A DNA stretch of 29,912 nt, taken from IMG/VR virus record IMGVR_UViG_3300037130_000048, positions 1 through 29,912 of that record. One strand, 5' to 3'. Under the pieces are notes generated by a model. It saw only the letters and a list, made by a program, of their open reading frames with translations, did not search any database and had not been told where the DNA came from. Of the stretch, positions 1-29,912 are shown in pieces (the stretch's first letter is position 1; each line of letters opens with the position of its first letter). The position numbers and the translations under genes were made by a program. Source of the stretch: a virus.

Positions 1-125
1 CAAGCACGCGCCTGGAACCGGAAAATGAACCAGAACCACACAAAAATCAACTGGCGGTTTACGCGCCAAAAAGCTCGACAGAAGTTCAACTACAATAGAA
101 CCGACTTCATGCGGTCAGAGACCTA
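1..125 (+). mobile_element. Right end of an IS630-like insertion sequence
   Basis: Inferred from the transposase tail that fills 1-126. The terminal inverted repeat cannot be checked because the left end is outside the window. The edge is placed at the TA (124-125) because the phage-like frame used by 144-470 is open from 126 onward and because IS630 elements duplicate a TA on insertion. Confidence 0.45.
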
Positions 126-126
126 G
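1..126 (+). CDS. IS630-type transposase, C-terminal end only
   Basis: The frame is open from the first base and ends at the TAG at 124-126. Its 41 residues carry the pattern W-N-R-x-M-N, then I-N-W-R-F-T-R, then A-R-Q-K-F-x-Y and a final R-S-E-T, which I recognise as the usual tail of IS630-family transposases (DDE enzymes that cut and paste at TA). The catalytic DDE region lies outside the window. IS630 elements insert at TA, and the TA at 124-125 inside the stop codon is a candidate for the element's edge, because coding sequence of another type resumes at once. Identification rests on C-terminal pattern memory only, so the exact family is fairly but not fully certain. Confidence 0.62.
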   Translation, partial: QARAWNRKMNQNHTKINWRFTRQKARQKFNYNRTDFMRSET

Positions 127-143
127 AGAAGCTGAAGACGGAG

Positions 144-470
144 TTGTGCAACGTTCCTGCCGCGCAAGACTGGGTGATTCGGCAATGTGGATTTGAGAGG
201 CGCGATAAGCGAAAGCGGCGGCAGCCTCGCATGGTCCGGGTGATTGAAGGGGTGTTGGTCCAGGGTCTGGAAGAAGGCAAGCAGCTATGGGATACGGCGC
301 CGAAGATGGCTGAGGCCTGGAAGAAATTCAAGCGTAACGGGGAGAACATCGTAACGCATTGGAGTCCCGTGAACTTCTTCGCATTGGGGATTTGGGACGA
401 CGAGCGCGCATGGGGATGGGACCGAAAGAAGCTTGAGCTGGAGCGGGGCGCACGAGTGGGAAGTAACTGA
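144..470 (+). CDS. Hypothetical phage protein, probably 5'-truncated by the IS
   Basis: A 108-residue basic protein if it starts at the TTG at 144. The same frame is open back to 99, and codons from 126 (E-K-L-K-T-E-L) look like continuing coding sequence, yet there is no ATG or Shine-Dalgarno sequence before 144. The simplest reading is that the insertion sequence at 1-125 separated the gene from its real start. The visible protein has a lysine/arginine-rich stretch (about residues 19-30) and a tryptophan-rich end (W-S-P-V-N-F-F, then W-D-D-E-R-A-W-G-W). I recognise no domain. It precedes a run of other small early-type genes. It could be a remnant or still be expressed from the TTG. Confidence 0.55.
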   Translation: MCNVPAAQDWVIRQCGFERRDKRKRRQPRMVRVIEGVLVQGLEEGKQLWDTAPKMAEAWKKFKRNGENIVTHWSPVNFFALGIWDDERAWGWDRKKLELERGARVGSN

Positions 471-475
471 ACGAT

Positions 476-510
476 TGTTTCACGTGGCACGTTTTGTTCC
501 GCGTGGAACA
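476..510. promoter_or_regulatory. Two tandem parS-like palindromic boxes
   Basis: Box 1 (476-491) reads TGTTTCACGTGGCACG and box 2 (495-510) reads TGTTCCGCGTGGAACA. Box 2 matches the parS variant TGTTCCACGTGGAACA at 15 of 16 positions; box 1 matches the classical TGTTTCACGTGAAACA at 13 of 16. Their centres are 19 bp apart, so they lie on about the same face of the helix. They sit between the IS-damaged gene and the zinc-peptide gene at 525. They may bind a ParB-like protein, or be operators for an unrelated repressor. Confidence 0.5.
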
Positions 511-524
511 GATTAGAGAAGCGG

Positions 525-746
525 ATGAAGTATCGGGAAGCGTCTTCGTTGTGTTCGAAGGGATGCGGAAGGAATCGGGCCGAGGGGCAGCGGTATTGCA
601 AGGAGTGCCGCGCGGCTGCTGAGAAAAAGCGCCGGAATCGGAAGCGGGATGAATATATCTCCCTGGTAGCCGACCGCGCCAAGCTGCTGGCTTTGCAGAT
701 CGAGCGGTTCAACGGGGAACAGCCTGGGCGGGCGGTGCAAGCGTGA
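525..746 (+). CDS. Small zinc-binding (four-cysteine) protein
   Basis: A 73-residue protein with a compact four-cysteine knuckle near the N-terminus: Cys10-x3-Cys14, then Cys25-x2-Cys28, a spacing expected to hold one zinc ion. A very basic segment follows (residues 34-41, K-K-R-R-N-R-K-R), then a helical, leucine-rich tail. The layout suggests a small nucleic-acid-binding or adaptor protein. The ATG at 525 has an AGAGAAG-like ribosome site just upstream. Its stop overlaps the next start by four bases (GTGA at 743-746), so the two are translationally coupled. Many phages carry such short zinc peptides in early regions; no specific family is recognised. Confidence 0.7.
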   Translation: MKYREASSLCSKGCGRNRAEGQRYCKECRAAAEKKRRNRKRDEYISLVADRAKLLALQIERFNGEQPGRAVQA

Positions 747-1006
747 GGCGCTTTGTGGTGATTGCGACGGCGAATCGCGGCGCGGTGGATCCACACGAAC
801 CGCTGGACGATGCGGGGCAGTATCTGGCGAACATGGAAGCGGAGAGATGTGACGCGCAGGATCGGAATGCGTGCCGGGCGCGTGCTACGGCTGGACTTCA
901 GTGGGAGCGCGATCCGCTGCCGAAGCCGGAAGAGATGGCGCGATTGACCAGGCGGGTGCAACCGGAGCGGATGGACTTTGAGCGGGTGTTTCGAGGGGTT
1001 GATTGA
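743..1006 (+). CDS. Hypothetical protein (87 aa)
   Basis: The gene starts at a GTG at 743 that overlaps the preceding stop and ends one base into the next ATG (TGATG at 1004-1008), so it sits tightly inside a three-gene coupled unit. The protein begins with a short hydrophobic strand (F-V-V-I-A-T-A) and continues as a charged, mostly helical sequence rich in Arg, Glu and Asp. No domain, signal peptide or membrane segment is visible. The longer minus-strand frame over the same DNA is taken as a shadow, because the plus-strand genes here abut one another with start/stop overlaps. Confidence 0.65.
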   Translation: MRRFVVIATANRGAVDPHEPLDDAGQYLANMEAERCDAQDRNACRARATAGLQWERDPLPKPEEMARLTRRVQPERMDFERVFRGVD

Positions 1007-1338
1007 TGAGGCAGCAAAAGGAGCTGGAGGAACGGAATTTCATCGTGGCGATGGGCGCACGGATTTGCAAGCTGAGACGCGAATGCGGATTGCGGCCTAT
1101 TGAACTGGCTCGCTCAATTGGAGTTTCGAGGGCACTCCTTTACAGCTATGAGATCGGCGAAACGAACTGCCCGGCCTATCGTTTGCAGCAGATCGCGGAG
1201 CGGCTCGAGGTCGATGTTCGGGTTCTTATTCCGATTCTGTCAAGTAATTCTTTACAAATCTTGCGCGGGACGCAAAAGCGGTTAAGATTGTCTGCGGAAC
1301 GGAAAACATCCGGACCCGACATCGGCAATAGCCTTTGA
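1006..1338 (+). CDS. XRE/Cro-type helix-turn-helix regulator
   Basis: A 110-residue protein whose residues of about 15-75 form a typical XRE fold: helix 1 (A-R-I-C-K-L-R-R-E), helices 2 and 3 with the turn at P-I-E-L-A-R-S-I-G-V-S-R-A-L-L-Y-S-Y-E, then the closing helices (R-L-Q-Q-I-A-E-R-L). Such proteins bind operator DNA as dimers. The ATG at 1006, overlapping the upstream stop, is preferred over the TTG at 1003. The C-terminal 35 residues are basic and have no recognised fold, and there is no S24 peptidase domain, so this is not a CI/LexA-type self-cleaving repressor. It may be a Cro-like or accessory control protein. Its targets are not shown by the sequence; the inverted repeat at 1391-1441 is a candidate. 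Confidence 0.85.
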   Translation: MRQQKELEERNFIVAMGARICKLRRECGLRPIELARSIGVSRALLYSYEIGETNCPAYRLQQIAERLEVDVRVLIPILSSNSLQILRGTQKRLRLSAERKTSGPDIGNSL

Positions 1339-1390
1339 GCACTGCGATAGTGGGTGGTTTCAAGAGTAAGCCGAAGTTCGTCTAAATCCT

Positions 1391-1441
1391 CACATAGTTC
1401 ATAATCCCGCATCGGCATCAAGCCGGTGATTGAACTATGTG
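1391..1441. repeat. Long interrupted inverted repeat over a start codon
   Basis: The outer arms CACATAGTTC (1391-1400) and GAACTATGTG (1432-1441) are perfect complements. They continue inward, after a two-base bulge, with AATC (1403-1406) and GATT (1428-1431), and an inner stem CGGC/GCCG (1413-1416, 1422-1425) closes a five-base loop. The ATG at 1437 lies inside the right arm. As DNA it could be an operator; as RNA it would hide the start codon of the following gene. Confidence 0.7.
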
Positions 1442-1961
1442 TGTCTCCTCTGCTGGCGCTCATCAAAAGATGGGCAAATCCCGAACACAGCGCCGCGCCG
1501 AAAAGGGCGAACGGTGCATCAGCGTCTATCCGCCCGACACATCGTTGGGCTGGCGAGTCATTTATCACGTATCCAAAAGCCAAGCCACTGCAAAGCTGGC
1601 TACAGGCGAATGGCGCGAGGTACATGACGAAAACCACAACTTCATGGGCTGCCAGGTTCTGGCTACCTTCAAGCAAGACGAAGATCTGCCAAGCGGCGCT
1701 AGTTCCAGCTCGATTACGGTCCGAGAGTGCGAACTGAATGCGGGCCTGGGCGGAAGATCGCATACGGTCGGCCTGTCGGAAGATCGGCGCATCAGCCGGC
1801 GTAACCAGGTGGGGCACCCGCTGCCGCCTGAAGACGCAATCGAACTAGCAAAAGCAAAAGTGAGTCTATGGCCGTGGCCGATGTCGAGGAAAGACGACGG
1901 CAGCAGTGAACCCGTGTACGGCGACCGGGCCGTCCGGTGTTACCCGAAACCATCTCGATAG
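1437..1961 (+). CDS. Hypothetical protein (174 aa)
   Basis: A plus-strand frame of 174 codons that I judge real because the protein has a sensible composition: a beta-rich middle (C-I-S-V-Y-P-P, then W-R-V-I-Y-H-V-S) and a motif G-G-R-S-H-T-V-G-L-S-E-D-R-R at about residues 106-119, followed by P-P-E-D-A-I-E-L-A-K-A-K-V. No catalytic motif or membrane segment is seen. The ATG at 1437 lies in the arm of an inverted repeat; an in-frame ATG at 1470 is the alternative start. Neither has a clear ribosome site. It sits between the XRE regulator and the lysis cassette. Function unknown. Confidence 0.6.
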   Translation: MCVSSAGAHQKMGKSRTQRRAEKGERCISVYPPDTSLGWRVIYHVSKSQATAKLATGEWREVHDENHNFMGCQVLATFKQDEDLPSGASSSSITVRECELNAGLGGRSHTVGLSEDRRISRRNQVGHPLPPEDAIELAKAKVSLWPWPMSRKDDGSSEPVYGDRAVRCYPKPSR

Positions 1962-1973
1962 GAGATCTTCAGA

Positions 1974-2309
1974 ATGCCGACTTGGGCTCTGATCTTGACC
2001 GTTGTTTTCAGCTTCTTATCGTTGGTTGGCAGTGCGGTCGGCGGTTTGGTGCATGCAAGGCTGAGCGCAAAGAACTCAGGTCGCCTAGAGCAAAAGGTGG
2101 ACGGCTTGACTGAGGAAATGAGCAGGCAACGGACGGCGGTTGGAGCGTGTCAGTTAGCCGAGCAATGCGAGAAACAGATGGACCATGTGGGCGACCGCCT
2201 AAAGAGCGCTCATGTGCGAATGGACAGGCAGGACGGACGGCTGGATAAGCACGACGATCTGATTCGCGGCCTGGGTGAGTCAGTGGCGGCGTTGAAGGGT
2301 AGCGCGTAG
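1974..2309 (+). CDS. Membrane-anchored coiled-coil protein, possible inner-membrane spanin or holin
   Basis: A 111-residue protein with one strong N-terminal membrane segment (about residues 4-26, W-A-L-I-L-T-V-V-F-S-F-L) followed by a long charged helix with heptad character and many Gln, Asp and Arg residues (about 36-105). This is the topology of inner-membrane spanins (Rz type), which link the inner and outer membrane at the end of phage lysis, but many other phage membrane proteins share it and no outer-membrane lipoprotein partner is visible inside or beside it. A good AGGAG ribosome site lies just before the ATG. The next gene is a holin-like protein 15 bases downstream, which supports a lysis role. 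Confidence 0.65.
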   Translation: MPTWALILTVVFSFLSLVGSAVGGLVHARLSAKNSGRLEQKVDGLTEEMSRQRTAVGACQLAEQCEKQMDHVGDRLKSAHVRMDRQDGRLDKHDDLIRGLGESVAALKGSA

Positions 2310-2324
2310 CGAAGGGAAAAGGCA

Positions 2325-3116
2325 ATGAACCCTGTTGAAATCATCCGGCTGATCGGACTTTGGAGAAAGTTCGAAGGCCTCACCAAAGAGAAGGGAAGTT
2401 TTATGGCGAAATATGCGCAGTACCTGCATCTGTTGGTCACGCTGTGTGGCGTGATCGGAGTCCCAGTATTTGCTTCGAATTGGCTTGCCCGGCCGGAGCA
2501 CAGCGCGATCTTCGCTGTGCTTGTGGCTATGTCGGTTGGGCTGCATGCGATGTGTCCGTCGATCTTCGGCGCCCCGAGCGATGACGCTCAGTTCAAGGCT
2601 GGACTGACAAAAACAGGAATGCTTCTGCTCGTGTTGCTGCTTCCGATGTTTGCCAATGCGCAGACGGCAAACCAGGTCGGTCAGGCGCTGACGCCTGCAA
2701 CGACCATCGATAACTTCTACGCGGCCGGCGCATCGTACAGCGTGAACGCCAGCCCTGGTATTGCGGGAACAGGACTTTACGCGCATCTTGTGGCGGGGAG
2801 TGGAACTTACGCGTTTACCGTTGTGGACGCACTGCCCAACACGATGCGACCGTTTACGGTGACAACCAACATCGGAGCCGGAATCGCACAGAAGGTGACG
2901 TCGGTCGGCAAAGTAGGGATTTATATTCCCACGGCCGCGGGAATCAGCTGGAATGGCACCAATACAGGCTGGCAATGGAATGGCGGCGCGGCGGCGATGT
3001 TTCCGCTGAAGAATGGCTACTACCTGATGCCGACAGTACGGTTTCTGAAGTCATCGGTCTCTGGAGGGACGGGCTACCAGCCGATTGTTGGGTTATTGTT
3101 CGGCTGGGGCAAGTAG
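2325..3116 (+). CDS. Holin-like membrane domain fused to an outer-membrane-type beta-barrel
   Basis: The 263-residue frame has two parts. Residues 1-90 contain two membrane segments (about 34-54 and 60-80) with a charged start, like a small holin. Residues 97-112 look like a signal peptide inside the protein (hydrophobic leucine run ending A-N-A before Q113). From about 129 to the end the sequence alternates polar and hydrophobic/aromatic residues with Gly/Asn turns and ends G-L-L-F-G-W-G-K, as outer-membrane barrels do. A second ATG at 2403 (Met27) has its own GGGAAG ribosome site, so a shorter form may also be made, as in dual-start holins. The neighbours (coiled-coil membrane protein upstream, Tlde1-like enzyme downstream) suggest host lysis. 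The function is inferred. Confidence 0.6.
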   Translation: MNPVEIIRLIGLWRKFEGLTKEKGSFMAKYAQYLHLLVTLCGVIGVPVFASNWLARPEHSAIFAVLVAMSVGLHAMCPSIFGAPSDDAQFKAGLTKTGMLLLVLLLPMFANAQTANQVGQALTPATTIDNFYAAGASYSVNASPGIAGTGLYAHLVAGSGTYAFTVVDALPNTMRPFTVTTNIGAGIAQKVTSVGKVGIYIPTAAGISWNGTNTGWQWNGGAAAMFPLKNGYYLMPTVRFLKSSVSGGTGYQPIVGLLFGWGK

Positions 3117-3149
3117 CCACAAGGATTCTAACGAGAAGACCCAACGAGA

Positions 3150-3179
3150 GGGGCTGAGTAGCGAAATGCGAAAGGCCCC
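3150..3179 (+). ncRNA. Structured RNA hairpin, copy 1
   Basis: Stem GGGGC (3150-3154) pairs with GCCCC (3175-3179). It encloses an internal loop with AGUA (3157-3160) opposite GAA (3170-3172), as in sarcin-ricin/bulged-G modules, and a two-pair GC/GC stem capped by GAAAU. The loop segment is identical to copy 2 about 105 bases downstream. No known RNA family is recognised. Confidence 0.5.
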
Positions 3180-3255
3180 GTATTTCTGAGAGCCGAAGAC
3201 GCGAAACAATGATGAGGGTCGCGGTAGGGCGGCCTGCTAGGAATCGGCAAACTGG

Positions 3256-3287
3256 CGGCGCTGAGTAGCGAAATGCGAAAGGCGCCG
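3256..3287 (+). ncRNA. Structured RNA hairpin, copy 2
   Basis: Stem CGGCGC (3256-3261) pairs with GCGCCG (3282-3287) around the same 20-base loop as copy 1. One stem pair differs from copy 1 by a compensated swap (G3152-C3177 against C3259-G3284). A GTTTTT run at 3291-3296 follows, so this copy could also act as a weak intrinsic terminator. It ends 20 bases before the ATG of the Tlde1-like gene. Confidence 0.5.
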
Positions 3288-3307
3288 TACGTTTTTGAAG
3301 GGAAGCA

Positions 3308-3679
3308 ATGGGCTGGAAATACGCGCAGGGATCGGGCAAGCTGGTCAATCCAGCGGGAAGCGTTGTTGGCTTTGGTTATTCAGGGCGCGGCGTTGGGTTG
3401 AATAATCCTGCCGAGCAGGCAGTTGAGGACGTTGGGCCGATCCCACAGGGCGAGTGGACGATTGGCAGATTCTTCGATGATGAGGGTGGCAAGGGTCCGC
3501 TCGTTGCGCATGTTACGGCAGCGCCAGGTACTGAGACGTATGGTCGCTCAGGGTTCATGATCCACGGTGACAATGAAGCGGCCAACCATACAGCAAGTGA
3601 AGGGTGCATCATTCTACCGCGCGGGCTGCGAGTGATGGTGATGGCCAGTGCCGAATCGGCCCTGACTGTGACGGAATAA
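3308..3679 (+). CDS. Tlde1-like (DUF2778) L,D-transpeptidase-fold enzyme, candidate endolysin
   Basis: A 123-residue single-domain protein. The N-terminus (G-W-K-Y-A-Q-G-S-G-K-L) and the G-P-I-P-Q-G-E-W-T-I-G segment (43-53) match the DUF2778/Tlde1 family. The family's catalytic pair is visible as His86 in H-G-D-N and Cys100 in S-E-G-C-I, as in YkuD-type enzymes. Tlde1 proteins act on the tetrapeptide stems of peptidoglycan as L,D-carboxypeptidases or exchange D-amino acids into them. There is no signal peptide, so release would need a holin, and holin-like genes lie directly upstream. No muramidase or amidase is present in the window, which makes this the best candidate lytic enzyme. The ribosome site GAAGGGAAG precedes the ATG. 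Confidence 0.78.
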   Translation: MGWKYAQGSGKLVNPAGSVVGFGYSGRGVGLNNPAEQAVEDVGPIPQGEWTIGRFFDDEGGKGPLVAHVTAAPGTETYGRSGFMIHGDNEAANHTASEGCIILPRGLRVMVMASAESALTVTE

Positions 3680-3682
3680 GGA

Positions 3683-4090
3683 ATGCCGAAGAAACCTTGT
3701 GCTGCTCCAGGCTGTCCGAATCTGGTAACGCGTGGCTACTGCGACCGCTGCAGGCCGGCGACCGCTGCGGCAGTCAGCGAGGCGAACCGGGATAGCGCTG
3801 CGAGACGTGGATACGGTCGACGCTGGCAGAAGACAAGCAAGGCAAGGCTTGAGAAGCATCCGTTTTGCGCTGATCCTTATGGCGTTCACAAGAGCAAGCC
3901 TGAGCCGGCAACGATGACGGATCATATTGTCGCTCACAAAGGCGACATGCGGCTGTTCTGGGATCCGAAGAATTGGCAGTCTTTGTGTGGCCCGTGCAAC
4001 AGCCGAAAGGCGGCGCTCGAAGAGGGAGGTTTCGGAAGGCCCATCCGGTGGGCGGGGAGGGGTGAAATCTTCAAACCAAAGGCGCCGTAG
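3683..4090 (+). CDS. HNH endonuclease
   Basis: A 135-residue HNH nuclease of the kind found next to terminase genes in HK97/lambda-like phages, where it assists the terminase in cutting DNA during packaging. An N-terminal zinc knuckle is visible (Cys6, Cys11, Cys20, Cys23). The HNH core runs from T-D-H-I-V (Asp80-His81) through N-W-Q-S-L-C (Asn97) to C-G-P-C-N (Cys102, Cys105, Asn106); H81 and N97 are the expected active-site residues and C102/C105 part of a structural zinc site. It starts three bases after the preceding stop. The 3' neighbours are small and large terminase, which fits a packaging role rather than a homing nuclease. Confidence 0.9.
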   Translation: MPKKPCAAPGCPNLVTRGYCDRCRPATAAAVSEANRDSAARRGYGRRWQKTSKARLEKHPFCADPYGVHKSKPEPATMTDHIVAHKGDMRLFWDPKNWQSLCGPCNSRKAALEEGGFGRPIRWAGRGEIFKPKAP

Positions 4091-4271
4091 ACCGTTAGTG
4101 AAAACAAACTTTTACTTCCGCAAAATACAGAAAACGGCAAATTCTAGGCCTGAAACGTCGCTTTGTTGAATGGCTCTCTGAAATACCTGACAAACCCTCA
4201 TAAACCCCGCTGGAGGCGTTCATTTAGTTCGTTGGATGCCGCGCGGACCCTTTAAACCTGGAAGGCACCTT

Positions 4272-4694
4272 ATGTCGAGACCTCGAACTCCACTTCATGT
4301 GCTTGAGGCTCGCGGTGCGACCAAGAAGGACCCGCAGCGCTATCGTGAGCGCCAGGAGGAGGCCCGCAACGCGCCTAAACCTGAGCCTGTTGGGCCACCT
4401 CCAGAACATTGGAATGTCGCGCCCGAGTCGATGGGCGCAATGAAGTTCGCCAGGTGGAAGGTGATCTGGGCCGAGTTTGGTCCGCAGGTCACGATCCGTA
4501 CGCCGATGCGTCGCGCGCTGCTCGAACAGTTCGTCGTCGCTATGGATAATTTCCGCAGGCATGGAGATTCGATGTCGGCGTCAGATAGAAACAACCTTCT
4601 TTCGCTTACTTCGAGGCTCGAACTTGATCAGCGGCTTCCGGGTGTCGGAAAAGGAGTAAGGGGAGTCGATGGCGCCTGGGAAGAGTACGGGTAA
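4272..4694 (+). CDS. Terminase small subunit
   Basis: A 140-residue charged protein directly before the large terminase and overlapping it by 26 bases. Small terminases bind the packaging start site on phage DNA and load the large subunit. The N-terminal region is proline- and arginine-rich (R-P-R-T-P-L-H-V-L-E-A-R-G, a common opening of such proteins in HK97-type phages), and the rest is helical, including a segment around R-R-A-L-L-E-Q-F-V-V-A-M. The ATG at 4272 is chosen because GGAAGG lies 7 bases upstream; the ATG at 4236 is the alternative and lacks a ribosome site. The 180-base gap before the gene is A+T-richer than its surroundings, but no convincing promoter could be assigned in it. 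Confidence 0.85.
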   Translation: MSRPRTPLHVLEARGATKKDPQRYRERQEEARNAPKPEPVGPPPEHWNVAPESMGAMKFARWKVIWAEFGPQVTIRTPMRRALLEQFVVAMDNFRRHGDSMSASDRNNLLSLTSRLELDQRLPGVGKGVRGVDGAWEEYG

Positions 4695-6432
4695 GCGACC
4701 CAGTCGCGCACAGCTTGACCGTCTCTATTCCAACGCAGCTACCCGGTATGCACGACATGTCGTCGCAGGCAAGATCGTTGCTGGCAAGTGGGTCATTAAA
4801 GCTTGTGCGCGCCATCTGGGAGACCTGGCGAAGTCGGCTCTTCCTTCCTATCCCTACCGGTTCGACGCCGCCAAGGTCGGCCGCGTATGCCGCTTCATTG
4901 AGCAGCTACCCCACGTCAAGGGAGAGTGGGCCCGGGTTCAGCACGGACAAAACGGCACCATCAAGCTCGAGGCCTGGCAAATCTTCATCGTGGCTTCGCT
5001 CTTCGGATGGGTCGACAAAGTTACCGGCTTCCGGCGTTTTGCCGAGGCCTACATCAAGGTTGCGCGCAAGAATGCCAAGTCTACCCTGGCCGCCGCCATC
5101 GGCCTCTACATGCTGGTGGCCGATGGCGAAGTTGGACCTGAAGTCTACTGCGGCGCTACCACCAAAAAGCAGGCGATGGAAGTCTTTCGCACTGCGCGCC
5201 GCATGGCGAAGAAGGCCCCGCGGTTCAGGGAACATTTCGATCTTGAGGTAAACGTAGAATCGATAGTCGCCAGGCGCGACGACGGAAAGTTCGAGCCGCT
5301 CATTGGCGACCCGGGAGACGGAGCGAATCCATCCTGCGCCATCATGGATGAGCGTCACGAGCATCCGAACAATAACCTGCGCGACACGATGGTCACCGGC
5401 CAAGGGTCGCGCCGGCAGGGCCTGTCGATCGATATCACCACGGCTGGAACGGATTCAGCCAGCCCGTGCTATATGGAGGAAAAAGACTGCGAGAAGATCC
5501 TCGACGGTATCGATGAGAATGAATCCTTTTTCTGCATCATGTACGCCGCGGACGATGAGGACGATTGGAAGTCTGTCATCGCGCAAAAGAAAGCCAACCC
5601 CAACTATGGCGTTTCCGTTTTTCCTGAGTTTCTCGAAAAACAGTTACGCAGCGCGCTCCTGTCGCCGCAAAAGCAGTTCATCTACAAAACCAAGCACCTT
5701 GACCTTTGGGGTAACTCCGCCAGCACCTACTTTAACCTGGAGTCCTGGGCAAACTGTAAAGACGCCAGTCTCTCGCTCGACGAATTCAAGGGAATGCCCT
5801 GCTGGATGGGTAACGATCTCGCGGCACAGATTGACCTGGCTTCGCGGATCAAGATCTTCCAGCAAATGCAGAAAAATGCGGAAGGCATTCTTGTTCGACA
5901 TTACTACGTTTTCGGTTGTCACTACGCGCCAAAGGACACCATCTACGACGGCGATCACGCGCATTATGAGCGTTGGCATGTTGAGGGGCACCTGAAGGCG
6001 GTTCCCGGGCCCGAGATCCAGCTTTCTGTTATCCAGTCGGATATAGAGAAGGAGCTTTCCGAATACGATTTTCAATGCATCGCCTTTGATCCCTGGTCTG
6101 CTCTCCAGATGCAGCAGCAGCTCAGCGAGCAGCTCGGCGACGATATCGTCATCAGTGTTCCGCAAACGACGCAATATCTCAGCCCGGCAATGAAAGAACT
6201 GGATGCGGCTATGCGCTCCGGCCGGCTGCATCACAACGGAGATCCGGTTCTCACCTGGGCCATCTCCTGCGTTATCGCCCGTACCGATGCAAACGACAAC
6301 GTCTTTCCGCGCAAACTTGAAAACGGAAAAGACAAAATCGACCCGGCCACCGCTCTCATTACCGGCCTCAACCGGGCTATGGTCGGCGAAGTTAGGCGGC
6401 GCTTCACTCGGCCGCTGATCGGATTGCTATGA
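4669..6432 (+). CDS. Terminase large subunit
   Basis: A 587-residue packaging motor of the Terminase_1 (HK97-like) group. The ATPase domain has the Walker A-like motif A-R-K-N-A-K-S-T at about residues 132-139 and a Walker B with the acidic pair Asp227-Glu228 in C-A-I-M-D-E. The C-terminal nuclease domain shows the usual acidic positions in G-N-D-L-A-A-Q-I-D-L and in I-A-F-D-P-W. The protein pumps DNA through the portal and cuts the concatemer. Length is normal for the family. A GGGGAG ribosome site precedes the ATG at 4669, and the stop overlaps the next gene's start (ATGA at 6429-6432). Confidence 0.96.
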   Translation: MAPGKSTGKRPSRAQLDRLYSNAATRYARHVVAGKIVAGKWVIKACARHLGDLAKSALPSYPYRFDAAKVGRVCRFIEQLPHVKGEWARVQHGQNGTIKLEAWQIFIVASLFGWVDKVTGFRRFAEAYIKVARKNAKSTLAAAIGLYMLVADGEVGPEVYCGATTKKQAMEVFRTARRMAKKAPRFREHFDLEVNVESIVARRDDGKFEPLIGDPGDGANPSCAIMDERHEHPNNNLRDTMVTGQGSRRQGLSIDITTAGTDSASPCYMEEKDCEKILDGIDENESFFCIMYAADDEDDWKSVIAQKKANPNYGVSVFPEFLEKQLRSALLSPQKQFIYKTKHLDLWGNSASTYFNLESWANCKDASLSLDEFKGMPCWMGNDLAAQIDLASRIKIFQQMQKNAEGILVRHYYVFGCHYAPKDTIYDGDHAHYERWHVEGHLKAVPGPEIQLSVIQSDIEKELSEYDFQCIAFDPWSALQMQQQLSEQLGDDIVISVPQTTQYLSPAMKELDAAMRSGRLHHNGDPVLTWAISCVIARTDANDNVFPRKLENGKDKIDPATALITGLNRAMVGEVRRRFTRPLIGLL

Positions 6433-6617
6433 GCAGGTTCAGTTTTTTTGACGTGTTGCTATTTGCCGGTTTCGCCTCGCTCTGTTATGGGCTCTGGCTT
6501 GCATGGCATCCCGCAGCGTTCATCCTCGGAGGCATTTTGCTCATCGTCTTCAGTGTCCTCACGGAACGTGGCCGCGCCGCTGAGCGCGCCCAGGCAGCAC
6601 GCAGGGGGAACTCGTGA
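6429..6617 (+). CDS. Small two-segment membrane protein
   Basis: A 62-residue protein with two membrane segments (about residues 6-25 and 29-45) and a basic, Arg-rich C-terminus. It overlaps the terminase stop by four bases (ATGA) and the portal's GTG start by four bases (GTGA), so it is co-translated with both. Short membrane proteins between terminase and portal are seen in other phages, but I know no established role. Membrane location is inferred from hydrophobicity. Confidence 0.72.
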   Translation: MSRFSFFDVLLFAGFASLCYGLWLAWHPAAFILGGILLIVFSVLTERGRAAERAQAARRGNS

Positions 6618-8275
6618 GTATATCCTTGACCTTGATGCGCGGTGCCTACGGGCTTCGCGCGGATCTGGGCGGCGCGCCAGCTCCATGGGATGATTTTTGG
6701 TATTCAGCAGTCGGCGCTCCTTCCGTTTCCGGGATGCGCGTCTCGCCAGAGTCTGCCAAGCGCCTCGGCACCGTCATTGCCTGTGTCAGTGCCAAGGCCC
6801 GGGCTCTGGGCGTGCTTCCGTGCCTGATTTATGCCGATCTTCCCAGCGGTGGAAAGAAGATCGTTCGCAACCATCCTTACTTCCGTCTTCTTCACTCGCG
6901 GCCCAACAGCATGCAGACTGCGTTTGAGTTTTACGAGATGGAGCAGGGGCACCTCGAGCTGCGCGGCAATGCCTATGCAGAGATCCTGACCAGCAGCCGC
7001 GGGGAAATTGGCGAACTGATTCCCATGCACCCCGACCATGTTACGGTCGAGTTGCTTTCGAATGGAACCCTGCGTTATCAGTACAATGATCCGCTCACGC
7101 GCAGCACGCGTACGCTTTTGCAGGATGAGGTCTTTCATCTTCGCGAGTGGCCCGATCAGCGCCAGATGGGTCAGTCTCGTATCTCGATGGCCAAGGATGT
7201 TCTTGGTGTCGCTCTAGGCCAGCAGGACTATGCTGGCAAGTTCCTCAAGAACGATGCGACCGCTGGCCTTATCATCACCGGAACGAATTTTGAATCCAAA
7301 CAGGAAGAACAGGCCTACGAAGAGGCGTTTCTTAGGGCCAGCACCGGCGAAAATCGCCACAAGATCAAGATGCTGCCGCCCGGCGTGGACATCAAGAGCA
7401 TCGGTATCAAGCCGATCGATATGCAGCTCCTAGATGCCTCCAAAGCCTCCGACGTTAAGATTGCGTCAATCTTCAACGTACTTCCGCACTTGATCGGTGT
7501 CGACGCAGGCAAAGCAGCCACCTATGCCAGCGTCGAGCAGTTCAACTTGATGCACGCGCAGCAATGCGTGCTGCCTATGGCTGTGCGTTGGGAACAAGCC
7601 ATCCAGCGGGATATCTTTGACGCCAACGATCCTGCCTATTGCAAATTCTCGCTGGCCTCGCTCATGCGGGCTGACAAGAACACACGCGACGCCGGTTATG
7701 CGGTGGCCATCGAACATGGATGGATGTCTCCTGACGATGTGCGCGAGCTTGAGGATGTGAACCCCATCGCCGGCGGCATCGGCAAACAGTACTTCCGGCC
7801 CATGAACTGGACCACGCTCGACGCCAAGCCCGCGGCCACGGCAATCGCTCCACAAGGCACCGGTGACGACGGCCAGGAAGAAGATTTGACAGATTCGGGC
7901 AGCTCCCGTGAAGCGCCCGGCGTGGATCCGGACGAACAGCTCGCCTTGCGCGGCCAGCTTCAGATGCTCGCCTTCGATACGGCTTCCCGCTGCGTACGGC
8001 GCGAAGTCGGCGCCGTGCATAAGATGATCGACCGGCACGATAGCAGCCATGAGGTAGCGCCGTTCTATCTCGAGCACCATCGCTTCATTTGCACGGCTTT
8101 CCATCTGAGGCCACTGCAGAGCATGAAAGCCCGCAAAGCCTGCGACGATCGCACCAATCACCTGGTCATGCTGCTTGCCGGCGGCGAGTACGACGAAGCC
8201 AAAGCCTGGATCGACTCTGTCGGTCTTTCCGAACCTGCAAAGCTGGCGGCCCTGGCCGTCGAAGGAGTGCTCTAG
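6614..8275 (+). CDS. HK97-family portal protein
   Basis: A 553-residue portal, the dodecameric ring through which DNA enters and leaves the capsid. Recognisable family segments are V-I-A-C-V-S-A-K-A-R-A-L-G-V-L-P near the start, the L-E-L-R-G-N-A-Y-A-E-I region at about residues 113-123, I-P-M-H-P-D-H-V, and the conserved N-V-L-P-H-L-I-G helix-turn region near 290. The core ends at about residue 400. The remaining 150 residues form an acidic linker and a helical extension not found in the shortest portals, possibly a crown domain. The GTG at 6614 is used, coupled to the preceding stop. The stop overlaps the protease start by one base. Confidence 0.95.
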   Translation: MSISLTLMRGAYGLRADLGGAPAPWDDFWYSAVGAPSVSGMRVSPESAKRLGTVIACVSAKARALGVLPCLIYADLPSGGKKIVRNHPYFRLLHSRPNSMQTAFEFYEMEQGHLELRGNAYAEILTSSRGEIGELIPMHPDHVTVELLSNGTLRYQYNDPLTRSTRTLLQDEVFHLREWPDQRQMGQSRISMAKDVLGVALGQQDYAGKFLKNDATAGLIITGTNFESKQEEQAYEEAFLRASTGENRHKIKMLPPGVDIKSIGIKPIDMQLLDASKASDVKIASIFNVLPHLIGVDAGKAATYASVEQFNLMHAQQCVLPMAVRWEQAIQRDIFDANDPAYCKFSLASLMRADKNTRDAGYAVAIEHGWMSPDDVRELEDVNPIAGGIGKQYFRPMNWTTLDAKPAATAIAPQGTGDDGQEEDLTDSGSSREAPGVDPDEQLALRGQLQMLAFDTASRCVRREVGAVHKMIDRHDSSHEVAPFYLEHHRFICTAFHLRPLQSMKARKACDDRTNHLVMLLAGGEYDEAKAWIDSVGLSEPAKLAALAVEGVL

Positions 8276-9435
8276 TGTCTTACTCTGCCATTGTTCGCGC
8301 CGTCTTCGGTTCGGTTTGGGCCATCCTGCCTGAAAAGCTTGAAGCCATCGCCGCCTTCGTGCAAATGAAGGCTCAGGGCGGAGCCTCCGCTCCTGAAGTG
8401 ATTGCGGCTATCCGCGCCGAGAATCAGATCGCCGCGGCCCGGGTGCGCAGTCTCTCCGCGGATAAGCCGGGCTCGGTGATGGTGCTGCCACTCTACGGCA
8501 TCATCAACCAGCGGTATGCTGGCGATTTCAGCGGGCCGCAGGGAACCTCAGTTCAAGAGTTCACGCAGCAATTTCGCCAGGCCATGAACGATCCCAACGT
8601 CAAGGCCATCGTCATCGATGTCGATTCACCGGGCGGCACGGTCTCGGGCGTCGACGAACTCGCGACTGAGATCTACAACGCCCGCAAGCAAGGCACAAAG
8701 AAGATTACGGCCGTCTCCAACTGTCTCATGGCATCAGCGGCCTATTACATCGCTTCACAGGCCAATGAAATATGCGTCAGCCCGTCTTCGCTCACCGGCT
8801 CCATCGGCGTTTACCAGCTCCACGAGGACGATTCAACCGCTCTGGAAAATCTTGGCGTGCGCTACACTTTCATTTCCGCTGGCAAGTACAAAACCGAGGG
8901 CAACAGCTTCCAGCCGCTTGACGATGAGGCGCGCACGGCCATGCAGGGCGTCGTCGACGACTTCTATTCGCTCTTCACCAAGGCTGTGGCCCGTGGCCGT
9001 GGCGTTGCTCTCAAGGCCGTGCTGAGTGGATTCGGCCAGGGGCGCGTACTGACCGCGCAGGATGCCGTCAAGCAGGGTCTCGCCGATCGCATCGCCACAC
9101 TCGACGAAGTGCTGAGCAAATATGGTGTCAAGCAGCCGGTGGGATCGTCTTCGGCCGAAATTGAGTTGACACCTACCCAGGCCGCGGCAAATCCGGGGTT
9201 TATGGCCTCGGTGGCGGGAGTGGCTGTTAAGGGTGAGTCCACTGAATGCACCTGCTCGTGTGAGGAATGTCAGGAAGGCGATTGCTCGAGTTGTACACAT
9301 GAGGGCTGCGATGCCGAGGAAGAAAACTGCATCGGTTGCCCTATGGATTCGACTTCGACCACCGACGATGACGAGGCTCAGGCGCAAGCCGATGCCGAAT
9401 CGCGCGGACGCCGCCTGCAGCTCGCAAAGCTGTAA
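8275..9435 (+). CDS. S49-family (SppA/ClpP-fold) head maturation protease with a Cys-rich tail
   Basis: A 386-residue serine protease that trims capsid precursors during head maturation. The GTG at 8275, overlapping the portal stop by one base, is chosen over upstream in-frame codons lying inside the portal gene. The S49 core shows I-D-S/D-S-P-G-G-T (117-122), the nucleophile Ser154 in M-A-S-A-A-Y-Y, and the Ser/Lys-dyad lysine in A-G-K-Y-K-T (probably Lys206). After the core, residues 325-355 hold nine cysteines in close pairs (C-T-C-S-C-E-E-C, then C-x2-C spacings), followed by an acidic tail. That extension looks like a metal site and is unusual for this family. A terminator follows 15 bases after the stop. 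Confidence 0.92.
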   Translation: MSYSAIVRAVFGSVWAILPEKLEAIAAFVQMKAQGGASAPEVIAAIRAENQIAAARVRSLSADKPGSVMVLPLYGIINQRYAGDFSGPQGTSVQEFTQQFRQAMNDPNVKAIVIDVDSPGGTVSGVDELATEIYNARKQGTKKITAVSNCLMASAAYYIASQANEICVSPSSLTGSIGVYQLHEDDSTALENLGVRYTFISAGKYKTEGNSFQPLDDEARTAMQGVVDDFYSLFTKAVARGRGVALKAVLSGFGQGRVLTAQDAVKQGLADRIATLDEVLSKYGVKQPVGSSSAEIELTPTQAAANPGFMASVAGVAVKGESTECTCSCEECQEGDCSSCTHEGCDAEEENCIGCPMDSTSTTDDDEAQAQADAESRGRRLQLAKL

Positions 9436-9450
9436 CCGAATTTGCCGCCA

Positions 9451-9478
9451 AAAGGCTCCGCCGATGCGGGGCCTTTTC
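9451..9478 (+). terminator. Intrinsic terminator after the head protease gene
   Basis: AAAGGCTCCGC (9451-9461) pairs with GCGGGGCCTTT (9466-9476) over 11 positions, with one G-U pair, around a CGAT loop; the U run TTTT follows directly. It lies inside the late operon, before the major capsid gene. Confidence 0.85.
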
Positions 9479-9556
9479 TATTGGGGCCAACGCCTCTTGA
9501 ACCTCACCTTATAGCGAACAGTATGCAGGAATCAGTCGTAGCCCAAAGGCCTTGAA

Positions 9557-9584
9557 CTGATCGCTGATTGCTGACCGCTGACAA
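9557..9584 (+). repeat. Tandem heptamer repeat CTGA-Y-Y-G
   Basis: Four 7-base units in a row (CTGATCG, CTGATTG, CTGACCG, CTGACAA) lead into the capsid gene's ribosome-site hairpin. Related CTGATCA/CTGATTT units recur at 18808-18821, and a looser form is at 10879-10893, each upstream of a structural gene. The 172-base gap between 9436 and 9607 holds only the terminator, this repeat and the hairpin; a TTGAAC at 9497 with a poor TATGCA downstream is the only promoter-like pattern. Confidence 0.55.
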
Positions 9585-9586
9585 CT

Positions 9587-9605
9587 GTTTTCTCGGAGGG
9601 AAAAC
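9587..9605 (+). promoter_or_regulatory. Ribosome site displayed in a hairpin loop (major capsid gene)
   Basis: GTTTTC (9587-9592) pairs with GAAAAC (9600-9605), leaving the Shine-Dalgarno core GGAGG exposed in the seven-base loop; the ATG follows at 9608. The same arrangement with the same stem precedes the tail-tube gene (13921-13937). Confidence 0.7.
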
Positions 9606-9607
9606 AC

Positions 9608-10873
9608 ATGAAACTTCGTGAACTTCAAAAGGCCTTAGCCGCGGCCATGGATGCCGCGACTGCCATCGATGCCGCGGTTCCATCCGGTCAGCTTATGACC
9701 GCCGAACAGCGTACCGAGTTCGATACCCATATGGCCACCGTCGCCACGCTCAAGGCCGACATCGCCCGCGCCGAGCAACTCGCCACCATGCAGCGCAGCG
9801 CGCCTTCCATCGAAGTCGTCGCCGATCACTCTGCCGAAAAGCCCTGGGGCTCGATGTTTGAGCAGCTCAACGCCATCCGCACCCATGCGCGCACCCGTGG
9901 CGCCGTCACCGATCCGCGCCTGATGGCCGCATTGGGAGCCAATGAGACGGTCGACGCCGAGGGCGGTTTCCTGGTCGCGCCCGAGTACTCCGCGACGCTC
10001 TGGAGGCGCACCTACGACACGGGCACCATGCTGGCGCGTTGCTTCCAGCAGCCCATGTCGAGCAACCGGCTGGTTATTCCGGCCGTCGATGAAGACAGCC
10101 GCGCAGACGGCAGCCGCTGGGGCGGCATTCAGTCCTTCTATGAGGCTGAGGCCGCAACCTATCAGGGAACCAAGCCGAAGTTCCGGCCCATGACTCTGGT
10201 CGCCCACAAACTCACTGCGCTCATCTATGCGACTGACGAGCTGCTCGATGATGGTCCCGCTTTCCGCAGCTACTGCGACAGTGTTGTGCCGCAGGAACTG
10301 TCCTTCCGTATGGAAGACAACATCTTCAACGGCCCCGGCGCCGGCGCGCCGCTCGGCTTCATGAAGTCCGGCGCGCTTGTCTCGATCGCCAAAGACAACA
10401 ATCAGACCGCCGCGACCGTTACCAGCGGGAACATCTTCGGCATGTGGAAGCGGATGCCGAGCTTCTGTCGGCCCGATTCCGCCTGGTTCATCAACCAGGA
10501 GGCGGAAGACCAACTCTGGAACCTCACTCGCGGGTCCGGAACGGCCGTCGAGCTGCTCTACACCGGGCCCGGCGAACGCGGAAACAACAGCTCGTATGGC
10601 GTCATGATGGGCCGTCCCGTCATTCCCGTCGAGTATGCGGCCGCGCTGGGAACTCCGGGTGACATCGTCCTGGCCAGCCTCTCGCAGTACTGCCTGGCAA
10701 CCCGCGGCGAAGCCAAGGTGGATACCTCCATCCACGTCGCCTTCCTGACTGGCGAACAGGCTTTCCGTTGGCAGTTGCGCCACGACGGCCAGCCCTTCTG
10801 GAAGAAGCCGCTGACTCCGAAGAACGGCACGGCAACACTCTCGCCGTTCGTCGCCATCGCTCAGCGGTCCTAG
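9608..10873 (+). CDS. Major capsid protein, HK97 fold
   Basis: A 421-residue capsid subunit of the HK97 gp5 family (Phage_capsid). The first 100 or so residues are helical and charged (L-R-E-L-Q-K-A-L-A-A-A-M onward), as expected for the built-in scaffolding delta domain removed by the protease upstream. The mature part begins near E-G-G-F-L-V-A-P-E-Y (about 118-127), a typical N-arm motif, and includes the E-loop, P-domain and a late segment with the characteristic F-R-W-Q-L-R. There is no separate scaffold gene, which agrees with a fused delta domain. Translation is probably strong, given the exposed GGAGG in the hairpin loop. A long opposite-strand frame here is a codon-bias shadow. Confidence 0.96.
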   Translation: MKLRELQKALAAAMDAATAIDAAVPSGQLMTAEQRTEFDTHMATVATLKADIARAEQLATMQRSAPSIEVVADHSAEKPWGSMFEQLNAIRTHARTRGAVTDPRLMAALGANETVDAEGGFLVAPEYSATLWRRTYDTGTMLARCFQQPMSSNRLVIPAVDEDSRADGSRWGGIQSFYEAEAATYQGTKPKFRPMTLVAHKLTALIYATDELLDDGPAFRSYCDSVVPQELSFRMEDNIFNGPGAGAPLGFMKSGALVSIAKDNNQTAATVTSGNIFGMWKRMPSFCRPDSAWFINQEAEDQLWNLTRGSGTAVELLYTGPGERGNNSSYGVMMGRPVIPVEYAAALGTPGDIVLASLSQYCLATRGEAKVDTSIHVAFLTGEQAFRWQLRHDGQPFWKKPLTPKNGTATLSPFVAIAQRS

Positions 10874-10892
10874 TTCCCTGATCAATCGTTGA

Positions 10893-10919
10893 TTCCCGGT
10901 CTCCAGGTGAGGCCGGGAA
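10893..10919 (+). other. Strong hairpin between capsid and decoration genes
   Basis: TTCCCGGTC (10893-10901) pairs with GGCCGGGAA (10911-10919), nine positions including one G-U, with a nine-base loop. No U run follows, so it is more likely an mRNA-stabilising or processing hairpin than a terminator. Confidence 0.6.
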
Positions 10920-10971
10920 ACATCGCAACCGTTTCACTCTGCCTTCGCGGGCTGAGAGAGGATAAATCTCC

Positions 10972-11466
10972 ATGGCAAAAGGCTATTACCTTGCCCAGGA
11001 CGGCCACGTCGTCAACGTGCTTCCTCCTGTCGACGTCACGGGCGGCAAAACCAGCCAGGCTTTCAATATGGCCGGAGCCGCTCACGCATCCATCATTCTG
11101 CAGCTCGGCGCCAGCGCGGCCGCGCCCACCGGCGTAACCGTCCAGGCCGGAACGGCCACAGCCGCAGTCGGCGCGGCCGTCGCCGGCGCAGCAGCGATTC
11201 CCTTTGATCTCTTCAAGCAGGAGACGGCGGGCGCGGCCAATGATGTGCTCGGCGCGCGGACTGCCGTCGCCGCGGCGGGGTTTGCGCCTTCCGCAAACGA
11301 CGGCATCTTCTACGTGATCGAGATTGACGGCGACAGTCTGCCCGCCGGCAGCGATTACGTTCAGCTGAACATCGCCAACGGCGTCAATTCGGTCATCGCC
11401 TCCGCCGTCGCCATTCTCTCCGGCCTGCGTTATGCCGGCGAGTCCAGCGCCACCGTAACCGCCTAA
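10972..11466 (+). CDS. Probable head decoration or structural protein
   Basis: A 164-residue protein rich in Ala, Gly, Val and Thr with no long charged stretches. The beginning (Y-Y-L-A-Q-D-G-H-V-V-N-V-L-P-P-V-D-V-T-G-G) reads like a beta-sheet shell protein, the middle is a low-complexity alanine/valine region (about 45-75), and the end is beta-rich. Position directly after the major capsid gene is where decoration or minor capsid proteins usually lie. No family can be named with confidence. A GAGAGGA ribosome site lies upstream of the ATG at 10972. The gene is followed by a terminator-like hairpin. Confidence 0.75.
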   Translation: MAKGYYLAQDGHVVNVLPPVDVTGGKTSQAFNMAGAAHASIILQLGASAAAPTGVTVQAGTATAAVGAAVAGAAAIPFDLFKQETAGAANDVLGARTAVAAAGFAPSANDGIFYVIEIDGDSLPAGSDYVQLNIANGVNSVIASAVAILSGLRYAGESSATVTA

Positions 11467-11480
11467 CAATTGCTTTCGTC

Positions 11481-11514
11481 GGGTGAGTGGCAGGGGCTGC
11501 TCACCCTCTTTTTT
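11481..11514 (+). terminator. Terminator overlapping an alternative ribosome-site hairpin
   Basis: GGGTGAG (11481-11487) pairs with CTCACCC (11500-11506), followed by TCTTTTTT (11507-11514). The segment ACCCTC (11503-11508) can instead pair with GAGGGT (11515-11520), which contains the ribosome site of the next gene. The two pairings share bases 11503-11506 and exclude each other. Confidence 0.8.
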
Positions 11515-11524
11515 GAGGGTTGCC

Positions 11525-11701
11525 ATGTATCTACGTGAAAAAGACGGCCTGTATGCGGGCCAGGTCCGCGATTTTCCGCCTGAAGTGGCAGCGGCGCTGC
11601 TCGCCTCGGGCCGCGCCGAAAATCCCTTTGCTGAAACGAGTCCTGCGCCTGTTCTACCGATTCCGTCCGCGCAAACCCACAAGAAAGGCGGTCGCAAGTG
11701 A
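11525..11701 (+). CDS. Small hypothetical phage protein (58 aa)
   Basis: The ATG at 11525 with GAGGG at 11515-11519 is the natural start; an upstream in-frame codon at 11483 lies inside the terminator and is rejected. The protein opens M-Y-L-R-E-K-D-G-L-Y-A-G-Q-V-R-D-F-P, resembling short phage proteins that sit between capsid and connector genes, then has a helical segment (P-P-E-V-A-A-A-L-L-A-S-G-R-A-E) and a proline-rich, basic tail. The stop overlaps the connector's GTG start by four bases, so it is probably co-expressed with head completion proteins. Role unknown. Confidence 0.7.
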   Translation: MYLREKDGLYAGQVRDFPPEVAAALLASGRAENPFAETSPAPVLPIPSAQTHKKGGRK

Positions 11702-12576
11702 GTGAGTCGCTTGTTTGCATCGTTCCGCCTGCGGCTGAGCCGGTTTCGCTCGACGATTTCCGATCCTTTCTTGAGATCCCCGCGGATGATACCTCGCACG
11801 ACGCCAAACTCTCTTCGCTTTTGGTGGCCGCGCGCGAAGATTGCGAGCGCTACACGCGCACCAAGCTCGTTACGCAGACCTGGCTGCTGCGCACCGATAG
11901 CTTTCCGTCGATCAGTGTCGTCTACGATCGCAACGGCTATCCCAAGCTGCAGCTTCCCTTCCCTCCGTTTCAGTCGATCGACTTCTTCAAATACGTCGAT
12001 ACGGCCGGCGCGGTGCAGACAATTCAGCGTGATACCACGTACGGCAATAACCCCGCCGCGCCTTTCTATGGGTACCAGCTGGAACCGGGCGGCGGCCTGA
12101 TTCCAGCGCGTCTACTTCCAAATTGGGCGCGTCCGTGGGCCCCGCAACGGCTTGTTCCGGCCAACACTATGGTGCAGTTTCGCTGCGGATATGGCGGCCC
12201 GCTCACCGTGTCCGTCGCGGAAGGATCCGCGGCGCTTACTGTTGCCGGCGGATTCACTTTCAATCCGGACGATGCGCCCAACCTCACCGGCGACACGGGG
12301 GCGAAGATCACCGTCACGGGCGCAGGCGCTGAAGGTGCGGACCTGGTCACAACCATCGCCACCGTCGACGCCGAAGGGAACGCCACACTGGCCAGCCCAG
12401 CCGCTGCCGCCGTTGCGGACGTTCCCGCATGGCTCGGCGCGCCAGTTCCCGAGGCGCTTCGCCTTTCCATCATGTTCCAGGCGCAGTTTTTCTATGAGCA
12501 GGGGTCTGCTGTCGACCAAGCCGTTCCCCGCGTGGTTGAAGCGCTTCGCAAATCTTTCAGAAATATGGTGAGCTGA
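11698..12576 (+). CDS. Head-tail connector (gp6-like) with an inserted beta domain
   Basis: A 292-residue protein. Residues 1-168 and 242-292 together match head-tail connector proteins of the phage gp6 group: an N-terminal helical bundle (S-L-D-D-F-R-S-F-L-E-I, then A-K-L-S-S-L-L-V-A-A-R-E-D-C-E-R-Y), a beta section ending V-Q-F-R-C-G-Y-G, and the closing helix V-P-E-A-L-R-L-S-I-M-F-Q-A-Q-F-F-Y-E. These proteins form the ring beneath the portal. About 73 residues (169-241) are inserted between the two parts and look like an Ig-like or tail-spike-type beta module (A-L-T-V-A-G-G-F, then I-T-V-T-G-A-G-A-E-G-A-D-L-V-T-T-I). The GTG start is coupled to the previous stop. Confidence 0.85.
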   Translation: MSESLVCIVPPAAEPVSLDDFRSFLEIPADDTSHDAKLSSLLVAAREDCERYTRTKLVTQTWLLRTDSFPSISVVYDRNGYPKLQLPFPPFQSIDFFKYVDTAGAVQTIQRDTTYGNNPAAPFYGYQLEPGGGLIPARLLPNWARPWAPQRLVPANTMVQFRCGYGGPLTVSVAEGSAALTVAGGFTFNPDDAPNLTGDTGAKITVTGAGAEGADLVTTIATVDAEGNATLASPAAAAVADVPAWLGAPVPEALRLSIMFQAQFFYEQGSAVDQAVPRVVEALRKSFRNMVS

Positions 12577-12577
12577 T

Positions 12578-12961
12578 ATGCCTTCGTATCCTTCTCTCAA
12601 TAACCCTCTCGCCATCAATCCCGGCGAGCTGCGCCACTCGATCACGATTCAAAAACAGAACTCGACCGTCGATGGTTTTGGGGAGCCAGTTTCGACATGG
12701 GAGACGGTAACCTCTCTCCATGCCAAAATCGAAAATACCGGCAGCGCAGCCTACAAACAGAGTTTCTCTGGCAATGCGCTTGCATCGCAGTCCACCGATC
12801 TCATCACTACCCGTTGGGCCGGCCCGACGATCAATATCGAGCCCGGCATGCGTATTGTGTTTGGCGATAACACCTACACTATCCAGGCCGTCGACAACGT
12901 TCTGCGCCGCAATCGTGTTATCCGCATGGCCTGCCTGGTTATCGATGGCGACAGCAACTGA
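12578..12961 (+). CDS. Head-tail adaptor (joining) protein
   Basis: A 127-residue protein of the phage head-tail joining type (SPP1 gp16-like). The diagnostic opening is present: P-G-E-L-R-H-S-I-T-I-Q-K (about 16-27), then D-G-F-G-E-P-V-S-T-W-E-T-V, followed by a beta-barrel region including I-E-P-G-M-R-I-V-F-G-D-N-T-Y-T-I. These proteins close the connector and dock the tail. The gene starts one base after the connector stop and overlaps the next ATG by one base. Confidence 0.9.
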   Translation: MPSYPSLNNPLAINPGELRHSITIQKQNSTVDGFGEPVSTWETVTSLHAKIENTGSAAYKQSFSGNALASQSTDLITTRWAGPTINIEPGMRIVFGDNTYTIQAVDNVLRRNRVIRMACLVIDGDSN

Positions 12962-13467
12962 TGGCCGATGAAATCGAACTGCGGATCGATACGCGCGAAA
13001 TGGAGCGTGCTCTGAAGGATCTACCGAATAAGCTTCTCAAGGCCATCATGAGCGGTTCGCTGCAGGCCGCTGGGGATGTGATGCTCGAGGCCGTGGTAGC
13101 GCATACGCCAGAGCGCACCGACGAGGAAACGCCGGAGCAAACCTCTTTACCTCCTGGCATCCTCAAGGCCGACATGCACACCGAGGTCCAATTCTCGCGG
13201 AAATACGGCACCGCCCGCGTCAAGGTCGGTCCCAGCCGCGCCATCGGCGGCCTGGTCGCGTACCGCGTCAACAATGGCTGGACACTCACCGGACACGGCA
13301 AATCGGCGCGCAAAATCCGGTCGATTCCCGGAAAGCACTTTCTTGAGGCGGCTTTCGATGAGTCGGCGCAGGCTGCCATCGATGTTTTTATTGACGATTT
13401 GGGCAACTCACTCGGCTTTGGCGAAGGGGCCATGCCTGAGGGCGAACATAGCCAGGAGGCGGACTGA
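12961..13467 (+). CDS. HK97-gp10-family tail completion protein
   Basis: A 168-residue protein with the usual gp10 pattern: an N-terminal helix around L-K-D-L-P-N-K-L-L-K-A-I, a central segment A-H-T-P-E-R-T, and a beta region A-R-V-K-V-G-P-S-R with a later G-K-H-F-L-E-A-A-F-D motif. It is thought to take part in joining tail to head. The acidic C-terminal tail (G-A-M-P-E-G-E-H-S-Q-E-A-D) has no known role. Start and stop overlap both neighbours by one base. Confidence 0.88.
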   Translation: MADEIELRIDTREMERALKDLPNKLLKAIMSGSLQAAGDVMLEAVVAHTPERTDEETPEQTSLPPGILKADMHTEVQFSRKYGTARVKVGPSRAIGGLVAYRVNNGWTLTGHGKSARKIRSIPGKHFLEAAFDESAQAAIDVFIDDLGNSLGFGEGAMPEGEHSQEAD

Positions 13468-13865
13468 TGTTGATCGATGGCATTCGCGCACTGCTGCTCA
13501 CCCAATCCGCAATCACTTCGGTTATCGGAAATCGGATTCAGCCGATTCCGGCACCGGTCGATCTTTCGCAGTATCCGCTGATCACCTACCAAAGCCCCAG
13601 CGATATAAGCCAGAACGCCGGCGATGGGCCGGTGGGCGTTGCGGAGATGCGCATCGTCTTCGATTGTTTGGCGCAGGATTACGCCACGGCGCGCACCTTG
13701 GCGCAATCGCTCAAAGCAATTCTCAACAGCTACTCCGGCGTGTTGCCGGATTCGGGAAGCACTCGGGTCTATCTTGCGGAATCCGCCAACCTCGCCGATC
13801 GCTGGGAGGACGGCAGCAAAATCCACTGCACATCCTTCCACGCGCTGATCACGTACGGCGACTAA
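13467..13865 (+). CDS. DUF3168-type tail terminator protein
   Basis: A 132-residue protein with the family opening I-R-A-L-L-L-T-Q-S-A-I-T-S-V-I-G-N-R-I and the downstream P-L-I-T-Y-Q-S segment. Members resemble lambda gpU, which caps the growing tail tube and stops its polymerisation. Order in the operon (adaptor, gp10-like, terminator, tube) is canonical. The ATG at 13467 overlaps the upstream stop by one base. A 14-base perfect palindrome lies in the gap after the gene. Confidence 0.88.
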   Translation: MLIDGIRALLLTQSAITSVIGNRIQPIPAPVDLSQYPLITYQSPSDISQNAGDGPVGVAEMRIVFDCLAQDYATARTLAQSLKAILNSYSGVLPDSGSTRVYLAESANLADRWEDGSKIHCTSFHALITYGD

Positions 13866-13886
13866 TTTTCAACCCGAATCGGTTTT

Positions 13887-13900
13887 CGGCTGGCCAGCCG
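13887..13900. repeat. Perfect 14-base palindrome
   Basis: CGGCTGGCCAGCCG is its own complement. It lies in the 75-base gap before the tail-tube gene and could fold as a short hairpin or bind a dimeric protein. No U run follows. Confidence 0.6.
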
Positions 13901-13920
13901 GCAATCGATCCTTGACGACT

Positions 13921-13937
13921 GTTTTCAGGAGGAAAAC
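13921..13937 (+). promoter_or_regulatory. Ribosome site displayed in a hairpin loop (tail-tube gene)
   Basis: GTTTTC (13921-13926) pairs with GAAAAC (13932-13937) around the loop AGGAG, so the Shine-Dalgarno sequence is presented in the loop; the ATG is at 13941. The preceding bases (TTGACGACT) also match those before the capsid gene (CTGACAACT). Confidence 0.7.
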
Positions 13938-13940
13938 ACG

Positions 13941-14408
13941 ATGACGGCAAGCAAAGGCTTCACAGGCAAGGGAACAATCTTTTCCATCGGCGTCGCGGGA
14001 TCGCCTGAAACGTTCACCGCGGTCGCCCAGGTCAAGACGCCGCAGCTCAGCGGCCAAAAGGCCTCGTATGACGACATCACCAACCTCGATTCGCCGCAGT
14101 CCGGCGCAGCCATCGTTGAAGAGGCGCTGCCTGCCAAGATGTCACCGGGCGAGATTGCCCTGGCTGGCATCTTCCTGCCCGGCGATGCCGGTCAGACGGC
14201 GCTGGGCTCGGCCTTTGCCTCCCAGGCCCTCACCGACTTCAAGCTGCAGCTCCCCAAGGCTCCCGGACAAACCACCTCCGGCAATCTCTACGCCTTCTCG
14301 GGCTATGTCCAGGACTATCCGGCGCCGGAAGTCTCCTTCGACAAGACGGTTACTTTCAAGTGCACCATCAAGCTCAACACGCTCCTCACCGTCACCCCGG
14401 GCTCTTAA
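13941..14408 (+). CDS. Major tail tube protein
   Basis: A 155-residue beta-rich protein in the position of the tail tube. It opens K-G-F-T-G-K-G-T-I-F-S-I-G and has the family-like segments A-Q-V-K-T-P-Q-L-S-G-Q-K, Y-D-D-I-T-N-L-D-S-P and V-T-F-K-C-T-I-K-L-N, the last resembling the final strands of tail-tube folds. Hundreds of copies make the tube around the tape measure, which agrees with the strong exposed ribosome site. It is followed by a 133-base gap with two strong hairpins and then the tail chaperones, as expected. Confidence 0.9.
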   Translation: MTASKGFTGKGTIFSIGVAGSPETFTAVAQVKTPQLSGQKASYDDITNLDSPQSGAAIVEEALPAKMSPGEIALAGIFLPGDAGQTALGSAFASQALTDFKLQLPKAPGQTTSGNLYAFSGYVQDYPAPEVSFDKTVTFKCTIKLNTLLTVTPGS

Positions 14409-14411
14409 GGC

Positions 14412-14433
14412 TTCCGGAGCGCGCCGTCCGGAA
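14412..14433 (+). other. Hairpin after the tail-tube gene
   Basis: TTCCGGA (14412-14418) and TCCGGAA (14427-14433) form a perfect seven-pair stem with an eight-base loop, three bases after the tail-tube stop codon. No U run follows. Confidence 0.65.
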
Positions 14434-14470
14434 TGAAAGCAGGTCGCGGAATACCGCCAGAGCAGCCGCA

Positions 14471-14516
14471 GGGCCTTCCGGGTCTAAGATACTGAGGTCT
14501 GGAAGGCCCGATCTTT
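14471..14516 (+). terminator. Hairpin, possible weak terminator before tail chaperones
   Basis: GGGCCTTCC (14471-14479) pairs perfectly with GGAAGGCCC (14501-14509) around a 21-base loop, followed by GATCTTT. The U run is weak, so partial termination or mRNA 3'-end protection of the abundant tail-tube message is more likely than a full stop. Confidence 0.55.
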
Positions 14517-14541
14517 AAACCCTCACCCTTGAAAGGACTCT

Positions 14542-14892
14542 ATGTCTCGCACATCTTCTATTCAGTCGCCCGTCAAATTGACCATCGGCGACAAAGAACA
14601 TACCCTGCTCTTTGATTTTCAAGCGATCAAGGAGGCGGAAGACATTTCGGGCGTTTCTATCCTCGCTGGTCTCAGTCGCAGGGACGTCAATGCGCCGCGT
14701 ATCTCGTTGATCCAGGCGATGCTCTATGCCGGACTCATGTATCAGGATCCCAAACTCACATTCGAAAAGGCATCGCAGCTCGTCACGCTCCACAACTGGC
14801 AGGAAATCTGGAACAAGATCCTCCTTGCCTGGGTGGCCTGCATGGAGCCGGCGAAGCCTGAGGACGGAAAGGCAAACCCTCCGATAGCCTAA
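14542..14892 (+). CDS. Tail assembly chaperone, short form (gpG-like)
   Basis: A 116-residue protein immediately before an overlapping frame, in the position of the lambda gpG equivalent. These chaperones bind the tape measure and help tube subunits assemble but are absent from finished tails. Its first part has beta strands (V-K-L-T-I-G-D-K-E-H-T-L-L-F-D) and then helices (I-Q-A-M-L-Y-A-G-L-M-Y). The ATG at 14542 has AAAGGA upstream. Near the end, at 14865-14871, ribosomes probably slip back one base to enter the frame that ends at 15236. The moron cassette that follows separates it from the tape measure. Confidence 0.85.
   Translation: MSRTSSIQSPVKLTIGDKEHTLLFDFQAIKEAEDISGVSILAGLSRRDVNAPRISLIQAMLYAGLMYQDPKLTFEKASQLVTLHNWQEIWNKILLAWVACMEPAKPEDGKANPPIA
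14865..14871 (+). other. Probable -1 ribosomal frameshift site
   Basis: The heptamer C-GGA-AAG (in gpG frame) differs by one base from the lambda slippery site G-GGA-AAG. It lies inside the only window in which slipping can work: the downstream frame has a stop at 14859-14861 and the upstream frame stops at 14890-14892. GGC-AAAC, a few bases later, is a weaker alternative. Confidence 0.65.
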
Positions 14893-15236
14893 AGCTTTCT
14901 GCCCAGGAGCTTTGGGACTATCTTTGGAGCTTTGCTTGCTTCGATTTGGGGATTGCCGACGCCGAGTTCTGGCGCATCACGCCGCGCCAGCTTGGGCTGT
15001 TAGCCAAGCGTTTTGAGGGCCGTCAGAAGCGCGAGGATTTGCTCGTCGGGCTTCTGGCTTCGGTCACCGCAAACTATTCGTTTTGCGCACCGAAAGAGCC
15101 TCTTTGCCCGGCCGATTTCATGCCGAAACAGAAATCGGAGATGGACGAAGAAGGCTTCGAGCCTGAAACAGATGAGGATCTGGCGCTCGTTACAAGTGCA
15201 CTATTGTCAACCATTTCAGTCGTGGCAGGTCATTGA
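14868..15236 (+). CDS. Tail assembly chaperone, frameshift extension (gpT-like)
   Basis: This frame has no start codon or ribosome site of its own near its beginning but reads as good protein from the overlap onward (K-L-S-A-Q-E-L-W-D-Y-L-W, then F-W-R-I-T-P-R-Q-L-G-L-L-A-K-R-F-E-G-R-Q-K-R). The I-T-P-R-Q-L region and following helix are typical of gpT-type extensions. A -1 shift at about 14868 would give a fusion of about 231 residues: 109 from the first frame and 122 from this one. The extension recruits tail-tube subunits while the gpG part holds the tape measure. A TTG at 14946 could start a shorter product but lacks a ribosome site. Confidence 0.82.
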   Translation, partial: KGKPSDSLKLSAQELWDYLWSFACFDLGIADAEFWRITPRQLGLLAKRFEGRQKREDLLVGLLASVTANYSFCAPKEPLCPADFMPKQKSEMDEEGFEPETDEDLALVTSALLSTISVVAGH

Positions 15237-15262
15237 AGCACTTTAGGGCGGTGGCGTATACT
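15233..15262 (+). promoter_or_regulatory. Sigma-70-like promoter of the inserted cassette, probably giving leaderless mRNA
   Basis: TTGAAG (15233-15238) and TATACT (15257-15262) are 18 bases apart. Transcription would begin near 15269, next to the ATG at 15270, leaving no room for a ribosome site. The arms GGGCGG (15246-15251) and CCGCCC (15264-15269) flank the -10 box and could be an operator. Confidence 0.6.
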
Positions 15263-15269
15263 GCCGCCC
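15246..15269 (+). other. Hairpin or operator over the -10 box, abutting the start codon
   Basis: In RNA, GGGCGGUGG (15246-15254) pairs with CUGCCGCCC (15261-15269) over nine positions including two G-U pairs, with a six-base loop. In transcripts reading in from the tail operon it would lie directly against the ATG at 15270. Confidence 0.55.
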
Positions 15270-16148
15270 ATGGAAACCGGTCCAGATTTTGTTGTTATTG
15301 ACGTCGAAACTGCCAATGCTGATCTAGCGAGCATCTGTCAGGTTGGCCTCGCATCTTTCCGCGGCGGCGAACTGGTAGACGTATGGTCATCACTGATCAA
15401 CCCTGAGGATGAGTTCAGTCCTGTCAATGTCGCCATCCATGGGATCGGCGAAGAAAGTGTAAAAGGCGCTCCATCTTGGTCAGATGTGCTTCCGGATATT
15501 ATTTCTAGGCTGGAAGGGCAAATTGCTGTTTGCCATACGCCATTTGACCGCATAGCGGTAATGCGCGCCTGTGCGCGTTACGATCAGGCTATATGGCAAT
15601 GTAGATGGCTCGATTCGGCGCGAGTAGTAAGAAGGGCATGGCCAGCCTTCTCAAGATCAGGTTATGGGCTGCTCAGCATGGCCGCGCATTTTGCCATAGA
15701 ATTTCGGGCACATGATGCGCTTGAGGATGCACGGTGTGCTGGATTGCTTCTGCTCAGGGCAATGGCCGAAACTGGCCTCAATCCCGAAGAGTGGCTCGTT
15801 CGCATAGAACAGCCAATTGATTTAACCGTTCCACGGAACCTCAAAATCAGACGGTTTGGTAATCCAGATGGTGAGCTTTTCGGAGAGGTTCTTGTATTTA
15901 CCGGGTCTCTATCGACACCTCGTAGTGAGGCGGCAGATGCCGCGGCCGCGGCTGGATGCCGCGTGGATACCGGAGTCTCAAAACATACAACGATGCTCGT
16001 AGTTGGAGACCTTGATTTGCGAAGATTGAACGAAAGCGAAAAGAGCTTGAAGCAGATGAAAGCCGAGCTCTTGATAAGCAAAGGACAACCAATTCGCATT
16101 CTTGGCGAGAAAGATTTTCTGCGGGTTATATCGCTTTCGACTGAATAG
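15270..16148 (+). CDS. DnaQ-like 3'-5' exonuclease fused to a BRCT domain (moron)
   Basis: A 292-residue two-domain protein unrelated to tail assembly. Residues 6-170 form a DEDD exonuclease: Exo I with Asp11 and Glu13 (V-I-D-V-E-T-A), Exo II with Asp93 (H-T-P-F-D-R-I-A) and Exo III with His148 and Asp153 (H-D-A-L-E-D-A-R), so all acidic metal ligands and the general-base histidine are present (DEDDh type). Residues about 201-287 are a BRCT domain (G-E-V-L-V-F-T-G-S-L, then A-A-A-A-G-C-R-V, then T-T-M-L-V-V-G-D), usually a phosphopeptide- or DNA-end-binding module. Its own promoter and lower G+C (one row near 16021 is 45%, against 70% near 14161) mark it as inserted cargo. A DNA-repair or defence role is possible. 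Confidence 0.9.
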   Translation: METGPDFVVIDVETANADLASICQVGLASFRGGELVDVWSSLINPEDEFSPVNVAIHGIGEESVKGAPSWSDVLPDIISRLEGQIAVCHTPFDRIAVMRACARYDQAIWQCRWLDSARVVRRAWPAFSRSGYGLLSMAAHFAIEFRAHDALEDARCAGLLLLRAMAETGLNPEEWLVRIEQPIDLTVPRNLKIRRFGNPDGELFGEVLVFTGSLSTPRSEAADAAAAAGCRVDTGVSKHTTMLVVGDLDLRRLNESEKSLKQMKAELLISKGQPIRILGEKDFLRVISLSTE

Positions 16149-16160
16149 GATCGCGATTAG

Positions 16161-16169
16161 TGCTATACT
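16161..16169 (+). promoter_or_regulatory. Extended -10 promoter before the 54-residue membrane gene
   Basis: TGCTATACT has the TGn extension followed by TATACT, one base from TATAAT. No good -35 is seen, which extended -10 promoters do not need. The start would be near 16176, just upstream of the GGAGGG ribosome site at 16179-16184. Confidence 0.5.
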
Positions 16170-16187
16170 CCTTCCCGTGGAGGGTGT

Positions 16188-16352
16188 ATGGAAGCGATTT
16201 TGCCCCAAACTTCAGAGAGCACAGCGGAAGTTCAATCGGCTGCGAAAGATACCCCGGTTCTAGGATTCTGGAAGATTGCTTTTGCGGTCATGGTTGGAAA
16301 CATCTTGACGGCGATTATCCTTGGAGTCGTCTACGCTATGGCGCACAGCTAG
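16188..16352 (+). CDS. 54-residue single-pass membrane peptide (moron)
   Basis: A short gene, from ATG at 16188 to TAG at 16350-16352. The first 25 residues are polar (M-E-A-I-L-P-Q-T-S-E onward) and residues 26-50 are a clear membrane segment (F-W-K-I-A-F-A-V-M-V-G-N-I-L, then I-I-L-G-V-V-Y-A). GGAGGG at 16179-16184 is an excellent ribosome site, and CTCC at 16167-16170 could pair with it. It has a promoter of its own and is followed by a strong terminator 26 bases on, completing the cassette with the exonuclease gene. Phage membrane peptides of this size often block later infections or act as toxins or holins; none of these is shown here. Confidence 0.72.
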   Translation: MEAILPQTSESTAEVQSAAKDTPVLGFWKIAFAVMVGNILTAIILGVVYAMAHS

Positions 16353-16378
16353 CCGCGCTATCAATTCGCAAATCATAG

Positions 16379-16404
16379 AAGCCGCCTACGGGCGGCTTTT
16401 CTAT
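16379..16404 (+). terminator. Intrinsic terminator closing the inserted cassette
   Basis: AAGCCGCC (16379-16386) pairs with GGCGGCTT (16391-16398) around a TACG loop, followed by TTCTATT. Eight perfect pairs and a U-rich end. It also stands between the tail chaperones and the tape measure, so late transcription must pass it. Confidence 0.88.
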
Positions 16405-16435
16405 TGCCCGCAGGAAATTGAAAGGAAGCTTGCAA

Positions 16436-18781
16436 ATGGCCGTCAGCGCAAAAGTTGCATCTGCATATATCGACCTTGTAGCTCGCACGGAAGCTTTTCA
16501 AAAGGCCATGGACGACGCTGTGGGCGTCACGCGCAAATGCAACGCGCAGATGCGAGCGGAGATGCAGGAATCCAAAGCGTCCATCGTTATGCTCGGCGAA
16601 GCAATCGGGATCCACATTCCATGGCATCTTCAGACCGTTATCAACAAGCTTCCAGGTGTTTCCGCAGCCATGAACGCCGCGTTCGCTGCCGGCCCGATCT
16701 TGCTTGCAATCAAGATCGTGTTCGAAGCTGGCGAGAAAGTTATGGAGTTCGCCAAGAAGAACGAGGAGGCGGCCCGCAAGAACATTGAGGCCTGGCATGG
16801 TGTTGAACAGCCGTTGCTGGCCACGAACGATCAGATCCGCATCGCGAATGACAAGCTCGAAAACGCCATCGCGAAGATGGAGCACAAGCCCGAAAACGGC
16901 ATCAAGCTGGCTATCGATGAAGCGATTGCCTCAGCCGATACGCTTGGATCAAAGCTTTATGCCGACAACCTGAAAATCAGCCAGTTGCTTGAATCGCAGC
17001 AGCAGAACATGTGGAATCCGCTCAATTGGGGAAACGCGAGCGAGAAGGATATCACCGGGCGTTCTAGGTCCTATGGAGAAGATCAGGACAAGATTGATTT
17101 GGAAGGCCGGGCCGCGCTGGCAGTCCTGCGTAAACAGAACGCTACTGAAGCTCAAATAGCTGCGACTGTCCGGGATATTGAAGAGAAGAAGAGAAAGCGT
17201 GCCGAGGAAGAGCAGAAGTGGGCCGCTGATGAACTCGATAAGGCTAATAAGGTTCAGGCAAGTGCCGGCGGCTCGAACCTGATAGGGCGATTGGATCAAA
17301 CCAAGCGCATTCCCGCTCTTATGCATTATGCCAATGCGGTCGGATCGCAGGCGGATTTTATCGGTAACACTGAGGATCATGAGGATCTATCGGCCCGGTC
17401 TGCAAAGCTCAACGCGGCCAAGGAAGCGGCTAGTGAGGCTAAAAGCGCCGCTGCCAAACAGATGGAAGAATGGCGTCAGCATCTCACAGCCATGCAGGAT
17501 ATTCATGTCATGTCGCTCGACCAGGATGCGGATTACTGGAAAAAGTTGGCCGACAACCCAAGGAATAGCGCTCCTGCACGCGCCTCAGCTTTGGCTGAAG
17601 CTAACAAGATGCAGGCTGAAGCGGTAAAGCAAGCCCAAAAGCTGATGTTTGAAGGGTGGATAAGTGACGACGCGGATCTGAAGCGGCAGAAGACCGAAAG
17701 TGAGCGTATCACGGAGGCCATCACGGCAGCGTGGGATAAACCGCAAAAAGAAGATGCAGACTTTATAAAAAGATTGAAGAAGGGCGCGCGAGAGGTCTTC
17801 GAGCAAACTGCTGCCGAGATCGAGGCTACTGAGAAGATTGCCGAGGCGGCGATCCGCTTGCAAGAGGCGCATGGGCAGATTTCCAAAAGCGCTGGCGCAA
17901 TTGCTCTGATGCAACTGCACGATAAGTCGAACGATCAATTCCAGTCCGCCCTCGGCGAAGCACAGAACAACGGCGCCGGCGTCGGCCTCAAGGAGATTGA
18001 TCGGCATAAGCAGGAGTACGGCATCCAGGCTATCGTAGATGCGCAGGCTGTTCTTGATACCACCTGGAAAGGCATGATCGATGGCGTCTACGAGGAAGTA
18101 GCGAAGAAAGCTGACGAAACGCAGAGCCATATCAAGGAAGCCGCTCTGCGGACTATCGATTCGATGAACTCCGAGCTGGCCAAGGGTATGACCGGCCATA
18201 AGATGAACTTCAGCCAGATTTTCGATAATGCTTCGCAATCGCTGGCAAAAACAGGGCTGGAAAAGGCTGAGGGTTCTGGTCTGCAAATGCTCGCGTCAAC
18301 CGACTTTGGCAAAAAGCTCGGCCTGGGCGACATCGGCGTTGGCAAGATGGGCTCGAAGACGAATCCAATGTGGGTCAAGATGGTCGAGGGCGCGGGAGCC
18401 GGAGTTGGCAGCGCTGCCGGCAGCATCTTCGCGAGCCTTTTCAGTAAAGACAGTTCGTCGGCTGCGGGTGGCAAAGCTGTCGGCGGCGTGCTGGGCGGCC
18501 TCGGTAGCTTACTGACTCACTTCGCCACCGGCGGCGACGTGATGGCTGGCGTACCCTTCCGGGGCGGCGAGCTGGGCGAAGAAGCGTTCGTGGCGAGCGT
18601 CCCAGGTCGGGTCATTCCTCACAACCAACTCGGCGGCAACACCTGGCACATCGACGCCCGCGGCGCCGACCCGGCGCTGACTCAGGCGAACTTTATCCGT
18701 GGTCTGCAAATGGCACGCGCCGGCGGCGCTGCCGACGCTATGCACGGCATAAGCGAGCGCCAACGCCGCACCGCTCAGTAA
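16436..18781 (+). CDS. Tail tape measure protein
   Basis: A 781-residue protein that sets tail length and is carried inside the tube. The ATG at 16436, eight bases after GGAAG, is chosen; an in-frame TTG at 16418 is upstream of the ribosome site. Most of residues 1-560 are charged helix and coiled coil with many Ala, Glu, Lys and Gln. Hydrophobic patches lie near residues 65-100, and a small glycine- and serine-rich section (about 640-690) precedes the C-terminal motif F-A-T-G-G-D-V-M-A-G-V-P-F-R-G-G-E-L-G-E-E-A-F, which is typical of tape measures. At 0.15 nm per residue it predicts a tail of about 115 nm. No lytic domain was recognised inside it. Confidence 0.94.
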   Translation: MAVSAKVASAYIDLVARTEAFQKAMDDAVGVTRKCNAQMRAEMQESKASIVMLGEAIGIHIPWHLQTVINKLPGVSAAMNAAFAAGPILLAIKIVFEAGEKVMEFAKKNEEAARKNIEAWHGVEQPLLATNDQIRIANDKLENAIAKMEHKPENGIKLAIDEAIASADTLGSKLYADNLKISQLLESQQQNMWNPLNWGNASEKDITGRSRSYGEDQDKIDLEGRAALAVLRKQNATEAQIAATVRDIEEKKRKRAEEEQKWAADELDKANKVQASAGGSNLIGRLDQTKRIPALMHYANAVGSQADFIGNTEDHEDLSARSAKLNAAKEAASEAKSAAAKQMEEWRQHLTAMQDIHVMSLDQDADYWKKLADNPRNSAPARASALAEANKMQAEAVKQAQKLMFEGWISDDADLKRQKTESERITEAITAAWDKPQKEDADFIKRLKKGAREVFEQTAAEIEATEKIAEAAIRLQEAHGQISKSAGAIALMQLHDKSNDQFQSALGEAQNNGAGVGLKEIDRHKQEYGIQAIVDAQAVLDTTWKGMIDGVYEEVAKKADETQSHIKEAALRTIDSMNSELAKGMTGHKMNFSQIFDNASQSLAKTGLEKAEGSGLQMLASTDFGKKLGLGDIGVGKMGSKTNPMWVKMVEGAGAGVGSAAGSIFASLFSKDSSSAAGGKAVGGVLGGLGSLLTHFATGGDVMAGVPFRGGELGEEAFVASVPGRVIPHNQLGGNTWHIDARGADPALTQANFIRGLQMARAGGAADAMHGISERQRRTAQ

Positions 18782-18807
18782 CAGGTCGTTTCATTCCGGC
18801 TTTTCAC

Positions 18808-18821
18808 CTGATCACTGATTT
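18808..18821 (+). repeat. CTGA heptamer pair in the gap after the tape measure gene
   Basis: CTGATCA and CTGATTT stand back to back, echoing the units at 9557-9584. Further on, CCCGC/GCGGG (18826-18830 and 18842-18846) and GGTCT/AGACC (18845-18849 and 18854-18858) are small inverted repeats next to the ribosome site GGAG before the ATG at 18861. Confidence 0.45.
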
Positions 18822-18860
18822 CTGGCCCGCGATCTCTGATTGCGGGTCTCTGGAGACCTC

Positions 18861-19253
18861 ATGCCTCTTATCACCATCGCCAGCGTCGATATCGCCGGAT
18901 GGCAGGGGAATGCCTCGGGCATTTCACTGCGCATCTACGCCAACCAATCTTTCACGGCGCAAAGCGGGGACATTATCCCGCGCAGCGTGCTCGCGAATCC
19001 GGCCAGCCTGGGGACGTTTTTCAAGTCCGTTGCGTGCACGGTTGCCAGCGGCGTGCTGACGATTCCGGCGGTCACGCTCGATTCCACCGTCGACAGCACC
19101 GACAATCCCGACGCGACCTATTCGGCCGTGTTTTGGGATGGCACTTCGAATCTCCCGATCCAGACCTTTGGGCATCGTGGCCAGTTCCCGGTTCCTGTAT
19201 CTCCAACACCTACCACTTGGGCGGCCTTGTTCGCCACGGAGGCAAATCAGTAA
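18861..19253 (+). CDS. Hypothetical tail-associated protein (130 aa)
   Basis: The ATG at 18861, just after GGAG, is preferred over an upstream in-frame codon at 18840 that lies before the ribosome site. The protein is beta-rich with many Ser, Thr, Ala and Asp (I-T-I-A-S-V-D-I-A-G-W-Q-G-N-A-S, then L-T-I-P-A-V-T-L-D-S-T-V-D-S-T-D), consistent with a small domain of a fibre or spike complex. No catalytic motif is visible. It overlaps the spike gene by one base (TAATG), so the two products are probably made together and may interact. Confidence 0.7.
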   Translation: MPLITIASVDIAGWQGNASGISLRIYANQSFTAQSGDIIPRSVLANPASLGTFFKSVACTVASGVLTIPAVTLDSTVDSTDNPDATYSAVFWDGTSNLPIQTFGHRGQFPVPVSPTPTTWAALFATEANQ

Positions 19254-22200
19254 TGACTCGCAAGCTTGCATCTCTTTTCGCTTTCGTTTTGTTTGCCGTC
19301 ACGGCACGCGCCCAGGTGCCCATCAGTGCGTCGCATGTGGCCGATGCGTTCCAACGGCCGTGGGCCTCGGCAAAGCTCTGCTTTGCGCCTGTGGATGCGA
19401 CTGGCGCAGCGGCTGGCTTCCGTGTCGGCAGCGTGCAGGTGATTCCCGGCGCCGTCTGCGGCCTGGTCTCGAACGGCGTGCTGCAATCGGGACTTGGGGT
19501 TGTGCCGTCGGCTGCCGGCATCTACTACCATATTTGGGTTGCGAATCGGGCGACGAATGCTGTACTGCGCGACTACGGTATGACGCCGATCACGGGCTCG
19601 AGCTGGTCGCTGGACTCCTACGACCAGAGTACTGCGGTACTGCCCGTCACGGCTGTATCCGTAGGAACCGTTACGACGCTCGCGCCTGGCATGCCGGCGA
19701 CTGTTTCTCTTTCCGGATCGAATCCGGTCCTCATGAATGTGGGTATACCGCAAGGCCAGACGGGAGCAACAGGAGCAACCGGCCCAGGCGGAACCGATCC
19801 CAACGCTGTGCACCTGACCGGCGACCAAGCCATCTATGGAACCAAGACCTTTGACCAGGTCAATGCAAGTACTCTAGCGGCTCCCGTTGTGTTGTCCAAG
19901 ACGACCCCGGAGATCGACGCGGACGCCTACATATCCACGGCAGACGGCCATAGTGGCGCTGACTATGGGTATGCGATCAACGCCGCAGTAGCTACGGTGC
20001 CGAATAACACACGGGCCACGATCAAACTCTCAGGCGGCACACATCAGGTGTGGACGCCGGTAGTCATTGGCAAATCTATATATCTGAACGCCAATGGTGC
20101 GAGCCTGGTACCTCAGTCCGGCGGAGCCAATGGCGTGTGGGGAGCCGCGCCTGTAACAGTGAACGGCTGCAGGCTGACGGGCGGCAGCACTGTGGCAACA
20201 TGCCCCTCTACCGCAGGACTTACCGCAGGCATGGCCGTCGGTGGCACGGGTGTTCCGGTCGCAGACTACATCAATTGCGTGGGCACCTGGAGCGGTAGCA
20301 CCTGCGTTGCTTCTGCGACGCAGATCACGCTGGCGCTTCCGGCGAAGCTAGATTTTACAGCCAGCGATGTGGTCGGGTCCACGACTTTGAGCGGCATCCC
20401 GTATATGACTGGGCTGACCGTGGGCCTCAGTATTGCCGGACTCAACAGTAGCCAGGGAATCCCCTCAGGTGCGACGATTACGGCTTTGCACTACGGTGGG
20501 GCGTCTCCGCTGGATACCCAAAGCATTACTATTTCGGCACCGGCCACGGCGACTCTTGGCGCTGCATATATAACGGTTACGGGTAGCTGGTCTACTAACT
20601 TGGTCGCAGAGACTTACGTCCCGGTCGTAACCTGGGAAAACACGAGCGCGTGCGTGCGGAATACCGAAGGGCAATGTCAGCACGCAGGAGAAGAACGTCT
20701 AACCATTCAAGACCCTGGATTTCGCAGTTTGACGGGCGTTTCCGGAGAGCAAATAATCGGTCTCGACGAGTTCGACTCGACCGACCTGCGCGTGTTTTAT
20801 ATTGCCGGGTCAGCCTTGATACTCGGCGGCCAGAATCCGGGCGCGGTGCCTGCCGGACATGAGACCGTGCGCGAAAGTTACTTCCGGGGAATCAAAACGT
20901 GGAGCGTCGGAGAGCATTTCACAGGGCAAGCAGCCATCGTGTTAATGACTGGAGCAAGCGGATGCCCGAACGCCTGCGATACTGCGGATGAGATCAATCA
21001 GATTGGCTTTGACGGGGCGCAAGTGTCGTATCCGGCGAGTGCTGGACTGGTCGTTGGAACTTATGACGCCAATCACTTCAACAGCGTCCTTGGTCCGCGT
21101 CAGTGGTATTTCACCGACAACTCGCAGTTTGAGGGCGGCGCGGAACCGGCGAACAATGGCAGGACAAATAACATAGCGGCCCCTGACGATATGGTGATCG
21201 TCTACGATGCTGCTAACTACAGCTTCAATCAGACCGAAATCGCGGTCGCTGGTTATGGGCGATTCCTGATGCGCTCGTACTGGGACAACGGGGCGACCGT
21301 GACAGGCGGGAGTCTGCTGTACGATGGGTCGAATGCACAAACCTACACAGTGCAAAGCGTGGGTGGATCCAGCACTCTAACTTATGTGAGTGACGCTAGC
21401 GGTGTTGGCTCTTTCGATCCGTCCGGCCTCTGGAATGGGGTTGGCGCGATCCTGACGGACACCGGCAGTTGCAGCACGGGATGCAATGTCTATCTTGCCG
21501 CATCAGGCGCTGTAAATGGCGCAGGCTCCACGGTTACTCTTGCCGCTCCGCTTTATGGATCAAGCAGCGATTCGACTGCAACTCTTATAATTGGGCAACC
21601 AGGATTCTTCGCCCTTGCAGCGCCAAATGCCGGATCAGCCTTGTTTTGGCAGAATTATTACGTTGACCCATCGGCGCAAGGGATGGGACTGTATGGACTG
21701 ACATACGCAGGTGGGTTATGGATTGGTATTTACAGTCGCAGTAACTATGACGGGCATACGTCATTTAATGGGGTAAGCGTTGAAATCTCTGAGCTGAATG
21801 CGATTGGAACAGTGATTCTGCCATCGACGTATAGCGTGGGTGCCAGCATAATAACTCAGCCCACCAGCTCGGGCCAGCTTGCGCTCACATCACAAATTCC
21901 CTCATCGTCAAGCGCGACTGTTAACGGCCAAGTGTGCGCTTTAGGATCAAGCTGCACAGTGACGGCCGTCCCGTCTGGCGCAGTGAGCACGGCACTCGGT
22001 GGCCTGGGCGCAAATAACAGCTCTGCCACAGGCGTTCCTGTCTTCTCAAACGGCGCTTCCTCTGTGGCCCCGCAGGTTGGTATCTCGGGGGGATCACCTG
22101 TCAAAGCGACCAACGCGTACGGGTGTCTGGACGGGTACGATCACCTTCCATGCGTCGTGTATAACAGCCCGGTGATTACCGAAAGCTCGACAACCAGCAC

Positions 22201-22516
22201 CACTGCAATCTATACGACAACCGCCGCAGGATGGTACCGGCTCAGCGGCAGTATTTACGCAACCGCAGCCAGTTCGACCGCTTATACGGTGTATCAAGTC
22301 ATATCAACAACTCCGGCTGGGCTCGCGGGGTCTTTTTATCCGATTGTAGGCGAAGCTATCATAGGCACGTCTGGAAGCATCTCCGCCTCGTTTGAACTGT
22401 CGCCTGTAGCCAATCTCGCATCTGGGGTGGTAATTTCCGCTGGCAGCAGCACCGCCTCCGGCACAAACACCGGAGGATCGTGGCTCCGCTTCCTATCTAT
22501 CGAACGGATCAAATAA
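19253..22516 (+). CDS. Tail spike/fibre-like protein with an N-terminal signal peptide
   Basis: A 1087-residue protein starting at the ATG at 19253. The first 20 residues look like a Sec signal peptide: T-R-K, a hydrophobic core L-F-A-F-V-L-F-A-V, and A-R-A before Gln21. Next come a beta-rich N-domain, a short collagen-like Gly-X-Y run (about 168-179), the L-T-G-D-Q-A-I-Y-G-T-K-T-F segment (188-200) common in fibres, and from about 221 a region resembling a pectate-lyase-type beta-helix (D-A-D-A-Y-I-S-T-A, then A-T-I-K-L-S-G-G). The C-terminus is a beta-sandwich-like binding domain. It probably recognises or degrades a surface polysaccharide. A signal peptide is odd for a phage structural protein. 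Base composition is less G+C-rich than the head genes. Confidence 0.82.
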   Translation: MTRKLASLFAFVLFAVTARAQVPISASHVADAFQRPWASAKLCFAPVDATGAAAGFRVGSVQVIPGAVCGLVSNGVLQSGLGVVPSAAGIYYHIWVANRATNAVLRDYGMTPITGSSWSLDSYDQSTAVLPVTAVSVGTVTTLAPGMPATVSLSGSNPVLMNVGIPQGQTGATGATGPGGTDPNAVHLTGDQAIYGTKTFDQVNASTLAAPVVLSKTTPEIDADAYISTADGHSGADYGYAINAAVATVPNNTRATIKLSGGTHQVWTPVVIGKSIYLNANGASLVPQSGGANGVWGAAPVTVNGCRLTGGSTVATCPSTAGLTAGMAVGGTGVPVADYINCVGTWSGSTCVASATQITLALPAKLDFTASDVVGSTTLSGIPYMTGLTVGLSIAGLNSSQGIPSGATITALHYGGASPLDTQSITISAPATATLGAAYITVTGSWSTNLVAETYVPVVTWENTSACVRNTEGQCQHAGEERLTIQDPGFRSLTGVSGEQIIGLDEFDSTDLRVFYIAGSALILGGQNPGAVPAGHETVRESYFRGIKTWSVGEHFTGQAAIVLMTGASGCPNACDTADEINQIGFDGAQVSYPASAGLVVGTYDANHFNSVLGPRQWYFTDNSQFEGGAEPANNGRTNNIAAPDDMVIVYDAANYSFNQTEIAVAGYGRFLMRSYWDNGATVTGGSLLYDGSNAQTYTVQSVGGSSTLTYVSDASGVGSFDPSGLWNGVGAILTDTGSCSTGCNVYLAASGAVNGAGSTVTLAAPLYGSSSDSTATLIIGQPGFFALAAPNAGSALFWQNYYVDPSAQGMGLYGLTYAGGLWIGIYSRSNYDGHTSFNGVSVEISELNAIGTVILPSTYSVGASIITQPTSSGQLALTSQIPSSSSATVNGQVCALGSSCTVTAVPSGAVSTALGGLGANNSSATGVPVFSNGASSVAPQVGISGGSPVKATNAYGCLDGYDHLPCVVYNSPVITESSTTSTTAIYTTTAAGWYRLSGSIYATAASSTAYTVYQVISTTPAGLAGSFYPIVGEAIIGTSGSISASFELSPVANLASGVVISAGSSTASGTNTGGSWLRFLSIERIK

Positions 22517-22590
22517 TGATCGGCGCATGCAACGTCGTTGTGTTCACTGCGGTGCCTGAGTAGATAGCGGACAATCAATCGATCAACAGT

Positions 22591-22620
22591 AGGGCGGCCT
22601 TCAGGTCGCCCTTTTCTTTT
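22591..22620 (+). terminator. Intrinsic terminator after the tail-spike gene
   Basis: AGGGCGGCC (22591-22599) pairs with GGTCGCCCT (22604-22612), one G-U pair, around TTCA, followed by TTTCTTTT. The next gene's ribosome site GGAG begins directly after it (22621). Confidence 0.9.
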
Positions 22621-22630
22621 GGAGTGCACT

Positions 22631-23275
22631 TTGGGCATCATTGCCACTTTTAACGGATTGAACATTGTCAGCCTGCCCTGCGATACCGTGCCCAATGTGA
22701 CGGCTCCGTCGTCGATCGAGTGGGATCCGCAGGAGATGGTTTCGGCAGGGCCCGCATCGTTTACCGGCCAGCGGCAAACCTACGACTGGATGTCGAGCTG
22801 GTGGCAGGCGCAGGTGAGCTTTCCGCCGATGACGCGTTATGCGGCCGATACCTGGTCTGCGTTCATCCTCGGCTGCCGCGGGCAAAAGAATGCATTCTGC
22901 CTCGGCGATCCAAAGGCAACGCTGCCAAAAGGTAGAGCCTCGGGCGTTCCACTGGTCAGCGGATCGAACCAAACTGGATACAGCCTGGTCACGCGAGGAT
23001 GGACGCCCGGCGTCGTCTCGATTCTGCTGCCCGGTGATTTTATCCAGATCGGCTATCGGCTTTATAAGCTGACCGATGCCGTGACTTCAGACGGCACGGG
23101 CGCGGCTACGCTGCCGATTTGGCCGCCACTGCGCGATCAGCCGGCCGACGCCACTGTAATCAAGACGCGCGGCTGCAAGGGGCTGTTCTCGCTCAATGCC
23201 AACAGCGGCAACAAGTGGTCTACCAACGCCGGCAACTACGGCTTGGCGGGCTTTGCTATTCGGGAGGCGTTCTGA
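22631..23275 (+). CDS. Minor tail protein, probably distal tail/baseplate
   Basis: A 214-residue protein. The TTG at 22631, six bases after GGAG, is chosen over a TTG at 22619 inside the terminator's U run. It begins G-I-I-A-T-F-N-G-L-N-I-V-S-L-P, has a tryptophan-rich section (S-S-W-W-Q-A-Q-V-S-F-P-P), and ends with a repeat-like G-L-F-S-L-N-A-N-S-G-N-K-W. Position between the spike and the DUF2163-like gene is where distal tail proteins lie. The ATG of the next gene overlaps its stop by one base. I cannot name a family with confidence. Confidence 0.72.
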   Translation: MGIIATFNGLNIVSLPCDTVPNVTAPSSIEWDPQEMVSAGPASFTGQRQTYDWMSSWWQAQVSFPPMTRYAADTWSAFILGCRGQKNAFCLGDPKATLPKGRASGVPLVSGSNQTGYSLVTRGWTPGVVSILLPGDFIQIGYRLYKLTDAVTSDGTGAATLPIWPPLRDQPADATVIKTRGCKGLFSLNANSGNKWSTNAGNYGLAGFAIREAF

Positions 23276-23892
23276 TGCCGCGGTATATGACTCCTGCCAT
23301 GGCCGCGGCGTTGTGTGCTCCGGTGCTTCGTCCCGCGCTTTTGGTGACCATGCAGTTCGCTACCGATACGGCCTACTGTTGGACCGGCCTCGGGCCGCTG
23401 GTGTGGAATGGCATGACTTTTCAGGGCGTGGGGGAGCTAGGAAGTATCTCGAACATCTCTGAGGATTCTGAGGTCGAGGCTAAAGGGATCACGTTGACGC
23501 TTTCTGGTATCCCGAGCGACATGATGACGGAAGTGCTCAATGAGGTTCATGTTCTCGGAAACGTGCAGGTCTGGTTCGCTCTGTTCAATGAGGACCTCAC
23601 GCTGATTGCGGACCCGATCTTGAGTTACCAGGGCAAGATGGATGCACCCACCCTCAATGACGATCAACAGACCTGCACGGCGACCATCGCCGTCGAAAAT
23701 GTGCTGGTCGATCTGAATCGTGCCTGCTATCGCCGCTATACCAACGATGATCAGCAGATGGACCTGGCCGCGACACTAACGCGGCTCGGGCTGCCTTCTG
23801 CCACCGTTGACACAGGATTACGCTTTGTGGCCGGCCAGCAGGAGCAAATCACCTTCTGGGGCATTATGCCCAGCAGCATCAACAACGTCTAG
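23275..23892 (+). CDS. DUF2163-like baseplate/tail hub protein
   Basis: A 205-residue protein beginning at the ATG at 23275 (TGATG overlap). The sequence has the pattern of DUF2163-related phage proteins: an N-terminal beta section with W-T-G-L-G-P-L-V-W-N-G-M-T-F-Q-G-V-G, then L-T-L-S-G-I-P-S-D-M-M-T-E-V-L, and the C-terminal signature E-N-V-L-V-D-L-N-R-A-C-Y-R-R-Y-T-N-D-D-Q. Such proteins connect tail tube to tip and usually stand before an NlpC/P60 gene, as here. The frame extends upstream into the previous gene, but only the overlapping ATG makes sense. Confidence 0.82.
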   Translation: MPRYMTPAMAAALCAPVLRPALLVTMQFATDTAYCWTGLGPLVWNGMTFQGVGELGSISNISEDSEVEAKGITLTLSGIPSDMMTEVLNEVHVLGNVQVWFALFNEDLTLIADPILSYQGKMDAPTLNDDQQTCTATIAVENVLVDLNRACYRRYTNDDQQMDLAATLTRLGLPSATVDTGLRFVAGQQEQITFWGIMPSSINNV

Positions 23893-23894
23893 CC

Positions 23895-24329
23895 ATGGAA
23901 ATCATTCGCCGCTCCAATTGGCAGTCTGCGCTCAGCGCGTATCTGCTTGGCGTCTATGCCACGCCATTTCGGTATGGCGCTCTCGACTGCGGCTTGTTTG
24001 TGGCTGGCGCCATCGAGGCTATGACGGGCGTCGACGTGGCTGCCGATCTGCGCGGCCGCTATCGCAATCGCACGGAGGCATTCGCGGCGATCAAGGCGCT
24101 TTGCGGCGTGGCCACCATGCCGGCGGCAGCTGACTGTCTGGCGGATGCTTACGGCATACCGGAGGTACCAGTGCTGTGCGCGCAGCGTGGCGATGCGGTG
24201 CAACTCCGCCGCGGCCGCGCCGCCTCACTTGGCATTGTGGCCATGCACGGCACTGAAATCCTGACCCCGTTTGCGCAGGGCATTCTGCGCCTGCCACTAT
24301 CGCATGCAACCCGCGCCTGGCGCATTTAG
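23895..24329 (+). CDS. NlpC/P60-like tail peptidase (DUF6950 type)
   Basis: A 144-residue papain-fold peptidase carried at the tail tip, probably opening peptidoglycan locally during DNA entry. The catalytic cysteine is Cys32 in A-L-D-C-G-L-F, and the histidine is His118 in G-I-V-A-M-H-G-T. The first residues (N-W-Q-S-A-L-S-A-Y-L) and the F-R-Y-G-A-L-D-C spacing fit the short phage members of the family. It starts three bases after the previous stop and ends seven bases before the gpJ-like gene, the typical order of these three genes in lambda-like tails. Confidence 0.88.
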   Translation: MEIIRRSNWQSALSAYLLGVYATPFRYGALDCGLFVAGAIEAMTGVDVAADLRGRYRNRTEAFAAIKALCGVATMPAAADCLADAYGIPEVPVLCAQRGDAVQLRRGRAASLGIVAMHGTEILTPFAQGILRLPLSHATRAWRI

Positions 24330-24335
24330 GACTCT

Positions 24336-27278
24336 ATGGCAAAAGCAATCACAGAAGTTGCGGTTGGCGCTGCGGCAATCGGTCTGGCAGTCGCTATGCC
24401 CGGCATTGGCATGGGCCTGGCATGGATGACGCTTGGGATGCAGAATGCCATTATCGGCGGCCTCGTCGGTATTGGCAGCTCCTCGGTGATGGCTGGCCTG
24501 TCGGACGCGCTGAAAGGCAACCAGGGCGGCATCGCCGTTGGCGTGACTACGCCCATTGGACCGTGGGGCTACATCTATGGCACGCAAAAGGTAGGCGGCA
24601 TCGAGATATTCCGCCAGAGCAATAGTTCTCAGGGGACTTCCAACAATAAGGAACTGCACCGCGTTTACGTTTTGGCGTGCTGTTCGTGCGTAGGTGACGC
24701 CGGAGCATTCCAGCTCAGGATCGACGGCAAGCAGGTGCTGCTGCGCCAGGCAGGATCGGGCTGGGCTAGCTATACGCCCACACAACATGGGGTTTCGATC
24801 ACGTCCATGTCGCGTGACGCTAATGGCCTGGTTACCGTCCATCTTTCATCTGCGATTGGCAATTTGGACGGGACCAGTATTCAGATCACCGAAGCTCCCG
24901 ATAACACGTTTAACGGTATCTGGATCGTCACGCAGCCTGATCCCACCGACAGCACGACGTTCCAATTTGTTTGCGGCGGAACTGCCACGACGGTGACCAG
25001 CGGCCAGTTCTGGACGCTCTATGCGGATTACAAAGATAAGATCTACGTCGAATTCCTGAACGGCAACCACACCAGCACCTTCGAGGGGCTGCTGGCCTCC
25101 GGAACGAGCTGGGGACCTACTGATCTCTGCCTGGGCCGCACGCTGGTCTATGTGCGCATGGGCTACGATGCCACGGTGTTTCCCAGCTCGATCCCGAATG
25201 TTTCGTTTGTTATCCAGGGTAAAAACGACATTCTTGATCCACGCACTGGAACTCGCGGCTATACAGATAACGCCGCACTCTGCATTGCGGACTACCTGAG
25301 CTTGCCGTCGACTATTGGGGGCTTTGGTCTGGCGATCGGGACGGACCAGCCGACGGCACAGCTTATTGCCGCGGCCAATATCTGCGATGAGGCCGTGGCG
25401 CTCGCCGGCGGCGGAACTGTGCCGCGGTATACCTGTAACACCTTCTTCCAGCTCAACACAGGCCGGGGCGCGATCCTCAAGCAAATGCTGACGGCATGCG
25501 CGGGGCGCATCAGCTATCAGGGCGGCCAGTATTCAATCTTTCCTGCCGCCTGGCTCACGCCCACGCTGCAGCTCACCGATGCGGACCTGGTCGGGCCAAT
25601 CAAGTGGAATCCGCGGTTCTCGATTCGAGATACCTGCAACGCAGTCAAGGGGACCTACGTTTCGCCCGAGAATGCCTACCAGCAGGCAGATGTGCCGGCC
25701 TACATGCAGGACGCGGCGCATGGATACGCGGAGGACCTGTGGCTCGCTGAGGATCGGGGAGAGCGCATCTTCCGGGAGGCGAATTTCCCTTGCACCTCGG
25801 ATTCCGCCACGGCGCAGCGGCTGGAGAAGATCGGCTTGCTGCGCACGCGCTATCAGGGACGTGGGACGTTGCGCTGCAATATGCGCGCCTACCAGACCGT
25901 TGCACTCGACGTGATCCAACTGACCCACCCGCGATACAGTTGGCTCAATAAGGACCTTGAGGTGCTCAACAGTCGGTTCATCGTGGAAAGAAACGGCGCG
26001 AACGCACCTGTGCTCGGCGTGGAGCTGGACGTCGCCGAGACCAGCTCGGAGATCGGCGACTGGAATATCACAGAGCAACTGACGCCGCAGGGGTACAAAC
26101 AGCCCGACAACGTGGGCAACAGTATTTGCACGCCGCCTGAAGAAGTAGTGCTTTACTCGGGGCCCGGTGAGACGGTCAACGGCAAGACGTATCCCTCCAC
26201 GATTACCACTGGGGCGGATGGGAGCGTGCATAACTCGCTCTATGTCTCCTGGACCCAGCCGAATGACCAGAATGTAGTGTCGGGAGGCCACCTAGAGGTT
26301 CAATGGCAAAAGAACGGCGATACGCTTTGGACGGCTTTCGGTAAGCTGGATCCGTCGGCCGCGGATTGCTTCATCGGCGATGTGAGCGATGGGGTGGCCT
26401 ATAACATCCAGGTGCGCGCGGTCAATTGCGTCGGAGTCCCATCGTCCTGGGTGCTGGCCGGGCCAGTCACCGTGAGCGACACTTATTCGGTAATCTCCTA
26501 TTCCGGCATTGCCGTGGCTCCAGACGGTACGCTTTCGGCGCAGGGCCTGTCAGACGGCACGGCGCAGATCACCGCGATTCCATTTACTCCGTCCGTTTAC
26601 CCGCAGGCCTGCACGCCCACGCCGGCGACACTGACTGGGCTGAATCAATCGCAGCTTTACTACGTGTATTACGTGGACCCTTACTTCGCGGGCGGAGTCA
26701 TCACGCCCATCGCCACGCAAAATATTGCGGATTTCCGCAATCGCGCTGGGTACTTGCTGATCGGGAGCATCACGACGCCCAGCTACACGCCCCGCTATCA
26801 GCCGTCGACCTATTCCGAGTTGGGCACTACGACAACGGTTAGCCCGTCGGCCGCCTACGACAATAATGTTGCCACCTCGGCCCGCGTCAACGCCGGATGG
26901 TGGCCTACGGCTGGCGACAGCTCTATTCCAATTCGATATACCGACGCGGCGACATCGACTGGCGATTGCTTATGGGGCGGCTTTCCGGCCGTTGTGAGCA
27001 CGTCGGCATTGACGCTTCACGTGATCGCTTCAGCGGCGATGCGTAACTGTGCGGCGATGGACGGGGAAATCGTCGCGAAAATCGCGGGAACGTCTACATC
27101 CCTGGGTTCTTTTTCAGGCTCGGCGGGTGTGGCGGATCATACTCTTTCAATTCCTGTCGGAACCGATCTGAGTACTGTCACCGTGGAGATCGTGGTCAAC
27201 GTCACGCCTCCGAGCATGACGTACTACACGGGTACGGGGCAGGCCTCGATAGAAGACGCGGAGATCTACATCCAATGA
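24336..27278 (+). CDS. gpJ-like tail-tip/host-specificity protein with FN3 domain
   Basis: A 980-residue protein. The N-terminus has two hydrophobic glycine/alanine-rich stretches (about residues 8-65), often seen in the tail-tip proteins that may insert in membranes during infection. Then come a C-C-S-C cluster (about 114-117) and a large central region of the phage tail-hub type. A fibronectin type III domain lies at about 620-714 (L-Y-V-S-W-T-Q-P, then Y-N-I-Q-V-R-A-V-N), and the C-terminal 250 residues form a beta-sandwich region likely to bind the host. Its gene order, following the NlpC/P60 peptidase, and its size match lambda gpJ. Stop and next start overlap (ATGA at 27275-27278). Confidence 0.88.
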   Translation: MAKAITEVAVGAAAIGLAVAMPGIGMGLAWMTLGMQNAIIGGLVGIGSSSVMAGLSDALKGNQGGIAVGVTTPIGPWGYIYGTQKVGGIEIFRQSNSSQGTSNNKELHRVYVLACCSCVGDAGAFQLRIDGKQVLLRQAGSGWASYTPTQHGVSITSMSRDANGLVTVHLSSAIGNLDGTSIQITEAPDNTFNGIWIVTQPDPTDSTTFQFVCGGTATTVTSGQFWTLYADYKDKIYVEFLNGNHTSTFEGLLASGTSWGPTDLCLGRTLVYVRMGYDATVFPSSIPNVSFVIQGKNDILDPRTGTRGYTDNAALCIADYLSLPSTIGGFGLAIGTDQPTAQLIAAANICDEAVALAGGGTVPRYTCNTFFQLNTGRGAILKQMLTACAGRISYQGGQYSIFPAAWLTPTLQLTDADLVGPIKWNPRFSIRDTCNAVKGTYVSPENAYQQADVPAYMQDAAHGYAEDLWLAEDRGERIFREANFPCTSDSATAQRLEKIGLLRTRYQGRGTLRCNMRAYQTVALDVIQLTHPRYSWLNKDLEVLNSRFIVERNGANAPVLGVELDVAETSSEIGDWNITEQLTPQGYKQPDNVGNSICTPPEEVVLYSGPGETVNGKTYPSTITTGADGSVHNSLYVSWTQPNDQNVVSGGHLEVQWQKNGDTLWTAFGKLDPSAADCFIGDVSDGVAYNIQVRAVNCVGVPSSWVLAGPVTVSDTYSVISYSGIAVAPDGTLSAQGLSDGTAQITAIPFTPSVYPQACTPTPATLTGLNQSQLYYVYYVDPYFAGGVITPIATQNIADFRNRAGYLLIGSITTPSYTPRYQPSTYSELGTTTTVSPSAAYDNNVATSARVNAGWWPTAGDSSIPIRYTDAATSTGDCLWGGFPAVVSTSALTLHVIASAAMRNCAAMDGEIVAKIAGTSTSLGSFSGSAGVADHTLSIPVGTDLSTVTVEIVVNVTPPSMTYYTGTGQASIEDAEIYIQ

Positions 27279-27556
27279 CAGCTTTTGACCTGATTGACAG
27301 CATCTTCTCTCGGCCGGCGTGGCGTGGGGCGCCTGGAAATCAGCGTCACGTTACGCGAGACCAGCTCGTCTATCTGCGGAACCTGATCGATGCTGATCCG
27401 GAGGCAGCGAAGGTCACGCGCGGTGCGCCAGGCTCACTGGTCTGGATGCCTGCTGGGCGGCACAAATACGTTCTGACCGAGGATCTGATGGGCGACAAGC
27501 ATATGCTGACCAGGCTGAGCAATATCGAGGCATCGGGAATGGGAAGCTTGTTTTAG
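27275..27556 (+). CDS. Hypothetical protein, last gene of the tail operon (93 aa)
   Basis: A 93-residue soluble protein overlapping the gpJ-like stop by four bases. It has a helical start (F-D-L-I-D-S-I-F-S-R-P-A-W), a D-Q-L-V-Y-L-R-N-L-I-D helix, and a beta hairpin with A-G-R-H-K-Y-V-L-T-E-D. No signal peptide, membrane segment or known motif is seen. Coupling to the tail-tip gene suggests a tail accessory or assembly role. The convergent RHH gene ends 12 bases beyond its stop; no terminator was seen between them. Confidence 0.7.
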   Translation: MTAFDLIDSIFSRPAWRGAPGNQRHVTRDQLVYLRNLIDADPEAAKVTRGAPGSLVWMPAGRHKYVLTEDLMGDKHMLTRLSNIEASGMGSLF

Positions 27557-27568
27557 TCTCGGCGCGGC

Positions 27569-27745
27569 TCACGCATGTTTTCGGGCTAGTTCGGCGGCGA
27601 TGATGCCCTCCTGCTCCGCCATCCGGGTCAAGGCCAGGCGAATGACGTTGGACTGGTCAATCTGTAGTTTTTCGGCCAGTTTCTGCAGCTGGGAACGCTG
27701 GATCGCACTGAGGCGCAGCGAAGTCTTTTTGGTCAGAGGGGCCAT
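27569..27745 (-). CDS. Ribbon-helix-helix (Arc/CopG-like) regulator
   Basis: The only convincing minus-strand gene. The 58-residue form from the ATG at 27745 begins with a basic strand (T-K-K-T-S-L-R-L-S) followed by two helices (R-S-Q-L-Q-K-L-A-E-K-L and D-Q-S-N-V-I-R-L-A-L-T-R-M-A-E), the exact layout of RHH DNA-binding dimers. An upstream GTG at 27778 would add 11 residues and is less likely. It is divergent from the integrase, and two tandem G-rich repeats (27781-27803) between them are good operator candidates. No toxin gene is adjacent, so it looks like a transcription factor for the integrase region rather than an antitoxin. Confidence 0.82.
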   Translation of the reverse strand: MAPLTKKTSLRLSAIQRSQLQKLAEKLQIDQSNVIRLALTRMAEQEGIIAAELARKHA

Positions 27746-27780
27746 GGTCTTGATAATAAATATATTTTCGGGAGTCACTT

Positions 27781-27803
27781 GGGGGTATATTAGGGGGTTA
27801 TTA
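27781..27803. promoter_or_regulatory. Tandem G-rich repeats, candidate RHH operator
   Basis: GGGGGTATATTA (27781-27792) is followed at once by GGGGGTTATTA (27793-27803). RHH proteins commonly bind such closely repeated half-sites. The A+T-rich stretch 27750-27775 next to it, between the two divergent genes, is probably the promoter zone, but no clear -35/-10 pair could be chosen. Confidence 0.5.
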
Positions 27804-27857
27804 GCCCTATAGATGCCCTACGCTGACCGGTGACGGGGGGCACAGGAGGCGACTCCG

Positions 27858-29174
27858 ATGCAATCCAAGAATGGGGACCAGCAAATCCAGGAAGATTGGC
27901 GCGGTCGGTCCGGAGTTAAATGTCCGGCATGCGCAGGGTCCCATCTCGTGCTCAGGCAAAAGCTGACGCCGGATCTGTTATTTCCGGCTGCGTTTGAAAT
28001 ATGGATGTCTCATCGTCGCATCGAAACGAACGGGGTGCGCACAAACGCCTCCTATCTGGCTCCCAAGACCGACCGCGATTATGTAGTCTGCGCCAAGGCC
28101 CTGGAAAAGTACTTTGGGTGCCTGCGCCTGGGAGATATCCACGCCGAGGACCTGATGGAATATCAGCAGGCGCGGGCTTCGTGCGACCCGGAAGTGTGTC
28201 GTGGGGGATTTGGAACCTGGGCGCATGCGGCAGGAGCCAACTGTATCCGCAAGGAGATCGCGCTGTTGACGCGAATCCTGAAATCGGCGCGGGCGTGGGA
28301 TGAGGAAGAGATGCGGGCGGATTTTCAGAACCTCCGGCCCTATCAGAGCGACGAGATTCGCGCTTTGACGGCCGAAGAGCAGCATCGGTTTTTGCATGTG
28401 GCGTCCAGCCGTGAGGATTTCCGCCTGGTCTACTGCTATGCGATCGTGGCGCTGCAAACGACCGCTGGGTCGAGCGAGATGCGCCATCTGCGCCTGGGAG
28501 ATGTTTTTCTCGAGGACCGGATTCTGCGTATTCAGCGCATGGGCGCGAAAAACAAGTACAGGATCCGCGCGATTCCGCTGGTTACGGAAGATGCGATCTG
28601 GGCGATGGGCCAATTGCTGGACCGGGCGCGCAGCCTGGGCGCAATAAACCCGAGCGATTACCTGTTTCCGATCCAGGAGGCGCGCGGCTATTACGATCCT
28701 TCGCGGCCGATGAGCGAGAGCGGATTCAAGAAGCCCTGGGATAGGGTGCGCAGGGCGGCGGGGCTGCCGGCGCTGCGGATTTACGATCTGAGGCATACGG
28801 GGATCACGCGCATGGCCGAGGCCGGGGTACCGTTGCCGGTCGCGATGTCGTTTGCGGGGCACATGTCGCAAAAAACGCAGCAGCACTACATCGCGATATC
28901 GATGGCCGCGCAGCGGAGCTGGGGCAATGCCGTGTGGGCGGCCAATGCCGCGCCTGGCGCAGCCTCCGCTTCGGCGCACGTTTCGCCGGCCGTCGAGGTA
29001 AAGCGGCGTCCGTCGAGCGTTCCGGTGCGCAAGCCGGGGCCGAAGCCGGGCGGAGCGCAGATACGGAAGAAGCGGGAGTTGTGCAAGCCGGTGCAATCGG
29101 AACGGCCGTTGGCGGGCGCCTACAGTCAGCAGTTGGCGACTGTGGGCGAACGGCTGCGCGGGTTTAGAGCGTAA
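27858..29174 (+). CDS. int: Tyrosine recombinase (phage integrase)
   Basis: A 438-residue integrase that joins phage and host attachment sites. A C-x2-C pair (Cys22, Cys25) marks a short N-terminal knuckle. Residues of about 40-165 form the core-binding domain, and about 170-350 the catalytic domain. Visible active-site residues are Arg209 in S-S-E-M-R-H-L, a lysine near 231-233, Arg312 in Y-D-L-R-H-T, His335 in F-A-G-H-M-S and the nucleophile Tyr344 in Q-Q-H-Y-I-A. The usual first His of H-x-L-R-H is Tyr309, a known variation. A basic, proline-rich tail of about 80 residues follows the catalytic domain and is longer than usual. AGGAGG at 27844-27849 precedes the ATG. Confidence 0.95.
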   Translation: MQSKNGDQQIQEDWRGRSGVKCPACAGSHLVLRQKLTPDLLFPAAFEIWMSHRRIETNGVRTNASYLAPKTDRDYVVCAKALEKYFGCLRLGDIHAEDLMEYQQARASCDPEVCRGGFGTWAHAAGANCIRKEIALLTRILKSARAWDEEEMRADFQNLRPYQSDEIRALTAEEQHRFLHVASSREDFRLVYCYAIVALQTTAGSSEMRHLRLGDVFLEDRILRIQRMGAKNKYRIRAIPLVTEDAIWAMGQLLDRARSLGAINPSDYLFPIQEARGYYDPSRPMSESGFKKPWDRVRRAAGLPALRIYDLRHTGITRMAEAGVPLPVAMSFAGHMSQKTQQHYIAISMAAQRSWGNAVWAANAAPGAASASAHVSPAVEVKRRPSSVPVRKPGPKPGGAQIRKKRELCKPVQSERPLAGAYSQQLATVGERLRGFRA

Positions 29175-29203
29175 CCGCTAGCACTACGGTGCCTGGAGGA
29201 CTG

Positions 29204-29416
29204 ATGCAAAACAACATAGACGAAGCAGAACGTAGGGGCTTTACTCAGGGCGTTGCATGGGCTGTAGCTATTGCAGCGCGGTATCAGATTGACGCCGGGG
29301 GACTCTTGACTGAAAGCGGCATAAGCTACGCCGACTTTAAAGCCGCGAAGGTGATTTCGTCAGATTTAAGGGCACTCAAGAGGGTATTTCAGAGCGAAGG
29401 GATAAAGGTGCGATAG
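29204..29416 (+). CDS. Hypothetical protein (70 aa)
   Basis: The ATG at 29204 has GGAGGA at 29195-29200. The protein is short and helical (I-D-E-A-E-R-R-G-F-T-Q-G-V-A-W-A-V-A-I-A-A-R-Y, then Y-A-D-F-K-A-A-K-V-I-S-S-D-L-R-A-L-K-R-V-F), with spacing compatible with a small helix-turn-helix, but no family is clear. It lies 29 bases after the integrase stop and could be co-transcribed with it. The stop codon lies in the loop of a hairpin that resembles a terminator. Confidence 0.65.
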   Translation: MQNNIDEAERRGFTQGVAWAVAIAARYQIDAGGLLTESGISYADFKAAKVISSDLRALKRVFQSEGIKVR

Positions 29417-29433
29417 GCACCTTCGCGATTTTG
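29405..29433 (+). terminator. Hairpin containing the stop codon of the 70-residue gene
   Basis: AAGGTGC (29405-29411) pairs with GCACCTT (29417-29423) around GATAG, which contains the TAG stop; CGCGATTTT follows. The U run is short and six bases away, so termination would be moderate. Up to 29573 the gap holds no further gene that can be supported. Confidence 0.6.
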
Positions 29434-29573
29434 CCCTGCGATGCATTTGAAGTCCAGACCATCCAGCATGAGCATTTTGGGCCTGATCCGGTCGTCGTGT
29501 TTGCGATCAGAGCCACATGAACAGTCAGAAAACAACGTTGAATAGGCACTGCGGTGCATGAGGAAGGCTTGAA

Positions 29574-29744
29574 ATGGCTATGTTGGAGGAACTGAACGCG
29601 AGGGTTGATCATGCCACCCGCGAACGCAACAAGGCACTACAGGAGATACGCTCACAATGCTTACACACACGACTCGCAGAGGACGGAAATGCACGTCCTC
29701 CGATGCGCATCTGTGTTGATTGTGGTGCGGAAGAGCAAAGATGA
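29574..29744 (+). CDS. Small zinc-binding peptide (56 aa)
   Basis: A 56-residue gene from ATG at 29574 to TGA at 29742-29744. GGAAGG at 29562-29567 is a good ribosome site. The first 25 residues are a charged helix (L-E-E-L-N-A-R-V-D-H-A-T), and the second half has Cys29-x-His31 and Cys47-x2-Cys50, the ligand set of a small treble-clef or knuckle-type zinc site (C-V-D-C-G-A-E-E). It resembles the short zinc peptides scattered through phage genomes. The function is unknown. The 168 bases after it run to the window end without a gene I can support. Confidence 0.62.
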   Translation: MAMLEELNARVDHATRERNKALQEIRSQCLHTRLAEDGNARPPMRICVDCGAEEQR

Positions 29745-29912
29745 TACTGCGGTTACCAAGTCCTGACGCTCGATCAAGAATCGAACAGCCGCAAGGTTGG
29801 TGCCGGGATCGTAGCCACTGGAAAGTGGACCGCGTTCCGCCTGACCGGCCCCCTATTTGAAGTTGGCCAAAGCCACGCGAACTTTGTTCGTGGTGGAATT
29901 AAAACCTACGCC

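Follow-up and report, generated by a model that had tools for sequence, protein, structure and literature searches.

A recurring phage leader with heptad repeats and the Shine-Dalgarno core in a hairpin loop, a probable structured ribosome binding site

The major capsid and major tail (tube) protein genes of the phage studied here are each preceded by a short perfect hairpin whose loop holds the Shine-Dalgarno (SD) core. Judged from their sequence, both copies belong to a recurring leader family, with recurrence, a fixed order of parts and compensatory changes in the stems among phages that are uncultured and probably of soil Acidobacteria. We propose that this leader is a recurring structured ribosome binding site, in which an array of CTGAYNN units is followed immediately by a short hairpin whose loop presents the SD core near the start codon, and we give this reading a somewhat better than even chance.

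Two leaders in the window

The window is the whole stretch of DNA analysed, 29,912 nucleotides of IMG/VR record IMGVR_UViG_3300037130_000048. A sequence-only reading had described stems whose loop holds the SD core before the capsid (9587–9605) and tube (13921–13937) genes, and both are there in the sequence; each gains one T-A pair to give perfect 7 bp stems at 9586–9606 and 13920–13938. The capsid leader is CTGTTTTC-TCGGAGG-GAAAACAC-ATG (ATG at 9608) and the tube leader is CTGTTTTC-AGGAG-GAAAACACG-ATG (ATG at 13941). The common flank described at the same time, TGAC-R-ACTGTTTTC, does precede both hairpins, with two exact matches in the window, and what was overlooked is that this TGAC-R-ACT flank is the end of a degenerate heptad array, (CTGAYNN)n-CTG. 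In the capsid array TGA occurs at 9558, 9565, 9572 and 9579, which places stops in all three frames. The features, with the evidence for each, are as follows.

9450–9477, plus strand: terminator-like inverted repeat AAAAGGCTCCGC-CGAT-GCGGGGCCTTTT in the protease/capsid gap (sequence; context, outside the module)
9557–9587, plus strand: heptad array (CTGAYNN)4-CTG, reading CTGATCG CTGATTG CTGACCG CTGACAA CTG (sequence, array scan)
9586–9592, plus strand: capsid hairpin 5' arm, TGTTTTC (sequence, stem scan, pairing prediction)
9593–9599, plus strand: capsid hairpin loop TCGGAGG, SD core GGAGG (sequence, folding)
9600–9606, plus strand: capsid hairpin 3' arm GAAAACA, also the SD-to-start spacer (sequence, stem scan)
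9608–10873, plus strand: major capsid (major head) protein gene (phrog_10, E 1.8e-35)
13905–13921, plus strand: decayed heptads TCGATCC TTGACGA CTG before the tube hairpin (sequence; they align with the heptads of model R1, below)
13920–13926, plus strand: tube hairpin 5' arm, TGTTTTC (sequence, stem scan)
13927–13931, plus strand: tube hairpin loop AGGAG, SD core (sequence, folding)
13932–13938, plus strand: tube hairpin 3' arm, GAAAACA (sequence, stem scan)
13941–14408, plus strand: major tail (tube) protein gene (phrog_158, E 1e-16)
18808–18858, plus strand: possible weak third copy, before the gene at 18861 (array and gene-start scans)

The inverted repeat at 9450–9477 is absent from the output of a motif scan whose rule demands 5 T after the stem. 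That the hairpin is unique to the capsid and tube genes holds for stems of at least 6 bp in a scan of all window gene starts, and the window contains two copies of the pattern GTTTTC-N3..12-GAAAAC where 0.02 would be expected, a count of two being reached in 0 of 100 shuffles. Folding energy alone is unremarkable for the two window leaders (z −1.59 and −0.10) and is weak evidence. The predicted pairing probability varies with context, from 0.76 to 1.0 for the capsid hairpin and from 0.13 to 0.82 for the tube hairpin, and at minimum free energy the capsid stem can reach 9 bp around a GGA triloop. Within the window there were no matches to Rfam leaders at the gathering score, and a scan found no promoters.

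Recurrence and conserved pairing in other phages

A covariance model (R1), for which 11 leaders from other phages and no window sequence were used, finds only 9571–9610 (E 1e-8) and 13905–13943 (E 5.6e-5) below E 0.1 in the window. The candidate before the gene at 18861, which consists of heptads CTGATCA CTGATTT (18808–18821) and GGTCT(CTGG)AGACC (18845–18858), has a predicted pairing probability of at most 0.06 and a non-significant R1 match (E 0.22); the homologue of this gene in another phage (L233) bears a strong module. In 46 chosen loci R1 gives 51 matches at E ≤ 0.05, a count that takes in the model's own sequences and overlapping loci. The composite leader is found in more than 20 viral contigs, many with structural genes common to this phage, and arrays of the same type lie directly 5' of the hairpins there. 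A strict pattern of heptad, TTTT, GGAG and AAAAC occurs in 15 viral contigs, with every site before an ATG frame, and several genes per phage bear the module. Gene starts throughout were called by a simple custom finder. The tandem 7-nt units are intergenic and point forward to the start codon in the window and in the phages, and are found in both orientations in one host genome (G001).

The stems change in sequence while remaining paired, as in GTTTTGC/GCAAAAC, GTTTCGC/GCGAAAC, GTCACC/GGTGAC and AAAACC/GGTTTT, and in many cases the loop consists of GGA alone, the fourth G being part of the closing pair. In a test of 99 heptad leaders in which no pairing was imposed and the window was excluded, 12 form a stem around the SD with an energy of −7 kcal/mol or lower and 87 do not, against a mean of 3.0 when 3' halves were exchanged between leaders; the largest number among 3000 swaps was 10, so that 12 was reached in none. 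Fourteen distinct triloop stems are 92.9% paired against 68.4% when shuffled, a percentage that is biased because these stems were picked as hairpins; six of their seven pairs are altered on both sides, and their covariation is 0.606 against 0.172, above every slide. Among 65 leaders of head-tail adaptor genes the hairpin is present in 7 of the 10 with strict heptads and in 4 of the 55 without. The association is modest among all GGAG genes of heptad contigs (10/69 against 22/364, p 0.019), partly because the second group contains false frames and decayed arrays. Since the base pairs persist through these sequence changes, the shape of the RNA seems to be important; on this comparative footing the element is an RNA hairpin, and it probably serves as a structured ribosome binding site.

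Genes behind the leader and host chromosomes

The leader had been thought to be a high-expression module for the most abundant proteins. What survives is a real, reused leader with pairing kept in other phages; that it marks the most abundant proteins is not supported, as it stands before the genes for the head-tail adaptor (commonest in relatives), head maturation protease, head closure and tape measure proteins, and before host housekeeping genes. It is also present at the tube genes of L285/L319 and at the capsid genes of both L005 and L094/L227. Conservation in relatives, likewise, is found for the module within the lineage and not for the same gene position. The phage-collection relatives comprise 32 records for the capsid protein, all below 60% identity, and three for the tube protein. 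The four closest tube relatives (65–69% identity) are without the module at the tube gene, and the phage of one of these (L321) has it at the adaptor gene. Same-gene conservation as a rule was rejected, the hairpin reaching p<0.02 in one and p<0.1 in 15 of 105 capsid leaders of relatives. Copies within one phage are often unlike (L094/L296, L313, L285), so the likeness of the window pair may reflect membership of one family, and duplication, suggested as their origin, is possible but not required.

Matches to R1 on host genomes argue against a phage-only element. There are 24 such matches in 20 of 298 genomes of the order (E ≤ 0.01 per genome), with about three expected; the strict pattern occurs in 0 of 297 genomes of the phylum, and the module is rare on Acidobacteriota chromosomes. 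Host copies include rplJ and rplN. The start scan placed 11 of 19 new host loci, with ribosomal protein L10 four times. Names from NCBIfam cover one protein each of L10, Zwf, NadC, ArgH, GcvPA, L14, GroEL, MsrB and thymidine phosphorylase; other host gene names were given by eye, and the L10 label of L414, L422, L423 and the rplJ-locus leaders likewise reflects likeness by eye. At the rplJ loci the start was located in 16 of 30, with L435 among these apparently misplaced. A genome-wide host habit was also rejected, as GGA triloops are at chance in two 400-kb stretches (1/123 and 0/118 GGAG genes).

Function, alternatives and known systems

In the model that we favour, a structured ribosome binding site, the hairpin would act in the mRNA at translation initiation. 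The heptads would offer ribosomes non-coding RNA to land on, with every frame closed by a stop, and we propose that the gene therefore starts independently of the gene preceding it; 30S subunits would land on the heptads and catch the SD during openings of the stem, which is weak (about −4 to −7.7 kcal/mol). On this view the leaders would serve genes that lie beyond an intergenic gap and out of reach of translational coupling, rather than abundant proteins as such, and an intergenic gap of at least 40 nt is found for 16 of 18 module genes against 53 of 112 others, the latter having neither heptads nor hairpin. Between these two groups the predicted SD opening energy is 3.2 against 3.7 kcal/mol (p 0.39) and the predicted upstream unpaired fraction 0.50 against 0.43 (p 0.21), and the predicted opening energy of the initiation region does not differ. 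With no difference in predicted accessibility, the computations reveal neither a better displayed SD nor an open stretch for landing.

The same lack of difference counts against a cassette for high expression of the most abundant structural proteins that was copied from gene to gene, a reading that we regard as improbable. The capsid and tube genes of the window, their counterparts in other phages and host rplJ and rplN are in its favour; the head-tail adaptor, the commonest gene behind the module, is a low-copy protein, the SD is often just GGAG, and copies within a phage are often unlike. Still harder to sustain is the view that the hairpin is a by-product, in which small inverted repeats that are perfect would arise by heptad slippage and template switching, and hairpins without function from a T-rich stretch facing an A-rich SD spacer. 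Heptad arrays are indeed common in non-coding gaps of some hosts without a hairpin, and GTTTT/AAAAC prevails among the stems. Behind 386 distinct arrays, a set that includes contigs retrieved by the module pattern, there are 12 hairpins with non-SD loops (about 5.7 in shuffles), but stems of at least 6 bp with an SD-like loop number 17 against 0.8; moreover, stems as unlike in composition as GTCACC/GGTGAC and AAAACC/GGTTTT still hold the SD core in the loop, and every strict-pattern site is directly 5' of a start codon.

That a trans-acting factor, either a repressor or a ribonuclease, recognises unpaired GGA in a small loop and thereby switches structural genes as a set is an unlikely explanation, if one with more to recommend it. 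The frequent GGA loops with the fourth G paired, the several modules per phage, and stems that are free in their letters with loop and position fixed would all fit such a factor. However, GGAG was imposed by most searches for the module, and other loops exist (TCGGAGG in the window, GACGAAGGA in L227). CsrA/RsmA targets have GGA in a hairpin loop overlapping the SD, and the module is alike in having GGA in a hairpin loop at the SD; it differs in that CsrA (PF02599), the best-known reader of GGA loops, is missing from all ten genomes searched in the Acidobacteria, the probable host group of the phage, in which controls were found. T4 RegB resembles this arrangement in its GGAG within the leader, unpaired GGA and constrained fourth G (PMC3014915); the last two are found in the triloop stems, and the tube copy has the 5-nt loop AGGAG in place of a triloop. 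According to the same source, RegB has the consensus GGAGRAYARAA, is hindered by structure, targets early leaders and spares late T4 transcripts, whereas the genes considered here are late.

Two other systems invite comparison with the ribosome binding site that we propose. TAACTGA heptamer direct repeats of Beggiatoaceae, Cyanobacteria and Bacteroidetes are mostly intergenic, forward and just 5' of start codons, and a translational role has been proposed for them (MacGregor 2015, PMC4679880). They are alike in having 7-nt units with forward-frame stops, and (CTGATAA)n fits CTGAYNN; they have a fixed unit, canonical SD in only about 10% of repeat regions and no predicted secondary structure, and the article has no occurrence of Acidobacteria or phages. 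In the module, by contrast, units vary at three positions, an SD in a hairpin loop follows and phages are carriers. The window units are CTGATCG, CTGATTG, CTGACCG and CTGACAA and not TAACTGA, so that the leader works like that system and is not a member of it. In standby-site initiation (E. coli tisB and others) the 30S subunit makes its first contact on single-stranded RNA that lies upstream of the structured ribosome binding site (PMC7708055); there the site is sequestered, with the standby site about 100 nt upstream, whereas in the module the hairpin follows the array without a gap and carries the SD in its loop, and prediction does not show the array to be less structured than usual. In searches of an open-access library we found no description of a heptad-plus-SD-hairpin leader; heptads before starts without hairpins are known (PMC4679880).

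It is conceivable, though doubtful, that the leader is a translation-start cassette, mobile and convertible, common to a lineage of acidobacterial phages and to a few host operons (such as rplJ), forming the regulon of one factor, of host or phage origin, that reads GGA in small loops; if so, a phage would use the cassette to link its genes for virion assembly with a translation signal of the host. A structured start site is usually encountered at a single gene; in this case one architecture precedes numerous genes in a phage lineage as well as some genes of hosts. With pairing kept and letters free, these leaders offer a natural series for asking how an SD behaves when it sits in a loop, and the puzzle of heptamer repeats before start codons gains a concrete partner element. 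The recurrence also suggests that unrecognised signals may be hidden in the translation initiation of Acidobacteriota, a soil phylum that is of major standing and has been studied little.

Leaders of the capsid and tube genes

The window, which spans the whole of a 29,912-base IMG/VR virus record, encodes terminase, portal, protease, capsid, connector, tail tube and tape measure, together with a helix-turn-helix gene and a phage integrase. The sequence-only reading placed a GTTTTC/GAAAAC hairpin, with the Shine-Dalgarno (SD) core in its loop, before the capsid and tube genes and no others, and such hairpins are indeed confined to these two leaders in the window (2 seen versus 0.02 expected).

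Features of the two leaders (strand as presented)
9557-9587, heptad array before the capsid hairpin: CTGATCG CTGATTG CTGACCG CTGACAA CTG
9586-9606, capsid hairpin, leader reading CTGTTTTC-TCGGAGG-GAAAACAC-ATG
13920-13938, tube hairpin, leader reading CTGTTTTC-AGGAG-GAAAACACG-ATG

The flanking TGAC-R-ACT described as shared is present at both genes and is the last unit of an array of CTGAYNN heptads, of which two decayed units are left before the tube hairpin. Because the period is 7, the TGA triplets of the capsid array (9558, 9565, 9572) fall in all three frames. In folding predictions the capsid hairpin forms in all contexts tried (pairing probability 0.76–1.0) and the tube hairpin in some contexts only (0.13–0.82). 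A covariance model (R1) of the composite leader, that is, array, SD hairpin and start codon, built from 11 foreign leaders, finds both window copies and no other window match below E 0.1.

An inverted repeat resembling a terminator, with tracts of A and of T, lies between the protease and capsid genes (9450-9477) and hints at a capsid transcript with a start or read-through of its own. The gene at 18861 follows heptads and a weak SD hairpin (18808-18860); its homologue in the viral contig L233 has a strong module. An RNase_T-type exonuclease gene (15270-16148), which looks like inserted cargo, separates the tape measure gene from the small tail genes.

Recurrence and base pairing

Heptads followed by CTGTTTT...GGAG...AAAAC occur in 15 of 2.9 million viral contigs (5 of the 15 sharing one near-identical stretch), always immediately upstream of an ATG frame. 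Loosening the inner stem yields 38 stretches in which, as judged by eye, rows with true arrays remain paired (GTTTCGC/GCGAAAC and GTTTTGC/GCAAAAC, GTTTCGC/GCAAAAC being intermediate between the two) and array-less rows mostly do not. The contigs compared for structural genes had been picked by DNA pattern alone; at least three such genes are common to the window and L221, L222, L223, L226, L228, L232, L233, L383, L387 and L391, as well as L227 (of the L094 contig), and none at E 1e-5 to the window and L224, L225, L230, L231 or L261.

With only heptads, GGAG and ATG imposed, a pairing-free pattern gives at least 119 stretches. For a swap test we took 107 unique sites from the contigs of the matches listed, excluding the window and its identical copies, and retained the 99 with an open frame (8 dropped). 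Of these 99 heptad leaders, 12 have an SD-loop stem at or below -7 kcal/mol, compared with a mean of 3.0 and a maximum of 10 when 3' halves were swapped among them in 3000 trials; about a tenth of heptad leaders in the contigs listed therefore carry the hairpin. In 14 distinct triloop stems, 6 of 7 pairs are altered on both sides, and covariation is 0.606 as against 0.172 when shuffled and at most 0.243 on sliding; as these stems were picked as hairpins the percentage paired is inflated, the variety of pair types being unaffected. Among adaptor leaders, picked by protein homology, the hairpin is present in 7 of 10 with strict heptads (one with a C-A mismatch) versus 4 of 55 without, the split being counted by eye. 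In a second leader type, GCTCC[RAA]GGAGC (loop in brackets), the SD itself is paired in the stem, after heptad-like arrays (L229, L319, L094).

Of the capsid relatives, L003 and L004 are identical; in L005 (70%) a decayed array precedes GGTTTTCC[AAGGA]GGAAACC, and in L094 (45%) four clean heptads precede GTTTTTC[GACGAAGGA]GAAAAAC; the leader of L065 (70%) lacks such a hairpin. The tube relatives L010-L013 (65–69%) have short leaders without the hairpin, and the leader of the L285/L319 tube homologue (about 35%) contains GTTTTTCC[GGA]GGAAAAAC.

Genes behind the leader and copies in hosts

PHROGs matches of the window's genes and of 20 further proteins place behind the module not only major capsid and major tail genes, but also head maturation protease (L228, L313), head-tail adaptor (L224, L233, L254, L321), head closure (L285) and tape measure (L225) genes, and several of no assigned function. 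The earlier reading, of a high-expression device marking the two most abundant proteins, therefore arose by chance from this particular phage. A gap of at least 40 nt precedes 16 of 18 module genes versus 53 of 112 others, with lengths from a simple gene finder that left two gaps clearly too long. These comparisons establish the order of the parts, their recurrence, the kept pairing and the position at gaps.

Among bacteria, the capsid is matched best by L021 and L022 (59%), both Acidobacteria MAGs, which points to an acidobacterium as the probable host. In 298 genomes of the order of G001, the MAG with L021, R1 gives 24 matches in 20 genomes (E<=0.01 per genome), some of them before genes for L10, Zwf, NadC, ArgH, GcvPA, L14 and thymidine phosphorylase (NCBIfam, one protein each). 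The L10 and GcvPA hairpins are TGTGC[GGA]GCACA and GGTCCC[GGA]GGGACC, and L10 leaders of array-bearing genomes pair in differing letters (TGTGC/GCACA, TTGTGC/GCACAA, TGTC..GC/GC..GACA, TGCC..GC/GC..GGCA); the related L10 leaders L429 and L430 have no such fold. In some Acidobacteriota the rplJ leaders (L426-L432) combine arrays with GGA hairpins that covary, and some of these contain G-A rich internal loops. In two 400 kb host stretches, picked regardless of leaders, the feature is at chance level, and thus the composite leader is rare among hosts but concentrated in the phage lineage of the window.

Arrays fill non-coding gaps in some Acidobacteriota. A three-unit-plus-CTG pattern has 124 matches in G001 versus 19 for its reverse, adjoining SDs and gene ends in both orientations; 6 of 26 other genomes have any match, with a large count only in two Gemmataceae. 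The Gemmataceae genomes G390 and G392 (of L044 and L047) contain many CTGAYNN arrays, those on the minus and plus strands of G390 often lying back to back, tens of bases apart, as between divergent genes. In another phage group (L256, L304, L255, L264, L247), tail-region genes are preceded by long ACTGATCA/ACTGATTA arrays that lack SD hairpins.

Function and novelty

We infer that the composite leader is a translation-start element. For most copies the stem energy is about -4 to -7.7 kcal/mol, within the range that ribosomes can open, and three mismatched or short copies have -0.8 to -2.3 kcal/mol. Action as a simple enhancer is disfavoured, as module genes and other genes have the same computed SD opening energy and in many cases the SD is no more than GGAG. 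Reading of the hairpin by CsrA is likewise disfavoured by the lack of any family member in 10 of 10 acidobacterial genomes. A hypothetical GGA-reading nuclease or repressor may instead act on it; the structural preference of T4 RegB (PMC3014915) fits the triloop strikingly.

The heptads are akin to the TAACTGA repeats of PMC4679880, which mentions neither Acidobacteria nor phages, but the leader differs from them in having another unit, an SD and a hairpin. Searches of an open-access library found no description of a heptad and SD-hairpin composite. Pre-start heptamers are already known, as are structured ribosome binding sites, and what seems to be novel is their union as a reusable cassette.
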